DNA of 64,000 nucleotides, taken from contig JADHWK010000002.1 in assembly GCA_016783505.1 (NCBI GenBank), positions 27,154 through 91,153 on the forward strand. Reading direction: 5' to 3'. The notes below the pieces were generated by a model, which searched no databases, was not told the origin of the DNA, and worked only from the letters and a program-made list of their open reading frames with translations. Positions 1-64,000 of this stretch are shown here, in pieces. The position numbers were made by a program, and so were the translations under genes. Position 1 is the first letter of the stretch. Each line of letters opens with the position of its first letter. Source of the DNA: Candidatus Zhuqueibacterota bacterium (GTDB taxonomy: Bacteria; BS750m-G25).

Positions 1-2
1 TA

Positions 3-992
3 TTAAAAACAAAGGGGAATGTATCATTTCAATCAGCGCTGGGAATTATCTCTCCCGGTTTTGATACAAATGATCTGGGATTTAGCTGGTTTACAAATGT
101 GATCAATATGCATGTTGTTGGAGGATATAGCTGGTTCCAACCCACTAATTGGTTCAGAAGATCCAGTATTAATTTGATGATTTCAAGAAATTATGATTTC
201 GACGGGAATAAATTGTTTCAACAGTACTATTTTACGGGACATATTACCTTTCTTAATTACTGGGGCATTCATTCGTCCCTACAAATCACCCCGGATGGAT
301 TGGATTTATTTGATACCCGGGGTGGACCGGCTATTGCATATCACGGATATCAGTATATGAACCTGGGATTTTATTCAGACGACAGAAAAAAAGTGAGGGT
401 TTATGGAAGTATGAGTTATCGGGCTGTGAATGATGGGGCATATAGTAGAGATTTTGATATTGATTTTGTTTATAATCCCTCCCCTTCAATAAAGTTGACC
501 CTTTCCGCAAACCTTTACAAAGAACTTGACCATCAGCAATGGGTGGATAACATTGCCGATTCCTCTGCGGTTTCTACTTATGATACAAAATATATTTTTT
601 CAGATTTAGACGAAACAATAAGATCGGGCACAATCCGACTGGATTGGGGATTCACGCCCAGACTATCATTTCAAATGTATATTCAGCCCTATATTGCAGT
701 GGGACATTACTCTCATTTCAAGGAATTAATGGAGGGGGGCACCTATCATTTTAAAGAATATGATTATCAGGAATCTAATCCGGATTTTAATTATAAATCT
801 TTCAAAGCGAATATGGTTTTACGTTGGGAATATCGTCCCGGCTCTTTGATCTATTTGGTATGGACACAAAACCGGGAAAATGATGACAGACCCGGAGTTT
901 ATAATTTAAAGGATGATATCCAATCTCTTAGGGATGAAGATTCTGACAACATATTCCTGGTTAAATTAAACTATTTATTCACTGTTCGTTGA
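3..992 (+). CDS. C-terminal part of a DUF5916-family protein (runs off the left edge)
   Basis: The frame is open from the first complete codon, so the start lies left of the window; about 329 residues are visible. Near the edge the protein reads ISPGFDTNDLGF, a hallmark of the DUF5916 domain. Alternating aromatic-rich strands follow (YMNLGFYS, LRWEYRPGSLIYLVW), and the chain ends in VKLNYLFTVR, like the closing strand of an outer-membrane barrel. Family knowledge: DUF5916 proteins of Bacteroidetes-like bacteria are large, secreted or outer-membrane, often with an N-terminal carbohydrate-binding-like domain; their function is not established. No terminator is obvious before the next relic gene. 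Confidence 0.8.
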   Translation, partial: LKTKGNVSFQSALGIISPGFDTNDLGFSWFTNVINMHVVGGYSWFQPTNWFRRSSINLMISRNYDFDGNKLFQQYYFTGHITFLNYWGIHSSLQITPDGLDLFDTRGGPAIAYHGYQYMNLGFYSDDRKKVRVYGSMSYRAVNDGAYSRDFDIDFVYNPSPSIKLTLSANLYKELDHQQWVDNIADSSAVSTYDTKYIFSDLDETIRSGTIRLDWGFTPRLSFQMYIQPYIAVGHYSHFKELMEGGTYHFKEYDYQESNPDFNYKSFKANMVLRWEYRPGSLIYLVWTQNRENDDRPGVYNLKDDIQSLRDEDSDNIFLVKLNYLFTVR

Positions 993-1035
993 TGTTATTA
1001 ATAACCATCCCCATACAATTAAAGGATCACAATCC

Positions 1036-1473
1036 TTGATTCCAGTTCTTTTAACTTGTAACATGCTTACACACAAAATTAAAATGAATAAACAAACTTC
1101 AGCAAATGACATCCCCTCTGTAAACGAAACTTTTACCTTTATAATCCCTTATCATACCCTTCAAGTTACCCCTCAAGTCACCGAGCAAGTCACCGAGCAA
1201 GTCACCGAACAAGTCACCGAACAAGTCACCGGACAAGTCACCGGACAAGTCGAAATGATGGATAGAATTGCTTCCACGTTAAAACACTGTGAAACACCGA
1301 GGTCTCTAAGAGAGATCATGACGTTTTTAAAGCTGAAACATAGAGAGACCTTTATGGAAAAAGTGCTACATCCACTCTTAGAGAAAGGCTACTTAAGAAG
1401 GACAATCCCAGATAAACCGAGAAGTAGATTTCAGAGGTATGTAGCAGTAAAGGAAAAGAAAAATGAGCAATAA
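1036..1473 (+). pseudogene. C-terminal relic of a Schlafen/AlbA-type ATP-binding protein
   Basis: 145 residues. Residues about 43-73 are a QVTEQVTE-type repeat linker; the rest is a winged-helix domain ending in KGYLRRTIPDKPRSRFQRY. This linker plus wHTH with a TIPDKP motif is what I know from the C-terminus of AlbA_2/Schlafen-like putative ATP-binding or transcriptional regulator proteins (also some Fic proteins). The catalytic or DNA-binding N-terminal part, normally several hundred residues, is absent and no upstream frame supplies it, so I read this as a 5'-truncated gene. It overlaps the start of an HsdS relic at 1463. It could also be a short free-standing wHTH protein. Confidence 0.6.
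1162..1251 (+). repeat. 12-bp in-frame tandem repeat, about seven units
   Basis: Units of CAAGTCACCGAR follow one another with few substitutions and stay in frame, encoding the repeated QVTE/QVTG linker of the relic gene. Such linkers are typical of this protein family, so the repeat is coding and not a CRISPR or satellite. Confidence 0.9.
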
Positions 1474-1591
1474 TCCAAAACCCGGCTACAAACTCACCGA
1501 ACTAGGTGAAATACCAGAAGAGTGGCAAGTGGTAAGGTTTGGGGAGGTCATTTTGGTAAAACTCAGGTATAAAGGAGTCAATAATAGATAA
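1463..1591 (+). pseudogene. N-terminal relic of a type I restriction specificity subunit (HsdS), copy 1
   Basis: An ATG inside the end of the previous frame begins a 42-codon frame that reads YKLTELGEIPEEWQVVRFGEV, which is the canonical start of the first target-recognition domain of HsdS proteins. A stop follows after VILVKLRYKGVNNR, whereas a complete HsdS is about 400 residues. The region after it is occupied by an ORF6N gene, a common companion of hsdS loci. Not functional as a specificity subunit. Confidence 0.75.
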
Positions 1592-1598
1592 TCAAGCA

Positions 1599-2105
1599 AT
1601 GGTTCCAATAGAAATAATTGAGAAGCGAATTTATTTGCTCCGTGGAAAGAAGGTTATGATTGATTCGCATTTGGCAGAATTATATGGAGTAGAAACAAAA
1701 CAATTAAAAAGACAAGTTAGAAGAAATGTAGAAAGATTTCCTGATGATTTCATGTTTGAGTTAACACAAGAAGAATATCAGGATTTTTTAAGGCGCCAAT
1801 TTGGCACCTTAAAGAGAGGCAAATATTCAAAATATATTCCATACGCATTCACAGAACAGGGTATAGCTATGCTTTCCAGTGTGCTGAATAGCAAACGAGC
1901 TATACAGGTTAATATCCAGGTTATGCGAGCTTTTGTAAAACTCCGTGAGATGCTTACTACACACAAAGAACTTGCTCGCAAATTAGAACAATTGGAAAAG
2001 AAATATGATGCACAGTTCAAAATAGTATTTGATGCAATCCACCAGCTTATGGCACCACCCAAAAAGCCACACCGAAAGATTGGGTTTCATAGAGAGGGGA
2101 AATAA
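1599..2105 (+). CDS. ORF6N domain-containing DNA-binding protein
   Basis: 168 residues. Residues about 8-92 form an ORF6N domain (EKRIYLLRGKKVMIDSHLAELYGV, then TKQLKRQVRRNVERFP and the AFTEQGIAMLSSVL motif), the phage-type DNA-binding module; residues about 120-150 are a short coiled coil. Free-standing ORF6N proteins of this size are often found between hsd genes of type I restriction systems and in mobile regions; their exact role is unknown. The ATG is chosen because the domain begins directly behind it; no good ribosome-binding site sits at the usual distance. Its stop overlaps the ATG of a second HsdS relic (TAATG). Confidence 0.85.
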   Translation: MVPIEIIEKRIYLLRGKKVMIDSHLAELYGVETKQLKRQVRRNVERFPDDFMFELTQEEYQDFLRRQFGTLKRGKYSKYIPYAFTEQGIAMLSSVLNSKRAIQVNIQVMRAFVKLREMLTTHKELARKLEQLEKKYDAQFKIVFDAIHQLMAPPKKPHRKIGFHREGK

Positions 2106-2173
2106 TGAATAAATACAATAAGTTTAAACAAACAAAAATCGGCGAAATACCTGAGGAGTGGAAGAATGTTTGA
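2105..2173 (+). pseudogene. N-terminal relic of HsdS, copy 2
   Basis: The ATG shares a base with the ORF6N stop. The 22-residue frame reads FKQTKIGEIPEEWKNV before a stop, again matching the first residues of an HsdS protein. The TAATG coupling shows that ORF6N and hsdS were once one operon here. Confidence 0.65.
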
Positions 2174-2220
2174 ACCAAATTTCCGCTACAGTCATAAGAT
2201 TGTTAAAAATCTCACGCTAA

Positions 2221-2451
2221 TTAAGCAAAGATATCAAGATTCTTAAAGAGAGGGGACAAATTGCATTAACTGAGAGGCAGATGAAGATTGTGGAATGGAT
2301 ATTACAAAATGGCAAGATAACAAATAAAGATGTAAGAGAGATGTTTAAAATTTCAGATCGAGCAGCCTTGAAGGAAATAAGAAAATTGGTGGATTCAGAA
2401 GTGGTTAAATCAGAAGGTAAAGGAAGAAGCCTGTATTATATTCTGGAATAA
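2221..2451 (+). pseudogene. Winged-helix C-terminal relic of an AlbA/Fic-type protein
   Basis: The frame is open from a stop at 2218-2220. It reads TERQMKIVEWILQNGKITNK and then VREMFKISDRAALKEIRKLV and KSEGKGRSLYYILE, a winged helix with the C-terminal signature of Schlafen-like or Fic regulators. The only ATG, at 2281, would give 56 residues. No N-terminal domain is present, so it is a gene fragment. Confidence 0.6.
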
Positions 2452-2461
2452 TGCGGTATAT

Positions 2462-2509
2462 GGTTCGGGATTAGGTTCGGGATTAGGTTGGCGATTAGGT
2501 TGGCGATTA
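2462..2509 (+). repeat. 12-bp tandem repeat, four units
   Basis: GGTTCGGGATTA occurs twice, directly followed by GGTTGGCGATTA twice. Translated, it gives a GSGLGSGLGWRLGWRL-like linker, the kind found before the winged helix in AlbA-type proteins, so it is probably debris of the same decayed gene family. Confidence 0.85.
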
Positions 2510-2555
2510 CTAGTTGGGAAAGACAAAAATTAACAATAGCCTAAGCCCTGACTAA

Positions 2556-2684
2556 AAACTCACCGAATTTGGAAAGACACCAGAAGAGTGGTTAGGCTGG
2601 GTGATATACTTTCATTTAAGGGTTGCCAAAAAGAAGAGACCCAAAAATATAAACCAACTAAGAGATCGTGAAACATGCCAATAA
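2556..2684 (+). pseudogene. Frameshifted N-terminal relic of HsdS, copy 3
   Basis: After an in-frame stop the sequence reads KLTEFGKTPEEWLGWVIYF. Shifting the frame at the tryptophan codon restores VRLGDILSFKGCQKEE, which is how an HsdS protein continues after the PEEW motif. Two frames are needed to rebuild about 30 residues, so this is a decayed copy. Confidence 0.6.
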
Positions 2685-2717
2685 GGGATGTTATTCAAAA
2701 TGCTTCGCTTATACATA

Positions 2718-2737
2718 GTTATCTGACATTGCCCGCC
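2718..2737 (-). repeat. Inverted copy of the 20-bp motif found at 7479-7498
   Basis: The reverse complement reads GGCGGGCAATGTCAGATAAC and matches GGCGGGCAACATCAGATAAC at 7479-7498 in 18 of 20 positions. The two copies bracket the sacsin-like gene. The rest of 2685-2906 shows no gene. Confidence 0.7.
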
Positions 2738-2906
2738 CTGGAAAGTTGATGTCAATGAAAACTGATAAAGAAATATCTCCAAATGTTAGCATCCACCACC
2801 GAATTAAAGCTACTAGAAGCGTGGGTATGTGCCACTGGGAGGTACAAAACAAAAGAACATATAATAAGAGAAATGTTTTATCAAATCTGGAATACTCGGG
2901 GGTGAG

Positions 2907-5900
2907 ATGATGGCCATTAAAATCAAATGGGACCACGAATTTATTAAACAAGTTGCAGCTCAAAATGAGAAATATAAAGATGATCCACTAGTAGAAAAAT
3001 TAACGGATTTTATTGCTAAGAGTGTCTACTCATCCCCATCTCATTTTGCATTAGAAATGATCCAAAATGCTGACGACGAAAAATCTACTGAGATAAAATT
3101 TTATTTTGAAAAGAATAATAAAATCATAGTTACTAATAATGGTAAAAAATTTTCAAAAGATGATGTCAGGACAATTTGTTACGCAGGGCATAGCCTAAAG
3201 AAAAACAAAAAGGGATTTTTCGGAATAGGATTTAAATCGGTTAAAAGGATAACAGATACTCCTCAAATTATATCTAGCAATTACAATTTCGTTATCCATA
3301 AATATTATCACCCAGAACCATGCAAAGAGATCCCAGAAGATATAACATTCAACCCTCAAAAAGGTGCAATTTTTATTTTGCCTTTGAAATCTAAAAAAGA
3401 ATATAACAACATTTTCAAAAATTTTATGGAAGAAACCAATGAGAATCTATTATTGTTTCTTGATTATATTAAGAAAATTTATATTATCGACAGGAGGAAA
3501 AAAGAAGAAAAGACTCATGTTTTGTCTTATGACCGTAAATATGGAATTTTAGAAAATTCATATACGGGTAATAAATCGTTTTGGAAAGTATTTAAGAAGA
3601 TAATCTATGTACCCAAACGTATTCGTAAACCAATGGGAAAAGAAAGGGTAAGAAAAACTGAGATGGCTTTAGCATTTCCAGCAGATATAAAGGATACCCC
3701 AGATCCCCAAAAACTATTTTGTTATCTGCCGACAGAGCGTTTCACCGGTTACCCCTTTATAGTTCAGGGCGACTTTTTACCCATATTAGGCAGGAGCAAC
3801 ATAGACGAAGAAGATCCTTGGAATAAACACCTATTAAACCAATTGTCAGAATTAATTGCAGACGCCTTTGAAAATCTAAGAAACTATCCCAATTTTAGAT
3901 TGCGAATACTTTCATTTCTTCCACTAAAGGAAGAATGTCATGATGAGTTATTTATTAAGTATATAGACGCTATCTATACGGAATTAAAGAACAGAGAGAT
4001 TGCATTCACACGAGATATATGTTTTAAAAAACCGACAGATTCTATCGATCTTTCCCGCGATCTATGGGAGCTCTTTAGCAATGATGATTTACAAGAGATT
4101 TACAAAAATGAAAAATTTGTGATATCGGACGGGTATAATGACCATGAAAGGAAGATTTTATCTCTGTTGGGCATGGAAACGTTCGGATTAGATAATATAA
4201 TCTCATTCTTCAAAAATAATAAGGGTATAAGGAAGAAAGTTGTGGATCCAAATTGGTTTGTTTCTATTTATGCATACATAAATGACGATTTTGACGACTA
4301 TGAGAAAGATGATTTGAGGAATGTTCCATTTCTCTTATCTGAAACAGAGGAGCTTATTTACTCAGAAGATCCAAAAAAAATGGATAAACCAAGGCTAATT
4401 GCCAATCAGTATATGAACAAGGAAACCTCATTTTTTTCTGAATTGTTCAATAAAGATAAACTAATATTCCTCCATAAGAGATTTAGAATATCTAGAAATC
4501 AAAAGAAGAATAAAAATTACGATCGCCGACTCGATAAGGTTCATCAGTTATTTGAATTTCTTGGTGTAATTAGAATGGTTGAGGCGCATCATATTATTAC
4601 ACAACTCATATTACCAAAATTTCAGGAAACGCGAAACGGGAAACGTCTAGGTCATAAAAAAGCCATTTTATTCACAAATTTTATTCTTGAAAATTTGTCA
4701 TATTACCGTAAAATATACGGAAGCCGTACAAAAACTGATGATTGGGAAATTTTCTCAGACATTAGGTCAAAAATCCTAGTACTTGCAGAAAAGAGGGATT
4801 CTACTAGTAAGAAAAGATATGTCTTTTTATCCCCAACGGAGGTTTATAGACGTGGTGAGGGAAAGAAACTACTCCCTGAAAAATATTTTAGGGGTTTGAC
4901 TGAGGTACCATTTATCTCCAGAAAATATTTTTCCAAAAAGATCTTAGGTAGTTTTACTAGCATACCGATTACGCAAGCAAGTAAAAGACGTAAGATATAT
5001 TCTTGGGATGCTTTCTTCCATTTGATGGGGGGTTGGGAAATCCCAAGAGTAATACCAATTAGTCGGAGTTATTCTCGATACGACTCAAGACTAAAAGATG
5101 ATTTCCCAAATGTCGATTGGGACTATGAATATGATTCTACAACAGGATACGAAATTAAAGATTGGATAATGCCAGAGTTAACTGATACCATTCGAAAGTA
5201 CATCAACACAAAGGTTAAAGTTGAAAAAGACCGATTGAAACATCGGTTAGTTTATATTAGAGAAAGCGTTGCAAAAAATTGGAAAAAATACAAAGATTAT
5301 AAAAAAGCAGAAGCCTCATATTTTTATTATTCAGATGGGGATATCAAAGTAGGTTCAACTTTTTATCAACAGCTAAAAAAACCTTGGTTTCCAAGATCTA
5401 CCGACGGAAAATTAATAATACCTTCAAAAAATTACAAAGATACAATTGATAATAGATATTTAGCGCCCAAAGGCTCTGATTTTATAGATATACCCCCAGG
5501 GTCGAAAGAATTTTATAAGGAAATAGGGGTAATTGAAGATCCTGATCCAAAGGATGTGCTTGAAAGATTGCAGAAGATAAAAGCACATTGGGATAAAGTT
5601 AACAAGATACCCCTAGATAGCTTTAAGAAAATGGAGGCTTATTATAAGTATTTAGTTGATAAAAGTAAAACAAATCCTGATTTAAAAGATGCAATCGAAA
5701 GTATATTTTCAAAAAAGTATGTAATATTTCTTCCTACAAAAGTCCGTGGTAAAACGAAAATATGGTGGCATAGAGACCAAGTATTTGCAATAGAAACTTT
5801 GGATCATTCCCTTACACCATTTTTTCAATCGTTATTTCAGGAAGGAGCATACAGCATAGAACTAGAAGAGACATTTATTTCCCTAGGCGTTAGAATTAGT

Positions 5901-7421
5901 CCGAGCTTTAGAGACTACAAAGAAACCTTTCAACACATTATGAAGGAGTGGGGAAAAGCCTCAACAAACAAAAGATTGGAACTTAAGGGAAAAATTAGTT
6001 ATGCTTTAGAAGGGCTAAGTACATTGATCGAAAGCGAATCGGTAGACGATGATGAAAAAATTAGGAAACTATTCGATGAAAATATTTTCTTAACCGATCA
6101 GAATGAATTTTTAACACCCAATGAAATATATTTGAAAGACGATTACGAAATCTATGAGGTATTTCAAGATTGTATTCCCACATTGTGGTACAACGGTGAA
6201 ATAGCATCTATTTCATCATCATTGATAAGGATAGGTTTCAACTCGTTAAAAGATTATAAAGACAAAAGAAAAGCAAGGTTTATTGATAAAGAATTTATTC
6301 ATAAAGATGATCTTCCAAAAATGATAGAATTTTGTGAAGTTATTGAGGCCTTCATAGAAAATAGATTCAGTACATTATATGATAAGCAAAGGGAGAATAT
6401 CGCTAGATCTAAAGATTTACAAATTTATACAGCAAAAAATATAAAAGTTACTTACTTCTTAGAGGGCAAAAAGCGAATAAAAAATAATGTGCCCATTTAC
6501 TTATCGAAAAATGAACTTGTGATATCTACCGCCGAAAACGATCCATGGTTAGAAGTAATCAGAGATGACTTTTCAAAATGTTTGTCCTCAATTTTTGGAG
6601 ATTTAGGTCCTCATTTGAGACCTTTGATCAATGATTTGCATCAAAACCCAGAAGACATTAACGTTGTCATTCAAAAGTGGGGGTTAGAAAGGGGACGTGT
6701 ATTTAAAAAATATGTTGAGGAGGAAAGCCAAGTAATCAAGATGCCTTTGGCTCAAGCGAAAAAAGAACTTGAGACCTTTGGAGAAGAGGTCGAAGAAGAA
6801 CCAATAACCCAAGTAGTTGATATCACAACCACACCAACCCAAACACCACAACCCAAGAGCAAGGATGAGGAAGTTTTCCCGTTAGAAACAATCAACGGTT
6901 TTATTATAAAAAACATTAAAACAGGCGAAGTGACTACATTACCACTCAAAAGAAGAAAGATAAGAAAAAGTAAATTGCCAAAAAAGAAGGGAATTTCTAA
7001 AACTTATACCCCATTTTCATCTCAAATGACGGAGGATATAGCTGTAGAAATCGTAAAAAAGTTTGAAGAATCTCAAGATCGAGTGGATATAAAAGATGTG
7101 AGAGATGATGAAGATGAGGGTTGTGACTTAATTTCATCTGGGAGGGGTGGGAATCGTCTGATAGAAATAAAAGCTTCCAAGGGTAAAAGACCGCAAATTA
7201 AACTTCGGCCATCTCAATATAAAAGAGCAAAACAAGATAAAGAGAAGTATTACATTTACAAAGTAGAAAACATAGAGAAAGGAAAATTACCACATATCGA
7301 AATAGTTCAGAATCCGATAGAGAATCCAAAGATTAGAATTGTTCATTTAGGAGAAGTTAAAATAGAAGGATGGGAAAACTCGGATAAAATCTCAATCGAT
7401 GTAAGGATTGAAGAAAATTAG
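2907..7421 (+). CDS. Giant sacsin/Nov-type HSP90-like ATPase with C-terminal DUF3883-type nuclease domain
   Basis: 1504 residues. The N-terminus is a GHKL (HSP90-like) ATPase of the sacsin/Nov type: N-box E50-MIQN54-ADD, a G1-like box VTNNGKKF at 75-82 and G2 box GFFGIGFKSV at 103-112. Residues about 1365-1490 resemble DUF3883, a PD-(D/E)XK-like domain: D-E-G-C-D around 1402-1405, IEIKAS around 1419-1424, and the family's LRPSQYKRAKQ segment. The long middle is all-alpha and unassigned. Family knowledge: sacsin-like ATPases joined to nuclease domains cluster in defence islands. Context: restriction relics directly upstream and base composition more A+T-rich than the flanking backbone. GGGGGTGAG precedes two adjacent ATGs; the second, at 2910, leaves better spacing. 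No partner gene is seen, so it may act alone. A defence role is inference. Confidence 0.8.
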   Translation: MMAIKIKWDHEFIKQVAAQNEKYKDDPLVEKLTDFIAKSVYSSPSHFALEMIQNADDEKSTEIKFYFEKNNKIIVTNNGKKFSKDDVRTICYAGHSLKKNKKGFFGIGFKSVKRITDTPQIISSNYNFVIHKYYHPEPCKEIPEDITFNPQKGAIFILPLKSKKEYNNIFKNFMEETNENLLLFLDYIKKIYIIDRRKKEEKTHVLSYDRKYGILENSYTGNKSFWKVFKKIIYVPKRIRKPMGKERVRKTEMALAFPADIKDTPDPQKLFCYLPTERFTGYPFIVQGDFLPILGRSNIDEEDPWNKHLLNQLSELIADAFENLRNYPNFRLRILSFLPLKEECHDELFIKYIDAIYTELKNREIAFTRDICFKKPTDSIDLSRDLWELFSNDDLQEIYKNEKFVISDGYNDHERKILSLLGMETFGLDNIISFFKNNKGIRKKVVDPNWFVSIYAYINDDFDDYEKDDLRNVPFLLSETEELIYSEDPKKMDKPRLIANQYMNKETSFFSELFNKDKLIFLHKRFRISRNQKKNKNYDRRLDKVHQLFEFLGVIRMVEAHHIITQLILPKFQETRNGKRLGHKKAILFTNFILENLSYYRKIYGSRTKTDDWEIFSDIRSKILVLAEKRDSTSKKRYVFLSPTEVYRRGEGKKLLPEKYFRGLTEVPFISRKYFSKKILGSFTSIPITQASKRRKIYSWDAFFHLMGGWEIPRVIPISRSYSRYDSRLKDDFPNVDWDYEYDSTTGYEIKDWIMPELTDTIRKYINTKVKVEKDRLKHRLVYIRESVAKNWKKYKDYKKAEASYFYYSDGDIKVGSTFYQQLKKPWFPRSTDGKLIIPSKNYKDTIDNRYLAPKGSDFIDIPPGSKEFYKEIGVIEDPDPKDVLERLQKIKAHWDKVNKIPLDSFKKMEAYYKYLVDKSKTNPDLKDAIESIFSKKYVIFLPTKVRGKTKIWWHRDQVFAIETLDHSLTPFFQSLFQEGAYSIELEETFISLGVRISPSFRDYKETFQHIMKEWGKASTNKRLELKGKISYALEGLSTLIESESVDDDEKIRKLFDENIFLTDQNEFLTPNEIYLKDDYEIYEVFQDCIPTLWYNGEIASISSSLIRIGFNSLKDYKDKRKARFIDKEFIHKDDLPKMIEFCEVIEAFIENRFSTLYDKQRENIARSKDLQIYTAKNIKVTYFLEGKKRIKNNVPIYLSKNELVISTAENDPWLEVIRDDFSKCLSSIFGDLGPHLRPLINDLHQNPEDINVVIQKWGLERGRVFKKYVEEESQVIKMPLAQAKKELETFGEEVEEEPITQVVDITTTPTQTPQPKSKDEEVFPLETINGFIIKNIKTGEVTTLPLKRRKIRKSKLPKKKGISKTYTPFSSQMTEDIAVEIVKKFEESQDRVDIKDVRDDEDEGCDLISSGRGGNRLIEIKASKGKRPQIKLRPSQYKRAKQDKEKYYIYKVENIEKGKLPHIEIVQNPIENPKIRIVHLGEVKIEGWENSDKISIDVRIEEN

Positions 7422-7478
7422 CAAATAATAAACACACAATCCGAAAGAAATATTTGCACCTCCCACATATAACCGAGA

Positions 7479-7590
7479 GGCGGGCAACATCAGATAACAC
7501 AGCATATACACTTCGGGCTTACGCCTTTGCCCTTTGGGACATTTTGCTATCGCAAAACGTCGTATATGCTGGAAACGTCATACGCCATGC
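7479..7590 (+). repeat. Structured palindromic element, integron attC-like
   Basis: After GGCGGGCAACATCAGATAAC comes AGCATATAC (7501-7509), matched by GTATATGCT (7562-7570). An inner hairpin TTTTGC-TATC-GCAAAA lies between. ATAAC on the left and a decayed GTCAT on the right stand where the outer cores of an attC site would be. The element lies just downstream of the sacsin-like gene, as the recombination site of a cassette would. The 7422-7787 gap otherwise shows no credible gene. Confidence 0.4.
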
Positions 7591-7787
7591 AGTGCCTGAA
7601 AAAGAATAAGGAGACTTATAGAGAAAAAAAGCCGAACAGCAAGTTAAAGAGACTGGCTTTCAGAAATGGCGTCATCCAGGTGGTAAACTTAGGGAACTTG
7701 GTATTGAGTCAATTTTAAATAATAAAACCCGAATAAATTCAAAGCGTCTACTTTGGTCAGAAATTACAAAATAAAAGGAGGTTTAAA

Positions 7788-9068
7788 ATGAAGAGATTTT
7801 TAAGTATCCTGTTTGCTTTGTGCTTGAGCGGACTTTTGGCTTCCGCACCCTTGGCACAAACCAACAAGGTCAAGTACATCAAAAAGTACTATGACCCGGT
7901 TCTCGAGGAGATGAGGGAAAAAGCCAAAAAGGAAAAAGAGGAAAGCGATTCCTTAACCACCGAGATCCGTGACCGACAGAAGGAACGGAAGGAAGAAGAA
8001 CGAAAAGAGAAGGAGATCATCCGTTTCAATTTTGTCAAGGTCAAAAAACCCGCTTCTCCCGAGGTTTTTAAATCAGCATTCCACTTCTCCCCCATGCCCC
8101 AATTCCGCACCGGCACCTGCTGGAGCTTCTCCACCACCTCTTTCCTGGAATCGGAAGTAACCCGCCTGACCGGGCAAAAAATAAAACTCTCGGAAATGCA
8201 TACGGTTTACTACGAATACCTGGAAAAGGTGCGCCGCTACGTTCAGGAACGGGGCGACTCCGAGATGGGTCAGGGTTCCGAGGCCAACGCGGTCACCCGT
8301 ATCATCAAGAAATATGGCATGGTGCCGCGGGAGGTTTACCCCAGCCTGATGGATGAAGATGATCGCTACGAGCACACCCGACTCGCCAAGGAGATAAAAA
8401 ACTACCTGCGCTGGGTGGATAAGCACGGCTACTGGGACGAGGAGGGGGTTATCGCCGCGGTTAAGGCTATCCTGAACAGATACATGGGAGCCCCACCCAT
8501 CTCCTTTGAATACAACGGGGAGACGATGACCCCCCTGGAGTTCCTGCAGGACATCCTCAAACTGAACTCCGACGATTACGTGGGCGTGATGTCCACCCTC
8601 TCGCTCCCCTTTTACACCCAGGGCGAGTTCAAGGTGCCCGATAACTGGTGGCACAGCAAAGACTACTACAACGTTCCTTTAAAGGAGTGGTACGGCATCA
8701 TCAAGAGTGCGGTGAAAAAGGGCTACACCCTTACCATTGGCGGGGACGTGAGCGAGCCGGGCTACAACGGCTTTGAGGACGCTGCCATCGTTCCGGATTT
8801 TGACATCCCCCAGAAATATATCAATCAGGACTCACGGGAGTTCCGCTTCTACAACAAGACCAGCACCGATGACCACGGTATTCACCTGATCGGTTATGCT
8901 AAGGTCGGCGGCCGCGATTGGTTCCTGATCAAAGACTCAGCCCGCAGCTCCCGCCACGGCAAATTTAAGGGCTACTATTTCTACCGAGATGATTACATCA
9001 AGCTGAAGATGCTGACCTTCATGGTACACAAAGACGCCATGAAGGACATCCTGAAAAAGTTCAATTAA
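7788..9068 (+). CDS. Secreted C1-family (papain-like) cysteine peptidase
   Basis: 426 residues. Residues 1-24 are a signal peptide (SASAPLAQ-type cleavage region). Residues 40-80 are a charged helix that may be a propeptide. The catalytic region starts with QFRTGTCWSFSTTSFLES, with nucleophile C111 and oxyanion Q105. The histidine is H363 in DDHGIHLIGYAK, and the third site is IKDSARSS, where Asp replaces the usual Asn. This pattern fits the bleomycin-hydrolase/aminopeptidase C-like branch of C1 peptidases, here exported to the periplasm or outside. AAAGGAGGT lies at ideal distance before the ATG. It appears to be a single gene; G+C is clearly higher than in the preceding defence gene. Confidence 0.88.
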   Translation: MKRFLSILFALCLSGLLASAPLAQTNKVKYIKKYYDPVLEEMREKAKKEKEESDSLTTEIRDRQKERKEEERKEKEIIRFNFVKVKKPASPEVFKSAFHFSPMPQFRTGTCWSFSTTSFLESEVTRLTGQKIKLSEMHTVYYEYLEKVRRYVQERGDSEMGQGSEANAVTRIIKKYGMVPREVYPSLMDEDDRYEHTRLAKEIKNYLRWVDKHGYWDEEGVIAAVKAILNRYMGAPPISFEYNGETMTPLEFLQDILKLNSDDYVGVMSTLSLPFYTQGEFKVPDNWWHSKDYYNVPLKEWYGIIKSAVKKGYTLTIGGDVSEPGYNGFEDAAIVPDFDIPQKYINQDSREFRFYNKTSTDDHGIHLIGYAKVGGRDWFLIKDSARSSRHGKFKGYYFYRDDYIKLKMLTFMVHKDAMKDILKKFN

Positions 9069-9204
9069 GCTTTGATGCAATTGATTTTTTCATGCCGCCG
9101 ATTTCGGTATATGCGGATTGCACCATAGTGTTCACCAACATCCTCCTTCGGCGGGGATACACTCGATACGTTATGGGAAATCGCGTGTATAGAGGGGTAA
9201 AATC

Positions 9205-9690
9205 ATGTCTGAAATAAGGTACAAGCCAATAGGAATCATTCATTCTCCGTTCAAAGAACCTTATGGTACACCTATACAATCAGCAGGGGCGCGGGGGATT
9301 GAAGGAGTCGTTGAGATATTTCCTGAGTATGCCGAAGGCCTCAAAGATATTGAAGGATTTTCGCATATTATTTTGATATACCATTTTCATCTATCCAAGG
9401 GGTTTTCCTTAAGGGTGAAGCCATATCTGGATGACCAGTTGCACGGAGTTTTTGTTACACGGGCACCGGCGCGACCGAACCCAATCGGCATATCAATAGT
9501 GCGCCTCGTCAGGATCGAAGGTGTAAAACTCTATATTCAGGATGTAGATATCGTAGATGGCACGCCCCTTTTGGACATTAAGCCTTATGTTCCAGAGTTT
9601 GATATACGAGAAGTAGATAATATAGGATGGCTTGAAAAAAATGTGAATAAGCTTCATAAGACAAAGGATGATGGGAGGTTTAAAAATTGA
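9205..9690 (+). CDS. trmO: tRNA (N6-threonylcarbamoyladenosine-A37) N6-methyltransferase
   Basis: 161 residues, the length of a compact TrmO (TsaA/YaeB, formerly VirR-like). Family motifs: YKPIGIIHSPFKEPYGTPIQ at the N-terminus, GIEGVVEIFPEYAEGLKDIE, HGVFVTRAPARPNPIGIS (SAM-binding core) and DIVDGTPLLDIKPYVPEFD. The family methylates t6A37 in certain tRNAs using SAM. The C-terminal domain of the E. coli enzyme is absent, as in many shorter homologues. The ATG follows GAGGGGTAAAATC. The gene stands alone between the peptidase and a decayed GNAT gene. Confidence 0.88.
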   Translation: MSEIRYKPIGIIHSPFKEPYGTPIQSAGARGIEGVVEIFPEYAEGLKDIEGFSHIILIYHFHLSKGFSLRVKPYLDDQLHGVFVTRAPARPNPIGISIVRLVRIEGVKLYIQDVDIVDGTPLLDIKPYVPEFDIREVDNIGWLEKNVNKLHKTKDDGRFKN

Positions 9691-9790
9691 TTTATGCGAC
9701 TTCCGATAACAACGGCAGAGGGCTCCCCCGATAGCTCGGGGTCGCTCGAATTTGCCCCCGACAAATTTCATATACTCACAGAGATCGGGG

Positions 9791-9985
9791 ACGAAGCTCC
9801 TTTTAGAAATTGAACGGAAGGCAAGGGAGACTGGTAATAACAAAATCATCTTAGATGTAGAAACGAGTGACCAAAAAGCGGTTAAATTTTATTAGAGACA
9901 TGGATATATTATAGAAAAGGAAACGCCAACTTTTGAAATTAACGGAAAAATTTTTAAATTTTTTAGACTGTGTAAGATATTATAA
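9791..9985 (+). pseudogene. Decayed GNAT-family acetyltransferase, C-terminal half
   Basis: One frame reads LLLEIERKARETGNNKIILD, then ETSDQKAVKFY, an in-frame TAG, then RHGYIIEKETPTFEINGKIF. This is the C-terminal half of a GNAT acetyltransferase, with the stop inside the usual KFYE-GF motif. The N-terminal half and acetyl-CoA loop are missing; 9691-9790 shows no homologous frame. Confidence 0.75.
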
Positions 9986-10004
9986 TATAAAGAGGTAATG
10001 GGCA

Positions 10005-10562
10005 ATGCCCTGGATCAGTATCAAAGATGAGGGGAAAGCTACCGGACAGTTAAAGGAAATTTACGAAGAGCTTAAAGGAAAACGCGGCAAGATTTCAAAT
10101 ATTATGAGGGTTCAGAGTTTGAATCCCGGAGCTATGAAAGCCCATCTGAATCTTTATATTAACCTGATGTTCGGGCAATCGGGGTTATCCCGCGAGGACC
10201 GTGAAATGATCGCTGTTGTTGTTTCCGCCGCAAATGGCTGTGAATATTGTGTGAACCATCATGCAGAGTCTTTAAATCATTACTGGAAAGATAGTGAAAG
10301 AATACAGCAGTTTATAAAGGACTTCAACCCCCTTGAACTGGCTGAAAGGACGTCCCAAATGCTTAATTATGCGGTTAAATTGACTAAGACTCCAAAAGGG
10401 GTCCATCGGTCTGATATTTATGCTTTACGTGAATGCGGTTTTTCAGATGAGGATATCTTGAACATAAATTTGATAGTTAGTTATTTCAACTTTGTAAATC
10501 GGATTGCGAATGGTCTTGGGGTGGAATTCACGCCGGAAGAGGTACAAGGGTATAAACTATAA
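10005..10562 (+). CDS. Peroxidase-related (AhpD-like) carboxymuconolactone decarboxylase-family protein
   Basis: 185 residues. The AhpD redox motif is complete: E67, eleven residues, C79-E-Y-C82, three residues, H86 (ANGCEYCVNHH). The N-terminus MPWISIKDEGKATGQLKEIY and overall length match the uncharacterized peroxidase-related enzyme family. AhpD-like proteins use the CxxC pair for thiol peroxidase or disulfide reductase chemistry in the cytoplasm; the substrate of this subgroup is unknown. The next gene, 14 bp away, encodes a second, smaller AhpD-like protein, so the two may work together. Confidence 0.85.
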   Translation: MPWISIKDEGKATGQLKEIYEELKGKRGKISNIMRVQSLNPGAMKAHLNLYINLMFGQSGLSREDREMIAVVVSAANGCEYCVNHHAESLNHYWKDSERIQQFIKDFNPLELAERTSQMLNYAVKLTKTPKGVHRSDIYALRECGFSDEDILNINLIVSYFNFVNRIANGLGVEFTPEEVQGYKL

Positions 10563-10576
10563 AGGAGATAAAAGCA

Positions 10577-10927
10577 ATGGGTGAGAGAGAGATTGAACAA
10601 TTCAAAGCGGAGCGAGCAAAACTGAACCAGATCGTGATGAAATACAGCGGCAGGAATATCAAGAGGTTCTACAGTCTCGATTCCCAGGTATTTAGTGAGG
10701 GCGTTCTTCCAAAGAAGATGAAGGAGTTGTTAGGTCTCGTTGCTTCGCTGGTACTGCGATGTGACGATTGTATTACGCATCACATCATTCGGTGTTATGA
10801 AGAGGGCGTGAAGGATGATGAACTTGAGGAGGCAGTTGCTATCGCCCTTATGGTAGGGGGATCAATTACTATTCCACATCTCAGGAGAGCCCTCCAGACA
10901 TGGGATCAATTGAAAGGGCAGGAATAG
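10577..10927 (+). CDS. Small carboxymuconolactone decarboxylase-family (AhpD-like) protein
   Basis: 116 residues, the usual length of a single CMD domain. The motif E50, eleven residues, C62-D-D-C65, three residues, H69 is intact (RCDDCITHHI), followed by the family's GVKDDELEEAVAIALMVGG helix. AAAGGAGAT precedes the ATG. It forms an operon with the larger AhpD-like gene and the GAF-domain gene; all three suggest handling of oxidised thiols or peroxides. Confidence 0.85.
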   Translation: MGEREIEQFKAERAKLNQIVMKYSGRNIKRFYSLDSQVFSEGVLPKKMKELLGLVASLVLRCDDCITHHIIRCYEEGVKDDELEEAVAIALMVGGSITIPHLRRALQTWDQLKGQE

Positions 10928-10947
10928 TCCCCAAGAAAGGTGAGCTA

Positions 10948-11415
10948 ATGAGGGATAAAACGAAGTTGTTCCATTCTCTTCTCAATAGTGTGACAGAAAC
11001 TGTGAATGGCCCACGGGATAAAAACGAAAAACTTAATGTTATCTGCAAATTGCTAAAGGATAAGGTTCCCTATTATGATTGGGTGGGATTCTATTTAGTT
11101 TGCGAATCAAAAAGGGAACTTATTCTTGGCCCTTTTGCGGGAGAACCGACAGAACACGTTCGGATACCCTTCGGTGATGGTATTTGCGGCCAGGCAGCGG
11201 AGAGAAAAAAGCCGTTTATTGTACAGGATGTTTCAAAAGAGATAAACTATCTTGCGTGCAGTGTAAAAGTCAAATCTGAAATAGTGATTCCTATTTTCAA
11301 AAATGAAGGGATTATAGGGGAACTGGACATAGACTCCCACACCCTATCACCTTTTACTGAAGAAGACAGAAGATTCCTTGAAAATGTGTGTAAAATGGTA
11401 TCTGAGCTGTTCTAG
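10948..11415 (+). CDS. GAF-domain protein resembling free methionine-(R)-sulfoxide reductase
   Basis: 155 residues from the chosen ATG; AAAGGTGAG lies just before it, whereas the longer frame starting at 10900 would begin inside the previous gene without such a site. The single GAF domain has GDGICGQAAERKKPFIVQDV, NYLACSVKVKSEIVIPIF and GELDIDSHTLSPFTEEDRRF, which follow the order of fRMsr (MsrC/YebR) including cysteines in GICG and LACS. The third cysteine of the E. coli enzyme is not obvious, so activity is uncertain. Context with two AhpD-like genes fits a redox-repair operon. Confidence 0.75.
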   Translation: MRDKTKLFHSLLNSVTETVNGPRDKNEKLNVICKLLKDKVPYYDWVGFYLVCESKRELILGPFAGEPTEHVRIPFGDGICGQAAERKKPFIVQDVSKEINYLACSVKVKSEIVIPIFKNEGIIGELDIDSHTLSPFTEEDRRFLENVCKMVSELF

Positions 11416-11800
11416 ATGTCTTCATTATCTAAGATTTTAAAGTTTATGTCAAGTTTTTGCGCTGAAATCAAACTGTGCCACTTTGAAATTCGATCCCGAA
11501 AGTTAGGAACAAATCTTCAAAACCTGTTCCTGACAGGTTCAGGAATTCAAAATAACTCAAGGCTGAGTTGCTCTAGGCAAAGACTTTTTGGTTTGGAACA
11601 TTAGGATTTTGGTCATTGGAATTTGTTTCGGCCTATGGCTCGTAGAGCCAACAGCTCTGAGAGGTTTCGATATTCGTCCGCCGTAGGCGGATTCTTACTC
11701 ACTTCGTGCCTCGTCTGTTTGCCTGCCAGGTCCGTAGGAAGCTACGCTCCCAAGGAGGCGATGCTTCGCTAGAGGAGTAAGAGCTGGCATTAGGGGTCAA
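11416..11800. other. 385-bp intergenic stretch with small palindromes
   Basis: No gene is supported; a 62-codon frame from 11416 has no homologous features. It holds CCTGTTCCTGACAGG-like and TCCGCCGTAGGCGGA palindromes, and a segment GGATTTTGGTCATTGGAATT of a kind I know as a dispersed intergenic repeat in several uncultured phyla. A related piece lies at the 3' end of prfA. Confidence 0.5.
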
Positions 11801-12460
11801 ATGAGCACATATATCCTGATGAAGATATTGGAATCCGCCCCGAGCAGGTATGACCGGGGCATTCGAATTCTTACGCTGGGAAGATTGGATAAAGTTTATG
11901 ATCGTTTAACGTCCCATATAAAAAGCGGGGAAAGGGTCCTTGACATTGGCTGTGGCACCGGAGCACTGTCACTTCGGGCGGCCCAGAAAGGCGCTAAAGT
12001 GAAAGGAATTGACGTCAATTCCCAGATGTTAGAAATCACCCAAAAGCGGGCAATGGAGGCGAATCTTACTCAGAATATGGAATTATGTGAGATGGGTGTT
12101 GCTGAGCTGGGAAGCGACGAATCTGAAAGCTACGACGCGGTGATGAGTGGTCTTTGTTTTTCTGAGTTGACGGAAGATGAATTAGCTTATTCCCTGAAAG
12201 AGCTGAGAAGAATATTGAAGCCGGGAGGCCTTCTGCTCATTGCTGATGAAGTAAGACCTAAAAGAATTTTAAAGAAGATGGTGAACTGGCTGATAAGGTT
12301 TCCCCTTGTCATCATTACTTACCTTATCACCCAAACGACTACAAAAGCTGTAAAGGAACTGCCTAAAAAGATAGAAGAATCAGGCTTTCTCATAGAATCG
12401 GTCACATTAAACAGAATGGGGAATTTTATCGAGTTAGTAACAAAAAGGCCTGAGAAATGA
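11801..12460 (+). CDS. cpaM: Corrinoid protein-associated class I SAM methyltransferase CpaM
   Basis: 219 residues. The Rossmann methyltransferase core shows VLDIGCGTGALSLRAAQKGA (motif I), VKGIDVNSQMLE (motif II) and SYDAVMSGLCFSELTEDELA (motif IV). Its last codons overlap the first of the HgcAB-like fusion gene (ATGA), so the two are translated together. Methyltransferases in this position next to HgcA-type corrinoid proteins are named CpaM. A role in methylating, or accepting methyl groups from, the corrinoid partner is inference. Confidence 0.82.
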   Translation: MSTYILMKILESAPSRYDRGIRILTLGRLDKVYDRLTSHIKSGERVLDIGCGTGALSLRAAQKGAKVKGIDVNSQMLEITQKRAMEANLTQNMELCEMGVAELGSDESESYDAVMSGLCFSELTEDELAYSLKELRRILKPGGLLLIADEVRPKRILKKMVNWLIRFPLVIITYLITQTTTKAVKELPKKIEESGFLIESVTLNRMGNFIELVTKRPEK

Positions 12461-13602
12461 ATCCCTTTAGTTATATTGTTGTGAATGTAGTTGAAATCTT
12501 GCTGAGGGTTGTTCCTCTTCCCTGCAGGGCAGGTTTGGTTAAAATAGGGAATCCGGAGCGGCACTCGCCTGTTTTCTTAACCTGCAATTATCATCTGACT
12601 GTAGAGAGGGTAAAAAGAGCATTGAAGGGGGTTGATTGTTATCTTCTTGTTGCTAATAGCCGGGGAATCAACGTGTGGTGTGCGGCGGCCGATGGCCATT
12701 TCACCAATCACGATGTTATCTCAGTTCTTAAAACCAGTGGAATTGAAGAACTGGTAGATCACAGAAATGTGATAATGCCCCAACTGGCTGCCACCGGTGT
12801 TGAGGCCAAAATTATTCATAAGAAATCAGGATGGAAGACTATCTGGGGGCCGGTTTATGCCAAAGATATTCCCCTTTTCATACAAAACAATCTCAAGAAA
12901 ACCCCGGAAATACGGGAAGTTGAGTTTCCTCTGACCCAACGTATTGAATTAGCTGCCAGTTGGGCATTTCCGATTTCCATATTCTTAGCTCTCATCATAA
13001 TTCCATTTTGGCCTGAAGCGATTTTCCCCATCATTCTTATGATTTGGGGGTTGTCCTTCTTAATCTTCATGTCTTTTCCCCTTTATAGCCGGTGGCTAAG
13101 TTCTGAGGGAAAGAGGATTGGCCTTATCTTCTTCGATTTTGGGCGAGGAGGATTTCAACTAATCCTATGGTGTTTACTTATTATTGGGATTATTGCTTAT
13201 AGTCATTTATTTGTAGAGTTTAGTTGGGGATTTATTTTTCGCTGGGGTTTTATTTCATTCATTGTTGTTCTCGTGCTAAGCCTTGATCTAATGGGCAGTA
13301 CCCCTGTATATCATAGCGGCTTACATGAAGATAGATTGCTAAAAGTCATTCTTGATGAGAAGAAATGCAGGGGGGCTGGTTTTTGCGAGCAGGTTTGCCC
13401 CAGGAATTGCTATGGGGTGGATAGCAACCGGCATATGGCGGCAATGCCGAAAACCGAACGCTGTGTTCAATGCGGGGCCTGTATCGTCCAATGCCCCTTC
13501 AATGCCTTGTATTTTAAAAATCCCAAGGGGGAAATAATACTCCCGGATACCATCAGAAAATTTAAGTTAAACCTTTTAGGCAAGCGTCTAAGGGAGAAAT
13601 GA
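12457..13602 (+). CDS. HgcAB-like fusion: corrinoid-binding membrane protein with dicluster ferredoxin tail
   Basis: 381 residues. Residues 30-160 are an HgcA-like corrinoid domain with cap-helix motif N72-V-W-C75-A-A; residues about 165-285 hold roughly five membrane helices; residues 304-350 are an HgcB-like 2x[4Fe-4S] ferredoxin with Cys 304, 310, 314, 318 and 336, 339, 342, 346. In mercury methylators HgcA and HgcB are separate genes and the cap helix reads NVWCAAGK; here it reads NVWCAAADGHF, so Hg methylation should not be assumed. The likely general role is methyl transfer at a cobalamin kept reduced by the ferredoxin, at the inner membrane. Operon partner: cpaM. A strong terminator follows. 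Confidence 0.85.
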   Translation: MNPFSYIVVNVVEILLRVVPLPCRAGLVKIGNPERHSPVFLTCNYHLTVERVKRALKGVDCYLLVANSRGINVWCAAADGHFTNHDVISVLKTSGIEELVDHRNVIMPQLAATGVEAKIIHKKSGWKTIWGPVYAKDIPLFIQNNLKKTPEIREVEFPLTQRIELAASWAFPISIFLALIIIPFWPEAIFPIILMIWGLSFLIFMSFPLYSRWLSSEGKRIGLIFFDFGRGGFQLILWCLLIIGIIAYSHLFVEFSWGFIFRWGFISFIVVLVLSLDLMGSTPVYHSGLHEDRLLKVILDEKKCRGAGFCEQVCPRNCYGVDSNRHMAAMPKTERCVQCGACIVQCPFNALYFKNPKGEIILPDTIRKFKLNLLGKRLREK

Positions 13603-13604
13603 GA

Positions 13605-13627
13605 AAAGCCGGGCTTGACCCGGCTTT
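13605..13627 (+). terminator. Rho-independent terminator after the cpaM operon
   Basis: AAGCCGGG-CTTGA-CCCGGCTT forms an 8-bp stem immediately after the stop codon, followed by TGTTGT. The arms could also act for the opposite strand. Confidence 0.8.
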
Positions 13628-13751
13628 GTTGTCTCTGGAGTTGGGCTTACATCATTTCAAAACGGAGAAATGTTGATAATAATGTCCATCTGTTGGAAGC
13701 GGGGTCTTACCTGTTTAAAGGTATTTAGTTGAAGTGAAGAATGTTGGGGGG

Positions 13752-14432
13752 TTAAAACACCCATTCAGCAACTAAAATCCCTGTCGCTCCGTGATGGAAA
13801 GAATGGACTTTCAGTTCAGATAGATCAAATTTGGAAATTACCCCCCTTAATCCCCCCTCCCCCATGAATTGCTTAAAGTTCCTGAAGTGATCCCCGCCAG
13901 CCTTCCTTTCAACGGCTCTCTGGACCAAAGCTATCATCTTAGAAATCGGGGTTGTGGGAACGACATAGTCAGCGATGAGGAGCTTACCTCCCGATGTGGT
14001 AACTCTATGGGCTTCTCCTAAAACCCGTTTTCTATCATCCGGGGTTTTTTCGTGCAGGGCAAAGGATAAAATTACGCAGTCAAAGGTTCGGTCCTCAAAG
14101 TGCAGATGCCTCGCATCTTCCCTGAAATAATGAATGCCGCCCGGACTACTTTCCCTGGCCATCCGGATCATCGCTTCGGAAGAATCAACCCCTGAGACCC
14201 GGAACCCTTTATTATGAAGAAGAATGCACTGCGCCCCCGTTCCACAGCATAAATCAAGGATATTCTGAAAGCTAAATCTTTCTGCAATGGCAACTATCTC
14301 CTTCTTTATAGACCTTAACACGGGCTCAAGGAGGTAACCATAAACCCATGTTGAATATTCGTAATCAGCTTTCGGCTTGGTTACCGCCTCAGGTACGCTT
14401 CGCACTATGATTGTAGATGTTTCCGTATTCAT
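13752..14432 (-). CDS. Class I SAM-dependent methyltransferase
   Basis: 226 residues from ATG 14432, which overlaps the permease stop as ATGA; a longer open frame upstream only antiparallels the permease gene. Core motifs: ILDLCCGTGAQCILLHNKGF, VSGVDSSEAMIRMAR, DRTFDCVILSFALHEKTPDD and GGKLLIADYV. It resembles ubiquinone/menaquinone- or arsenite-type small-molecule methyltransferases but lacks the cysteine set of ArsM. Coupled to a half-size permease, it may make a methylated compound that the permease moves; this is inference. Confidence 0.82.
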   Translation of the reverse strand: MNTETSTIIVRSVPEAVTKPKADYEYSTWVYGYLLEPVLRSIKKEIVAIAERFSFQNILDLCCGTGAQCILLHNKGFRVSGVDSSEAMIRMARESSPGGIHYFREDARHLHFEDRTFDCVILSFALHEKTPDDRKRVLGEAHRVTTSGGKLLIADYVVPTTPISKMIALVQRAVERKAGGDHFRNFKQFMGEGGLRGVISKFDLSELKVHSFHHGATGILVAEWVF

Positions 14433-14926
14433 AGGACAGTGCGGGAAAAGAACATCTGGGCGATTATTCCGGCGATGGGGGGAAAGATGAAGGTGCAGGC
14501 CAGGCGGATGGCGGTAAACTTCCAGCCCAGGATTCCCACCTCCATGGGCAACCGAGCGATGGCCCACAGGGACCATCCGGTCAGGAAGGCCACCATGGTC
14601 CCCACCCCGGCCCCGGACTTTAACAACCCGGCCACGATGGGCAGGCTCACATAGGGCCCCCCTGGGGATATTCCCCCGGCTATGGTTCCCAAAATAATCC
14701 CCCTTAAGCCCGATCCCGCCCCCACCCATTTTGACAAAAATTCCTGGGGGAGAAGGACCCGAATCATTCCGGCCACGATAAGGGCGAAAACCAGTAGGGG
14801 CAGCATTTGAACGATCATGCCCGCTGCGGATTTCAATCCAACAACGTGCTGGCCTCCACCCTTGGTGTAGCCCAAAAAGAATAAAACCGCTGCCAGGACT
14901 CCCATGATAATCGTCGGTATCAGCAT
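14429..14926 (-). CDS. Half-size ArsP/DUF318-family permease
   Basis: 165 residues from ATG 14926, chosen because AGAGGA lies seven bases before it; an ATG at 14965 and a TTG at 14974 lack such a site. About four to five membrane helices; the family signature GTIAGGISPGGPYVSLPIVA is present once. Full-length DUF318/ArsP permeases have two such halves in about 300 residues, so this protein probably dimerises. The family includes organoarsenical and metal exporters. It is cotranscribed with a methyltransferase and faces the cpaM operon across two terminators. Confidence 0.75.
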   Translation of the reverse strand: MLIPTIIMGVLAAVLFFLGYTKGGGQHVVGLKSAAGMIVQMLPLLVFALIVAGMIRVLLPQEFLSKWVGAGSGLRGIILGTIAGGISPGGPYVSLPIVAGLLKSGAGVGTMVAFLTGWSLWAIARLPMEVGILGWKFTAIRLACTFIFPPIAGIIAQMFFSRTVL

Positions 14927-15017
14927 ATTTGCGTTCCTCTTTTGTTTTTTATTTTTATCGTTCATTGATCCCAACCAGAGTAGATTCCGGCGGATGACCC
15001 ACCACTAAAAATTGGCA

Positions 15018-15039
15018 GGCAGGCAACATCTAACACAGG
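15018..15039 (+). repeat. Third copy of the GGCRGGCAACATC-TAACACAG motif
   Basis: The sequence GGCAGGCAACATCTAACACAGG matches the element at 7479-7502 with a three-base gap. It lies just upstream of the permease operon. Confidence 0.55.
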
Positions 15040-15080
15040 CAAAAATAACACATTTATTTAAAAAATGCAATTGAAAAATA

Positions 15081-15112
15081 AAAAAGCGATACCCTTGGGT
15101 ACGGCTTTTTTT
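15081..15112 (-). terminator. Terminator of the envelope-stress operon
   Basis: AAAAAGC..TACCC-TT-GGGTA..GCTTTTTT forms a long stem with a T tract in the minus-strand reading, 90 bp after the lipoprotein gene. It also reads as a terminator in the opposite direction. Confidence 0.75.
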
Positions 15113-15200
15113 GCTTTTTGAATTTTATGGCAATTTACAAGCTCTAACGTAGGTGTCCCCAATTGATCCTATCCATCGCACCTTTTTTCAACTGATCTTC

Positions 15201-16040
15201 TCATTTTAACTCTTTCAATTCCGGGGCTGATGCCAACTGGGTTTTCACCCAGATCTCCTGTTTTTTGGGCGGTTGCATGCGGGAACCACCCCTAGAGCCA
15301 CCACTGCCACTACCACCGCGTCGGCCGCCCCCCATGCCACCCCTACCACCACCGCGTTGGCGATCACCCATCCTGATGCCGCCCCACTCCAATCCGAGAC
15401 TGATGGTTTGTCCCGGCTCCGCACCGATGCCATAATCGAAAACATCGCTTTTCTTCAGCGGAACTCTGAATTCATACGTGTAGATATCTTGGGGAGTGGC
15501 AAAGCTAACAGCCGGGCCGCTGGAACCATCAGCGGGAATGTTTATCGCTTGATCCCCTTTTTTGAGGATAACGGTGATTTGATCGGCTCTGGCCCTCCGC
15601 TGCATGAGACGCTCTCTCTGTTCCGGGGTCAGGCTCTCCCAGAATCCGCCCTCGCCAGTCATTCCCGGCCTTTGCATTTGCAAAAGAGGGGGTCCGCCGG
15701 TGTAGCGGATGCCGAAATCCTTCTTCTTTTTCCCGGAATTGTCCAACCACAGGGTCAGGCCGCCCATGCGGATGGCCCGCGCCCATTTAGGGTCGTTGAA
15801 ACGAAAAAGTACGTAGAGGTTTTCGCTATCATTGCACAAACCCAGTAGCACGCCGCTGTCCTCAAAATAGGTAGTGGGCACACCTTCCCATTCCGGCATT
15901 TTACCATCTACCAGCACCGGCTCCGCCGACCAGTGGGTCTGCACCTCCTGGCTTTTGCAACCCGCTAACAGGATTGAGCCAGCGAATATTAATGTGAGGA
16001 GTGCTTTTGCACTCAACGATGTAAAATCCTTGTAAACCAT
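15201..16040 (-). CDS. Lipoprotein with CBM9/DOMON-like beta-sandwich domain
   Basis: 279 residues from ATG 16040, preceded by GGGGTGAAAAA; the frame extends further upstream but without a signal peptide at its start. The N-terminus carries a lipoprotein signal ending in the lipobox L-A-G-C. Residues about 35-225 look like a family-9 carbohydrate-binding/DOMON-type sandwich (LVDGKMPEWEGVPTTYFED, ENLYVLFRFND). The last part is a glycine-arginine-rich low-complexity stretch. Last gene of the sigma-factor operon. Ligand unknown; haem- or sugar-binding are possibilities for this fold. Confidence 0.75.
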   Translation of the reverse strand: MVYKDFTSLSAKALLTLIFAGSILLAGCKSQEVQTHWSAEPVLVDGKMPEWEGVPTTYFEDSGVLLGLCNDSENLYVLFRFNDPKWARAIRMGGLTLWLDNSGKKKKDFGIRYTGGPPLLQMQRPGMTGEGGFWESLTPEQRERLMQRRARADQITVILKKGDQAINIPADGSSGPAVSFATPQDIYTYEFRVPLKKSDVFDYGIGAEPGQTISLGLEWGGIRMGDRQRGGGRGGMGGGRRGGSGSGGSRGGSRMQPPKKQEIWVKTQLASAPELKELK

Positions 16041-16133
16041 TTTTTCACCCCATTCATGACTGATTGAAAAACGGGGGTGACCGGAACGATTGTTCACCCC
16101 CACCGAATGGATACAATTCTTAGAAGCTCCATT

Positions 16134-16916
16134 TTATTTAAGCAAGACCATCCGCTTGGTTAGTGCTTGGGGCCCTGCTTCGATGCGATAGAAATATATC
16201 CCACTGGCTAGTTGGACTCCATTCACATCACGGCCATCCCAGAGCAGGTTGTAACTGCCCGGTGCCTGGTATCCCATCTCATAGGTGCGAATTGTCTGTC
16301 CTTTCATATTATAGATCAAAACCCGCACCCTTTCCCCGGTTTGCAGGGTATAGTTAATCTGGGTCTCGGGGTTGGCGGGATTGGGATGGTTGGATACCCT
16401 GATGATAGTCTTTTTATCCCCCCAACGACCTTGGCCCATTCGCCTACCGCGGCGCCAGCTGCCCGGATCGCGCCACCACAGACCATTTATCTCGTAAACC
16501 ACAATCACATCCGGGTCTGGACTCGTCATCAACCCACCGGTAATCGTCAGCTCCTCACCTTCTGCAGGGCGAGCAGCCCCGTTTCCGGGATCATACCAGG
16601 GTGGTCCAAAGGCCAGGCGATAATCAGCAGCACCATCGCCATCTTCGTCTAAATAATAGCAAACCCGCACCGTACTGGAATCACCAAGGGTATCCAGGAT
16701 TGTGATGCCAGAAACCGTGATCGTTTGTAGCGAATCGGGACGATGCCAATGTCCATGATGACCGCCATGTCCGGGGCCGTGTCCGCTACCATGGCCACCC
16801 CCATGTCCACCTGGGCCACCCCCGTGCTGGGCTAAAACGATGTCGCTCATTCCAGATATGAGAAACACGGAAAGCAATGTTACCAGGATCATGATCGGCA
16901 CTCGAAATCGCTTCAT
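16134..16916 (-). CDS. Secreted protein with Gly/His-rich segment and type IX/FlgD-like C-terminal sorting domain
   Basis: 260 residues. A signal peptide ends at VLAQ (residue 30). A Gly/His-rich run at about 31-60 could bind metal ions. Residues 65-155 hold acidic repeats such as DEDGDGAADYRLAFGPPWYD. The last 85 residues match the C-terminal sorting tail of type IX secretion clients or the FlgD-Ig fold: NHPNPANPETQINY, GQTIRTYEMG, LLWDGRDVNGVQLASGIY, KRMVLLK. It is probably exported to the cell surface. The His-rich part and the neighbouring ZraP-like proteins suggest a metal-stress link, which is inference. Confidence 0.78.
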   Translation of the reverse strand: MKRFRVPIMILVTLLSVFLISGMSDIVLAQHGGGPGGHGGGHGSGHGPGHGGHHGHWHRPDSLQTITVSGITILDTLGDSSTVRVCYYLDEDGDGAADYRLAFGPPWYDPGNGAARPAEGEELTITGGLMTSPDPDVIVVYEINGLWWRDPGSWRRGRRMGQGRWGDKKTIIRVSNHPNPANPETQINYTLQTGERVRVLIYNMKGQTIRTYEMGYQAPGSYNLLWDGRDVNGVQLASGIYFYRIEAGPQALTKRMVLLK

Positions 16917-16926
16917 GGTAGACCTC

Positions 16927-17163
16927 CTATTTTGTTGAAATCATCTTTTTTAAATTCCGCACCTCATTGTAGAACTGGATAAACTCGCTGTTGATGAACT
17001 CTACCTTCAGTTGATCAGTATTCCCATCACACTCGAAAGTAAAGTAAGCCTTTGATTTTTTCTGATCTGATTTGATCAAGCGGTGTCCCTTCATCTTCAG
17101 ATAGGCTGAAAACGGAAGGTCATCGGTGGTGATGTGATTGTTTTTGATTTTATTTGATCTCAT
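16927..17163 (-). CDS. Small DUF5659-like protein
   Basis: 78 residues, no signal peptide or membrane segment. The pattern LPFSAYLKMKGHRLIK, then a short beta hairpin (AYFTFEC) and NSEFIQFYNEVRNLKKMI, resembles DUF5659, a small family of unknown function. It lies 10 bp before the sorting-tail gene, within the operon. AAAGAGG precedes the ATG. Confidence 0.6.
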   Translation of the reverse strand: MRSNKIKNNHITTDDLPFSAYLKMKGHRLIKSDQKKSKAYFTFECDGNTDQLKVEFINSEFIQFYNEVRNLKKMISTK

Positions 17164-17283
17164 TGTTATTAACCTCTTTTAACTTGCAGGACAGAGGTCC
17201 TTCTCCGTTTCCCATTCCAAGATCTTTCAACACTTCCCGGCGGGCTTGTATAATTTGACGTCATCTGGTATAGAAGTGGTCTA

Positions 17284-17766
17284 TTACCACCTCCCACCGC
17301 CCACGCGACCATGTCGCCCATCAGGTCCGGGTCGACCCCGATGTCCCAAGCCGAAGCCCTTGCTGTCGAAATAAACCCGCTGTTCTTCGGTTAAGATCCT
17401 GCGGACGGCCTGGTGGTGAGCCACCTTTTTCTTCATCATCCTGGTCCGCAGCCTGCTGATGTCGTCAATGAGTTTGTTGATGGCCTTCTCATCGGTTTTA
17501 TTGGCGGTCATCAGGGTCCTGAGCCGAGCCCGCTTTTCCCCGATTTCATTCTTCAGGGGCAAACCTTCTTTCATAAAGTCCACCCTCATTCCCCGGATCT
17601 TGGCCTCTTGTTCTTCCGTCAGGTCGGGGATATTCATCCGATCCCAACTCGGGCGTGGACCCAAACCCATTCCACAGGGGCCTTTTCCCAGCCCCTGGGC
17701 CAAAACCGGCCCTACGGCCAACGTCAACACCAGCAACCCTGCCAGCATTCCCATGGACTTTTTCAT
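17284..17766 (-). CDS. Spy/CpxP-like periplasmic LTXXQ protein
   Basis: 160 residues. A signal peptide ends at VLAQ (residue 24). Two LTxxQ motifs, LTEEQEAKIRGMR and LTEEQRVYFDSKG, bracket a long helical region, the layout of the Spy/CpxP family. The tail is Gly/Arg/His-rich. Family members are periplasmic chaperones or metal-responsive stress proteins. AAAGGAGGAAGG precedes the ATG. Its position behind a sigma/anti-sigma pair fits an envelope-stress effector. Confidence 0.82.
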   Translation of the reverse strand: MKKSMGMLAGLLVLTLAVGPVLAQGLGKGPCGMGLGPRPSWDRMNIPDLTEEQEAKIRGMRVDFMKEGLPLKNEIGEKRARLRTLMTANKTDEKAINKLIDDISRLRTRMMKKKVAHHQAVRRILTEEQRVYFDSKGFGLGHRGRPGPDGRHGRVGGGRW

Positions 17767-17824
17767 TTTACCTTCCTCCTTTCAGGTTTAATGTAAAATT
17801 TTGGTAAAAATGTGAACTAAAGAT

Positions 17825-18352
17825 TTACCATGGAGAGTTATATTCTTTAGGTGGTGGATACCCTCTACCCATCCGGCCCGGTCCCCGACCCCGGCGGTGG
17901 GGCATCATCCGGCCATGACGGAAGCGATCTTTAAACAGGGTAAAGAACTCCTCCCGCTGCTGGGGGGTGAGGATATTTCTCATTTTTACGGTTTTTCTGA
18001 TAGCCCTTTTTTCCAACTTTGCCTGAAGGGCGGCGATCTCATCCAGTTTCCGGTCTATTGTTAATGAATCGGATTCCGCATTTCTCAGAAGGTCAATCAG
18101 TTCTCCTCGCTTCTGATGAAGTTGATCCCGCAGCCCGGATAAATCAGCCCGAAAAGTCCCCCACATATCTTCCATCCGGGCGATCTGGGAATCAGTCAGT
18201 TTCAGCGGACCGCGCTCCCAGCCCCGCCCCCAGAAGGGGCGTTTTACCCTTGGTCGGGATTCCCTCCACCAATGGTAACCAATAGTGCCAACAGCGGCCA
18301 GGTTGACAGCCAGCGAAAAGATCAACACGATCAAAAGCCAATTTTTCTTCAT
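17825..18352 (-). CDS. Membrane-anchored periplasmic heavy-metal sensor (ZraP/CnrX-like)
   Basis: 175 residues. One N-terminal membrane helix (residues 5-25) is followed by an all-helical periplasmic domain with LTDSQIARMEDMWGTFRADL and LTPQQREEFFTLF motifs, as in metal-resistance sensors of the ZraP/CnrX type. The tail is Arg/Gly/His-rich. The start lies 10 bp after the anti-sigma gene. Together with that gene it may sense misfolding or metal and control the sigma factor; this is inference from CnrYXH-type systems. Confidence 0.8.
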   Translation of the reverse strand: MKKNWLLIVLIFSLAVNLAAVGTIGYHWWRESRPRVKRPFWGRGWERGPLKLTDSQIARMEDMWGTFRADLSGLRDQLHQKRGELIDLLRNAESDSLTIDRKLDEIAALQAKLEKRAIRKTVKMRNILTPQQREEFFTLFKDRFRHGRMMPHRRGRGPGRMGRGYPPPKEYNSPW

Positions 18353-18361
18353 GTTCTTCCT

Positions 18362-18838
18362 CTATTGTTGATTCGTTTGGGTTAAGGCAAGCAGTGTTTC
18401 CCCTAAGGATCCTTCAGGAATATCATCCAGGGTACCCAGCCCCAGGACGTTGACAAATTCCACCTCAGGACTTTCCAGCACCCGGGACTCAAAAGCGGTG
18501 GAATACAACCTATTACCAAAATGAATTCCGATGACTAACCCCACGATTAAAACGGCGGTAACCGCCGCCGGTACAACATACCGATCAATTAACCCTTCCC
18601 AAAAAGGCACAGGACTGGGTTTTTCTGCAACCCTTTTTCGGACCTTTTCCCAGAGAAAAGGGGTGGGTTCTACCCGCTCCCACGTTCCCAGAAGGTCCCA
18701 GACCCCCTGAAGCTCCTGGACCTCGGCAGCGCATCGGGGACAGAACTTGAGGTGATCCGAAATCCTTTTACCCTCCTCTTCGGGCAACTCACCGTCCAAG
18801 TAAGCGGACAGCCTCTTTTTGATAAATCGGCACTTCAT
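18362..18838 (-). CDS. Zinc-finger anti-sigma factor
   Basis: 158 residues. The cytoplasmic N-terminus carries the ZAS motif H29-x3-C33-x2-C36 (DHLKFCPRC) with a further Cys at 3. One membrane helix lies at about 90-108. The C-terminal periplasmic part is short. Such proteins hold their ECF sigma factor at the membrane until a signal arrives. It follows the sigma gene in the same operon. Confidence 0.88.
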   Translation of the reverse strand: MKCRFIKKRLSAYLDGELPEEEGKRISDHLKFCPRCAAEVQELQGVWDLLGTWERVEPTPFLWEKVRKRVAEKPSPVPFWEGLIDRYVVPAAVTAVLIVGLVIGIHFGNRLYSTAFESRVLESPEVEFVNVLGLGTLDDIPEGSLGETLLALTQTNQQ

Positions 18839-18892
18839 GGGTTTTTTCCTCTTTCTGTTAACTTAGACACAGTAGATGCCAAAAACTTTCGT

Positions 18893-19459
18893 TTATGTCA
18901 ATAGTGGGGACAGTTTTTTCCTGAGGTTCAGTTTGGCCCGGTGAATCAGGGACTCTACTGCTGAAAGAGAGGTATTCATCACCCCGGCGATTTCTTTGTA
19001 GGACAAACCCTCGTAACGGTGCAGGATGATAGCAGTTCGCTGCTTCTTGGGTAAAGCGTGCAGGGCTTTCTTTACGCTCTCCTCTTTTTCCTTCTTCATA
19101 AGTTGGGCATCCGGTTCGCCGTCCGAAGGAGCGGGGAAGTCGTTAAGTTGGGATTCTTTAGTGGAAACACAATCCAGGGGAAAAAATAACCGGGTCCGCT
19201 TGCGTAAGACGTTTAACGAAAGATTAATGGCAATACGATAGAGCCAGGTGGAAACTTTGGCCTCGTGTCTGAAGCTGCCGGCGGAGTGATAGGCTTTGAT
19301 GAAAACATCCTGGGTAATGTCCTCAGCATCATGGCGACTTTCCAGCATTCGATAGGCTACATTAAACACCATAGACTGATATTTCCGTACCAAATCCTGG
19401 AAAGCAGTTTGATCCCCGGCGGCGATCCGGGTTAGATATTCCGATTCAATCCCTGACAT
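18893..19459 (-). CDS. ECF-type RNA polymerase sigma factor
   Basis: 188 residues. Region 2 reads YQSMVFNVAYRMLESRHDAE and DVFIKAYHSAGSFRHEAKVS with TWLYRIAINLSLNVLRKR; region 4 reads LPKKQRTAIILHRYEGLSYK followed by a helix-turn-helix (EIAGVMNTSLSAVESLIHRA). The length is typical of RpoE-like ECF sigmas. It heads a seven-gene operon with its anti-sigma factor and envelope proteins, and probably controls that operon itself. No ECF-type promoter could be identified by eye. Confidence 0.9.
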   Translation of the reverse strand: MSGIESEYLTRIAAGDQTAFQDLVRKYQSMVFNVAYRMLESRHDAEDITQDVFIKAYHSAGSFRHEAKVSTWLYRIAINLSLNVLRKRTRLFFPLDCVSTKESQLNDFPAPSDGEPDAQLMKKEKEESVKKALHALPKKQRTAIILHRYEGLSYKEIAGVMNTSLSAVESLIHRAKLNLRKKLSPLLT

Positions 19460-19915
19460 TAAAATAGGTCCTGCACCCCATATGTAAATGAGACAAACGA
19501 ATCCTCGTTAGGTTTAATTAACTATAAAAGCCCAAATTGGTAAGGATTGCCATATGGTATTATACCAAAAAGGGGAAAGTGAGTTAATTTGGGGTATCCT
19601 AAGGATTAGACAAGGAAAGGGGCCAAAACTTTCGGATGGTGATCGAGAACACTGAGGTGTGAACAAATTATGCTTTTTATCGTTTAATCCAGGGAAACAG
19701 GGCAGCGCTATCCTTACCGGTCCCTTTGTGGGTCTTTGATAGGTGACCCCCCAATTCCTAAAATCTTATTGAGCAAGACGTCCTGTAAAAAAGGCGACTA
19801 ACTTGAAATGTCAATCGCTTTTTTTGGTTATTCACTGCCTGATATAACCTTCAATTGGTACAGAACCGACTTTATCTTATTAGCATCATTATTAGTATAT
19901 TTGGCTAAATCACCA
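19460..19915. other. 456-bp intergenic region upstream of the sigma operon
   Basis: No gene supported; a 75-codon plus-strand frame overlapping the TonB-receptor end has no recognisable features. It must contain the promoter of the sigma operon and the 3' region of the TonB-receptor transcript. Confidence 0.5.
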
Positions 19916-22318
19916 TTAAAACTCGAAACTGACCCCACCGACCGGCAGAATGCTAAACTGATAGACGGTATTCCGGGCCCCATCAACATTGTATTCATAA
20001 AAGGCTATGTTACGGCGATTGTAAGCGTTTTCTAAGTCCAAATAAACTACAATGTTCCAGTTTTTGAAATGGTAACGGTTATCGAACCGGATGTCCAACC
20101 GGTGATAGGGTGGGTAGCGCTGGGAGTTTATTTCTCCGTCAACCCAGACGGAGTCACGGGTTACCGGGTCAAATTCCCAATCTTTAGGGGTATAGGGCAG
20201 TCCCCCCAGGTATCGCCAGCGGAAGGCCAGCTCCAGTTCGTCCCCCCCAATGGGAAGCACGTGGGTCAGGAATCCCAGGGGAGAACTCTGCCATTTCTTA
20301 TACCAATCGAATCTTTTAAAACAGGTTTTGACCCCAAATATATAGGTGAACACATGGCGGAAATCGTAATCCCAATTGAATTCTCTTACCTGCGCATCTT
20401 CCCGGGGGTCCTGGGCCCGTGATATACCGTAGGAATAACTAATAGTCCCATAATAATTTTTAACCAATTTCTGCTGCAAGAAGAACTCTATTCCCCGGGA
20501 GAATCCCTCTCCCTCATTCACCAATTTCCAGGAGCGAAAGGTATCGTCCGAACTTAAAAACTGCTCCCCTATCAGAATATCATTGTAGAGCTTCCAATAA
20601 GCCTCGATGCTTCCCAATAGTCCCTCGCCCAGCAGATGTTCAAACCCGAGGACAAAATGCCGACAATGGTGGTTTTTGACGGTGCGGTTTCCCCCATTTG
20701 GATCCTGGGTGTAATAATAGTAGGGGGGAGTCTGATAAAACTCCCCGTAGACTGCATTTATGCTTGTCAAGTTTGAAAGATGATAGGTTAATCCCAGTCG
20801 GGGGCTTAAGTTTTTTCTCCGGCTGTAATCGAAATAATCATGTCGTAACCCCAGGTTGAGCATTAGCTTTTCCACCGGCCTCCACTTAAACTGGATGTAG
20901 ACAGCGGATTTGAAGGATTTTATTCGGTCGTTGGTATCGTGGGCGGGGGTAATTACCGTGGTATCAGCGTTAGTGTTGCCGCTAAAATAATATTCAGTGG
21001 TATCAGCTCCCCACCAGATTTCATGATCGAACCGAACGGGTTTATAAGATATGCCCCATCCCATTTCATTGCGTCTGGAGAATTGGTAGGTAAAATCAGC
21101 CTTGGCGGTATATTCTATTTCGATTGATTTGTTGTCATAAACGACCGTTCCATCCTCCTCATCGACCATAGTGTCCCAGAAGTTGAGGGATTTGGAAATG
21201 GTGAACAGGGAATATCCCTTTTTGCTCCACAGGGACTTCCAGGTCAGCCCCAAGGCGTATTGATGTGAACGGGCCTCCACCCTGTTGGCCCCACGGGAGT
21301 AGGCCCCTTCCTCTTCAATTTTTATATAGTCGCTACCGTAAATACCGTTGAATATTAGCCAATTTCTGGGCCCCAGATCGTAGACGGCCTTTCCCTGGGT
21401 ATCCCAGTAGTGGGGCACGGCGGTCAACCCGATGGGGCTTAAGATCAGGTCCAAGTAGCTCTTGCGGGCTGAGAAAAGCCACGAGCCTCTGCCGTTAGCT
21501 AAAGGCCCTTCAAAGGTTCCTCCGGCCCCAGCCATGCTCAGGTTCAGATCCCCCACCAGCCGCTCCCGGTTACCCTCCCTCAGGGAAATATCCAATACCG
21601 AGGAGAGTTTGTCCCCGTACTTAGCGGGAAACCCCCCGGTAATAAAATCTATCTCCTGGATGAAATCGGTGTTAATCATGTTGATGGGACCCCCGGTGCC
21701 CCCCTGGTATCCAAAGTGATTGGAATTGGGAATTTCGATATTATCCAGCAGGGTCAGATTCTCAATGGGGCTGCCCCCCCGGACGATGATTTCGTTGTTC
21801 TGATCGTTGGAGTTGGCCACGCTGGGCAGGGCCTGGATCACCCGCTGCACATCCTCAGCGGCCCCGGGGGCGCGGCGAATCTCCTCATAGTTGAGACTGC
21901 GGCTGGAAGTAAAGGCATCATTGGTCTTGGAAAAATAATTGGCGGTAATGGTGACCTCTTCCCCCCTTAAAATCTCCCCGGCCATCTGGACAACCAGCGT
22001 GGTGGCCCTATTAGGATTAACGATGACGTCGGTCTTGACCACGGGACGATAACCCATCATCATCACTTTCACGTTGTAGCTTCCCGCGGGAACGTTTTCA
22101 ACCACAAACTTTCCGTCCGGCCCCGTGGCCGCCCCCATGGGGGTGTCCATCAAGATCACGTTGGCAAAGGGCAGGGGCTGCTGGGTGGATCGGTCCCTGA
22201 TGATCCCTTTAAGGGACCCCACAGGCCTTTCCTCTTCCTGACCAAAAGCCGGATTAAGGAGAAAAATGATGGCCATAGCTAACGAAAAAAAAGAATGTGA
22301 GTTTTTCATCATCTTCAC
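19916..22318 (-). CDS. TonB-dependent outer-membrane receptor with CarboxypepD-like N-terminal domain
   Basis: 800 residues. Signal peptide about 1-26; residues 32-115 are a carboxypeptidase-regulatory-like sandwich (GSLKGIIRDRSTQQPLPFAN); residues about 130-235 are the plug (APGAAEDVQRVIQALPSVAN, then NNEIIVRGGSPIENLTLLDN); the remainder is a 22-strand-type barrel ending in a terminal Phe. The substrate is unknown. Family knowledge: FCB-group receptors of this build import siderophores, cobalamin or glycans, powered by TonB-ExbBD, which are not in the window. It ends 12 bp from the rnr stop side, in the same direction as rnr. Confidence 0.9.
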   Translation of the reverse strand: MKMMKNSHSFFSLAMAIIFLLNPAFGQEEERPVGSLKGIIRDRSTQQPLPFANVILMDTPMGAATGPDGKFVVENVPAGSYNVKVMMMGYRPVVKTDVIVNPNRATTLVVQMAGEILRGEEVTITANYFSKTNDAFTSSRSLNYEEIRRAPGAAEDVQRVIQALPSVANSNDQNNEIIVRGGSPIENLTLLDNIEIPNSNHFGYQGGTGGPINMINTDFIQEIDFITGGFPAKYGDKLSSVLDISLREGNRERLVGDLNLSMAGAGGTFEGPLANGRGSWLFSARKSYLDLILSPIGLTAVPHYWDTQGKAVYDLGPRNWLIFNGIYGSDYIKIEEEGAYSRGANRVEARSHQYALGLTWKSLWSKKGYSLFTISKSLNFWDTMVDEEDGTVVYDNKSIEIEYTAKADFTYQFSRRNEMGWGISYKPVRFDHEIWWGADTTEYYFSGNTNADTTVITPAHDTNDRIKSFKSAVYIQFKWRPVEKLMLNLGLRHDYFDYSRRKNLSPRLGLTYHLSNLTSINAVYGEFYQTPPYYYYTQDPNGGNRTVKNHHCRHFVLGFEHLLGEGLLGSIEAYWKLYNDILIGEQFLSSDDTFRSWKLVNEGEGFSRGIEFFLQQKLVKNYYGTISYSYGISRAQDPREDAQVREFNWDYDFRHVFTYIFGVKTCFKRFDWYKKWQSSPLGFLTHVLPIGGDELELAFRWRYLGGLPYTPKDWEFDPVTRDSVWVDGEINSQRYPPYHRLDIRFDNRYHFKNWNIVVYLDLENAYNRRNIAFYEYNVDGARNTVYQFSILPVGGVSFEF

Positions 22319-22329
22319 CCCTCATTACT

Positions 22330-24468
22330 CTATTCCGATAGTGCAAAATCCACCGTGCGGGTATTCTTATCCACCCGCACCACCCTGACTTTCACGTGAT
22401 CCCCCAGCCGATAGCGGTTCCCGAATGTCCTTCCCACCAGCGTTAATCGCTTCTCATCAAAGACGTAATAATCATCTTTCAGGTCGGTGATGTGTACCAA
22501 CCCTTCGACTAAAAGTTCCGTGATCTCCACAAAGATGCCGAATGCCACCACCCCGGAGATAATCCCTTTGTATACTTCACCGATGTGATCTTTGAGGTAT
22601 TCAATCTGTTTCAATTTTATGGACATCCTTTCTGCTTCCACAGCTCGGATCTCCATCTCCGTTGAGTGGTTGCAGATGGGCTTTAGGCTCTGTCCGATGG
22701 CTCTTTTTCGTTCCGGTTGGACGGGGTTTTCATATTGGGCCAGCAGCCGGTGGACCATTAGATCGGGATAGCGCCTGATGGGGGAGGTAAAATGGGTATA
22801 GTGCTTGAAGGCGAGCCCAAAGTGCCCGCTGTTTTTGGGGCTGTAGATGGCTTTCATCATGGACCGGAGGGCCACCTCCTCAATGACCACTTTCTCCTCG
22901 GTGCGCTTTATTTTCCGCAGGAATTGCTGAAAGTCCATCGGGGTGACCGGGTCTTTATGGTTAAAGGTGTAACCCATTGCCCGCACGAACGCTGAGAACT
23001 GCTCCAATTTTTTGTCACTCGGCCGTTCGTGCACCCGGTAGACAAAGGGAAGGCGTTCATTTCTGCGCTTTCGGGCGATGTATTCGGTTACCGTGCGGTT
23101 GGCCAGCAGCATAAACTCCTCGATCAGCCGGTGACTCTCCAGCCGCTCCCTGTGCCTGATTTCTGTCGGTCTCCCATTCCCATCCAGGGTGATCTTCACC
23201 TCAGGAAGGTCAAAGTCCATGCTGCCCCGGTAAACCCGCTTCTTCAAGAGCGTCTGACTTAGCTGATACATCCTTCGGATCGCTTCATAAAATTCTCGGT
23301 CTGGATCCCCCTGTGATGGTCCTTCGCCCCTTTTAACCGCATCAATAATCTTCTGCACCTCCTCATAGGTGAACCTCCTCCGGCTGCGGATGACCGATTT
23401 ACGGATCGCATAATCCAGCAGGTCTCCTTCGGTATTTAGCTTCATGATAACCGAATAGGTGAGTCGTTTCTCGTTGGGTTTAAGACTGCATAGCTCATTA
23501 GAGAGCCTCTCCGGCAGCATAGGGACCACCCCATCAACCAAGTAGACGCTGGTGCCCCGCTTAAGCGCCTCCTGATCTACAACGTTCCCTGCCAGCACGT
23601 AATGGCCCACGTCGGCAATGTGGGCACCCAGTTCGATCTCACCATTCCCCAGTCTCTCTATCGAGACGGCATCGTCGAAGTCCCGGGCGTCCTCGGGGTC
23701 AATGGTGAAGATTACCTTATCGGTCAGATCCAGCCTGCCGGCCGCTCCCGGGTCCTCCACCAGCCCATCGCCCATCATGTCCACCTCCTGGAGAACATCA
23801 GGGGGAAAGGTAGTGGGAATGGCAAAATGGCGGATGACCACTTGAAAGTCCAGGGCCGGGTCATCGGCCTCACCTAAGACTTCTGTCACCTCCCCCTGGA
23901 GTGGCCTGTGGGATGACCCCCAGTCCACCACCTTCACCACCACCCGCTGACCGGTCTCTGCTCCGGCGGATTTCCCCTCTGGGATGAAGATGTCCGGGCA
24001 CTTTATATTGTCCGGAAAAAACAGCCCAAAGTTTCCTTCCTTCCGATATATGCCCACAAACTCCATGCGGGTTCGTTCCATCACCTGAACAACCTTACCC
24101 TCGGGAGCCTGGCCCTGCCGGCGGGCGAAGAGGGCCACCTGAACCCGATCCTCGGGAAAGGCACCCCCGAGATTTCGTCGGGGTATGAATACGTCCTCGC
24201 CCCCGTCGTCCCGGATCAAAAACCCATAGCCCTGGGTTTTCAAGTGGACCTTGCCGGTCACCAAATTGACCCGCTGGGAGAGGCCGTACCTTCCCCCCCG
24301 AAACCGCAACACCCGGCCCTCCCCCTCCAGTCCGGCCAGGGCATCCCGAAAATCGGCATATTGCCCAGGGTTCAGTTTCAATTCCCGGAACAGATCCCGT
24401 TTACGGAAGGTGCGATCAGGATGGAGTTTTAAAAATTTGACGATTTTTTCTTTCAATGCCACCTTCAA
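22330..24468 (-). CDS. rnr: Ribonuclease R
   Basis: 712 residues. Domains: N-terminal winged helix (RKRDLFRELKL), two cold-shock-type OB folds (TQGYGFLIRDDGGEDVFIPR and KEGNFGLFFPDN), the RNB catalytic domain with the metal-binding Asp cluster DPEDARDFDDAV near 250-262, and a C-terminal S1 domain (GVVAFGIFVEITELLVEGLV). RNase R is a processive 3'-5' exonuclease for structured RNA in mRNA and rRNA quality control. The order matches E. coli RNase R, without its long basic tail. Confidence 0.95.
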   Translation of the reverse strand: MKVALKEKIVKFLKLHPDRTFRKRDLFRELKLNPGQYADFRDALAGLEGEGRVLRFRGGRYGLSQRVNLVTGKVHLKTQGYGFLIRDDGGEDVFIPRRNLGGAFPEDRVQVALFARRQGQAPEGKVVQVMERTRMEFVGIYRKEGNFGLFFPDNIKCPDIFIPEGKSAGAETGQRVVVKVVDWGSSHRPLQGEVTEVLGEADDPALDFQVVIRHFAIPTTFPPDVLQEVDMMGDGLVEDPGAAGRLDLTDKVIFTIDPEDARDFDDAVSIERLGNGEIELGAHIADVGHYVLAGNVVDQEALKRGTSVYLVDGVVPMLPERLSNELCSLKPNEKRLTYSVIMKLNTEGDLLDYAIRKSVIRSRRRFTYEEVQKIIDAVKRGEGPSQGDPDREFYEAIRRMYQLSQTLLKKRVYRGSMDFDLPEVKITLDGNGRPTEIRHRERLESHRLIEEFMLLANRTVTEYIARKRRNERLPFVYRVHERPSDKKLEQFSAFVRAMGYTFNHKDPVTPMDFQQFLRKIKRTEEKVVIEEVALRSMMKAIYSPKNSGHFGLAFKHYTHFTSPIRRYPDLMVHRLLAQYENPVQPERKRAIGQSLKPICNHSTEMEIRAVEAERMSIKLKQIEYLKDHIGEVYKGIISGVVAFGIFVEITELLVEGLVHITDLKDDYYVFDEKRLTLVGRTFGNRYRLGDHVKVRVVRVDKNTRTVDFALSE

Positions 24469-24597
24469 AAAAAGAACAGAACTCCTTAAGGACTACTGAA
24501 ATATTGGTCAACAGCCTGAAATAAAAGTCAAAACAATAGATGCATAAGTGATCTATCTTTCGCCATATTCCATTTCAAGCAACAATGCCAATGTCCT

Positions 24598-24714
24598 CGT
24601 TCCAAAACTCTGTTTTGGAACGAAATTGTAAAGAAACTTTGTTTCGTTTTTCGGTTTAACTTGCGAAACATGGTTTCACATGCATGTCTGTTCCCAAACT
24701 GGAGTTTGGGAACA
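24598..24714. repeat. Two perfect hairpins between prmC and rnr
   Basis: CGTTCCAAAAC-TCT-GTTTTGGAACG (24598-24622) and TGTTCCCAAACT-GG-AGTTTGGGAACA (24689-24714) are perfect inverted repeats of related sequence. Between them is a weaker GAAAC/GTTTC stem. They look like dispersed REP-type palindromes and may end or stabilise the prmC transcript. Confidence 0.75.
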
Positions 24715-24743
24715 AGAAGAAAATTCGGAAAGAACCAAGAAAA

Positions 24744-25634
24744 TTATCGAAGTCGCCCCACGATCACCCGGTCATGGCCGGTGTAATCTTGATAGACCCT
24801 TATCCCCCCGAATCTATCTTTCATCATCTCCCGAACCCGCGGGGCCTGGCCGATTCCGATCTCTAGAAACAGCCACCCCTCTGATTTTAGCAGGGAGGGA
24901 GACAGGTCTGCGATTCTTTTAAAAAACAAAAGCCCGTCCCCCCCGGCCACCAGCGCCCCCTTCGGTTCGTAGTCCCTAATTTCAGGGGATAAGGTTTTGT
25001 ACTCCCCCTCAGTAACATAGGGGGGATTGGAAACGATAAGATCAAATAGACCGGGAAGCCGGGAGATGTCCCTTTCATTAAAGATATTCCATCGCTTGAA
25101 ATGAACCTTAGCTACCGTGCCATTCAACCGGCTGTTCTTCCGGGCAAACCTAAGGGCTGTTCGGTAAATATCAACCGCAAGGACCTGAACCCGATCCAGG
25201 TTTTTGGCCAGCGAGATGGTGATGTTTCCGCAGCCGGAGCCAATGTCTAAGATGGAAAGGTTCCCATCGCCCTGAGCACAATGGAGACCCTGAGCATATT
25301 CAACGACCTTCTCCACCAGAATCTCGGTGTCCGGACGAGGGATCAACACTCCTTCACCCACCTTAAAAGGCAGCGAGAAGAATTCTGTTTCCCCTAAGAT
25401 ATACTGCAGGGGCCGATGGGCCAACCGCTGGCTAACCCCTTTGTTCAACTTGCGGATCTCTTTGGCTTTCAAAGTGCGATTGAAATTCAGGTAGAGATCG
25501 GCCCTCTTCATCTTAAGAACGTAGCCCATAAGCCTTTCGGCGTTTCCCCTGGGGTTGGGGATGCCCGCCCTTTCCAGCCTTTTGACAGTATCATTCAGGG
25601 CTCCCGAAAGCCTGATTAAGGGTTTTTTAGCCAT
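24744..25634 (-). CDS. prmC: Peptide chain release factor N5-glutamine methyltransferase
   Basis: 296 residues from ATG 25634; the longer frame would need a TTG inside the preceding hairpin. The N-terminal helical domain binds the release factor; SAM motif ILDIGSGCGNITISLAKNL; catalytic NPPY in DLIVSNPPYVTEGE; and the family's EIRDYEPKGALVAGGDGL. PrmC methylates the Gln of the GGQ motif in RF1/RF2. prfA lies directly upstream, the usual arrangement. Confidence 0.93.
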   Translation of the reverse strand: MAKKPLIRLSGALNDTVKRLERAGIPNPRGNAERLMGYVLKMKRADLYLNFNRTLKAKEIRKLNKGVSQRLAHRPLQYILGETEFFSLPFKVGEGVLIPRPDTEILVEKVVEYAQGLHCAQGDGNLSILDIGSGCGNITISLAKNLDRVQVLAVDIYRTALRFARKNSRLNGTVAKVHFKRWNIFNERDISRLPGLFDLIVSNPPYVTEGEYKTLSPEIRDYEPKGALVAGGDGLLFFKRIADLSPSLLKSEGWLFLEIGIGQAPRVREMMKDRFGGIRVYQDYTGHDRVIVGRLR

Positions 25635-25648
25635 TCGGATATTAAGAT

Positions 25649-25676
25649 AAAAGCGGATGCCATCACCCGCTTTTGT
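25649..25676 (-). terminator. Hairpin between prfA and prmC
   Basis: AAAAGCGG and CCGCTTTT arms enclose a ten-base loop, followed in the minus-strand reading by TTTATCTT. It may attenuate transcription from prfA into prmC. Confidence 0.55.
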
Positions 25677-25754
25677 TACTAACAACTAAGCTTTGGCAAA
25701 ATGATCAAAATTTATAAATCATAAGCTCCAAATCCCAAATTACAAACAAATCGG

Positions 25755-26867
25755 TCAGGAGCCGGACTGATGGTTATTGGAATTTACGGCCCAGGCTGGA
25801 GAGAAAGCCTCTTTCATCCGATCTTCCTGATCAGCCAGTTGCAATTTTTCGATCAACTCGTCCAGTTCCCCGGCCAAAATTTCCTCCAACCGGTAGAGTG
25901 TCAGGTTAATCCGGTGGTCGGTCACCCTCCCCTGGGGAAAGTTGTAGGTACGGATCTTGGCACTCCGGTCTCCGCTGCCCACCTGAAGTCGGCGGCTCTC
26001 GGCAATTTTGGCTTCTTCCTCCCTTCTCTTCATATCGTAGAGCCGGGCTCGCAGAACCTTAAGGGCTTTCGCCTTGTTCTTATGCTGGGATTTCTCATCC
26101 TGACAGCTAACCACCAATCCACTGGGAAGGTGGGTGACCCGCACCGCCGAATCGGTAGTGTTTACGCTCTGGCCCCCGGGTCCGGTGGAACGAAAGACAT
26201 CAATGCGCAGCTCCTCGGGGTTAATCTTGATATCTATATCCTCGGCCTCGGGCAGCACCGCCACCGAAGCTGCTGAAGTGTGAATGCGACCACTGGATTC
26301 AGTCATTGGCACCCGCTGCACCCGGTGAACACCGCTCTCAAACTTAAGCTTCCTGAATACGTCTTCCCCCTTCACCGAAAAGATGATCTCCTTAAACCCC
26401 CCAATACCGGTGGGATTAGAGTTCAAAACCTCCGGTTTCCAGCCCTGGTTCTCCGCATATTTGGCGTACATTTTGTAAAGGTCACTGGCAAACAGGGCTG
26501 CTTCCCCTCCCCCAGTCCCCGCCCGGATCTCCATGATAATGTCCTTAGGATCATCGGGATGACTGGGGAGAAGTAACAACTTCATCTCTTTGATTATCCT
26601 TTCCTCCTCTACCTTCAACTCCTCCAATTCCATCAGGGCGATCTCCTTTAACTCCTGATCCCCCGAGTTCTTCACCAAGTCCTCATCTTCAGCCAAACTT
26701 TTTTTAACCTGCTGATACCGCTGGTACTTCTCCACGATTTTTTCCAGTCTATTCCGTTCCTTAGCCAGGGCCCTGAACTTAGGATAATCGTGAATCACCC
26801 CGGGGTCGCTAAGCTGCTCGCCCAGTTCATCATAACGTTTTTTGATCTGTTCTAATTTTTCTACCAT
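25755..26867 (-). CDS. prfA: Peptide chain release factor 1
   Basis: 370 residues. The peptidyl-transferase motif GGQ lies near 230 ([20 protein letters not shown]); the codon-recognition tripeptide of RF1 (PxT) is present as PMT in [17 protein letters not shown]1 ends translation at UAA and UAG. The last residues ([11 protein letters not shown]) are encoded by a dispersed REP-like repeat at 25751-25770, so the natural C-terminus seems slightly extended. prmC follows. Confidence 0.95.
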
Positions 26868-26997
26868 ATAAATCCTGTTTTTCTAAGCCGCAGTTCAGCC
26901 CTTCAAGACACTAAGATTAGAATTTAACCCCTTCGGAGCGACCGGCCAATTTCTGGGACATTCAGTTCGGTCAGGAGCCCGACTGATACGTCAAATT

Positions 26998-27102
26998 GTT
27001 GTCCCGAAAATTCGGGAAAGTTTCGGTATTTCGTCTATCGTCAATCGGTCTTCTGCCGACGGCACGCAACCGTTTGCCGTTTTCCCGAAACTTCGGGACA
27101 AC
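26998..27102. repeat. 11-bp inverted repeat in the prfA upstream region
   Basis: GTTGTCCCGAA (26998-27008) is perfectly inverted as TTCGGGACAAC (27092-27102). Inner arms TTCGGGAAAGTTTCGG and TTTTCCCGAAAC add more pairing. A REP-like TCGGTCAGGAGCCCGACTGA lies at 26967-26986. No gene is present in 26868-27181. Confidence 0.7.
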
Positions 27103-27181
27103 CGAAAGACGTTTCACGCAACCTAATAATCTTATTAAAGTCAATTCTTAGAAATTCCGAGATGTCTTGGTGGCTGAAATG

Positions 27182-28120
27182 TTATTTTTCCAATACGGCA
27201 TTCAAGGCCGCCAGGGCCACTTCAAGCTGTTCCTCATCCGGCTCCAGGGTGGTGATCTTCTGCAACCAGAGCCCTGGCTGGCTTAGCAAGGCTACCAACC
27301 TGGATTTTCTCTTCTCCCCGGACAGCTTCAATATTTCATAAGAGATCCCCGCCACCAGCGGGATCAAGGGTAGGTGAACCAGAAACCTCACCCCCACGTT
27401 TGGATAATCCCCAGCTACGGAAACCACTACCGAATCGAATAAGGCAAAGAACAGAATGGCCAATACGGCCACGATGAGGATAAAGCTGGTTCCACAGCGG
27501 GGATGATGGGTCCCATACTTGGCTACGCTTTGGGGGGACAGATTTTCACCGGCTTCCAGGGCAAAGATGGACTTATGCTCGGCCCCGTGGTATTCGAAAA
27601 TGCGGCGGATCTCCTTCCAGCGGGAGATAAGGTAAAGATAGCCCAGAAAGAAAAGCATTCGAATAGCCCCTGCGATCAGATGAAAGACAAACTGGTTCTG
27701 GCCTACCTCCTTTAAGGCACGGGATAGCCAGTAGGGAATATACATAAAAATGATCAATCCCAAGGCAAAGGCAAAAACGGTCATCAGTCCCGTGCCCAGC
27801 TTCGCCCAGTCTTCTCCTGTCTTTTCCCCATGTTTCCGGTCCCTTTTTTCCCTCCCCTCTTCCATCGCTATCTCAGCCGACCAGTTCAAGGCCCTGATCC
27901 CGATGATCAAGGCCTCCACCAGTACCACCGCCCCCCGCACCAGGGGCCAGCCCCAAAAGCCTCCTTTCGCTGTAAGCGAAGAAAGTTCCTCTCTTTTCAG
28001 GGAAATCCCTCCCTGGTGGTTCCTGACTGCAATAGCCATTCTCTGGGGCGAACGCATCATCACCCCCTCGATCACTGCCTGGCCGCCGATATGTAAATCC
28101 CTATTCATGGGTTGGTTCAT
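27182..28120 (-). CDS. DUF1385-family membrane protein
   Basis: 312 residues. The N-terminal signature IGGQAVIEGVMMRSPQRMAI and the central YLYLISRWKEIRRIFEYHGAEHK plus THHPRCGTSF are hallmarks of DUF1385 (YqhQ-like) proteins. Four or more membrane helices are predicted by eye. The function is not settled; the family is often next to prfA/prmC and rpmE, exactly as here. A second ATG four codons in is an equally good start. Confidence 0.9.
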   Translation of the reverse strand: MNQPMNRDLHIGGQAVIEGVMMRSPQRMAIAVRNHQGGISLKREELSSLTAKGGFWGWPLVRGAVVLVEALIIGIRALNWSAEIAMEEGREKRDRKHGEKTGEDWAKLGTGLMTVFAFALGLIIFMYIPYWLSRALKEVGQNQFVFHLIAGAIRMLFFLGYLYLISRWKEIRRIFEYHGAEHKSIFALEAGENLSPQSVAKYGTHHPRCGTSFILIVAVLAILFFALFDSVVVSVAGDYPNVGVRFLVHLPLIPLVAGISYEILKLSGEKRKSRLVALLSQPGLWLQKITTLEPDEEQLEVALAALNAVLEK

Positions 28121-28176
28121 GGGACTAACCTAGATTCATAAAATCGTGATTGTTTAGCAATCCGAAGTTAAAAAGT

Positions 28177-28272
28177 AGCAGAGGGGTGGGGGAGCAGGGG
28201 AGAAAAAAACCCTATCTCCTTTTAGTCGGGCACCTGACCGATTCCCCCTTGCTCCCCTGCACCCCTGCTCTT
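28177..28272. repeat. Long imperfect inverted repeat containing a REP-like palindrome
   Basis: AGCAGAGGGGTGGGGGAGCA (from 28177) is inverted with small gaps as TGCTCCCCTGCACCCCTGCT (to about 28270). The loop holds AGTCGGGCACCTGACCGA (28224-28241), the reverse of the REP-like motif at 25751 and 26967. It separates thyX and the DUF1385 gene. Confidence 0.65.
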
Positions 28273-28340
28273 CCATTCTGAGACTTTCCCTTTCGTTGTC
28301 AACTTCACATAGCTAAACTGATACGTTATATCTTTAGGGA

Positions 28341-29039
28341 CTATTTCCGGTGAACAACTCCGGGAACAAGCAGGTTTTTAATCTTTTTGCCGCAGTACTT
28401 AAGTTCCGGGCAGTAACCGATGTGCTCGCATTTGGGTTCTAAGAAGCGGGCGAAAAAGGGTGCCGCCTTTCTGACCTCCCGTTTGATCAGGGTGAACAAT
28501 TGGATAATTTCCCACTGGGCGTTCAGACACAACCTTTCCCCGCTGGCGTGAAAAAGTTCCCTTAGGTTCATACTCATGACCAAATTGGTTTTCAGGGCGT
28601 TGGGGAAGAGGTAGCGGGCATCCTCGGGGGGGATGCCATCCTGAACGAATTCTCGATAGGTATCGAAAAGCTGCCCCATTAATTTATCGAATTTTTCACG
28701 TTTCTCATAATCCCCCTTGACTTTGGGGGGAACAACATATTGGGGGCGACTATACTCCACAAACCGCTGGCTCTGTTGGCTGTAAGATGCGATCCGGTGG
28801 CGCACCAACTGATGGGAACAAACCCGGGAGATCCCTTCGATGGCGAAGGTGAAACACACGTGTTCGAAGATGGAGTGATGACCGGCTCGAAAGGTCTTTT
28901 TCACTAACGCCATCATCTTATCTTTATCATATTGACCCTCTGAAATGGCTATAGGCGTCGTCTCGGAATAGCAGGTGCGAGCGGCGGTAAACACTACCTT
29001 GAGCGGATCCTGCGTATATTGAACCAGCCTGACTCTCAA
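28341..29039 (-). CDS. thyX: Flavin-dependent thymidylate synthase
   Basis: 232 residues. The ThyX motif is LVRHRIASYSQQSQRFVEY near residues 76-93; FAD-binding residues such as the C-terminal LRELFHASGERLCLNAQWEI fit. ThyX makes dTMP from dUMP with methylene-tetrahydrofolate and NADPH. The start is a TTG at 29039 with AAGGGAG before it; no ATG lies nearby in frame. Two bases separate it from the HEPN gene, so the toxin-antitoxin-like pair and thyX form one transcript. No thyA is seen in the window. Confidence 0.93.
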   Translation of the reverse strand: MRVRLVQYTQDPLKVVFTAARTCYSETTPIAISEGQYDKDKMMALVKKTFRAGHHSIFEHVCFTFAIEGISRVCSHQLVRHRIASYSQQSQRFVEYSRPQYVVPPKVKGDYEKREKFDKLMGQLFDTYREFVQDGIPPEDARYLFPNALKTNLVMSMNLRELFHASGERLCLNAQWEIIQLFTLIKREVRKAAPFFARFLEPKCEHIGYCPELKYCGKKIKNLLVPGVVHRK

Positions 29040-29041
29040 GC

Positions 29042-29458
29042 CTATACTCCCTTATCTTTGAAAATTCTCTCCACGAGACTAACAACAAAACCAGCACTCT
29101 GTAAAGCCTCCTTGGCATCATCTCTCTCGAAAAGGTTCACTGCTAACTCTTCTTCTGATCCGTAAAATGATATTTCCCTATCAATGGCTAATTGATCAGA
29201 AATGTCCGCCAATTTTCCAAGTGTATCAGAATCTATCTCATATTTAAGATTTGAATCCAATAGAATCTTTCCCAGGCGATGGGATTTTGGGTATTCAACC
29301 CCCAAAAATCTCAGCAGTCCTTTCAGGGCTAACTCTGAAGCCTCCTGGCATTTCCGCACTGTGCGATGGTAATGTTTCTTGGCTAGGGACTCCTTAGCCT
29401 CGTCGAAAATTATCTTTGCATCACCAAGATAGCCCCTAGCAATCTCGGTGTTTTTCAT
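29042..29458 (-). CDS. HEPN-domain protein (partner of the MNT nucleotidyltransferase)
   Basis: 138 residues, all helical. HYHRTVRKCQEASELALKGL is the core helix of the HEPN domain (PF05168 type). The R-x4-6-H RNase motif of toxic HEPN proteins is not seen, so ribonuclease activity is doubtful. Its ATG overlaps the nucleotidyltransferase stop (ATGA). HEPN-MNT pairs act as type VII toxin-antitoxin modules or in nucleotide-linked regulation. Confidence 0.8.
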   Translation of the reverse strand: MKNTEIARGYLGDAKIIFDEAKESLAKKHYHRTVRKCQEASELALKGLLRFLGVEYPKSHRLGKILLDSNLKYEIDSDTLGKLADISDQLAIDREISFYGSEEELAVNLFERDDAKEALQSAGFVVSLVERIFKDKGV

Positions 29459-29955
29459 AGGGTAAAAACCTCTCCGAGTTTAATATCTGGCTTCAGATTC
29501 CAATACCAACTTCCATCATCCAAATAGATCTTTTTAGACCCCAGCGCCTTCATCCTTTCTTTGATCTCCTCCAACTTTTTCCCAAAAGTCCCATCATCCA
29601 AGAGAATAATTCCATCATCAATCATATCCAGAAAAATGGGTTTAGTATCCCTTATCTCGTTCTTAGTAAATAACAGGGGTGAAATCTCAGGGTAATAACC
29701 GCTATTATAAAGCTCGATATAGGAATCCTTATCTCTCATTTCCTTTAATAAAGGAAAAATGATCTTAACCCTTTTGTACCGACTTTTAGGCAGAGCGTTC
29801 ATGACGACGCACACATCCACATCACTGGATGGGCTAAGCTGTCCTCGTGCTGCTGACCCATAGAGAACGACAGAGACAAGATTGTCCTTAAAATGTTTCT
29901 GTAACAGTTTAACAAAATCGGTCATTAACTGCATCAACAAGGGGTAAACTTTCAT
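29455..29955 (-). CDS. MNT-type minimal nucleotidyltransferase
   Basis: 166 residues from ATG 29955, which has AGGA nine bases before it; the open frame extends upstream only into the rpmE terminator. The catalytic pattern G33-S34, ten residues, D45-x-D47 (YGSAARGQLSPSSDVDVCVV) is intact. In known pairs the MNT protein adds AMP to, and so silences, its HEPN partner. It is longer than most MntA proteins. Confidence 0.82.
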   Translation of the reverse strand: MKVYPLLMQLMTDFVKLLQKHFKDNLVSVVLYGSAARGQLSPSSDVDVCVVMNALPKSRYKRVKIIFPLLKEMRDKDSYIELYNSGYYPEISPLLFTKNEIRDTKPIFLDMIDDGIILLDDGTFGKKLEEIKERMKALGSKKIYLDDGSWYWNLKPDIKLGEVFTL

Positions 29956-29974
29956 CTCTATTCCTGGGCATTTA

Positions 29975-30003
29975 CAAAAAACGGAATGCCAAGGCATCCC
30001 GTT
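29975..30003 (-). terminator. Terminator of rpmE
   Basis: In the minus-strand reading AACGGGATGCC-TT-GGCATTCCGTT is followed by TTTTTG. It lies 90 bp after rpmE and just before the MNT start, which argues for a separate promoter for the MNT-HEPN-thyX genes or read-through. Confidence 0.75.
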
Positions 30004-30089
30004 AATTCTTCTGACTTCCAATTTTTTTCAGAGAAAAGCTTTCCTTCGCATTTATCCCTTTCAATAAAAAATATGAAAATTTTCCGCTG

Positions 30090-30302
30090 CTATTGATCTT
30101 TGGCCTTTATTTTGTACCGACGGTAGTACTTCTCCACCCTTCCCGCCGTGTCCACCAGCTTCTGCTTGCCGGTGAAGAAGGGATGGCATTGGGAACAGAT
30201 TTCGATCCTTAAGTCGCCCACCGTGGTCCGGGTCTGAAAGGTGTTGCCGCAGGCGCATTTTACGGTGGCAATCTCATATTTGGGATGAATATCTTTTTTC
30301 AT
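30090..30302 (-). CDS. rpmE: 50S ribosomal protein L31
   Basis: 70 residues. Zinc ligands C16, C18, C36 and C39 (KCACGNTF and [14 protein letters not shown]) show the C+ form. It is a component of the large ribosomal subunit at the intersubunit bridge. A promoter lies 28 bp upstream and a terminator downstream, so it forms its own transcript. Confidence 0.97.
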
Positions 30303-30329
30303 TCCACTCCTATTCTTGTATCCAACCTA

Positions 30330-30358
30330 AATATAACAATTTTTTAAAGGAAATGCAA
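30330..30358 (-). promoter_or_regulatory. Sigma-70-type promoter of rpmE
   Basis: Minus strand: TTGCAT (30358-30353), 17-base spacer, TATATT (30335-30330), about 28 bp before the ATG. Confidence 0.65.
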
Positions 30359-30406
30359 CTGAAAATAAAATTTAAAAAGAGCTAATCTTTAGCGTCACTT
30401 TCTGGA

Positions 30407-31015
30407 TTATGGAAACTGTTTCCACTTAATATTTTCCTTTGGATTTAACCCATAATTGGTAATGACTAATGAATCCGTGTATTCCCAAATGCAAGTATCC
30501 CCCAAACTCTCCTCTACTACACCTTCCTCTATGGTCTTTATGACTTTGATAAAAGTAGAATCAACGGGTAATTTAATTGTTCTATTGAAGGATTTAATAT
30601 AGATGTCTAACGAGACTGTATTAATTGTATCAATCCCGGAAACAGAAGCTGCCCAATTCAAATAATCTGGTATGAAATATACGGGATTTAATTTAACCAA
30701 GGCTCCACCTGCTCCTGCCAAAGGAAAGAAAATATGTTTCATCCCAAAAACCATCTGCAAATCGTTATTTATTGGAAATTGAGGGCTACGCCAGTATTCA
30801 AGGGCTTTTGTATCATGGTTATAATCGTAATCGGTACCAGTATGTGGATCATCACCTATAGCACAATGACCTTCTAGCTCTCTAGCTGAAGAAAATATTA
30901 GCATTTCAATAAAGATATAATCTCCTTCTATTTCGTTTGACGAAGTAGTATTTTTCTCACAGGAGTATATAAGAAACATAATCAGTGCAAAAAAAAGGCA
31001 AATATTTCTTCTCAT
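30407..31015 (-). CDS. Putative lipoprotein of unknown function
   Basis: 202 residues. The N-terminus is a lipoprotein signal with lipobox-like LIYSC (Cys about 19). The rest is beta-rich without motifs I recognise; it contains GDDPHTGTDYDYNHDTKALE and ends SLVITNYGLNPKENIKWKQF. Single gene between rpmE and rho, probably on the periplasmic face or the outer membrane. Confidence 0.6.
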   Translation of the reverse strand: MRRNICLFFALIMFLIYSCEKNTTSSNEIEGDYIFIEMLIFSSARELEGHCAIGDDPHTGTDYDYNHDTKALEYWRSPQFPINNDLQMVFGMKHIFFPLAGAGGALVKLNPVYFIPDYLNWAASVSGIDTINTVSLDIYIKSFNRTIKLPVDSTFIKVIKTIEEGVVEESLGDTCIWEYTDSLVITNYGLNPKENIKWKQFP

Positions 31016-31394
31016 TGGTTAATTCCTCAACTATTTGGCCTCCTCCTCAAAGACCTCAACTCCTACCAATGGTTTTGAATCGGGAAAAGGGGTTCATCTA
31101 ATTCATTAACTTCTGACAATCCCTGAAATAGGATCATTAGTTAAGCACAACAAGGACTAAAATTAAAGTCTATTAAAAATGGTTTGTTCCCTTTTTAACC
31201 TTTTTATGGTAAAACCATTTTAAAAAAAATCGAAGTAACAGTTCATCACGCCTGCCACAGGCAGGGAACTATACAGAAGCGACCAACAGTCATAATTAGC
31301 AATTAACAATCAGCAATCAGCTTTTAGCGTTAAACCTTATTTAAGTCTCTTATCTATCTTAGTGCCTTGATGGCTGAGCTGTTACAAATCGAAT
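31016..31394. other. 379-bp intergenic region downstream of rho
   Basis: No gene. It holds a GCCTGCCACAGGCAGGG palindrome, an AATGGTTT/AAACCATT pair and short AGCAATTAACAATCAGCAATC repeats of the type also seen at 53275. Confidence 0.5.
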
Positions 31395-32642
31395 TTATCT
31401 AGTCATCATCTTAAAAAATTCCCGGTTGGATTTGGTATCGGCCATCTTTTCCAGCACGAATTTCATCGCTTCCACTGAATTCATATCCGAGAGCAGGTTG
31501 CGGAGAATCCACATCCGGTTGAGTTCGTTTTTGCTCAGCAGCAATTCTTCTTTACGGGTCCCTGACCGGTTGATGTCCATGGCCGGGAAGATGCGACGGT
31601 CTGATAGCTTGCGATCCAGAACCATTTCCATATTTCCGGTGCCTTTAAACTCCTCGAAGATCACCTCGTCCATCCTGCTTCCGGTCTCGATCAGGGCGGT
31701 GGCAATGATAGTGAGACTGCCTTCCTCCTCGGTATTCCGGGCCGCTCCGAAAAAACCCTTGGGCTCATAAAGGGCATTAGCGTCTACCCCACCCGAGAGC
31801 ACCCGACCTGAAGGGGGAGTCACCGAATTGTGGGCCCGCGCCAGCCTGGTAATAGAATCCAAAAGGATCACCACATCTTTCCCGTACTCCACCATACGTT
31901 TTGACTTCCCCAGCACCATCTGGGATACCTGAACGTGTCGCTCGGGTTTCTCGTCAAAGGTGGAACTCACCACCTCAGCATCAACATTGCGGGCCATTTC
32001 GGTAACCTCCTCGGGCCGCTCGTCAATAAGAAGAACAATGGTATAAATTTCCGGATGATTGGCAACGATGGAATTGGCGATCTTCTGAAGCAGGATGGTC
32101 TTGCCCGCCTTGGGGGGCGAGACGATCAGCCCCCGCTGCCCCTTCCCGATAGGGGTAAAGATGTCCATAATCCTGGTGGAATGGTCGTTGGGATTCGATT
32201 CCAGCCGAATCTTTTCAGTGGGGTGAAGGGGGGTCAGATTGTCGAACAGGATCTTCTCCCGTACTTCCTCCGGGTTCTCAAAGTTGACAGCTTCTACCTT
32301 CAACAGGGCGAAGAAACGCTCTTCATCCTTGGGCGGCCTCATCTGACCGCTGACGATATTGCCCCGCCTCAGGCTGAATCGTTTGATCTGGGACGGGGAG
32401 ATGTAGATGTCGTCGGGCCCAGGCAAGTAGCTGGCATGCCTGGATCTTAAAAATCCGTAGCCCTCGGGTAGAATATCCAGCACCCCTTCGGCGTAGAACA
32501 ACCCGTTCTTTTCAGTCTGTTTCTGCAGAATCTTGAAGATAAGATCCTGCTTCCGCATGCCGCTGAAACCGGTGATCTCCAATTCCTTGGCCATGTCACC
32601 CAACTCGGAAATCCTCATGGCTTTTAATTCTGTTAAATCCAT
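31395..32642 (-). CDS. rho: Transcription termination factor Rho
   Basis: 415 residues. N-terminal Rho helix bundle ([20 protein letters not shown]), RNA-binding cold-shock fold ([20 protein letters not shown]), Walker A SPPKAGKT at 175-182, Walker [17 protein letters not shown], and the Q/R-loop [20 protein letters not shown]. Hexameric RNA helicase that ends transcription. A consensus promoter lies about 400 bp upstream, giving a long leader, as in autoregulated rho genes. Confidence 0.97.
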
Positions 32643-33112
32643 AAAACGCTCCTATTCCATATCAGTAGGTCATATTAAGAAGCTTGTAAATTGCCAAAAT
32701 TTCAAGAATTGCTGTAATTTAGTCTGATTTCTTAGAAGTGCTATGTTCGGTAATTCGATAGCGAGTTTAATAATCTGAACTGCAAACCGTTTAGTTCGCT
32801 TTTCAAGCTTTTTGCCTTTTATCTTTTAAATTTAGGCAATCTTTGCCCCGATGCTTCGGGGGAAATTTAGGCAATTCGACATGGTTTTGCCTGATTGTGG
32901 GATACTGACATAAGCGCCCTAAAAAGCGTTTAAGTCTTGACTTACAGGTATCAAACAAGGTTTCTCAGCAAGTAAGAAATGGCAAGATAAGGGAGGATGA
33001 AAATAGGTTTGATATAGGAAGAAGTGAGATTCAGATTAATTTCAGTTAAATTTAAAACATTTTTTTTATTTTGTCAAGCTTTTTCTTGGTCACCGGGACA
33101 ATAATACTGACA
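32643..33112. other. 470-bp leader region of rho
   Basis: No gene. A direct repeat AAATTTAGGCAAT flanks a CCCCGA-TGCT-TCGGGG hairpin at about 32828-32877. The promoter described at 33049-33077 would make this an untranslated rho leader. Confidence 0.5.
33049..33077 (-). promoter_or_regulatory. Sigma-70-type promoter upstream of rho
   Basis: Minus strand: TTGACA (33077-33072), 17-base spacer, TAAATT (33054-33049). It lies between the dehydrogenase stop and rho. Confidence 0.65.
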
Positions 33113-34309
33113 TTACAAATTACCTGAATTTATCCGTGCAATGATCGCATCTGTCATCTGTTTGGTGCTTGAAGCCCCCTGGCTCAAAACCCCGGGACCG
33201 CCGGGCAGTCTGAGCATATCATAACTTCGGACGTTACCCTCTTCTATAACAGCAGCAATTGAATTCCTTATTCTGTTGGCTCTCTCTACCTCACCTAAGT
33301 AGTCCAGCATCATACATGAACTTAAGATCATAGCAATTGGGTTAACGATTGAGGGCTTTAGATCGGCATACTTGGGGGCGGAGCCGTGGGTAGGCTCAAA
33401 GACAGCACAATCTTTCCCAATATTGCCACTGCAGGCAAATCCAAGCCCACCCACGAGCCCCGCAAATCCATCAGAGACAATATCGCCAAACATATTGCCC
33501 GCCACAATAACACCATAATCTTCAGGGTTCTTGGTAAGCCACATCATTTGGGCGTCAATGTTAGTAAACCAGAGCTGGATGTCTGGAAATCCGGGTGCAA
33601 TCTTCTCTGCCTCTTCCCCCATCATGCCCGATGTTTCCCGGATAACGTTTGGTTTTTCACAAATTGTCACCGATTTGTAACCGAATTTCTTAGCATATAT
33701 GAACGCCTCCTTGACTATACGATGGCAGGCGGGGCGGCTGAAGATTCGGCAGGAAATGGCCAAGTCTGCCCCCGGCACATCTTTAAACCTGGCCATTTTA
33801 GGATGAGTTTCCAGGGCCGAGCGCACCCCCGGCGGCGGATTGGTCCATTCTACCCCTGAATACAGCCCTTCTGTGTTTTGACGGAAGATAACCACATCCA
33901 CCCCGGGCTCTTCAAAACCATCCCCTCTGCGGCGGATAAAGTTCAACGGATTCCCCTTGAACGAACGGCAGGGACGGATACATATATCCAGATTAAAGTG
34001 CTGACGGAGTCCTACGATGGGACTGTAGTAAACATATCCTTTACCTTGAAGTTCCGGCGAGATTTCACCGGCGGCCTGGGCCTTCGGCTTGGAAGTAATG
34101 GCACCAAAAAGACCTATCCTATGCTCTTCGAGAAGGTCTAAGGTGCGCTGTGGTAATGCATTCCCCTCCTTGACCCAAAATTCCCATCCAATATCCTCCT
34201 CAATATAATTCGCCTTAAATCCAACGGCGTCCAGAACCCGAATGGCCTCTGGAAGGACAATCTTGCCAATACCATCACCGGGCATGATTACGATGCTCTT
34301 ATTACCCAT
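33113..34309 (-). CDS. Isocitrate/isopropylmalate dehydrogenase-family enzyme
   Basis: 398 residues. Family motifs: N-terminal IVIMPGDGIGKIVLPEAIRV, substrate-phosphate loop region FRQNTEGLYSGVEW, catalytic Tyr/Lys region KSVTICEKPNVIRETSGMM, metal-binding IDAQMMWLTKNPEDYGVIVA and NMFGDIVSDGFAGLVGGLG, and cofactor site PTHGSAPKYADL. Enzymes of this family oxidatively decarboxylate isocitrate, isopropylmalate or homoisocitrate. The sequence is closest in feel to bacterial NAD-type isocitrate dehydrogenases, but the substrate cannot be fixed here. GGGAG precedes the ATG. Confidence 0.85.
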   Translation of the reverse strand: MGNKSIVIMPGDGIGKIVLPEAIRVLDAVGFKANYIEEDIGWEFWVKEGNALPQRTLDLLEEHRIGLFGAITSKPKAQAAGEISPELQGKGYVYYSPIVGLRQHFNLDICIRPCRSFKGNPLNFIRRRGDGFEEPGVDVVIFRQNTEGLYSGVEWTNPPPGVRSALETHPKMARFKDVPGADLAISCRIFSRPACHRIVKEAFIYAKKFGYKSVTICEKPNVIRETSGMMGEEAEKIAPGFPDIQLWFTNIDAQMMWLTKNPEDYGVIVAGNMFGDIVSDGFAGLVGGLGFACSGNIGKDCAVFEPTHGSAPKYADLKPSIVNPIAMILSSCMMLDYLGEVERANRIRNSIAAVIEEGNVRSYDMLRLPGGPGVLSQGASSTKQMTDAIIARINSGNL

Positions 34310-34393
34310 GAATTAACTCCCAAATTTTAAGCTATTAATCTTTTTAAGACCCCTAAATATTTTTCACTGACTTTTAGTACAATTTCAGTTATC

Positions 34394-35701
34394 CTACGGA
34401 CATTTTATTCCTATGACCTGCAAGGCCTCGCCCACAGTGAAATGAGACCCGGTTACACACACCAGATCATCCTTTGAAGCCAATCCCAGGGCATAGCTGA
34501 AGCCCTTAGCCACCCCTTTAAAAGGTGAAACCTTAAGGGTGCATTTTGAAAACTCCCGGGCCAGTTCAGTCGAAGGCAAGGCCCCTTTTCTTTGGGGCTC
34601 CACGGGGATAACATGGTCGCAGATAGGCGCCATTTCCCGGATCATTCCCCGATAATCTTTATGCTTGAGAACCCCGAAAACGAGAATAAGTTTATTGTAA
34701 GAGAACAATTGGATAAGATTTTCCCTGAGGGCTTTTATCCCGCCGGGGTTATGGGCAACGTCGAGGAGAATCAGCGGGTTCTCTCCCACCAACTGCATCC
34801 GACCCGGCCATCTTACCTTCTTAAGGCCCTCTATAATATGATCAATTTTGATATTAAAATGCTTAAATTTCAGCCGTTCACAAGCGGACAAAACCAACCT
34901 GACGTTCGCCATCTGATGGGTGCCCGGTAAAGTCAGCTTCACCAAGGGGAACTTCCCAAAACCCCTTAGGGGAGTTGGTGTTGTGTTGGATCTTTTAGGA
35001 TAAAACGACGTAAAACGACGGTAAAACCGGGGGACCCCCAGATCCCATGTGCTTGAGCTGTCAACAAAGGGGGCCTGGACCTGACGACAGATTTCTTTCA
35101 GGACATCGGCTGTCTGGGGTTGGGACCCATCGGTCACCAGTTCCACTCCTTTTTTAATAATTCCCCCTTTTTCTCTGGCAATGGAGATCAAATCCCGACC
35201 TAAATGCTCAGAATGATCATAATCAATGGGGGTAATGATGGTCAGCAGGGGCTTGACAACGTTGGTGGCATCCAGCCGACCCCCCATCCCCACCTCCACG
35301 ACGGCCAGATCTATCCCCTGCTCGGCAAAATACAGAAACCCCAAGGCGGTGACCGATTCGAAAAAAGTGCATTTCAGTTCGATCACGGCTGGCTTGATCA
35401 TTTCCACGTATTGGACGACCCGAGCTTTCGGAATCTTCTTCCCACCGATGCAAATCCTCTCCCGGAAGTCCACCAGATGGGGGGAGGTGTAAAGCCCGAC
35501 TTTATACCCGGCTGCGGTGAGCGTGGAGCCCAGCATGGCGGCCGTTGACCCCTTTCCGTTGGTGCCAGCGATGTGGATGGCCGGGAAGGCCAGATGGGGA
35601 TCTCCCACCCGACCCAAAAGTCTGGTAACATTATCCAGGCCCAGTTTTATACCAAATCCCTCCAGGTCATAGAGGAATTTTACAGCTTCACCGTAGGTCA
35701 T
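34394..35701 (-). CDS. folC: Bifunctional folylpolyglutamate/dihydrofolate synthase
   Basis: 435 residues. P-loop G46-TNGKG-S52 in HIAGTNGKGSTAAMLGSTL, the family's GLYTSPHLVDFRERICIGG, DLAVVEVGMGGRLDATNVV and LLDVAHNPGGIKALRENL. It adds glutamate to folates in an ATP-dependent ligase reaction, supporting the folate used by ThyX. Adjacent intergenic space 35702-35965 holds no gene. Confidence 0.94.
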   Translation of the reverse strand: MTYGEAVKFLYDLEGFGIKLGLDNVTRLLGRVGDPHLAFPAIHIAGTNGKGSTAAMLGSTLTAAGYKVGLYTSPHLVDFRERICIGGKKIPKARVVQYVEMIKPAVIELKCTFFESVTALGFLYFAEQGIDLAVVEVGMGGRLDATNVVKPLLTIITPIDYDHSEHLGRDLISIAREKGGIIKKGVELVTDGSQPQTADVLKEICRQVQAPFVDSSSTWDLGVPRFYRRFTSFYPKRSNTTPTPLRGFGKFPLVKLTLPGTHQMANVRLVLSACERLKFKHFNIKIDHIIEGLKKVRWPGRMQLVGENPLILLDVAHNPGGIKALRENLIQLFSYNKLILVFGVLKHKDYRGMIREMAPICDHVIPVEPQRKGALPSTELAREFSKCTLKVSPFKGVAKGFSYALGLASKDDLVCVTGSHFTVGEALQVIGIKCP

Positions 35702-35965
35702 AAGTCAAACGCATCAGTTAAGCTATGTGAAGTTAATAATAGATAGAAAGGTATCAGAATGGAAGATCAGTGGAGCATGGGATAGTGGAGAAATGGGTAA
35801 TTGGTCAAGTATCCTACAGACGCCCGACTGAAAGGAAATAGGGATTTTTTCTCTCCTCTACCCCCCCAGGCCCTCCCTGGCCGTTCCCGGCTACAGGCAG
35901 GCTGCTCCTCTGCCGGTTTTCAATTTCAGACAACTAAACACCTACATCTTTTTTTTGTGTTTACC

Positions 35966-37486
35966 TCACATCTTTTCATGTTTCTTTTTGAACTCCACGA
36001 TGCTTTCATAAAGCCCCTCCGCTATTTTCTGACGAAGCTTTTTCGTCCTCAGCAGCTTCTCCTCGTGGGGATTGGAGATAAAGGCGGTTTCCACCAGAAC
36101 AGATGGCATGGAGGCCCCCATAAGCACATAGAACCCAGCCTGGTCAACCCCCCGGTTTTTGAGATTAATCCTTCGGTCCACCTTCTGCTGAATGATCGCC
36201 GCCAAGTCCTCGCTTTCCCTGACAAAACTGGCCTGGGCCATGGCCAACAGGATAAAGTTTTCATCGGTTAGATCAGGATACTTGTGGGTCTCCTCTTCGT
36301 ATTTGATCACCGAGTTCTCTCGCATGGCCACCTCCATGGCCTCATCGTTTCGAGCCGGGGATAGGAAGTAGGTTTCAAATCCACCCGCATAGCGGCTCAA
36401 TGAGGCATTACAATGAATGCTAATGAAAAGCTTTCCCCCTTTTTGATTGGCCAGTTTGGGGCGGTCGGCCAGAGGAATAAAGGTATCGTCATCCCGGGTT
36501 AGGATTACCCGTAGATCAGTGCGCCGACGGAGTAGCCTGGCCAACCTTTTAGCGATATCTAAGGTGGCGGTTTTTTCTTGATACCCCGACTTCCCAATGG
36601 CTCCCGGGTCCTTCCCGCCGTGTCCGGGATCAATAACGATGCAATCAATAGCCCACTTGGCCCGTTCCTTCTCCAGGTTATCCTTCAAGCTTTTAGGGGT
36701 AGCAGTTCGGGAAGGGCCCACTTCGGTGGAGGTGACCAGGGAGATGGTGATCGCTCGATCACTTACTTCCTTGATCTTTTCTTTGACTTTACCTTTAAGG
36801 AGGAAGGAAATTTGGGCGGACTCGGGAAGCTGAAAGGGAAGGATTTTCCGTACGATACCCCCTGTCTCTTCGTTGGCCAACTTGGTCGAATCAATCTTAC
36901 CTCCGTAAATGGTCACGTTCAGCCAGTTGGTCTGGGTGATAGGGGCTGAGACCTCTTCCTCCTCGAACCGCTCCGTAGTGCTAATTCGAATCAGGGTGCC
37001 GTTCAGCTTCTCCTCAATCCGAATCCCGGTGATATTTACCTCCTTGGTGCGAATCTCCAGCTTATACCCCTTGGGTGAAAATACCAGTTTGCCCGGATAA
37101 TAATCCCTAAGCAGATCAATAAATCGGTTCAGGGAGACGAAGATCTCATCGTCTTTGAATTTTGCCCCTAACGGTAGATTGAAAATTTTATCGTCCACCA
37201 TGACAAACGGGTTGTCGGCGGTGACCTTCACCCTTTTCCCGTAGAGATAAACCACCATCTTCCGGGTTTTGGGGTTATAGTAGGTGTTGGCATCAATAGC
37301 CCCGGCAAAATCCTTCAATGAGGCGTATACGATTCCCTTATCCTCGAAGGCCTTGATAGCAGCGGGTTTCCTTTTGCTTCCAGGGTAGGATACTTCTATT
37401 TGATCCACTTTGGCAAACGAGGCCCCCGTAAATAGGGAAAGAAGGAGACTAATAATAAAGATGGGATTTGCTTTAAAAATCTTCAT
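35966..37486 (-). CDS. N-acetylmuramoyl-L-alanine amidase with stalk/AMIN N-terminal domains
   Basis: 506 residues from ATG 37486, which begins a normal signal peptide (ending ASFAKVD); an ATG 13 codons earlier would lengthen the n-region. The N-terminal part resembles copper-amine-oxidase-like stalk domains (IVYASLKDFAGAIDANTYYN), then an AMIN-like module. The C-terminal Amidase_3 domain has Zn ligands in IVIDPGHGGKDPG, QEKTATLD and SIHCNASL and catalytic Glu in VLVETAFISNP. It cleaves the peptide from septal peptidoglycan in the periplasm (AmiC type). Confidence 0.9.
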   Translation of the reverse strand: MKIFKANPIFIISLLLSLFTGASFAKVDQIEVSYPGSKRKPAAIKAFEDKGIVYASLKDFAGAIDANTYYNPKTRKMVVYLYGKRVKVTADNPFVMVDDKIFNLPLGAKFKDDEIFVSLNRFIDLLRDYYPGKLVFSPKGYKLEIRTKEVNITGIRIEEKLNGTLIRISTTERFEEEEVSAPITQTNWLNVTIYGGKIDSTKLANEETGGIVRKILPFQLPESAQISFLLKGKVKEKIKEVSDRAITISLVTSTEVGPSRTATPKSLKDNLEKERAKWAIDCIVIDPGHGGKDPGAIGKSGYQEKTATLDIAKRLARLLRRRTDLRVILTRDDDTFIPLADRPKLANQKGGKLFISIHCNASLSRYAGGFETYFLSPARNDEAMEVAMRENSVIKYEEETHKYPDLTDENFILLAMAQASFVRESEDLAAIIQQKVDRRINLKNRGVDQAGFYVLMGASMPSVLVETAFISNPHEEKLLRTKKLRQKIAEGLYESIVEFKKKHEKM

Positions 37487-37560
37487 GGGCGCATAACAAA
37501 ACGAATTTTTATACACGAATTTCACGAATTAACACGAATTAAAAAATAGAGAAGAATTAA

Positions 37561-37590
37561 TTGACATATCTTTTCCAATACAGGTATAAT
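37561..37590 (+). promoter_or_regulatory. Consensus sigma-70 promoter without a downstream gene
   Basis: Plus strand: TTGACA (37561-37566), 18-base spacer, perfect TATAAT (37585-37590). No plus-strand gene follows for over 3 kb; a 13-bp inverted repeat begins at 37593. Confidence 0.6.
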
Positions 37591-37592
37591 TA

Positions 37593-37689
37593 ACCCTGTT
37601 AAATAGATACTTTCGTTATCTACCTGACTTGGCTGAAAACATAAGCACACCTAATATTTTCGGTAAGTACGATAATTATTTAACAGGGT
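37593..37689 (+). ncRNA. Possible small RNA closed by a 13-bp stem
   Basis: ACCCTGTTAAATA (37593-37605) is perfectly inverted as TATTTAACAGGGT (37677-37689), enclosing 71 bases with a small AGATA/TATCT hairpin. It starts right where the transcript of the promoter at 37561-37590 would begin. No known RNA family is recognised and no T-rich terminator follows, so an operator or mobile-element end is also possible. Confidence 0.3.
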
Positions 37690-37900
37690 GAACCAAAATT
37701 TATTAGCACCCCAACTTTAGCGTAATTCGTGTAATTAGTGGTCCAGGTAATGTCCGAAAGTCGTGAAGGATCGGAACATTTCGGACCTACAAATCTTATC
37801 TGTAAATCCGAAACTCTTAAAAGATAATAAACATAGGGGAACTTTCCAAGAAAATTATTGCATATCCGCCAAAATTTTAATGATTTCTCATGAATGCGCC

Positions 37901-39871
37901 TTAGAACTTCATATCCAATTGCACGCCCGCCTCCCGGCCCACGTTTCCTGGAATCTCGTCCGTCCCCGACCCGAAATGATCCCGGTCGTCAAGGTAGGTC
38001 TCCGACCATTTCATAGAAACCCGAACTTTCTTGGCCAGTCTATAGGAGGCCAAGACATACCACCGCCTTCCCCGTCCCCAGAAGGGGGTGTTTTTGAAAA
38101 CTCCCCTGAGATCTCCCTCATATTCGTAGATTCTGGAATCGAATGACGGGGTATCGAAGGTAGTCATTCGACCCCTGAGATCAAGCCAGGGAAAAGGACG
38201 CAGCTTCACCTCCTGGAAAAACAGAATGCCCAGCTCTTTTTCCTTTATCCCTTCAGTGTGTAAAAAACAGGTTTCTACCCGGCCCCGGAACTGAAGGTGC
38301 GACCCTAGCTTCACCCTGATCTCTCCCCGGAAATTCCTTTTGGTGATCTGTCGGATGACAGTAATTTCCCTACCGTAAGTATCATACTCCTCCCCAACTT
38401 TTTGGCCGATCTTCTCCCTCATTTGAAGATAATAAGACAGGGATGGGTTGACCTTTCGAAAGACCTTGATCAGAAAATCGGTCCCCCGGGTGGGCATGGG
38501 AACCCCATAAGTCCGCCAGGGACGGACAAACTGATCGAAATAGGCGGCGAGCCGGGTCCCGGGGGAGAGCTTGACATCCACTCCCAGATAAGCCCCCCGC
38601 TCATTTCTGGGTTTGTCCCGGCGCTCCCCGAAACCGCTGGCGCTCAGGTTATGAAAGTCGGGTCCATAATCCCGAAGGGCCAGGGCCAATTTGAGACCGG
38701 GCCAGCCCCCCAAAGCCCCGGCCAGCCAGGCCCGCCCTCCGCCCAGAGAGGAGGCCCACTCGCCGAAAAAGTTGATGTTCTTCAGGGATCCATCATATTC
38801 TATTCCCCAGACTTCGTTCCTTGTCCCATAAAATTCAAAATGCTTTCGGACCGGATCAGAAGGGAGGATGCGGGGAGAGTAGTGGGCATTATAGTAGGTA
38901 ATACCCAACTTTACCACCCCACCCATGGCGTAATCGGCGTGACCCCCGACCATCTTTTCCACCAGCACATCCCGCTTTCTCTCCTCGGCTTCCGTCCGAT
39001 GGAGGCCGGTCTCGGATATACTGGTGACCCCACCCTCCCCCAGAGTGGCATCCAGCGGGGTGCGGGCAAAAAAGACAGTGCCGTTAAACCGGCCCCACCC
39101 GACCCCATAAGACCCCCCGGCAAAGGCCTGGTTCTCAGAAGAACTGCTGAAGGGCCTGACCCCAGCGGCTTTCTTTTTCACCGGGGAAATGGGGTCCCCC
39201 CCTTTGGAAAAACCAAACCCATTCCAGAGAACTAAACCCTGACCGAACTGGAGTCGGAAGTTCCCGAGAACAAGATGATCCTGGTTTAGAACATCCCTAA
39301 GACTCAGACTAAATACCGCCAAGTCACCAAGCCGATCCTCTCCACTGTCCTTTTCCAGCACAATTCCCAGCGAGACCCTCTCCGCCAGCCGAAGGTCTAT
39401 CCTTTGGTAGAGCTTCTCCGGCGATCCCCGGTAAAGGTTCTCCTGAAATCCACGAGATCTTCCCAACTTCCTCCCGGCACGCACCCGCAGGGTTCCCTGG
39501 AGGGGGGGAACCCCCCCTTTTTCTGGGATGAACAAAAACTCTTTAATGGTTTCGTAGAACTCGGGGTCAATCTCAGGTAAGACGGTAAGATCGCCCACTT
39601 TTCGAAAATTACCGTGTTGTTGTCGGTACTCTACTATTTTTTGGGCTGTAAACCGGTCGAGGTAAGGAATTTGCAGCAGGTCTTCTACCCTGGCTGAGTT
39701 CAAATCAATCGGACTTTGCTTTAGTTCCTCCAGTTGATCCATCAGATCCGATCGATCGGCCTCCTCCTCTAATTCAAGCAGGTCTTCTTCCGAAGACACC
39801 TGGGCCGTAGCCACCCCAAATCCCAGCAGTGTAACGAAAATTATAGTACGTCCGCAAAGCATATCGGCCAA
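37901..39871 (-). CDS. Outer-membrane beta-barrel protein with N-terminal helix-hairpin-helix domain
   Basis: 656 residues. Signal peptide about 1-24 (VATAQ). Residues about 50-115 are ComEA-like HhH motifs (PIDLNSARVEDLLQIPYLDR, GNFRKVGDLTVLPEIDPEFY). The remaining 500 residues are aromatic beta strands ending in QLDMKF, an outer-membrane-type C-terminus. Such HhH-barrel proteins occur in Ignavibacteria/KSB1-like genomes; the function is unknown, possibly DNA binding or uptake. It is followed 125 bp away, on the upstream side, by a PorV/PorQ-like gene. Confidence 0.78.
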   Translation of the reverse strand: MADMLCGRTIIFVTLLGFGVATAQVSSEEDLLELEEEADRSDLMDQLEELKQSPIDLNSARVEDLLQIPYLDRFTAQKIVEYRQQHGNFRKVGDLTVLPEIDPEFYETIKEFLFIPEKGGVPPLQGTLRVRAGRKLGRSRGFQENLYRGSPEKLYQRIDLRLAERVSLGIVLEKDSGEDRLGDLAVFSLSLRDVLNQDHLVLGNFRLQFGQGLVLWNGFGFSKGGDPISPVKKKAAGVRPFSSSSENQAFAGGSYGVGWGRFNGTVFFARTPLDATLGEGGVTSISETGLHRTEAEERKRDVLVEKMVGGHADYAMGGVVKLGITYYNAHYSPRILPSDPVRKHFEFYGTRNEVWGIEYDGSLKNINFFGEWASSLGGGRAWLAGALGGWPGLKLALALRDYGPDFHNLSASGFGERRDKPRNERGAYLGVDVKLSPGTRLAAYFDQFVRPWRTYGVPMPTRGTDFLIKVFRKVNPSLSYYLQMREKIGQKVGEEYDTYGREITVIRQITKRNFRGEIRVKLGSHLQFRGRVETCFLHTEGIKEKELGILFFQEVKLRPFPWLDLRGRMTTFDTPSFDSRIYEYEGDLRGVFKNTPFWGRGRRWYVLASYRLAKKVRVSMKWSETYLDDRDHFGSGTDEIPGNVGREAGVQLDMKF

Positions 39872-39995
39872 GCTAAGGCTGGGAAGAAGCAGGAGAACAG
39901 GGATAAAACTATAGGTTTGTTTTCATCCTATCTCTCCCTCCCCACTGCCCCTCTGCAGTTATTCAACTACAGATAATTAAATAGTTTAAATAAAT

Positions 39996-40853
39996 TTATA
40001 GGTGTTGAGGCAATTGAAATCTTAGTGTCACCCCCACCGCGTGTGTGAGCCCCAGCACCTGATGGCTGGAGAGACCATAATCCAGTTGAAAGCTTCGCAA
40101 ACGAATACCCATCCCCCCGGAGAAGGTGGCGGGATTCGATCCCACGCCAACCCGGAGGCTGAGATTTTGAAAGATCTGGTATTCGCAGCCAAACCCCATT
40201 CGGGTCGGAAAGCGCACATCCTTATCCGCCTGTAGGGCGAACATCATCCCCTCCCGGGGATAATAGCAGAAACCCGTCTGGAAAACCTGGGGGAGTTCTT
40301 CATTGGCTTCCCCCAAGCCGGGCTTATTGAGGTTTTTTAGACATCCTCCCCACAGCAAGTTCTCCCCAATCCATATCAAAAAGCCCATATCGAAACCAAA
40401 GGTTTGATCGAATCCGTAGTTTTCTATACGCACCCCCATCACCTTCATCCGGAGACCGTAGGCCACCTTCGACCCCATAGTCCTCCCGAAGGCCAGGGAG
40501 ATCAGGTGTTCCCGATACAGGTCAAATCCAAAAGAGGCGGCTGTCAGCCCGATACCGGCAAAGGGGAAATGAACCCCAAGGCCCACCGCGGCCGTCCCCA
40601 GCTCTTTCAACCCGTAGGGCCGGCTCAGGGCGGCGGTAAAAAACCCGTCCTTTCCATAACCCAAGCTGGCGGGATTAAAATAAAGGCCATCCACACCAGT
40701 GGGCAAGGAAACCATCGCCTCGCCAAGCGCCCATGCCCGGGGTGAAAACCCCATCTCCTCAAACGCCCCATAGAGGGATCCAATCCCCAAAAACATAACA
40801 ATCCCCACCATCTTGATATTCATCCTGAAAAGCCTTATCCCGATCAGCTTCAT
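39996..40853 (-). CDS. PorV/PorQ-like outer-membrane protein
   Basis: 285 residues. The motif FSPRAWALGEAMVSLPTGVD and LYFNPASLGYGKDGFFTAAL is the hallmark of the PorV/PorQ (UPF0164-like) family of small barrels of type IX secretion systems and related proteins. The C-terminus (VGVTLRFQLPQHL) fits an outer-membrane strand. Several N-terminal ATGs exist; the signal peptide runs through MVGIVMFLGIGSLYGA. With the DUF4835 gene next door it points to a type IX-like export machinery in this genome. Confidence 0.75.
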   Translation of the reverse strand: MKLIGIRLFRMNIKMVGIVMFLGIGSLYGAFEEMGFSPRAWALGEAMVSLPTGVDGLYFNPASLGYGKDGFFTAALSRPYGLKELGTAAVGLGVHFPFAGIGLTAASFGFDLYREHLISLAFGRTMGSKVAYGLRMKVMGVRIENYGFDQTFGFDMGFLIWIGENLLWGGCLKNLNKPGLGEANEELPQVFQTGFCYYPREGMMFALQADKDVRFPTRMGFGCEYQIFQNLSLRVGVGSNPATFSGGMGIRLRSFQLDYGLSSHQVLGLTHAVGVTLRFQLPQHL

Positions 40854-40877
40854 CTGCTTAATCTGTTATTTTTTCTC

Positions 40878-40906
40878 TTGACAATTAGGTAAATTTTAGC
40901 TAAATT
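40878..40906 (+). promoter_or_regulatory. Promoter of the DUF4835 gene
   Basis: TTGACA (40878-40883), 17-base spacer, TAAATT (40901-40906), 58 bp before the TTG start at 40964. The intergenic space is divergent with the PorV-like gene. Confidence 0.65.
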
Positions 40907-40963
40907 TCCAACCAGAAGGAATCCTATCTTAGCGATCCCCAAAAAACTGAGGGAGAAAGCCCA

Positions 40964-41818
40964 TTGGCAAAAAGATATATCTGCGCTTCATTGGGAATAA
41001 TGCTAATGGTCTCGGGGATGGCCTGGGGACAGAAGTTGATCTTCGATGTCTCCGTCGTCCTGGACAAGCTGCCCCTGGAAAGCCAGCAAAAGCTTGTTAC
41101 CTTCCAGAGTACCCTGGCCGACCATCTTAATAATTTTGAGTGGAACAAAAACGAATACCAATATCCGTTGAAGTGCTCGGCTCAAATCTTCTTTGAAAGG
41201 GCGCTCACCATCAGCTATGAGGACCGGTACCAAGCCCGTTTTCTTATCTCAAACAACGAAGATTTTCAACAATTCGACAAAAAGTGGGAATTCAGGTACA
41301 CCAGCGGTGAGCACCTGAACCATCGGGGACCGTTCCACACCCTAACAGGCCTGGTTGACTTCTACGTCTACCTCCTGTTGGGGAACGAATACGACAAGTG
41401 GAAGCTTTTGGGCGGCACCCGATATTATGAGAAGGCCCGGGAGATTGTCAATAGCTCCCGTTTCGAACAGCTCTACCTAGGATGGGACCAGCGGAAAAAA
41501 TTATTAGACGAGATCCTTTCCCCCGACAATGAGGCCTTTCGAAAGATGCGTGTTTATTACTATTCCGGCATGTATTATTTTCGCGAGAACGATCTGGAAA
41601 CAGCCCGGGATTACCTCCTCACCACTCTGTCCCAGCTCGAGGACATCCCCAGAATTAAAACCGAGCGCTTTTTTGAATTGAATTACCTTAATCTTGCCCA
41701 AGCCCTATTGTTCCTAGAATCCCGGGAAAACTACCGCAAACTCATCAAGTTTGACCCTCCCCACAAGAGCACCTATCAGGAATTTATGAACAAAATCCCT
41801 ATCCCTGATACAAAATAA
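40964..41818 (+). CDS. DUF4835-family (PorD-like) secreted protein
   Basis: 284 residues. The start is TTG at 40964 with GAGGGAG at good distance; it gives a proper signal peptide MAKRYICASLGIMLMVSGMA. Family landmarks: FDVSVVLDKLPLESQQKLVT, FQSTLADHLNNFEW, ISYEDRYQARFLISNNEDF, FYVYLLLGNEYDKWKLLGGT. DUF4835 includes PorD, a periplasmic component linked to type IX secretion. Divergent from the PorV-like gene, with its own promoter. Confidence 0.82.
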   Translation: MAKRYICASLGIMLMVSGMAWGQKLIFDVSVVLDKLPLESQQKLVTFQSTLADHLNNFEWNKNEYQYPLKCSAQIFFERALTISYEDRYQARFLISNNEDFQQFDKKWEFRYTSGEHLNHRGPFHTLTGLVDFYVYLLLGNEYDKWKLLGGTRYYEKAREIVNSSRFEQLYLGWDQRKKLLDEILSPDNEAFRKMRVYYYSGMYYFRENDLETARDYLLTTLSQLEDIPRIKTERFFELNYLNLAQALLFLESRENYRKLIKFDPPHKSTYQEFMNKIPIPDTK

Positions 41819-41830
41819 TCAAAAAAGTTC

Positions 41831-41859
41831 TTGACATTTACATTTTGATAAGTTATATT
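41831..41859 (+). promoter_or_regulatory. Promoter of the small FN3-like gene
   Basis: TTGACA (41831-41836), 17-base spacer, TATATT (41854-41859), 26 bp before the ATG at 41886. Confidence 0.75.
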
Positions 41860-41885
41860 TAATATAAATAGTCAGGGGGTTGAAT

Positions 41886-42284
41886 ATGAAGCTAAAAGCG
41901 GTAATTTTAATTTTCCTGTTGGCTTTTATTCTACCTGTTTTTTCTGGAACGGTCCTTTTAGAATTCACCTATGGAACTGAAGACCAACAGGTTTTCCTGA
42001 ATTGGAGAACGGGTGAGGAAACAAATTTATCATCGTTCGAGGTTCAGCGCAGCAACGATGGGGTAGATTTTTTCACCGTTGGGTCCATAGCCGCTACGGG
42101 CAGCTATTCCAGTTATCAGTTCATTGATGATGAACTCTATAAGCAAAGCGATAGAACCTTTTATTATCGTCTGAAAATGGTAGATCGTGATGGCCACTTC
42201 AATTATTCCGCTAATCTCAGGGTTGACATAACCATCAATCCTATTCGTCAAACCTGGGGAAGCATTAAGGCCATGTTTCGATAA
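41886..42284 (+). CDS. Small secreted protein with fibronectin-III-like fold
   Basis: 132 residues from ATG 41886 (AGGGGG upstream; the codon at 41880 is a TTG). Signal peptide to about residue 22. VFLNWRTGEETNLSSFEVQR, then FFTVGSIAATGSYSSYQFID and FYYRLKMVDRDGHFNYSANL follow the FN3-like pattern common just before sorting tails of surface proteins in FCB bacteria, but here it stands alone without a tail. A strong terminator follows. Confidence 0.75.
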   Translation: MKLKAVILIFLLAFILPVFSGTVLLEFTYGTEDQQVFLNWRTGEETNLSSFEVQRSNDGVDFFTVGSIAATGSYSSYQFIDDELYKQSDRTFYYRLKMVDRDGHFNYSANLRVDITINPIRQTWGSIKAMFR

Positions 42285-42314
42285 TGCCCTATTGTCCTAA
42301 CCGAATCAAGTAAC

Positions 42315-42344
42315 GAAAAGCCGGGCCTGATGGTTCGGTTTTTC
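42315..42344 (+). terminator. Terminator after the FN3-like gene
   Basis: GAAAAGCCGGGCC-TGAT-GGTTCGGTTTTTC folds into a 13-bp stem with three G-T pairs and a T-rich right arm. Confidence 0.8.
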
Positions 42345-42372
42345 CTTTTCCCCCTTCCTAGCAGTAATGGAT

Positions 42373-42401
42373 AAAATACAATAAAAAAAGTTTTTTGTCA
42401 A
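42373..42401 (-). promoter_or_regulatory. Promoter-like sequence pointing into the FN3-like gene
   Basis: Minus strand: TTGACA (42401-42396), 17 bases, TATTTT (42378-42373). Transcription would run antisense to the plus-strand secreted genes. Confidence 0.4.
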
Positions 42402-42843
42402 GTAAAAAAACGAACCGCTACTTAATCGGTCAATTTTTTAGATTTGAATATAAAAAAAACCCTGTCGGCTTGTCAATTGCTCTGCACGATTGAGCTATGG
42501 AATCAAAGCTAAAATGGGGCTATAAAGTGTCTAATTTGTGGAAGTTTGTCTATCTGAATTACTTAAAATGGGAGAATTTTGGGAGAATTATTTAGCAAAA
42601 AGTCAAGTCTTTAATATGGTAACTTCTGAGCCGATTCCCGTAGGTGCTCAGGGACCGAATAAGTGTAAATCAATACTGTTAATAATTTGCTATGTCCCAA
42701 AAGGTCTTTTTGTTCAAACCATCCTCTGCTTGTAGGAAGCTAATAGGTGACCGAAATACAGTAGGGGAGGGTTTTTATACTATTTATATTCACACCTTTG
42801 ATAAGAACACATCGGATTAAAATATATTATGGGAGTGAGGACA
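42402..42843. other. Spacer with decayed repeat block and a tRNA-like fragment
   Basis: No gene; a 65-codon frame from a GTG at 42538 is unsupported. AAAAAGTCAAGTCTTTAATA (about 42597) matches the start of the repeat blocks at 46073 and 47893. On the minus strand CCATAGCTCAATCGTGCAGAGCA (cut here at 42500-42478) looks like the D-arm region of a tRNA followed by half of a terminator. Confidence 0.4.
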
Positions 42844-44400
42844 TCATTTGCTATTTAGATTTTTATCATGTATATATGCTATAATATCACCAATGGCTCC
42901 AACCGCAATGCTAAATCCCCAAGAGTTCCATACTCCCTGCGGATTCTTATCAAACAAAGCATAATCCATATATAAAGCACTTACGAGTTGTATCCCCCAT
43001 ACAATTTTATATACTGGGGATTGTTCACCTATACTAATTCCTTCTGAAGGGAAAGGAGCCATTATAGGAAATAAACCACAAAACCCATTAACAAGCAAAC
43101 CGGATATAGTCCCATCTACATAAGCAAAATGTTCGGGTATTTCTGATTCATCTTTTAAAAGCGCCGTGCTTCCCCAATATGTTGGTCTGACTAAACCCAG
43201 CTCCTTGGGCTTTGGATATGCGTTGATTTGCCCCACTTTTTCGGATTTTTTCAACGTAAAATCGAGAATTTTGGAATCATTAGGTAACATCTCAATTTGT
43301 TTCTCTTCTGAAGGATATCCAGAAAGGTTAACTCTGATTGTATGCCGCCCCACCGGCACTGAAGTGGACAACACCGTCTGTCCCTTCTTCACCCCATCCA
43401 CATAAACATCCGCCCCCTCGGGAACAGAAGTTACCAGCAACTTCCCGGGCAGCCCCTCAAGGGTTAACGAAACCCGGGTTGTCTGTTCATAATAAACTTC
43501 AACCTCCTTTTCAGATTCTGTATAATTTTCCTTAACGCCTTTGAGGCGATGCTTTCCCACCTGAACCGCCTCCAGCTTTTTCGGGGCCTGCCCCATATAA
43601 TTTCCGTCAAGGTAAATCAGAGCACCGGTAGGACTTGTTTTCACATCAATGAAACCGGTCTGAAGGGAAAGGAAGCGTTTAATCTTATTTGTCTCATCTT
43701 TATTCACAAGAACGACTTCATTGATAGTAGCATAACCTTTTTTTGTAATAGTAAGGTTGTGCCGTCCGGTAGTTGTTTTCAGGGTCTGCGGAGAAAGTCC
43801 CTGCTCCTGGGCGTCTAAGAAAATACGGGCTCCCGAGGGGGTCGTAGTTATTTCCAGAGCACCGTAAGCTAACTTCTTTGTCGGCGGCTCACCAAACCTG
43901 GTGGTTGGTGGCGGAACGGGTTCCCCTCCCACCAGATCAATAGCCGCCTTCCTTATCCCCGTTTTCATCACGTCCTCAATTCCGCCCTCAATATCTTCGG
44001 TGGACTCCCCCAAAATGGCAGAGGTTTCCACATCAATTAATCTTAAGTCTATGGAATACAAGTTCCCTACCTTGCTGATGCTCCCCCCTACCATCAGTTG
44101 CACACCAAGGATTTCACCCGCCTGAACGATGCATTCAGAGGAGGTACAGCCCTTCTGCTGAAAGCCCATTTCCGTTAGAATTTCATCCATCTTCCCCCGC
44201 TCCAAAACGGTAAACCGCCGGGTGCCGATCAACCCAGAACGGAGCCTCTCGGTCAACGCCCGCACCTCAGTCTCCGAAACCCCAATAGCATCCAAATCCA
44301 GCACTGCCAGGGTTTTCTTCTCCTGCCCATAAAGAATAGATGATATATTAACAATTATGGCAAGGGCAATCCCAAAGTTCAATAGAACTTGCTTGAGCAT
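42844..44400 (-). CDS. CsgG/LpoB-like secreted protein with three PEGA domains
   Basis: 518 residues. Signal peptide about 1-26. Residues 30-165 resemble the CsgG/LpoB-type fold (KTLAVLDLDAIGVSETEVRA, TVLERGKMDEILTEMGFQQK, GCTSSECIVQAGEILGVQLM). Three PEGA repeats follow (GALEITTTPSGARIFLDAQE, FIDVKTSPTGALIYLDGNYM, LLVTSVPEGADVYVDG). The C-terminal 120 residues include hydrophobic segments. PEGA domains sit in the bacterial envelope and are thought to bind surface structures. A TTGATT-16-TATATT promoter with a GCTATATT-TT-AATATAGC palindrome lies at 44442-44478. Confidence 0.82.
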   Translation of the reverse strand: MLKQVLLNFGIALAIIVNISSILYGQEKKTLAVLDLDAIGVSETEVRALTERLRSGLIGTRRFTVLERGKMDEILTEMGFQQKGCTSSECIVQAGEILGVQLMVGGSISKVGNLYSIDLRLIDVETSAILGESTEDIEGGIEDVMKTGIRKAAIDLVGGEPVPPPTTRFGEPPTKKLAYGALEITTTPSGARIFLDAQEQGLSPQTLKTTTGRHNLTITKKGYATINEVVLVNKDETNKIKRFLSLQTGFIDVKTSPTGALIYLDGNYMGQAPKKLEAVQVGKHRLKGVKENYTESEKEVEVYYEQTTRVSLTLEGLPGKLLVTSVPEGADVYVDGVKKGQTVLSTSVPVGRHTIRVNLSGYPSEEKQIEMLPNDSKILDFTLKKSEKVGQINAYPKPKELGLVRPTYWGSTALLKDESEIPEHFAYVDGTISGLLVNGFCGLFPIMAPFPSEGISIGEQSPVYKIVWGIQLVSALYMDYALFDKNPQGVWNSWGFSIAVGAIGDIIAYIHDKNLNSK

Positions 44401-44441
44401 AAATGCCCTCCTTTTTTATCATTCATTTAGATTAGTGAAAG

Positions 44442-44478
44442 CTATATTTTAATATAGCAATTAATTATTAAAAATCAA
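44442..44478 (-). promoter_or_regulatory. Promoter with overlapping palindrome, upstream of the PEGA gene
   Basis: Minus strand: TTGATT (44478-44473), 16 bases, TATATT (44456-44451). The -10 box lies inside the perfect palindrome GCTATATTTTAATATAGC (44442-44459), which could be an operator. Confidence 0.55.
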
Positions 44479-44490
44479 GTAAAATTTCAA

Positions 44491-44527
44491 AAAACAAAAA
44501 GCCTACTCAAGATGAATGAATAGGCCC
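44491..44527 (-). terminator. Repeat-block terminator, copy 1
   Basis: The minus-strand reading GGGCCTATTC-ATTCATCTT-GAGTAGGCTTTTTG is a hairpin with T tract. Nearly the same hairpin occurs at 46152-46185 and 47971-48010. A second stem GAAAAGCTAAG/CTTAGCCTTTTC follows at 44536-44582. Confidence 0.75.
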
Positions 44528-44655
44528 TGACAATAAGAAAAGCTAAGCCCCCTATTTACGGATTTTATGACTTAGCCTTTTCAGTCCAATCAAATTGTCA
44601 ACGAAAATCTAAAGTCAAATTTTTCTTTTCGGACAGCGTAACCCCTACTTCATTC

Positions 44656-45168
44656 CTAAGACGATTGTCGTATCTTGTTGACTAATATATTGAAAGCATC
44701 TTTTTGACTACTTATTTTAAGATCGTCAATACTCCCTGATCTATTTTCTGGTAATTCAGAAATTGGATAAACCTGCCCGATACTACCACTTTTTATATGG
44801 TCCCAAAACTCTTCAGGTGGTTTCACAGTCCGTTTGTCCCAATCCCCATGATGAATTAAGACGCCACTGGGATGGGCAGTTGTGCCTACAAAAGCTAACC
44901 CAAAGGGTTGTTGGTCAATTGCTTTTTCCATGTAGTCTACTCGGTTTCCATTAGCCATATAATAAATGGTTCCATTATAACTTTGCGAACCAGAAGCTAA
45001 AACCAAAACACTATCATACTTCTGCTTTAGAGATTCAGTAATAATGTCTGGTAACCTTCCAGGCTCGACAATTCGATATTCGTTTGTTGGACAAAGACTT
45101 TCCCATTCTTCTCTTGATTCACCCGATGTATCAAACCAACTATATTTCATTTTGGTCTTTTTCTTCAT
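44656..45168 (-). CDS. Hypothetical cytoplasmic protein
   Basis: 170 residues, no signal peptide. The middle (KYDSVLVLASGSQSYNGTIY, FGLAFVGTTAHPSGVLIHHG) suggests an alternating alpha/beta fold, but I do not recognise the family. AGAGGGG lies eight bases before the ATG. The gene is one of several singletons in a patchwork region with repeated spacers. Confidence 0.6.
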   Translation of the reverse strand: MKKKTKMKYSWFDTSGESREEWESLCPTNEYRIVEPGRLPDIITESLKQKYDSVLVLASGSQSYNGTIYYMANGNRVDYMEKAIDQQPFGLAFVGTTAHPSGVLIHHGDWDKRTVKPPEEFWDHIKSGSIGQVYPISELPENRSGSIDDLKISSQKDAFNILVNKIRQSS

Positions 45169-45250
45169 AATTAGCCCCTCTTCTCATTGTATATTATGGT
45201 ATTTTGCCGTAACTATAATTAGTGTGGGTTAGCCACCATCCTAAACCTAA

Positions 45251-45862
45251 TTATTCAAATGCATCTTCAATTGCCTTTTTCTTTTCAACTTCTTTTTTTA
45301 CTTCCATGAGTTTTTCAACAGTAAGGCCTTCTCGTAAAATCAAAACATCATCATAATCAAAATATAAGGTCTCCGGCTTGTGATTGATGTATTCGTTTCT
45401 AGTTCGAATTTTACCAAAGCTTAAAACAAATTGGTGTCTTTCTTTATTTTGTGATAAGAATGAGGCCGTAACAAGGCAGGGTTTCCAGGATGAGGGAAAA
45501 GAACTATGCCAATCATCCCCCAATTTGAAATATCCTCTTAGTCTGAAATCTCCAATTGTTTTTTCCAATTTAACTTCCATTTCAATTGCCTTATTACGCC
45601 ATTCAATATACTTATCAATCAAAGCTGTAAATATTCCTCTGTCTAATTTATCTAATTCATAAGCGACAGTGGTAATAAATTCTTTAAAATATATGGATAC
45701 CTTATCTTCTTTAATATCATACCTTAAATCAAGGTTCCTTTCACCGAGAGTTTTCCAAACATCATTATAATAATTTCCTTTTACAATTAAGTAGCGTTCT
45801 TGACCAGCAAACAAAAGACAATTGAATAAAAGCATTAGGGATAATATTGTTTTATTTTTCAT
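45251..45862 (-). CDS. Hypothetical secreted protein
   Basis: 203 residues. A signal peptide (MKNKTILSLMLLFNCLLFAG) is followed by a beta-rich domain with many charged residues (YNDVWKTLGERNLDLRYDIK, YFKLGDDWHSSFPSSWKPCL, RHQFVLSFGKIRTRNEY) and a lysine/glutamate helix at the end. The family is not recognised. AGAAGGA precedes the ATG. A TTGACT-17-TAAATT promoter lies at 46054-46082. Confidence 0.6.
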   Translation of the reverse strand: MKNKTILSLMLLFNCLLFAGQERYLIVKGNYYNDVWKTLGERNLDLRYDIKEDKVSIYFKEFITTVAYELDKLDRGIFTALIDKYIEWRNKAIEMEVKLEKTIGDFRLRGYFKLGDDWHSSFPSSWKPCLVTASFLSQNKERHQFVLSFGKIRTRNEYINHKPETLYFDYDDVLILREGLTVEKLMEVKKEVEKKKAIEDAFE

Positions 45863-45891
45863 TTGCTATTTCCTTCTATCTAATGCGTGCT

Positions 45892-45951
45892 AACGGATTA
45901 GCTCACATTCCCGGCGGCGTTTCGCCGTCCGGTACAGCGGGGATTAGAAAG
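45892..45951. repeat. GC-rich palindromic element
   Basis: CGGCGG..TTTCGCC-type inner stem (GGCGGCGTTTCGCCGTCC) lies between GCTAACGGATTAGC and GGGGATTAG. The GC-rich hairpin stands out in an AT-rich spacer and resembles a decayed attC or REP element. Confidence 0.4.
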
Positions 45952-46053
45952 CAAAGACATAAACTCATCCTATCATCCTATTACTTCTGGTGGGGGTTAT
46001 TAATAATCAATTTTGCTTTCTAACTCGTAATTATCTCGATTCAATCCTTTTCT

Positions 46054-46082
46054 AATTTAAATCATTCACAGGAAAAAGTCAA
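46054..46082 (-). promoter_or_regulatory. Promoter within repeat block, copy B
   Basis: Minus strand: TTGACT (46082-46077), 17 bases, TAAATT (46059-46054). It points to the secreted hypothetical gene at 45862. Confidence 0.6.
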
Positions 46083-46250
46083 GCTTTTAATAAGGTAATT
46101 TCTGAATTAATCTAATCCCAGATTTGAGTAAAAGTCTTATATTAAAAAAAACAAAAAGCCTACTCAAGATGAATGAATAGGCCTTGTTTAATAAAAAAGG
46201 AGGATTTTGGGAGAATTGACCCTGTTTTTATGGCTAATACCTACGGATTA
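46073..46250 (-). repeat. Terminator-promoter repeat block, copy B
   Basis: About 175 bp that align with 47893-48065: AAAAAGTCAAGC, TTTAATA, the hairpin AAGCCTACTC/GAATAGGCC (46152-46185), and GAATTGACCCTGTTTTTATGG. Next to it, ACGGATTAGAAGTCCGT (46242-46260) is on the minus strand the anticodon arm of a tRNA-Arg(TCT)-like sequence without the rest of the tRNA. Confidence 0.65.
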
Positions 46251-46311
46251 GAAGTCCGTTTGTCGTCTCAATCAATACTAGCCAATAATCACTGAGAGTA
46301 ATCAGGGCAGG

Positions 46312-46596
46312 TTACATTTCAGAAATCATTTTGTCAAAACGGTCTACTGTTACTGCAGGAGATGTGGAAAATGAGATGCCCGTTATTTGACTCAAAGAAA
46401 CAGATGCTTTCATTGCTTCCTTAGTATTAGGGAAATCCGCTATAATAACAAGATCGTATTCTCCTAATAGGGCATACATCGATTTTACTGCACCACCATA
46501 CTTCTCGATGAGACTGTTACCCCTTTTTGTGCGTTCGGCACTCATTCCCTTGATAGCCTCCGATGTATACTTTCCAAACATAAAAAATGTTGACAT
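46312..46596 (-). CDS. GYD-domain protein
   Basis: 94 residues, the full length of a GYD domain: FFMFGKYTSEAIKGMSAERT, GGAVKSMYALLGEYDLVIIA and EAMKASVSLSQITGISFSTS. GYD proteins are small dimeric alpha/beta-barrel-like proteins of unknown function. AGAGGGG precedes the ATG, and a TTGCTT-16-TATATT promoter-like sequence lies about 50 bp upstream. Confidence 0.85.
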   Translation of the reverse strand: MSTFFMFGKYTSEAIKGMSAERTKRGNSLIEKYGGAVKSMYALLGEYDLVIIADFPNTKEAMKASVSLSQITGISFSTSPAVTVDRFDKMISEM

Positions 46597-46702
46597 GTTT
46601 GACCCCTCTAAATTATTAACGGTTATTGAAATGAATTAATATATTAAATATAACAATTATTTTAAAAAAAGCAACAATAAAATTGGGATTTCAGGAAATA
46701 AA

Positions 46703-46724
46703 AAACCCCGCATTTAGCGGGGTT
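46703..46724 (-). terminator. Terminator of the proteasome-like gene
   Basis: ACCCCGC-ATTTA-GCGGGGT with a run of T in the minus-strand reading, 28 bp after the stop codon. Confidence 0.85.
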
Positions 46725-46751
46725 TGGTTTACCAATCAAGAAATCGTTTTA

Positions 46752-47651
46752 CTATTTAAAAACTATTTTCCTAAGTGCTTCTTTTAGCTCATCTACCCTT
46801 TTTGAAATTTTCCCCTTGTTATACTTTCCGTCTTTAATTTCAGGTTCCTTGTCTGATATATAAACTATTTGAGGATCTCCACCCACATAATCATCAATTT
46901 CTTCCCTTATCCAATAAATACAAGCTGCTATTCGAGAGACTATCACTTTACATTCAAGGGGAATTTTACCGTTATGCCGAGGAAAAAGATATTTCGCTAG
47001 TGTTCTGGCATAATCCCTTCCATGTCCAACTAAACAGGCATATTTAATTTTCGACCCAAATCCACGGGGGCCAATTTCGTATAATCTCGCATCTCCTTTG
47101 CTTAGTTCAGATAAACCCCCCAATATAAAGTGTAAAGGGTATTCTCCAATTTTGGGCCCGTATCTTTCTTCGGTTTTCTCTACCAAGTCCTCCGCTATCA
47201 TTTTGATTGAAAGTAAAGAATTAATTTTCCCCTCTTGAATGTTTGCTATCAATGTTTTTTCAAATATTTCTATGAAATCATCTATTACCCCTATTATTCC
47301 AGCACTGGCAAATATAATAGGAGCTCCTTCCACAGTAGTAATAGTTTTTACTTTCTTTTCATAATCAGTCTCTCCGCCCCTCATTGTTTTTGTATCTCCC
47401 CCAAGAACAATTCCATCTTTTCCTCTCACTCCTATTATTAGAGTAGACTTTCCCAGCATGTCCTCACCCAGCATTTTCTTATATAACCACCTCTTATATT
47501 TTTCCTTATTAGCTTCATTTAGTTCATCCAAAAGTTGAATTTCTTTTGGATATGCTATTTTAGGAAAAATCTTCTCTAATCCTTCTATCTCTTTCTTGAT
47601 TTTCTTCTTTCCCCCAGCATAATTACCAACATCCATCTTCCGCAATTCCAT
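46752..47651 (-). CDS. Stand-alone proteasome beta-type Ntn hydrolase with long propeptide
   Basis: 299 residues from ATG 47651, which has GGGGGAGAG before it; an ATG seven codons earlier lies in that site. Residues 1-69 are a basic, helical propeptide. The hydrolase begins at T70 (KS-TLIIGVRGKDGIVLGGD) and the catalytic set matches archaeal beta subunits: Thr1=T70, Asp17=D86, Lys33=K102, spaced exactly 16 and 16. Later GIIGVIDDFIEIFEKTL and HFILGGLSELSKGDARLYEI fit the fold. No alpha subunit, HslU or Mpa ATPase is nearby. It may form a self-compartmentalised peptidase like Anbu; target unknown. A repeat-block promoter lies at 47873-47901. Confidence 0.78.
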   Translation of the reverse strand: MELRKMDVGNYAGGKKKIKKEIEGLEKIFPKIAYPKEIQLLDELNEANKEKYKRWLYKKMLGEDMLGKSTLIIGVRGKDGIVLGGDTKTMRGGETDYEKKVKTITTVEGAPIIFASAGIIGVIDDFIEIFEKTLIANIQEGKINSLLSIKMIAEDLVEKTEERYGPKIGEYPLHFILGGLSELSKGDARLYEIGPRGFGSKIKYACLVGHGRDYARTLAKYLFPRHNGKIPLECKVIVSRIAACIYWIREEIDDYVGGDPQIVYISDKEPEIKDGKYNKGKISKRVDELKEALRKIVFK

Positions 47652-47872
47652 TCTCTCTCCCCCTTCTTTCATTTATAATTATCTATATCTATATTTCTAG
47701 GCTTTATTCAAATTCCCATTTGCTAATTTCAGATCATCCCAATCAAAAAATAAATAATTCCAGGCTTTTCTAAATCATATGGCAAAAACCAGACCAATTT
47801 TAAGTGTAGCTGGATCGCTATTTTTGAATGAACTAAAGGGCAAGTTTTGCCTGGCATGTTTTGAACGAATTC

Positions 47873-47901
47873 AATATACTAACTTTTTAAAAAAAAGTCA
47901 A
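47873..47901 (-). promoter_or_regulatory. Promoter within repeat block, copy C
   Basis: Minus strand: TTGACT (47901-47896), 17 bases, TATATT (47878-47873). It points to the proteasome-like gene at 47651. Confidence 0.65.
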
Positions 47902-48065
47902 GCCTTTAATACCATAATTTTTGAACTTATCTAAATCCAGTTTTGGAGGACAGCCAGATATTTAATGAAAAACAAAAAGGCCCACTCAAGATGAATGAAT
48001 AGACCTTTTTTCATAAAAACGGACAATTTCTGGACAATTGACCCTTATTTTATAGCTAAAAACCC
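47893..48065 (-). repeat. Terminator-promoter repeat block, copy C
   Basis: Aligns with 46073-46250. The central hairpin AAGGCCCACTC/GAATAGACCTT lies at 47971-48010, and the tail reads CAATTGACCCTTATTTTATAG. It lies between the groEL terminator and the proteasome-like gene. Confidence 0.65.
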
Positions 48066-48089
48066 CTGTCGGCTTGACAGGGGTTTTCA
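48062..48089 (-). terminator. Terminator of groEL
   Basis: CCCCTGTC-GGCT-TGACAGGGG with A/T tracts on both sides, just after the groEL stop; it can act in both directions. Confidence 0.85.
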
Positions 48090-48099
48090 TTTTGTGGAT

Positions 48100-49719
<1,620 letters not shown>

Positions 49720-49762
49720 CTATGAACCCTCCTTTCTGAAAATCTCTTGGTTAAATTAGAAC

Positions 49763-50035
49763 CTATTCTTCCACTATGCCTAAAATATCATCCCTTTTTA
49801 CAATTAGATATTTCTCCCCCCCGATTTCCACATCCGTTCCCCCGTACTTGGCATAGATGATCCGGTCGCCCTTCTTGACCACCTCTTTTAACTCCTCATC
49901 ATTACCCACCGCCACCACATCCCCCATCTGGGGTTTCTCCTTGGCGGTGTCTGGTATAATGATGTTGCCTACCTTCCTCTTTTCCTCCTCCAGGGGTTTT
50001 ACCACTACCCGATCGTCAATCGGAATTATCCTCAT
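49763..50035 (-). CDS. groES: 10 kDa co-chaperonin GroES (copy 1)
   Basis: 90 residues. [20 protein letters not shown] contains the mobile loop, and [33 protein letters not shown] complete the fold. It forms the lid of GroEL. Its own promoter and a degenerate CIRCE-like site lie upstream. Confidence 0.96.
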
Positions 50036-50081
50036 GATCCCTCCTTTCCTTATCGCATGATTCGTTAATCAGAACTTTGAC

Positions 50082-50146
50082 TTAGCCCCTTTTGAGCGAG
50101 CACTAATTTCGGACACAAATATAATAAAATATTATTAGGATGTCAA
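50082..50146 (-). promoter_or_regulatory. Promoter and CIRCE-like element of groES1-groEL
   Basis: Minus strand: TTGACA (50146-50141), 17 bases, TATATT (50123-50118), then TTAGTGCTC and GGGGCTAA (50105-50082) as imperfect halves of the HrcA operator CIRCE (TTAGCACTC-N9-GAGTGCTAA). The promoter is clear; the operator is weak, with little of the right half conserved. Confidence 0.6.
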
Positions 50147-50202
50147 GCCTTTTCTGTTATTTTTAACCTTTTCTTTCAGTGGGTTGGATGCAAGTATGTT
50201 TT

Positions 50203-50508
50203 TTAATCCACCACTACCCCGTGAATATCGGACCGATCCAGAATCAAAAGTTTCTCCCCCTCTACTTCCACCTCGGTCCCACCGTATTTAGCATAGATGA
50301 GCCGATCCCCAACTTTCACCAATTTACTAAATTTCTTCCACTTCTTTTTCTCCTCCTCTTTGGGCTCCCGATCATTACCCATAGCGATGACTTCCCCGAT
50401 CTGGGGTTTCTCCTTGGCGGTGTCAGGAATTATGATTCCACCCACCTTTTTCTCTTCTTCCTCAAGAGTCCTTACCAAGACCCGTTCATCCAAGGGTTTA
50501 ATTCTCAT
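50203..50508 (-). CDS. Second GroES paralogue with a charged insertion
   Basis: 101 residues from ATG 50508 (GGAGGG upstream; the longer frame uses GTG). It shares [40 protein letters not shown] and [20 protein letters not shown] with GroES copy 1 but has a 13-residue charged insertion (about PKEEEKKKWKKFS) between the strands. It probably arose by duplication and may pair with this GroEL or modify its client range. Confidence 0.9.
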   Translation of the reverse strand: MRIKPLDERVLVRTLEEEEKKVGGIIIPDTAKEKPQIGEVIAMGNDREPKEEEKKKWKKFSKLVKVGDRLIYAKYGGTEVEVEGEKLLILDRSDIHGVVVD

Positions 50509-50952
50509 TTTTCCCTCCACAAAATCCCGCTTCTATGCCTTGGGGATATTAATTTTTGTCCCCTCTGCGGCTTTTTTCCTTTTCTTTCTCCTCTTCCAAT
50601 TCAGCCGAATGCGGTTACGGATAATTCTTTGCTTGCTCTAACTTCTGCCCATAAACCGCAACCTTTATACTCTAATCTATTTCTACCTCAAGTGTCAAAT
50701 CCCAACAAAAAAGGAGCGGACATTTAAATGATCCCCTTCTCGTGGTTTCTTATTCCATCCAATAGGAATATAAAATCCCTTTGCACCTAGACACCCTTTT
50801 TCAAGGAATGTCCCCATAACTGGCATCAATCTTATCAACCATATCGAATTGCGGATTTCTTCTTCATTATGCAAATGACGTGCCAAAAATATAATCTTAA
50901 AAATAACAAGGACTTAACATATAACAGAATGGGGGTTAGCCGACCAAATCTG
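50509..50952. other. 444-bp spacer between groES2 and the LiaF-like gene
   Basis: No convincing gene. A 63-codon minus-strand frame (50695-50886) starts with TTG and lacks a recognisable domain; it may be a gene remnant. Confidence 0.4.
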
Positions 50953-51156
50953 TCATTGTGGCATAAAGATGAGGGCTATCCCCACCCCAATAATTAGAAC
51001 AGGAAGGGAAAGCAGAAGCCACCCCGATCCCAGGTTATTCAACAGCCAGATCACCCCAACGATTAAAAGAATTACCCCAATGAAAGGGCTCTTTTCTCCC
51101 CCTTTCCTTATATTGTCTTTCATTCTCTTCTTCATAACGTCCAGGGATTTCATCAT
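50953..51156 (-). CDS. Small two-helix membrane protein (LiaF/DUF5668-like)
   Basis: 67 residues. A basic N-terminus is followed by two membrane helices, GVILLIVGVIWLLNNLG and LLLSLPVLIIGVGIALIFM, the pattern of LiaI/LiaF transmembrane regions (DUF5668). The start is 18 bp after the oxidoreductase stop with GGGGGG before it, so it is translationally linked to the ETF operon. Function unknown. Confidence 0.75.
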   Translation of the reverse strand: MMKSLDVMKKRMKDNIRKGGEKSPFIGVILLIVGVIWLLNNLGSGWLLLSLPVLIIGVGIALIFMPQ

Positions 51157-51173
51157 TTACCCCCCAGGCTAAA

Positions 51174-53195
51174 TTAAGATGTTTCCAGTGACTCATAGAC
51201 CAGTTCAGCGATATCCTTAACGTCCATCTGCCCTTCCCGATCGGTCTCTTTAATGCCATCGCTGATCATCGTCATACAGAAAGGGCAGGCCAGGGATACG
51301 ATCCCGGCATTCGTCTCGGCCAACTGATCTACCCGCATTTGGTTGATTCGCGATCCGATTTTCTCTTCCAGCCACATCCGGCCGCCGCCGGCGCCACAGC
51401 AGAGACCCCGGTGGTGGTGAAGGATAGGTTCCACCAGTTCAAGGCCCGGGATGCTACTTAAAATCTGGCGTGGGGGGTGATAAATCCGATTGTAGCGGCC
51501 CAGATAGCAGGAATCATGGTAAACCACCTTTTCGCCCAGGGGTTTTCGAAAACGGAACTTCCCCCCTTCAATAAGCTTTTGAATAAACTCAGAATGGTGA
51601 TACACGCTGAAATCCCCCCCGAATTGGGGATATTCGTTCTTGAAGACATTATAACCATGGGGACAGGTGGTTAAAATCTTCTTCACTCCGTAGCCTTCAA
51701 ACTGCTCAATGTTAGCCTTGGCCATCATCTGAAAGAGGTACTCGTTTCCCAGCCGGCGGGCCTGGTCCCCGCAACACCCCTCTTCTGTACCCAGGATGGC
51801 AAAGCTTACCCCCGCCCGTTGGAGTAGCTTCGCAAAGCTCCGGCAGACTTTCTTGTTCCGCTCATCAAATGCGCCAGCACATCCCACATAGTAGAGATAC
51901 TCCACCCTTTGGTTTTCTGCCAGGAGGGGTATTTCCAGATCCTGAGCCCAATCCTGCCTGGAAGCGGCACCGATCCCCCACGGGTTTGAGTTATTCTCCA
52001 GGCCCTTGAATACTGGAATAAGCTCGGGGGGAAAAGACGATTCCATAAGAACCTGATAGCGCCTCTGTTCCACCAGTTTATCGAGGTGTTCGATGAACAG
52101 GGGACAGGCTTCCTCGCACCAATGGCAGGTGGTGCACGACCATATTACATCCTCTGAAACCACTTCTTCGCTTGTCAGGGCCGGCCCGGGCCACTGCTTA
52201 TCCCCCATCTTACTCAGAATATAGGGCTGCTTGGCGTAGAGGTGATCCCGGTAGTCCGTGATAATTCGCTTGGGGGAAAGGGGCTTTTCGGTTAAATGGG
52301 CAGGGCAGAACTCCTGACAGCGGCCGCACTCGGTGCAGGAAAACAGGTCGAGATATTGCTTCCAGGTGAATTCTTCGATCCGGGAGACGCCGAAACTTTC
52401 GGCAGCCTCATCCTCCAGGTCCAAGGGCTTCGGGGTTCCAACGGGACCCTCATCTTCGAGTCGGGCAAAGAACACATTGGGCAGGGAAGTAATAATATGG
52501 AAATGCTTCCCCAGGGGAAGAAGGTTAAGAAAGACAAACAGGGTAATGATATGTATCCACCAAGCGGTGATGAAAGTAGCTTTCAGCCCCCCGGCGTCCA
52601 TCCCGGCAAAAACGCCACACAGAGCAGACTGTATGGGGGACCAGCTGTGCTTGAGGGGCCCAAAAGCGGCCTCAGTACCGCTCATGACAAAATCGGCGAT
52701 CATCAGGATACCAATAAGCCCCAGGATGAGATAAGCCTCAGCGGATTGAGTAATCCGATCCGGCCTTACCACCGCCCGGCGGTAGACGGCGAGGACGACC
52801 ATGATCAAAACCAGAATCTCAAACACATCCCGAACAGGAATGTAAACGGAGCCAAGGGGTGAACCGGGGCTGAAAAAGGGAAGAGCAAATCCAGTTACAA
52901 ATCCCCCGCCCACGTGATGGATCGTATTAATGGCCACCGCTAGGAATCCCCAGAAGATGAAGGCGTGCATGATACCTGAAAGGGGGTCCCCCCCGATGGT
53001 GCGCTTTTGACCGATAGCGTAGGTCAATAGCTGTTTAACCCGGGCACCCCAGCGGTTAAAGCGGTGATCAGGACGGGCCTTCAGCAAAAGTCCCAGGCGC
53101 CCCCAGATGGTATGGGCAAAAAGGACAACGGCCCCCAACACCAGCACACAGTAGAGGACAAAACCCCCCGGAAACGGAGTCGGATCCAGCTTCAA
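51174..53195 (-). CDS. Membrane FeS oxidoreductase, ETF:menaquinone oxidoreductase type (HdrD/FadF-like)
   Basis: 673 residues; TTG start at 53195 with AAAGGA upstream. The N-terminal 240 residues are a NarI/DsrM-like membrane part with about five helices and histidines for haem b. Two [4Fe-4S] motifs follow, near 287-298 (CTECGRCQEFCP) and 353-364 (CTTCHWCEEACP), then two CCG domains (EEGCCGDQARRLGN, HRGLCCGAGGGRM). Such proteins take electrons from EtfAB during beta-oxidation or similar dehydrogenations and reduce menaquinone. etfA lies about 1 kb upstream on the same strand, which supports this. Confidence 0.85.
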   Translation of the reverse strand: MKLDPTPFPGGFVLYCVLVLGAVVLFAHTIWGRLGLLLKARPDHRFNRWGARVKQLLTYAIGQKRTIGGDPLSGIMHAFIFWGFLAVAINTIHHVGGGFVTGFALPFFSPGSPLGSVYIPVRDVFEILVLIMVVLAVYRRAVVRPDRITQSAEAYLILGLIGILMIADFVMSGTEAAFGPLKHSWSPIQSALCGVFAGMDAGGLKATFITAWWIHIITLFVFLNLLPLGKHFHIITSLPNVFFARLEDEGPVGTPKPLDLEDEAAESFGVSRIEEFTWKQYLDLFSCTECGRCQEFCPAHLTEKPLSPKRIITDYRDHLYAKQPYILSKMGDKQWPGPALTSEEVVSEDVIWSCTTCHWCEEACPLFIEHLDKLVEQRRYQVLMESSFPPELIPVFKGLENNSNPWGIGAASRQDWAQDLEIPLLAENQRVEYLYYVGCAGAFDERNKKVCRSFAKLLQRAGVSFAILGTEEGCCGDQARRLGNEYLFQMMAKANIEQFEGYGVKKILTTCPHGYNVFKNEYPQFGGDFSVYHHSEFIQKLIEGGKFRFRKPLGEKVVYHDSCYLGRYNRIYHPPRQILSSIPGLELVEPILHHHRGLCCGAGGGRMWLEEKIGSRINQMRVDQLAETNAGIVSLACPFCMTMISDGIKETDREGQMDVKDIAELVYESLETS

Positions 53196-53509
53196 GGGAC
53201 AATCCTTTCAACCCAGATTCTGGAAACACTGTCGGAACGATCTTGGGAAACGAGACTGAAATGATTGCTAATTACTGATTGCTGATTGCTGATTGATGCT
53301 GGAGCCTGGGTTTTAACAATTGACAACCTGCCCGCCAAGTCTTGGCAGGCGGGTTAACAATCAACAATTCAGTGTTTTTTCGCCACGGCGGACCTTCGGT
53401 CAGTGTTGAATTTCCAGATCTTAAGTCAATAATAATCCATTCTTGTATACGAAAAACGCACCTGACAAGATGCGCACAATCTATGTAAATGGGGTTAAGG
53501 GAAATAACC
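53196..53509. other. 314-bp spacer with inverted repeat
   Basis: No gene. CCCGCCAAG-T-CTTGGCAGGCGGG (about 53331-53353) is a strong hairpin without T tract; nearby TGATTGCTGATTGCTGATTG is a simple tandem repeat. GGGTTA/TAACCC follows the nuclease gene. Confidence 0.5.
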
Positions 53510-54073
53510 CTAAGGTTTTTGGCCTTTCTCCTGCTCCCCCCCTAACTTCTTTATCTCATCCCTTAACTTCGCCGCCTTTTCGTAGTCTTCCTTCTCCACC
53601 GCCCTCTTTAAATCGAGCTTCAACTTCGTCAGTTTATCAATTCCCTCATCAGGGATATGTTTAGCCGTCAACCCCACATCACCGGGAATGGAGGCCTTGC
53701 TCATCACATCATCGGCCACGAACACCGGGGCGTTGGTCCTCACGGCCAGGGCTATGGCATCGGAAGGACGGGCGTCAATGGAGGCCACTTTGTTCAAGTT
53801 GCGGAGGATAATCTTGGCAAAGAAGGTGTTATTCTTCAACTCATCAACGATAATTTTGTCAATGGTATATCCCATTGAGATCAACAGGCTGAGGATAAGA
53901 TCGTGGGTTAACGGGCGGGGGGGTTTGATCTTCTCCAGCCCTAAGGCAATGGATTGAGCCTCAAAGTCCCCCACGATAATGGGCAGGGATCGGTTGCCGT
54001 TTACTTCTTTTAAGATCACCCCATTATCGTGAAATTGGGTCATAAACAAACCTTTAACTTCAACTCTTATCAT
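53510..54073 (-). CDS. Bifunctional nuclease (DUF151) protein with UVR motif
   Basis: 187 residues from ATG 54073, which overlaps the stop of a 32-residue gene (ATGA); the 35 codons further upstream in frame antiparallel that gene in another frame and look artificial. Residues 1-135 are the BFN/DUF151 domain (MIRVEVKGLFMTQF, DARPSDAIALAVRTNAPVF); residues 145-185 are a UvrB/UvrC-type UVR motif (KEDYEKAAKLRDEIKKL). BFN proteins have DNase/RNase activity in plants and bacteria; the role here is unknown. Confidence 0.88.
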   Translation of the reverse strand: MIRVEVKGLFMTQFHDNGVILKEVNGNRSLPIIVGDFEAQSIALGLEKIKPPRPLTHDLILSLLISMGYTIDKIIVDELKNNTFFAKIILRNLNKVASIDARPSDAIALAVRTNAPVFVADDVMSKASIPGDVGLTAKHIPDEGIDKLTKLKLDLKRAVEKEDYEKAAKLRDEIKKLGGEQEKGQKP

Positions 54074-54168
54074 TGTTTCCATTTCAGCCCTTTGTCCACC
54101 AATACAATAACAAATCCAATCAACACAATAACTCCAAATCCTAAGAAAACTGAAGTTAAAGCATTCAT
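54070..54168 (-). CDS. Overlooked 32-residue single-pass membrane protein
   Basis: The frame starts with an ATG that overlaps the etfA stop (ATGA) and stops with a TGA that overlaps the nuclease ATG (ATGA). It encodes a start [15 protein letters not shown], one uninterrupted hydrophobic helix, and the polar end DKGLKWKQ. Double start-stop coupling in the middle of an operon argues that it is translated. Function unknown; being between etfA and a membrane oxidoreductase, it could help assemble or anchor the ETF complex. Confidence 0.65.
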   Translation of the reverse strand: MNALTSVFLGFGVIVLIGFVIVLVDKGLKWKQ

Positions 54169-55139
54169 TGCTGTACATCCTTTAATGCTTTAGTCAATTC
54201 GGGCACAACCTGGAACAGGTCTCCCACGATACCGTAGTCGGCCACCTTGAAGATGGGGGCATCCTGGTCTTTATTGATGGCCACGATGACCTTAGAGGAT
54301 TTCATCCCCGCCAGGTGTTGGATGGCCCCGGAAATGCCGCAGGCGATGTATAGATTGGGCACCACCACCTTTCCGGTCTGACCCACCTGGTCATCGTGGG
54401 TCCGCCAATCGGCGTCTACTGCCGCCCGGGAGGCGCCCACTACCCCCCCCAGGGCATCGGCCAGCTCTTCGAGAATGCCGAAGTTTTCCGGACCTTTCAA
54501 CCCCCGACCGCCGGAAACGATGATGTCGGCCTCGGTGAGATCAACCTTAGCCCCAGCCTTTGCCTTCATTTCAACAACCCGGGCCCGAACTACCCCTTGA
54601 AGATCTACGGCGACCTTATTGATGGGGACGGCCTTTCCATCCATTTTGTCGGGAGGGGGAAACATCTTGGGCCGGAGGGTGATTATCTTTATCTTTGAAT
54701 TTAGTTGGATGGTTGCGGTTACCTTTCCGGCGTAAACAGGGCGTTTGATTACCACCTTACCGTTTTCCGTTCCTATCCCGATACAGTCCTGAACGACGCT
54801 GGCCCCCACCCGGGCAGCCACCCGGGCAGCCAGGTCCCGGCCCATAGCGGTGGCCGCCAGTAGTACTACTTCCGGGGCCTTTTCCTCGATGATCCGGGCC
54901 AGGGCTTGGGTATATCCCTCGGTGGAATAGGCTCCCAATTCATCGGATTCGGCAACCAGAACCTCATCGGCCCCATAATCCCCCAAGGAACCAGCGTAGG
55001 CTTCTACTCCGGAACCGACCACCGCTGCCGCCAGGGGAACCCCCAAACTATCGGCTAACCCCTTGCCCGCTCCGAGGGCCTCATAAGCTACCCCACGAAA
55101 GTCTCCGTTTCTTCGCTCAGCAAAAACCAAAACCGCCAT
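54165..55139 (-). CDS. etfA: Electron transfer flavoprotein alpha subunit
   Basis: 324 residues. The N-terminal alpha/beta domain starts [20 protein letters not shown]; the C-terminal FAD domain shows [39 protein letters not shown] and [20 protein letters not shown]. It binds FAD and passes electrons from acyl-CoA-type dehydrogenases. Normally etfB precedes it; here only the last 16 codons of etfB remain. The membrane FeS oxidoreductase downstream is its probable electron acceptor. Confidence 0.95.
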
Positions 55140-55149
55140 TTTAAATTTC

Positions 55150-55200
55150 CTAAATCACATTCACCTCTTCATTCAGCAACCTTACCAACGAGGGCACCTC
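55150..55200 (-). pseudogene. etfB 3'-end remnant, copy 1
   Basis: In front of etfA, on its strand, the frame ends EVPSLVRLLNEEVNVI then TAG; the AGGAA overlapping this stop serves as the etfA ribosome-binding site. The C-terminal ...LLxEEAKVI is typical for EtfB, and etfB normally lies here. Homology stops abruptly at about 55201, where a palindromic element begins. A second, diverged copy is at 61119-61193. Confidence 0.7.
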
Positions 55201-55202
55201 TA

Positions 55203-55345
55203 ACGTTAGTGAAAAATGGATTTAAACTAAAAACAATTTTGAAAACGAACCCAAGTCAAAAGACCGAAAACAGCGAAGTAACCTACCGTTGGCAGAATTT
55301 AAAATTGAAATTGATGGTGAAAGGTCGCAGCCAGTGCATTGAGAG
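55203..55345 (-). repeat. Putative attC-like element left of the island
   Basis: On the minus strand CAATGCACTGGCTGCGACC (55340-55322) corresponds to CAATGCACTGCAGCTGACC at the right-hand element, and AACGTTAGAG (55209-55200) ends it directly before the etfB remnant. The arms are poorly paired here, so this is a decayed version. The remaining bases up to 55439 hold no gene. Confidence 0.35.
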
Positions 55346-55439
55346 TTTCGGCAGCCATTTTGTATTATTATTGTAAAAAAATATTCAATAAATTTAAAAT
55401 TGTTAATTTAGCGAATAGTAATAACTAAAATAGATATTT

Positions 55440-58400
55440 TCATAATACATCTTCCAAATTTATTGCTTTGAAATTTTTAGTATCTTCGGATGCAATCTCT
55501 GATAATTTTTGTCGAAATAGATCAAAAAAATCGAAATTACAAGTAGTAATAATAATTTGTTTTCTGGCTCGAGAAAGACCTATAATAATGTCAACAAAAG
55601 ATAATGTATTCATTTCATCCATTTGTTGTACGGGATCATCAATTAGAATGGTTTGAAGAATTGATATGTTTTGATATATTACTCTGGTTAAAAATATTGA
55701 TAAGGCTAGAATATTTAACTGTGCTTCACTCAAATAAGAAGAAGGTGTATACTCAATTTCACCAAAATAATTCTTAAGTAATATATATAAACTTCTTTTT
55801 CTTTGATCCTTAGACATTATTGGTTTCAATTGAACTTCATTAAAATATTCATGTCGGATAAATTTTTTATATATTTCATTGATTAAAGGGCTATATTGGA
55901 CTAAGCTTTTTTTAAATGCAGAATAGGATACAGACGATAACTCTTTATTTAACTTTCTGAGATTATTATAACAAATTTCCCATCTTTTCTTCTCGTAACT
56001 ATATTTTTCTATTCTGTTTCGAATATTCTCTGATTCTTCTTTTGTTCTAATCAGCCCAAAGAGATTGTTCAGATCTTTTATTTTTGAAATTAATTTATAA
56101 TATTTTTCTTGATCATATACATCTATTTTTAAAGGATCAATACCATCCTTAATAGAATATTTATCTGAAAGATTATATCTCTGTATTAAAGATTCCATCT
56201 CTACTAGATCTTTCTCAATTTCATCAATCCTTTGTTGTAAGATAACCTTATATTTTAGTTGTTCTTCTAGTTCTTCTAATTCATCTTTATATTCTTTTAG
56301 ATCAGTCTCTATTTGGTTTATTTCATTATCAATATTATCAATATTTAAAATTTTATCTTCAGGAATAACCTTAATTATTTCTTCTATTATATTTGATATT
56401 GTATCTCTAGTTTCTTTGTGTTTATTTTTGTAATATTCATAATTTAGATAATGAATTTTATCAACTATTAATTCTGTTTCATTTCTAATAGATTCGACAT
56501 CATATTTTTTTATTTCATTTTTTAATTCTAGTAATTGGGAATTAGATTTATCAAGCAGTGTTTTTATTTCTTCCTCGGTAATTGATTTCTTTTTACAAAC
56601 TTTATTTAACAGTTCTTCAAATTCAATTATATCATTTTTCATATCAGAATTTTCTTTTTCTAATTTTTCCCTTTCCTCTTTTTTGCGCTGAATTATATTT
56701 TTTTCTTCTTCTATTGCTAATTTTTTATATTTTTTGTTTATATTAAAGATAAAATCTTTTAGTTCTTCTCTATATTTTCCATCAGTAATTTGTTTAATTA
56801 TGTTCTCATTTAACTCATTTTTATCACTATAAGAATTCCCACAACATGGACATACAAATTTATCCATTACGTTAAAGTAATCTGTTTTATTTATAATATT
56901 TTTTATAACATCAATATCATTATAATCTATGTCCTCAGATTGAATCAAACCTTTAATTTCATTCTCATGACGATCTAAATAAAAGTCGATTTCCGAAATT
57001 ATTTTACTATTTTTACTCAATAGTATTTTTTTTACTTCAATTTCTTTCAGCCTCTTTTTGATATATAGGAAATTCTCTATATTAGCTACTAAATCATTAA
57101 TTTTCCTACTTAAATCAATTTTACTTTTTTTAAATTCAATCAATTTTTCCTCGAGTAGTTCTTTCTTTTTAAGTAAGGCTTCATTCTCTTTTCTTTTTAT
57201 TTCAATTTTTTCTCTTAAATCTTTTTCTTTTGAATATAAGTCTTTAAACTCATTAAACCTTGTCTTGAAATCATTCAATATTCTATTATTTTCATTTAGT
57301 TCTTTCATTTTACCATTTAATACTTCAATTTTATATTTATTATGCTCAATAGTTCTAATCTCATTTTTTATGCTACTTTGAACGTTTTCTATATAATAAA
57401 GAAAATTATCTGCTTCAATATTAATATTTAGACTACTTAATATGCTACTTATTTTTATGTATAATTGATTCAATTTATTAATTGCTCCTTCATGTGTCTT
57501 TTTCTTTTCTAATTCATTATTCAATATTTTCATTAAAAGATCACAAGAAATCATATAGTTATCAATAGGTAATTGACAATCCGTTATACTCTCATCTAAC
57601 TTTATTCTAATTTCATTTTTTAATTTATCTATCAATTTTTTATATGCTATAATACCGTATTCTTGGTCTATCTTATGACCTTTTTTTTCAATCTCGGATC
57701 TAGTTCTTGGTCCATATTTATGACTAATACTCCTAATATTAGATTTATATTCTTTTATCAAATCATCTAAGAGATTAATTTTTATATGTTTAATTTCTGA
57801 ATATACTCTTGTCAATCGACGTTTTAAAGCTTCAATTTTTCCAAAACCAAACATTTCGGAAATTAAATCATATCTGTTTTTTCTTATCTCGTTTTCATCA
57901 CTTGTATTAACACCATATATAAAATGTCTAATAGAATGTTGCCCAAGGAAGTGTGTATGTAATAGTATATCCAAATATTCTTTCTTTTTTATTAATTCCT
58001 TATTATCAGTTAAGAAAGTTATAATATCCTCATTTTTAACTTGTTTGTTGTTTAAGAATAAAATGCATTTATTTTTTTGTATTTTTGTTTCAATTTTAAA
58101 TATATCATTCTTTGATATCCCTGTTATGTCTATTAGTGCTTCATCTTCCATTGATTCACAATTTATTAAGGCAGAGTATTTTTTCTTAGTTTTTGGTTCC
58201 ATGTCTGGATCATATTCCAGTCGGTTTATTTTATTAAATATTGAGAATTCAACAGCATCAACTATTGAAGTTTTACCTCTTCCATTTTTACCATAAATCA
58301 CTACTACATCACTATCTAAATCTAATTTTATACTTTTAAAGCATCGAAAATTTTTTAACTCTAAAGATTTTATTCTGCTTATTTCTACAGACAGTTCTTC

Positions 58401-59015
58401 TTTTATAGGTGATACTAATTTTTTTTGCTTTTGCAATTTATTTTTAAAGTCTTCAGAAAATAACCAGCTATATTTTTCACTTTTTTCTATCTCCTTAACG
58501 ATTGCCGGAGCTTTTTTTGAAATTAATAAGCTTCTAAGATCTCTATCAGATATAGTATCCTCTATTAAAGGGATATATTCTCTAAGAACTTTATTTTTAT
58601 CTGAAATCCAGACTGGTATTCTGTTAGCTAACGACTTTTCAATAATTTTTTTATTATACTTGTCAGGTAATTCAATAAATACTTTTCTGAAAAAATACTC
58701 ATTACTTTCAGCCAGAGATAATTCTTCAAATAAATCATTTTCCCGCACAACTTTTTCGGGAATTACATAGATAAGATATTGATTTATTTTATTTTTTTCC
58801 TTCAGATATAGTTCCCTTTGTAATCCAATCCACGATTTGATAAGTTCAATATTGTCTGTTATTTGGCAATATAATGAGCTGAATAAATTTTCAGCTTTGA
58901 ACAGTATATGATCGCTCTCTTCTTCCATTCTATACAGATTATACCCAAATCTTTTATCACGGCGGATGAAGTCTTCTGCTATATCACCAATTTTAGATAA
59001 ATTGAAAGCATTCAT
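55440..59015 (-). CDS. SMC/Rad50-type ATPase with ABC-3C middle-component-like N-terminus
   Basis: 1191 residues. Residues 1-215 form an extra domain (e.g. KINQYLIYVIPEKVVREN, EYFFRKVFIELPD) resembling ABC-three-component middle components. The ATPase starts with SLELKNFRCFKSIKLDL; Walker A GKNGRGKT is at 242-249. Long coiled coils flank a zinc-hook-like C722-P-C724-C725. Near the C-terminus come the ABC signature LSEAQLN, Walker B with TILIDDPVQQMDEM and the switch IIITTCNFDF. Rad50/RloC-like ATPases sense DNA ends or foreign DNA and activate effectors. The start overlaps the nitrilase-like gene by 23 bp, so both are translated together. Very A+T-rich compared with etfA. A defence role is inferred. 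Confidence 0.85.
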   Translation of the reverse strand: MNAFNLSKIGDIAEDFIRRDKRFGYNLYRMEEESDHILFKAENLFSSLYCQITDNIELIKSWIGLQRELYLKEKNKINQYLIYVIPEKVVRENDLFEELSLAESNEYFFRKVFIELPDKYNKKIIEKSLANRIPVWISDKNKVLREYIPLIEDTISDRDLRSLLISKKAPAIVKEIEKSEKYSWLFSEDFKNKLQKQKKLVSPIKEELSVEISRIKSLELKNFRCFKSIKLDLDSDVVVIYGKNGRGKTSIVDAVEFSIFNKINRLEYDPDMEPKTKKKYSALINCESMEDEALIDITGISKNDIFKIETKIQKNKCILFLNNKQVKNEDIITFLTDNKELIKKKEYLDILLHTHFLGQHSIRHFIYGVNTSDENEIRKNRYDLISEMFGFGKIEALKRRLTRVYSEIKHIKINLLDDLIKEYKSNIRSISHKYGPRTRSEIEKKGHKIDQEYGIIAYKKLIDKLKNEIRIKLDESITDCQLPIDNYMISCDLLMKILNNELEKKKTHEGAINKLNQLYIKISSILSSLNINIEADNFLYYIENVQSSIKNEIRTIEHNKYKIEVLNGKMKELNENNRILNDFKTRFNEFKDLYSKEKDLREKIEIKRKENEALLKKKELLEEKLIEFKKSKIDLSRKINDLVANIENFLYIKKRLKEIEVKKILLSKNSKIISEIDFYLDRHENEIKGLIQSEDIDYNDIDVIKNIINKTDYFNVMDKFVCPCCGNSYSDKNELNENIIKQITDGKYREELKDFIFNINKKYKKLAIEEEKNIIQRKKEEREKLEKENSDMKNDIIEFEELLNKVCKKKSITEEEIKTLLDKSNSQLLELKNEIKKYDVESIRNETELIVDKIHYLNYEYYKNKHKETRDTISNIIEEIIKVIPEDKILNIDNIDNEINQIETDLKEYKDELEELEEQLKYKVILQQRIDEIEKDLVEMESLIQRYNLSDKYSIKDGIDPLKIDVYDQEKYYKLISKIKDLNNLFGLIRTKEESENIRNRIEKYSYEKKRWEICYNNLRKLNKELSSVSYSAFKKSLVQYSPLINEIYKKFIRHEYFNEVQLKPIMSKDQRKRSLYILLKNYFGEIEYTPSSYLSEAQLNILALSIFLTRVIYQNISILQTILIDDPVQQMDEMNTLSFVDIIIGLSRARKQIIITTCNFDFFDLFRQKLSEIASEDTKNFKAINLEDVL

Positions 59016-60780
59016 TTAATGTCTCCTTTATATTATCAACTTTTTTATAGCTTTGGCGTGCATTTAATTTATTAATTAGATAGCAAAGAGTTAAAACATA
59101 TGGATATTTAGGCTTTGTTATTTTATTATAACTGTCGGGTCTTTTCATTGTCTTGACAATTTTATTAAGGTTTAAAAGTTCATTAAATCTTTTAGGTTCA
59201 CCGTTCCAATCCAAATATAAAGGACCTAATCTCTGTAATAGAACTATTTGCATATCTCTATACTGAGAAAGTAATAATTCACCTTTTTCTTGTCTAAATT
59301 GTAAGTCTTGCATATTATCACAATCAATTATAGAAATAAAAATATCATCGCTCTTAATCTTATTTTCTTCAATTTCAATACCTTCATAATTTGTATTAAG
59401 CATAGCAAGTGAAACAAAAAAATATTTAAAAGTTCCTTTGTCTTCGTCCCATAAGTCGCAATTAATAGCTCTTTTGTTTTCTTCTCGAATAAATAATAGG
59501 GTTCTAATGACTTCACATGGTCTTTGCATAAATAAATTACAAAACATATTTTCATACATTTCTATATTGCTGAAATATTGCCTTAAGAGATATTTAGAAA
59601 ATAATGTTTCTATAAAGTCAGAAAAATCATCCAATAAAATTTCTTTAAATTCATATATTTCTGGAATTTGTTTTATTTCTGTTAATTCAAAATTAGTATT
59701 AATCTTTTCTAAACCAGGTTCCTCTATGGGAATTACGTTTTCATCTTGAAATCGAAATGTTGTATCGTTCATGTTTAAAATAAATGATATCACGCCCGGA
59801 TATCTTAGTCTCCAAAGTATATACTGAAGGCTGTCTTGTTCTCCAGCTTCTTTTTTGAATGACTTCCAAGCAAACAAATTCTCTGCTCTCATATCCTTTA
59901 ATGTTTCAGGAAATCTACCTCTATTCATTACTGCGACATTTGAATTCCTAAAGTGTTTTACATCTTCTGTATCTACACTGTTTATAGAGCACACCATTGT
60001 TTTTGTAGTATCAATTGTATGACTCTTGAAGTAGAGACTTTTTATTATTTTAGTGTAGTGATTTCCAATTGGATGTTTATTGTTTTGAATTAAAAACATG
60101 AGATCAATTTTCTCATGTCTTGGATTTTTATAAAAATAGTCTAAATCTTTAAACAAAGTATATATTATAGGCAGTTTACCTCTTTCAAGTATGAAATCTG
60201 AACAGATTAAAATCAGTATAGTATATACGCCTAGGTTGAAAATATATATTATTTTGGAAATGAATTGTTGTGTTGTTTCATAACGACTTTTGCTTAATTT
60301 TGGTTGGTAATAAATATAATTTTTCCCATTTTTGTCTTTAATCAGAATCGCTGCAGTATTGACAAATTTAATATTTCTTCCAAAATCTACTTCGTTAAAA
60401 TCATCTTTACTATTTGAATTTGAAATTAATTCTAAAAATTGGTTTTTAGTTATTTGTTCTAAGCCAAAAATAATTATGGTATTTGTATTTATTTCTCCAT
60501 TTTTTAATTTCACAATCATTAATTCAGCTGCTTCCATACTTACTGAAAGTTCTGGAAATACTATAAAATTTGGATTACCTTCTGAAAATATATTATTATT
60601 ATATTTATTTAGTACATTTTCAACTATGTGAATATTATTTTGTTTTTCCTCTTCCTTAATTTTATAAATTCCATCTTTTTGACATTGTTCTGGCATTTGT
60701 ACTTTTACAATGCCAATTCGGTTTCTATTAAAATATTCAATATTTGGTATTTTGATGTCTTTTATCTTAAATTCATTCAT
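58993..60780 (-). CDS. Nitrilase-superfamily protein, first gene of the SMC operon
   Basis: 595 residues. The N-terminal 300 residues carry a complete nitrilase triad: E77 in NFIVFPELSVS, K161 in YYQPKLSKSRYE and C193 in LILICSDFILE. Nitrilases cut C-N bonds (amides, nitriles, also NAD-related substrates). The C-terminal half is helical and unassigned, perhaps for contact with the ATPase. Family knowledge: nitrilase domains occur as effectors in DRT1 (UG1) defence reverse transcriptases. Here it overlaps an SMC-like ATPase gene, so it is probably the effector enzyme that the ATPase controls. A+T-rich; no other gene in the operon. Confidence 0.8.
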   Translation of the reverse strand: MNEFKIKDIKIPNIEYFNRNRIGIVKVQMPEQCQKDGIYKIKEEEKQNNIHIVENVLNKYNNNIFSEGNPNFIVFPELSVSMEAAELMIVKLKNGEINTNTIIIFGLEQITKNQFLELISNSNSKDDFNEVDFGRNIKFVNTAAILIKDKNGKNYIYYQPKLSKSRYETTQQFISKIIYIFNLGVYTILILICSDFILERGKLPIIYTLFKDLDYFYKNPRHEKIDLMFLIQNNKHPIGNHYTKIIKSLYFKSHTIDTTKTMVCSINSVDTEDVKHFRNSNVAVMNRGRFPETLKDMRAENLFAWKSFKKEAGEQDSLQYILWRLRYPGVISFILNMNDTTFRFQDENVIPIEEPGLEKINTNFELTEIKQIPEIYEFKEILLDDFSDFIETLFSKYLLRQYFSNIEMYENMFCNLFMQRPCEVIRTLLFIREENKRAINCDLWDEDKGTFKYFFVSLAMLNTNYEGIEIEENKIKSDDIFISIIDCDNMQDLQFRQEKGELLLSQYRDMQIVLLQRLGPLYLDWNGEPKRFNELLNLNKIVKTMKRPDSYNKITKPKYPYVLTLCYLINKLNARQSYKKVDNIKETLNECFQFI

Positions 60781-60835
60781 AATATTTCTTCAATAATTGT
60801 TATTCATAAAATCTATTGTTTAATATTAGAAGGCT

Positions 60836-60969
60836 ACCTAACATTAAGGATTTTATCCGTAGTTGAGCTAAAAAAATAATACTCTAAAGTTACTCAAGAT
60901 CAGTATTTTTAAAAATCTCCACAAAACTTCATTCTGTCACGCTCAATTGCGGATAAAATCCAGTTGAAT
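60836..60969. repeat. Inverted repeat upstream of the nitrilase operon, attC-like cores
   Basis: Arm GGATTTTATCCGTAGTTGAGC (split here at 60848-60868) pairs with 60941-60961 in 19 of 21 positions. ACCTAAC (60836-60842) fits the RYYYAAC core and GTTGAAT (60963-60969) the GTTRRRY core of attC sites. It might instead be a regulatory structure in the operon's leader. The rest of 60970-61118 shows no gene. Confidence 0.4.
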
Positions 60970-61118
60970 GGAGCCGCATACATGGTAATGCTATGGGGAT
61001 TTAATCCGAGGTTCTCTGTTTATTATAATCGTTAATATCCAAAAAAATCGGTAAGGCTCCATATTTACAATTGCAACCGACAACTGTCATTATATCCAAT
61101 AAAGCAAAAGTATAAAAG

Positions 61119-61193
61119 TTAAATCACCTTCGCCTCTTCCTTCAACAACCTCACTACACGTTGCACTTCCCCTCCCATCACACCTTTTCCGTA
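61119..61193 (-). pseudogene. etfB 3'-end remnant, copy 2
   Basis: The minus-strand frame reads GGEVQRVVRLLKEEAKVI then TAA, an EtfB C-terminus. It matches copy 1 (55150-55200) at 37 of 50 bases overall and 30 of 35 at the stop-codon end. The etfB body is missing here too: the frame runs into a palindromic element at 61196. Confidence 0.65.
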
Positions 61194-61195
61194 AG

Positions 61196-61281
61196 AATAA
61201 CGAAAAGCTTAGCTGCCGCCGAGCGAAGCGAGAGAACCGAAACGCGTAGCGTTTCGGGGGTCAGCTGCAGTGCATTGTTCG
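61196..61281 (-). repeat. attC-like palindrome, right of the island
   Basis: Minus strand: GAACAATGCACTGCAGCTG, then a GAAACGC-TAC-GCGTTTC hairpin and a second TCTCGCTTCGCTCGG stem, then CAGCTAAGCTTTTCGTTA. The outer arms CAGCTG/CAGCTAAG pair with bulges, as in integron attC sites. It lies directly downstream of the GIY-YIG gene. Confidence 0.45.
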
Positions 61282-61284
61282 ATT

Positions 61285-61656
61285 TTAGCTTGTTGGGGTG
61301 CTTGGTAGATTCACCAGAATAGATGTTCCTCCGGGATCAACTTTATTACATTCAGTACTGTAATGATCATATAGATATTTTTCGATTCCATCACGATCGG
61401 ACTGTTTACCAACCTTTGCATAATGAAATCCTGAGGTGTATTTCACATTTTCTTTTATGCAATTATTTTTTTCCTCATCACTCAAGTGCTCCAATAATCG
61501 ATTCTCAAGATTTGAGGCCTGTCCTATATAGAAGGCTTCCCATCGGTCACTCTTATATTTTACCCATAAAAGATAAACACCAGCTGACGTCGGTACGTAT
61601 TTCTTTACTTCGCTCTCATTGTATGGGGTATGAAATGACGACCATTCTATGTTCAT
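61285..61656 (-). CDS. GIY-YIG nuclease-domain protein
   Basis: 123 residues. The GIY-YIG core is present: G26-V-Y28, Y43-I-G45, R53 (NLENRLLEHL) and the metal-binding Glu at about 92 (GIEKYLYDHYS). Compact GIY-YIG proteins of this size occur alone in mobile cassettes and in defence islands; the target is unknown. The gene lies between two attC-like palindromes in the direction expected for an integron cassette. AAAGGAGG precedes the ATG. Confidence 0.85.
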   Translation of the reverse strand: MNIEWSSFHTPYNESEVKKYVPTSAGVYLLWVKYKSDRWEAFYIGQASNLENRLLEHLSDEEKNNCIKENVKYTSGFHYAKVGKQSDRDGIEKYLYDHYSTECNKVDPGGTSILVNLPSTPTS

Positions 61657-61669
61657 TTTTCCTCCTTTC

Positions 61670-61805
61670 TATTAACGGATATGGCATCACCTGCCCAAAG
61701 GCTAGGAAGCACCTAACCTACTGATAGGATACTCTGAACTTGGATTTTAAAATGGTTGGATTTGCACAGAGCCCTTTTGGTCAGGTGAATGCTATGGTTA
61801 GCTGC
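61670..61805 (-). repeat. attC-like palindrome upstream of the GIY-YIG gene
   Basis: Minus strand: GCTAACC, ATAGCATTCACCTG.CCAAAAGG, a long loop, then CCTTTGGGCAGGTGATGCCAT and GTTAATA. The arms pair over about 20 bp with an extra base in one arm, as the extrahelical bases of attC. Outer cores are imperfect. Confidence 0.45.
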
Positions 61806-61855
61806 TTATTGTTATTAAAGGAATTAACTTTATCAGATGTAATATAAAAATAATT

Positions 61856-62392
61856 TTAATTCCCCAATAAAATTTGACTCGAACGTAGATGTAGTAATTC
61901 TAAAATATTATCATTCAATATTAAGTCTGTTTTTTTTCTACCTGAATGATAGCCTTCAATTGTTGAAGATGGTTGATTTGATAATATTTTTTCTTTCTGA
62001 CCGTAATTACCAGTCTTTGGATCTCCCCAAATTCTAAAAAATCCTTTTACTTGATAACTGGAAAATTTTAAACCTTCTAATCCTATATATATATCACCAC
62101 CATATTGATTGATTGGTACAGTTCTCAGGCTATAATAAGTTGAATACGGTAAAAAGAATAAGTGATTATTTATTAAAACATAATATTGATAATCTTCACT
62201 ATCGAACAAATTCGAAAATTTATCTTTTTTAGGTAAAATCCCATTGCATTCATAATTTAATTTTTTATATGTAAATTGTAGCTCAACAATAAAAGGACAA
62301 ATTACATTTGGAATAGAAGTAATAAAAATATGATCACCAGTTGAAATATTAAATTTGAATTGAGAGCTACGAACAAAACCAGAAGGCGGCAT
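61856..62392 (-). CDS. Hypothetical protein
   Basis: 178 residues, beta-rich, no signal peptide, family not recognised. Segments such as NISTGDHIFITSIPNVICPF, QYYVLINNHLFFLPYSTYYS and GYHSGRKKTDLILND may hint at a nuclease-like or substrate-binding fold, but that is not enough to assign one. Very A+T-rich; 15 bp downstream of the next membrane gene, same operon. Confidence 0.6.
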   Translation of the reverse strand: MPPSGFVRSSQFKFNISTGDHIFITSIPNVICPFIVELQFTYKKLNYECNGILPKKDKFSNLFDSEDYQYYVLINNHLFFLPYSTYYSLRTVPINQYGGDIYIGLEGLKFSSYQVKGFFRIWGDPKTGNYGQKEKILSNQPSSTIEGYHSGRKKTDLILNDNILELLHLRSSQILLGN

Positions 62393-62407
62393 TTTTACAC
62401 TCCTTTT

Positions 62408-62830
62408 CTAAAAAATTTTATAAAACTTTTTTAAAAAACTAACTCGAGATAAATTCGAAACTAATGCAATAAAATACATTGCAAAACTAAGAACCATTAA
62501 TGCATCATGAGTTGTTTTATCAAGTGGAAGTTTATTTGCAATTCCGTAAAATATTAAACCTATTAAAATTGAAAAAATAAGAAAAATTATACCATATTTT
62601 TCTGAGTCAATAAATTCTCTAACAACTGATTTAATTTTTTCTAACAAATCATTACAATAGTCACAATTTCCCTGATAAGTTGAAATTTTTGTTCTTAGTT
62701 TTCTCAAATAAAAACCGGCATACAATAAAACAACAACGACAATAATTATTGCAATAGAATGATTATAACAAAAAGTTCCTAAAAGTTTTATAAATTCTAA
62801 AAAATCTTTATTACTAAAGTAATCATTCAT
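62408..62830 (-). CDS. Hypothetical membrane protein
   Basis: 140 residues with three or four membrane helices (IAIIIVVVVLLYAGFYL, IIFLIFSILIGLIFYGIA, ALMVLSFAMYFIALVSNL) and a central loop with C-D-Y-C. Its ATG overlaps the end of the symporter gene by 8 bp. The family is not recognised. Confidence 0.6.
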   Translation of the reverse strand: MNDYFSNKDFLEFIKLLGTFCYNHSIAIIIVVVVLLYAGFYLRKLRTKISTYQGNCDYCNDLLEKIKSVVREFIDSEKYGIIFLIFSILIGLIFYGIANKLPLDKTTHDALMVLSFAMYFIALVSNLSRVSFLKKFYKIF

Positions 62831-63890
62831 TTTCTACCTTGTATTTTTCAATCGATGTTAATAATAAATATAAGATAGTTGAACCAATAACACTAAAAAT
62901 GGCAGCAGATGAATAAGGATTGATAATCTCATTATTTATTATAAGAGGAATTAAACATAAAACAACTCCCCCAATAATACTTACATAAGCTGATAATCTG
63001 TTTAACTTTTTTGAAATGAAGATTAAAATTATTGATGGGAATAAAGCGAGTTGAAAAGCATAGAATGTATATAGAATATTATCAATACCAGAAACAAATT
63101 TTCTAACTACAACATAAAGAATAAAAAATATGAATGTATATGCAATTGTCCACATTCTGGATTTAGAAAGCTGAGCTTTTTCAGAAATATTACCCTTAAG
63201 AATAATATCATAATATGTAGTATATGAAATTGAAGAAATTAAACTATCCAAGGTCGAATACATTATAGAAATCATGCAAAAGATGAAAATAAAAATATAT
63301 ATATTGTCTATTAAAGATACGGAGCTAAATGAAGCAGCAGCAAGATTCTGAAGTGCAGTCCATGCATCTGGAAGATTAAATCCTACATAGCGAAGTGACA
63401 TGCCAAAGAAAATTGCTATTATCCAAGTTATTGGCGAATAGATTGAAATGAAAGAAATAGTCTTACTTAGTTCTTTCCTTAACTTTTCATCATATTTAAA
63501 AGATGCTAACCTTTGCCAGCCAGAAATGTCAACTATTTGCCAAAGGCCATTGGCAAGAAGAAGGCTAATTAAGGATAGTTTTCCAAGTGAAAAAACATTA
63601 AAGAATTTCTGTTCTTTCCAAAAGAATGAAAATGAATCTTTTATATTTAAGTTACTACTTAGGTTAACAATAATAAAAATTGTTCCAATTAAAAAAGCAA
63701 AAAGACTTAAATAAAGTGTTGTAGAATACTTTTTAGGAAATACGTTTGGATTAATAGTGTTAAGTTTTTTAAAAAGAATATTTAATGCTAATAGGCTAAA
63801 AAAAGATAGAACAAATAGAATTACTCCAGTATAAACATAGCCATTGTTTATTACCTTTATATGTATTATCTTGAGGGGGTGTTTACACTT
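62823..63890 (-). pseudogene. 5'-truncated sodium:solute symporter (SSS family)
   Basis: The frame is open from 63890 to the stop at 62823 (about 355 residues) but has no start codon before an internal ATG at 63401. It holds LLLANGLWQIVDISGWQRLA, ITWIIAIFFGMSLRYVGFNL and ISIMYSTLDSLISSISYTTY, as in the C-terminal two thirds of SSS transporters. The first ~150-200 residues are missing: the homologous frame ends near 63870 at a GGGGGTGTTTACAC sequence. Probably broken by an insertion or deletion. Confidence 0.7.
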
Positions 63891-64000
63891 TTATGTTATT
63901 GTTCTTTTTTGGGAACCTACTATTTTCTTTTAATAGGGTTATGAATCACTGGTCGATAAAGCTTTCTTGCTCAGGTATATTTAACGAACAAAACCGTTTT
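63871..64000. mobile_element. Possible end of an insertion element at the right edge
   Basis: The symporter frame stops being homologous at TTGAGGGGGTGTTTACACTT. A GTTTACAC motif near a junction recalls IS256-type ends, but no transposase or opposite inverted repeat is inside the window, so this is weak. Confidence 0.2.

What the first reader, a model, noticed from the sequence alone, without database searches (positions are those of the whole stretch)
2907..7421. Lone 1504-residue sacsin-like ATPase with DUF3883-type nuclease tail
The N-terminal GHKL boxes and a C-terminal D-E-G-C-D...IEIKAS nuclease pattern are joined by more than 1000 uncharacterised residues. It is A+T-rich, sits behind restriction-system debris, and is bounded by inverted copies of a 20-bp motif. 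This could be a single-gene defence system in which ATPase-driven remodelling controls a nuclease.
Basis: partly seen in the sequence, partly recalled or inferred. Interest (0 to 1): 0.62.

Follow-up and report, generated by a model that had tools for sequence, protein, structure and literature searches.

The report
Tiamat-type phage-defence ATPase–nuclease gene
The 1504-residue protein belongs to a known one-gene bacterial anti-virus system called Tiamat, built from an Hsp90/sacsin-like ATP-driven clamp, a repeat-built middle and a DNA-cutting tail; the added interest is that its relatives carry different kinds of DNA-cutting tail on the same body.

Summary
The ORF at 2907-7421 is real, 1504 aa, and conserved at protein level against a 58%-identical orthologue. 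It is a member of TmtA, the protein of the single-gene Tiamat anti-phage system (PADLOC 3.8e-93, nearly end to end): a known kind. Residues 25-206 model as a sacsin/Hsp90 ATPase domain (Z 16.4 to sacsin SR1), with an Hsp90-middle-like part to about 426. The 'uncharacterised' middle holds about five diverged copies of a ~110-residue repeat, scoring above all 120 shuffled controls. The tail (NOV_C/DUF3883) models as a PD-(D/E)xK nuclease; D1407, E1420 and K1422 are invariant in 18 of 18 tails. Relatives carry different nuclease tails on the same body: NOV_C, NucS_C or HNH-like. I infer an ATP-gated clamp that licenses a DNA nuclease; no activity was tested, and reviews list Tiamat's mechanism as unknown. 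The flanking 20-bp inverted motif exists, but its right copy is the edge of a dispersed palindromic repeat and it is not shown to mark the ends of an element. The upstream restriction-system debris is only partly confirmed. Membership is ordinary; the swappable tails and the repeats are the interesting part.

The parts
2907..7421 (+). tmtA-like gene (Tiamat), 1504 aa
   Evidence: TmtA PDLC03972 3.8e-93, residues 11-1472 on profile 5-1286 of 1302; 58% identical orthologue
2979..3524 (+). residues 25-206: sacsin/Hsp90-type GHKL ATPase domain; motif I HFALEMIQNADD at 3042-3077, GFFGIGFKSV at 3213-3242
3525..4184 (+). residues 207-426: Hsp90-middle-like part (overlaps the first repeat unit)
3804..6236 (+). 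about five diverged ~110-residue repeat units: residues 300-420, 560-680, 770-880, 880-1000, 1000-1110 (limits chosen by eye)
6774..7031 (+). probably flexible linker, about residues 1290-1375
   Evidence: pLDDT mostly under 50 for residues 1330-1369; the rest of the span is inferred from sequence
7032..7283 (+). residues 1376-1459: NOV_C/DUF3883 PD-(D/E)xK nuclease domain; D1407 (7125-7127), E1420 (7164-7166), K1422 (7170-7172)
2718..2737 (-). left copy of the 20-bp inverted motif
7479..7605 (+). right palindromic dispersed repeat; its first 20 bp (7479-7498) are the other motif copy
1036..2668 (+). upstream accessory genes and remnants: Fic-like C-terminal ORF 1036-1473, ORF6N/PDC-S05 ORF 1599-2105, winged-helix fragment 2221-2448, HsdS-like PEEW stretches

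Best explanation
This is a Tiamat (TmtA) anti-phage protein. Inferred working order: the sacsin/Hsp90-type N-terminal domain binds and hydrolyses ATP and closes as a dimer clamp (inferred from GHKL enzymes). The repeat-built middle (about residues 300-1110) holds or senses the trigger, probably phage DNA or a phage protein (inferred). ATP-driven rearrangement then licenses the C-terminal PD-(D/E)xK domain to cut DNA, blocking the phage or killing the cell (inferred). Shown here: family membership, predicted ATPase and nuclease folds with their conserved motifs, the internal repeats, and the exchange of nuclease types on the same body. Not shown: phage protection, ATPase activity, DNA cutting, the trigger.
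For: TmtA match over 11-1472 of 1504 residues, 3.8e-93. Sacsin/Hsp90 fold Z 16.4 with invariant GHKL residues. Tail models as a PD-(D/E)xK nuclease, Z 10.7 to a SPARDA nuclease and about 10 to archaeal Hjc, D/E/K invariant in 18/18. DUF3883 is called a novel REase domain in PMC3710099. Tail exchange: NOV_C in 9 relatives, NucS_C in 4, HNH-like in 5, of which 2 keep the HNH residues; the HNH label (three rows) needs 3 changes on the tree. A protein of the same plan, VcSduA (GHKL N-terminus, DUF4263 nuclease C-terminus), loses phage defence on either E27A or K557A (PMC12137116). Patchy spread: 18 of 386 genomes, 17 of 327 genera. Relatives lie beside restriction-modification genes (L056), Qat (L005, a short form), NERD helicases (L059, L079, L088) and HEPN-SNF2 helicases (L060, L061, L112).
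Against: No activity test. TmtA models are broad: in plant metagenomes all Tiamat hits lay on plant contigs (PMC12409356). Some relatives sit next to housekeeping genes (L064 transketolase and a dehydrogenase, L093 NUDIX, L053 DUF3352), and so does this gene on its right. The 58% orthologue L049 ends before the nuclease domain, though its contig ends 82 nt later. The tail's Foldseek E-values are weak (best 0.012).
Confidence: 0.68

Rival explanations
1. A restriction-like enzyme that tells self from non-self DNA by modification. The GHKL clamp loops or remodels DNA as proposed for MORC/paraMORC proteins, and the nuclease cuts unmodified (or foreign-modified) DNA, with the methyltransferase supplied by the host or lost.
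For: In one NucS-tailed lineage a C5 DNA methyltransferase starts about 9 bp after the stop codon (L062 8.6e-70, L109 2.7e-69). L056 lies beside type II restriction and methylase genes. GHKL-helicase-nuclease operons of restriction systems are described in PMC2292703. HsdS-like remnants lie upstream here.
Against: L062 and L109 are close relatives, so this is one lineage. L064 and L093, in the same clade, do not have it next to them. No methyltransferase lies next to the window gene; the nearest genes are ORF6N and a C1 peptidase.
Confidence: 0.15
2. A nucleic-acid or chaperone housekeeping protein in the manner of plant NO VEIN or sacsin, not a defence gene: the ATPase works as a chaperone and the tail binds or trims nucleic acid in repair.
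For: The best solved relative is sacsin, a chaperone-like protein; the tail family is named after plant NO VEIN; Tiamat models ring on plant sequences (PMC12409356).
Against: Patchy distribution, 18 of 386 genomes; deviant GC3; recurrent exchange of nuclease tails and defence-type neighbours in several relatives are not what a core function gives.
Confidence: 0.1
3. A decayed or silent relic: the gene is left over in a degraded restriction and mobile-element patch and is no longer selected.
For: Broken HsdS-like and winged-helix fragments next to it; the closest orthologue lacks the tail.
Against: The 1504-codon frame is open; substitutions against the 58% orthologue fall mostly on third positions (373/293/767); GHKL and nuclease residues are intact.
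Confidence: 0.05

Closest known systems
Tiamat (TmtA), PADLOC PDLC03972; system of Millman et al. 2022 (paper not held; attribution from memory)
   Same: End-to-end profile match, one gene, N-terminal GHKL domain, tail region covered by the profile
   Different: No tested difference; reviews held list the mechanism as unknown
VcSduA, a GHKL-bearing Shedu protein (PMC12137116)
   Same: N-terminal GHKL ATPase and C-terminal PD-(D/E)xK nuclease in one protein; both active sites needed for defence
   Different: Its nuclease is DUF4263, not NOV_C/DUF3883 (no DUF4263 hit here); it is far shorter (catalytic lysine at residue 557)
MORC/paraMORC GHKL proteins of restriction systems (PMC2292703)
   Same: GHKL ATPases tied to nucleases and helicases in restriction-type operons
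   Different: The window protein ranks closer to sacsin than to MORC2 (Z 16.4 against 12.3) and is a single gene
Sacsin
   Same: Best match of the ATPase domain by sequence and fold
   Different: Only one SACS stretch found; no DnaJ or HEPN domain; nuclease tail instead
Plant NO VEIN (from memory; not compared here)
   Same: Shares the NOV_C domain name; plant sequences ring on Tiamat models
   Different: A eukaryotic developmental protein; no comparison was run

Membership tests
Tiamat (TmtA) | Near full-length match to a TmtA profile | tested here: met
   3.8e-93, residues 11-1472, profile 5-1286 of 1302; genome search 1.2e-92
Tiamat (TmtA) | N-terminal GHKL-type ATPase domain with intact motifs | tested here: met
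Tiamat (TmtA) | Single gene, no obligatory partner | tested here: met
   no co-directional ORF abutting it; nearest larger genes are 800 bp upstream and 366 bp downstream and unrelated in function
Tiamat (TmtA) | Protects against phage | not testable with these tools
   needs a plaque assay
PD-(D/E)xK nuclease (NOV_C/DUF3883) | D...(D/E)xK catalytic residues and fold | tested here: met
   D1407, E1420, K1422 invariant in 18/18; fold Z about 10 to Hjc and SPARDA nucleases
Shedu (SduA) | DUF4263 nuclease domain | tested here: not met
   Pfam scan gives NOV_C, no DUF4263
Sacsin | Several sacsin repeating regions with DnaJ and HEPN domains | tested here: not met
   one SACS stretch, no DnaJ or HEPN hit
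Type I restriction-modification locus | Complete hsdR, hsdM and hsdS genes around it | tested here: not met
   only short HsdS-like stretches; no hsdM- or hsdR-sized ORF from 1 to 7787 other than the gene itself

The most novel reading that the evidence does not exclude
Tiamat is a modular platform: one sacsin-like ATPase and repeat scaffold fitted with interchangeable DNA-cutting tails (NOV_C, NucS, HNH), and in some lineages joined to a DNA methyltransferase, or to a HEPN-helicase where the tail is degenerate. Its mechanism would then be ATP-gated DNA cleavage with the effector swapped in evolution.
Probability: 0.5. Interest if true: 0.55.

Novelty: new member of a known kind. Interest (0 to 1): 0.36.

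Why it matters
Tiamat is listed as a system of unknown mechanism in the reviews held. The nuclease fold, the invariant catalytic residues and the tail swaps turn that into a concrete, testable proposal (an ATP-gated DNA nuclease) and name the point mutations to try.

Tried and rejected
Single-protein scans of genome and viral contigs found no relative; the alignment query did. Sequence search of the PDB with the tail profile gave only chance rows. Integron hypothesis for the flanking repeat: it is palindromic and attC-like in shape, and the C82 copy lies near a broken tyrosine recombinase, but the integron-integrase family stayed below its cut-off, rang in all 14 control genomes, and the two copies at the gene are inverted; not pursued. 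Neighbour enrichment: 117 neighbours of 18 long-form homologues hit 199 PADLOC families at 1e-15, against 95 for 118 control proteins, and up to 5 members per family against 1. The tool counts families, not proteins, and the control comes from partly different genomes, so I use this only as a hint. L049's stop before the tail looked like a possible insertion; its last 85 bases had no match in the host genome, left open. Phage records hold only one weak, partial match. Shedu, sacsin and type I restriction membership were rejected by test (see membership table).

Full report
1. Observation. The ORF at 2907-7421 is present as described: ATG start, 1504 residues. It carries a sacsin-type ATPase domain (Pfam SACS 1.3e-13, NCBIfam P_loop_sacsin 1.9e-19) and a C-terminal NOV_C/DUF3883 domain (7.8e-9). 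Against a 58%-identical orthologue from candidate division CSSED10-310 (L049) third-position changes dominate (373/293/767 at positions 1/2/3) and dN is 0.32 with dS saturated, so the protein is under constraint. The gene has GC 0.329 and GC3 0.291 against GC 0.489 for the 14-42 kb stretch.

2. What it is. PADLOC identifies it as TmtA, the protein of the single-gene Tiamat system, at 3.8e-93 over 11-1472 of 1504 residues, which includes the nuclease tail; eight TmtA models match. I know Tiamat as a system of Millman et al. 2022 from memory; that paper is not held. Later papers name Tiamat as an anti-phage system of unknown mechanism (PMC12926258, PMC10482375). Caution: TmtA models also ring on plant proteins (PMC12409356), so the profile match alone does not prove defence.

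3. Anatomy. A model of residues 1-1200 from 21 sequences (mean pLDDT 78.6, pTM 0.49) matches sacsin SR1 best (Z 16.4, 181 residues aligned) and Hsp90 N-terminal plus middle domains over residues 25-426 (Z 12-13). GHKL residues E50, N54, D57, G103, G106 and G108 are invariant in the 20 long-form sequences aligned. The middle is not featureless. Profile comparison of its segments shows about five diverged copies of a unit of some 110 residues, helices plus a beta hairpin (300-420, 560-680, 770-880, 880-1000, 1000-1110). The six pair scores computed against shuffles run from 25.7 to 43.9, against a best of 19.7 in 120 column-shuffled controls. I chose the segment limits by eye, so boundaries and copy number are approximate.

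4. The tail. A model of residues 1330-1504 (mean pLDDT 71.8; block means 78-95 over residues 1370-1479) matches PD-(D/E)xK nucleases: SPARDA nuclease Z 10.7, archaeal Hjc about 10, and lower DpnI, RecU and VRR_NUC. Foldseek E-values alone are weak (best 0.012). D1407, E1420 and K1422 are invariant in 18 aligned NOV_C tails. PMC3710099 calls DUF3883 a novel REase domain.

5. Tail exchange. Among long-form homologues the tail is NOV_C in L050, L052, L053, L056, L057, L059, L067, L079 and L088; NucS_C in L062, L064, L093 and L109; and HNH-like in L054, L055, L060, L061 and L112. The HNH calls are weak by Pfam (below cut-off in three, no hit in two) and rest on the aligned CQIC...LC..H pattern, with the AHH motif intact in L054 and L055 and degenerate in L060, L061 and L112. 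On a maximum-likelihood tree of the bodies the NucS tail forms one clade, whereas the HNH label (three rows) needs 3 changes, and NOV_C and HNH tails mix inside one well-supported clade. In that tree L061 and L112 were still labelled 'none'; relabelling them HNH would lower the count, but the mixing of NOV_C with HNH in the other clade stays. The degenerate-HNH proteins have an upstream HEPN_Swt1-SNF2 helicase partner.

6. Context. Relatives lie by restriction-modification genes (L056), Qat (L005, a short form), NERD helicases (L059, L079, L088), and in one NucS-tailed lineage a C5 DNA methyltransferase (L062, L109); others have housekeeping neighbours (L053, L064, L093). TmtA occurs in 18 of 386 genomes sampled across the domain, in 17 of 327 genera. 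In the window, the gene sits in a 6.8-kb A+T-rich stretch between a DUF5916 gene and a C1-peptidase gene, with ORF6N, Fic-like and HsdS-like remnants on its left. A Lamassu-like LmuA/LmuB pair lies 48 kb away at 55440-60780.

7. Flanking repeat. The 20-bp inverted pair is real and occurs only here in the assembly; 2 of 1000 simulations of the two flanks did as well. The right copy is the start of a palindromic repeat related to copies on contigs C82 and C53. I do not read the pair as the ends of a mobile unit.

8. Mechanism. Best supported: an ATP-gated clamp that licenses a DNA nuclease. The closest experimental precedent is VcSduA, where both the GHKL glutamate and the nuclease lysine are needed (PMC12137116). 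The trigger, the substrate and the outcome (phage DNA cutting or cell death) are inferred.

9. Verdict. New member of a known kind. The tail exchange and the repeat-built middle are the new information; I did not find them stated for Tiamat in the passages read, but the founding paper was not available.

Noticed in passing
window 55440-60780 (-): Two-gene set matching LmuB (6e-64) and LmuA (1.4e-23), a Lamassu-like defence pair, GC about 0.25 and GC3 under 0.2.
   Followed up: partly
window 7479-7605; G000 C82:10377-10443; C53:9869-9956: Low-copy palindromic intergenic repeat, attC-like in shape; the C82 copy lies about 1.5 kb from a broken tyrosine recombinase.
   Followed up: partly
L049 4211-4295: The 58% orthologue stops just before the linker and nuclease tail and its contig ends 82 nt later; truncation, insertion or assembly break not resolved.
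   Followed up: partly
L060, L061, L112: TmtA relatives with degenerate HNH-like tails are preceded by a HEPN_Swt1-SNF2 helicase gene, as if the nuclease role had moved to the partner.
   Followed up: partly
L062 14363-15337; L109 4589-5560: C5 cytosine DNA methyltransferase directly downstream of NucS-tailed TmtA relatives (one Poribacteria lineage).
   Followed up: yes
L004, L006, L007, L031, L033, L034: A ~1040-residue short form of the family often sits behind a ~1050-1200-residue gene (annotated helicase-related in L004, L006, L007); probably a different, two-gene system.
   Followed up: no
window 46752-47672 (-): Proteasome-subunit-like protein (Pfam 2.6e-11).
   Followed up: no

What the first reader, a model, noticed from the sequence alone, without database searches (positions are those of the whole stretch)
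55440..60780. Two-gene nitrilase plus SMC-type ATPase operon: candidate undescribed defence system
Seen: a 595-residue protein with a full nitrilase Glu77-Lys161-Cys193 set overlaps by 23 bp a 1191-residue Rad50-like ATPase with Walker A, zinc-hook-like CPCC, ABC signature and DDPVQ-type Walker B. The ATPase has an extra N-terminal domain that resembles ABC-3C middle components. Known: SMC/RloC/ABC-3C ATPases often drive conflict systems, and nitrilase domains occur in DRT1 defence reverse transcriptases. Inferred: the ATPase senses foreign DNA and switches on a nitrilase that hydrolyses a metabolite such as a nucleotide cofactor. I do not know a described system with this pair.
Basis: partly seen in the sequence, partly recalled or inferred. 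Interest (0 to 1): 0.87.

Follow-up and report, generated by a model that had tools for sequence, protein, structure and literature searches.

The report
Nitrilase-armed Lamassu system, LmuC fused
These two genes are a Lamassu-type bacterial immune system, in which a DNA-sensing SMC-like ATPase probably switches on a nitrilase enzyme that shuts down infected cells; the general type is already catalogued, and the less usual feature is that the normally separate middle subunit is fused onto the ATPase.

Summary
A 595-aa nitrilase-fold protein (58993-60780, minus) overlaps by 23 bp a 1191-aa SMC/Rad50-like ATPase (55440-59015, minus); E77, K161 and C193 are conserved, and the ATPase has Walker A, CPCC hook, signature and IDDPVQ motifs. 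The novelty claim does not hold: PADLOC matches the ATPase to LmuB (6e-64) and the nitrilase domain to LmuA (1.4e-23), and a 2023 review already lists "C-N hydrolase" among LmuA effectors. This is a Lamassu/ABC-3C system. The ATPase's N-terminal ~200 residues look like a fused LmuC (ABC-3C Middle Component 1): profile-profile E=9e-5, and 3e-9 for bacterial relatives. The nitrilase + extended-ATPase arrangement recurs in eight other bacterial genomes and three haloarchaeal plasmids, with Glu-Lys-Cys invariant in all twelve nitrilases; PADLOC's LmuA models miss most of them. The window's nitrilase is closest to stand-alone nitrilases beside argG, so recruitment may have happened more than once. 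Likely mechanism (inferred): LmuB senses foreign-DNA structures and frees LmuA, which oligomerises into an active nitrilase that hydrolyses an essential metabolite, aborting infection. The substrate is unknown. Verdict: known kind, modest variant.

The parts
58993..60780 (-). lmuA: nitrilase-type effector gene, 595 aa
   Evidence: ORF; PADLOC LmuA PDLC03850 1.4e-23; fold
59791..60780 (-). nitrilase (C-N hydrolase) domain, residues 1-330; catalytic E77 (60550-60552), K161 (60298-60300), C193 (60202-60204)
   Evidence: E, K, C invariant in 24 stand-alone and 11 paired relatives; model spans 16-331 against nitrilase structures
58996..59790 (-). LmuA C-terminal region, residues 331-595; probable docking part, no known match
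   Evidence: no Pfam match above cut-off and no PADLOC match; low pLDDT; no profile match to other LmuA C-termini
55440..59015 (-). lmuB with fused lmuC: SMC/Rad50-like ATPase gene, 1191 aa
   Evidence: PADLOC LmuB PDLC03865 6e-64 over residues 214-1173
58401..59015 (-). N-terminal LmuC / Middle Component 1-like domain, residues 1-205 (core motif residues 78-114)
   Evidence: hhalign to seven MC1 proteins E=9e-5, score 34.9, shuffles at most 18.1; bacterial relatives E=3.4e-9
58266..58292 (-). Walker A GKNGRGKTS, residues 242-250
56841..56852 (-). zinc-hook-like CPCC, residues 722-725
   Evidence: both Cys shared with separate-MC1 ABC-3C ATPases
55719..55733 (-). ABC signature LSEAQ, residues 1095-1099
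55626..55643 (-). Walker B IDDPVQ, residues 1125-1130
58993..59015 (-). 23-bp overlap of the two genes; AAGGAG at 59023-59028, 7 nt before the lmuB start, suggests coupled translation

Best explanation
This is a two-gene Lamassu (ABC-3C) defence system with a nitrilase-type LmuA effector, in which the middle component LmuC is fused to the N-terminus of the SMC-like ATPase LmuB. Shown by sequence and model: LmuB identity, nitrilase fold with an intact Glu-Lys-Cys set, an MC1-like N-domain, and recurrence of the pair. Inferred: the LmuCB dimer, joined at its zinc hook, holds LmuA inactive. ATP-bound LmuB recognises DNA ends or hairpin/replication structures of phages or plasmids. LmuA is then freed, oligomerises as nitrilase-superfamily enzymes must, and hydrolyses an essential amide- or nitrile-bearing metabolite or cofactor, which stops growth of the invaded cell (abortive infection). 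The substrate is not known.
For: LmuB 6e-64 and LmuA 1.4e-23 in PADLOC. Nitrilase fold and invariant Glu-Lys-Cys. MC1-like N-domain (Pfam MComp1 in G051). The same nitrilase + extended-ATPase order in G051, seven relatives and three haloarchaeal plasmids. Review lists C-N hydrolase effectors for LmuA and zinc hooks for LmuB (PMC10586767). LmuA is liberated and tetramerises on activation in Cap4-type Lamassu (PMC12409362). Nitrilase domains need oligomerisation, and DRT1 uses one for abortive infection (PMC13275509). Acquired-looking 25% GC operon.
Against: No phage or plasmid assay exists for this locus. The LmuA profile match covers only residues 17-270, and the same profile also hits stand-alone nitrilases beside argG. 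The C-terminal half of LmuA matches nothing. The MC1 match of the window's own domain is moderate (probability 59%). No substrate is indicated.
Confidence: 0.72

Rival explanations
1. The nitrilase is not the killing effector but makes or removes a small molecule that signals or protects, while the ATPase acts on DNA by itself as a Rad50-like machine.
For: The nitrilase's nearest relatives are stand-alone proteins beside argG with a presumably metabolic role; no substrate is known.
Against: The pair recurs as neighbours, usually overlapping or within a few bases, in twelve systems. In Lamassu the gene at this position is the effector and its enzymatic activity is required wherever tested (PMC10586767). 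ABC-3C ATPases have no nuclease of their own.
Confidence: 0.12
2. The operon is a DNA-repair or chromosome-maintenance pair of the Rad50 type rather than a defence system.
For: Rad50/RecF-like profiles hit the head domain; Rad50-type zinc hook.
Against: Scores lie far below the Rad50 and RecF curated cut-offs (for example 33 bits against 1000). No Mre11-like partner next door. The operon is AT-rich and patchy: no nitrilase match in 144 other genomes sampled across the domain.
Confidence: 0.04
3. It is a Lamassu relative whose N-terminal ATPase domain is unrelated to LmuC, so LmuC is simply absent as in two-gene Lamassu type I.
For: No direct Pfam or PADLOC match of the window's domain; the AlphaFold2 model of the domain alone is unusable.
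Against: Profile-profile match well above shuffled controls; MC1 core motif in place; Pfam MComp1 passes its cut-off in the equivalent domain of G051.
Confidence: 0.12

Closest known systems
Lamassu type II / ABC-3C systems with Middle Component 1 (LmuA-LmuC-LmuB)
   Same: LmuB-type ATPase with zinc hook and DDP(V/I)Q-like Walker B; effector gene upstream; MC1 domain between effector and ATPase
   Different: MC1 is fused to the ATPase instead of being a separate gene; effector is a nitrilase rather than the hydrolase, MBL-trypsin or HamA-like proteins seen in the plasmid examples opened here
Lamassu with C-N hydrolase LmuA (PADLOC PDLC03850; listed in PMC10586767)
   Same: N-terminal nitrilase domain matches at 1.4e-23, next to LmuB
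   Different: The model's C-terminal half (positions 286-604) is not matched; the model also hits argG-linked nitrilases
Nitrilase + extended-LmuB pairs of G051 relatives and haloarchaeal plasmids (found here, unnamed)
   Same: Nitrilase of ~545-630 aa directly upstream of an SMC ATPase with ~200-aa MC1-like N-extension; Glu-Lys-Cys conserved
   Different: ATPases carry a DEP-type Walker B instead of DDPVQ; separate clade in both proteins; nitrilases not recognised, or only marginally (E=0.001), by PADLOC LmuA
DRT1 (reverse transcriptase-nitrilase)
   Same: Nitrilase domain as likely abortive-infection effector; weak profile match (E=0.001)
   Different: No reverse transcriptase; sensor is an SMC-like ATPase
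Rad50-Mre11
   Same: ABC heads, coiled coil, zinc hook
   Different: No Mre11; far below Rad50 equivalog cut-offs

Membership tests
Lamassu (ABC-3C) | SMC-like ATPase of the LmuB family | tested here: met
   PDLC03865 6e-64, PDLC03861 2e-39
Lamassu (ABC-3C) | LmuA effector gene adjacent, with an enzymatic N-terminal domain | tested here: met
   PDLC03850 1.4e-23, residues 17-270; directly upstream, 23-bp overlap
Lamassu (ABC-3C) | LmuC / middle component (optional; absent in some systems) | tested here: met
   Fused rather than separate: hhalign to MC1 E=9e-5, controls at most 18.1 against 34.9; moderate strength
Lamassu (ABC-3C) | Zinc hook and modified Walker B typical of LmuB | tested here: met
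   CPCC at 722 and IDDPVQ at 1125, as in separate-MC1 relatives
Lamassu (ABC-3C) | Anti-phage or anti-plasmid activity requiring both proteins | not testable with these tools
   needs a bench assay
Nitrilase superfamily (C-N hydrolases) | Glu-Lys-Cys catalytic residues | tested here: met
   E77, K161, C193 invariant in relatives
Nitrilase superfamily (C-N hydrolases) | alpha-beta-beta-alpha nitrilase fold | tested here: met
   AlphaFold2 model, VIA Z 17.1 to 2e11, Foldseek E 9e-9 to AmiF; parts of residues 196-330 have low confidence
Nitrilase superfamily (C-N hydrolases) | hydrolysis of a C-N bond | not testable with these tools
   needs an enzyme assay
DRT1 | reverse transcriptase domain in the same protein | tested here: not met
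   no RT match in either protein or in the neighbouring genes scanned
Rad50-Mre11 / SbcCD repair | Rad50 equivalog score and adjacent Mre11/SbcD | tested here: not met
   33 bits against cut-off 1000; neighbours are nitrilase and ETF alpha, no Mre11

The most novel reading that the evidence does not exclude
Nitrilase-armed Lamassu with LmuC fused to LmuB is a distinct, widespread subtype spanning bacteria and haloarchaea. Its nitrilase effectors were recruited at least twice (a window/argG-like lineage and a G051/haloarchaeal lineage), and they share with DRT1 an undiscovered substrate whose hydrolysis aborts infection.
Probability: 0.3. Interest if true: 0.62.

Novelty: new variant of a known kind. 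Interest (0 to 1): 0.38.

Why it matters
Nitrilase domains now appear as likely effectors behind two unrelated sensors, Lamassu SMC ATPases and DRT1 reverse transcriptases, while their substrate is unknown. A compact two-protein Lamassu in which the middle component is tethered to the ATPase would simplify structural and biochemical work on how LmuB/LmuC hold and release the effector. The survey also shows that current LmuA profiles miss a recurring nitrilase lineage and cross-react with stand-alone nitrilases beside argG.

Tried and rejected
Searches that led nowhere: tblastn of the nitrilase in plasmids and phages; viral-contig scans with each protein and with a nitrilase alignment; an LmuB alignment too diverged to scan; PDB sequence search with the nitrilase and with MC1. 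The genome-contig scan returned 62 stand-alone nitrilases of mostly 380-390 aa, most with an argG signature nearby and no recognisable LmuB partner; kept as a control, not as partners. AlphaFold2 of the isolated ATPase N-domain from one sequence was unusable (mean pLDDT 50.6). The G520 and G530 hits lack E, K and C and were discarded. An apparent conserved third gene in some G051 relatives overlaps the ATPase gene and may be an antisense reading frame; only the ~420-aa gene of G051/G508 looks real. Whether the LmuC-LmuB fusion arose once or twice is unresolved (support 74/82, long branches). Primary papers Krishnan 2020 and Haudiquet 2025 are not held, so a prior description of such fusions cannot be excluded. 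PADLOC LmuB model PDLC03861 (1213 positions) aligns its position 194 to window residue 199, so at least one catalogued LmuB family already has a long N-extension. Considered and rejected: DRT1, Rad50-Mre11 repair, a coincidental neighbour pair.

Full report
OBSERVATION. All named motifs are at the stated residues. A ribosome-binding-like AAGGAG lies 7 nt before the ATPase start, inside the first gene. The two genes are 24-26% GC, whereas bases 1-55139 average 45.5%; the composition changes sharply just before 55,440. The operon therefore looks acquired. The window lies in a 2.5-Mb draft genome estimated 60% complete.

THE ATPASE IS LmuB. PADLOC gives LmuB PDLC03865 at 6e-64 over residues 214-1173, far ahead of other defence ATPases. 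Rad50, RecF and SMC models score far below their cut-offs. In plasmids the nearest relatives are mostly ATPases of ABC-three-component systems. In six of the loci opened, an MC1-type gene lies directly upstream of the ATPase: annotated as middle component 1 in five of them, and in L014 an unannotated gene of the same position and sequence. CPCC, the signature and DDPxQ-like motifs are shared with most of these.

THE N-TERMINAL DOMAIN IS PROBABLY A FUSED MIDDLE COMPONENT. The first ~205 residues of the ATPase have no significant Pfam or PADLOC match of their own. A profile of seven MC1 proteins matches them at E=9e-5, score 34.9; 60 shuffled versions reach at most 18.1. The aligned stretch carries the MC1 core, ending in R-K. 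The same extension in bacterial relatives matches MC1 at E=3.4e-9, probability 96%, and in G051 it passes Pfam's MComp1 cut-off. Three of eleven extensions tested match MComp1 at E<=0.01. Haloarchaeal extensions match more weakly (E=0.0026, score 27.0 against at most 20.1 in 100 shuffles). LmuC is thus most likely fused, not absent.

THE FIRST GENE IS A NITRILASE-TYPE LmuA. PADLOC gives LmuA PDLC03850 at 1.4e-23 over residues 17-270, and a weak hit to the DRT nitrilase. A caution was found: the same model hits stand-alone ~390-aa nitrilases, encoded beside argG, at E 4e-21 to 3e-29. A genome-contig scan found 62 such genes, mainly in Geobacterales and Methylomirabilota, none with a recognisable LmuB partner. 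So the identification as LmuA rests on that hit plus its position next to LmuB. E77, K161 and C193 are invariant in these relatives. A model built with 24 of them aligns to nitrilase-superfamily structures with Z up to 17.1. The C-terminal ~265 residues are poorly predicted and match nothing, which fits the reported variability of LmuA C-termini (PMC10586767).

THE PAIR RECURS. (i) Three haloarchaeal plasmids carry a 576-579-aa nitrilase followed by a 984-997-aa SMC ATPase with the extension: halophilic archaeon DL31 Halar_0475/0474, Natrarchaeobaculum sulfurireducens and Natronorubrum bangense. (ii) A search with the window + haloarchaeal alignment found the same order in a complete 6.8-Mb bacterial genome, G051. 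(iii) Searching its relatives found seven more full-length nitrilases in two families. In six, the next gene was recognised directly as an ATPase of 1108-1147 aa with Walker A at residue 229-263; in the seventh (G594) it lies within a longer open frame and was placed by its Walker A. In the twelve nitrilases including the window's, Glu, Lys and Cys are all conserved. Most of these nitrilases are missed by PADLOC LmuA models.

RELATIONSHIPS. Trees of the ATPase heads and of the nitrilase domains agree. G051 and the haloarchaea form one group (100/99). The window ATPase falls with ABC-3C ATPases that have separate MC1 genes, and the window nitrilase falls with the argG-linked nitrilases. The window branches are long, so this is a hint, not proof, of repeated recruitment of nitrilases and possibly of repeated LmuC-LmuB fusion. 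The window Walker B is IDDPVQ; the G051 and haloarchaeal forms are (L/M)DEP. One catalogued LmuB model (PDLC03861) already has 193 positions before the part that aligns to window residue 199, so long N-extensions are not unknown in LmuB.

KNOWN OR NEW. [quoted passage not shown] So the combination is already within Lamassu. I found no text describing LmuC fused to LmuB, but two primary papers were not readable. I file it as a variant of a known kind, with that caveat.

MECHANISM. Inferred from Lamassu work: LmuB senses DNA ends, hairpins or replication structures (PMC10586767, PMC12904381). [quoted passage not shown] Nitrilase-superfamily enzymes need oligomerisation for activity, and DRT1 uses a nitrilase domain with unknown substrate for abortive infection (PMC13275509). 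The most economical model is release-and-oligomerise activation of the nitrilase, with hydrolysis of an essential amide-bearing metabolite. None of these steps was tested for this locus.

VERDICT. Observation confirmed; 'undescribed system' not supported; Lamassu family with nitrilase effector well supported, fused LmuC moderately to well supported; mechanism plausible; substrate unknown.

Noticed in passing
window 2907-7421 (+): A 1504-aa protein matching TmtA (Tiamat defence protein) in PADLOC at E=3.8e-93, in a second AT-rich block (33% GC), with a phage-antirepressor-like ORF6N protein upstream at 1599-2105.
   Followed up: no
L002, L003, L005, L020-L081: A conserved stand-alone nitrilase family of ~390 aa encoded beside argG, mainly in Geobacterales and Methylomirabilota; function unknown, and it triggers PADLOC's LmuA model PDLC03850.
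   Followed up: partly
window 61285-63401 (-): Upstream of the operon, in the same AT-rich stretch: a small GIY-YIG protein (Pfam E=7.7e-5) and three ORFs (61856-62392, 62408-62830, 62823-63401) with no convincing family.
   Followed up: no
L084:3091-4356 (-) and L100:9888-11150 (+): A conserved ~420-aa gene of unknown function (56% identical between the two) directly downstream of the nitrilase-LmuB pair in G051 and G508; absent from the window.
   Followed up: partly
window 46752-47672 (-): 306-aa protein with a proteasome-subunit domain (Pfam E=2.6e-11) close to groEL (48100-49719); type not determined.
   Followed up: no
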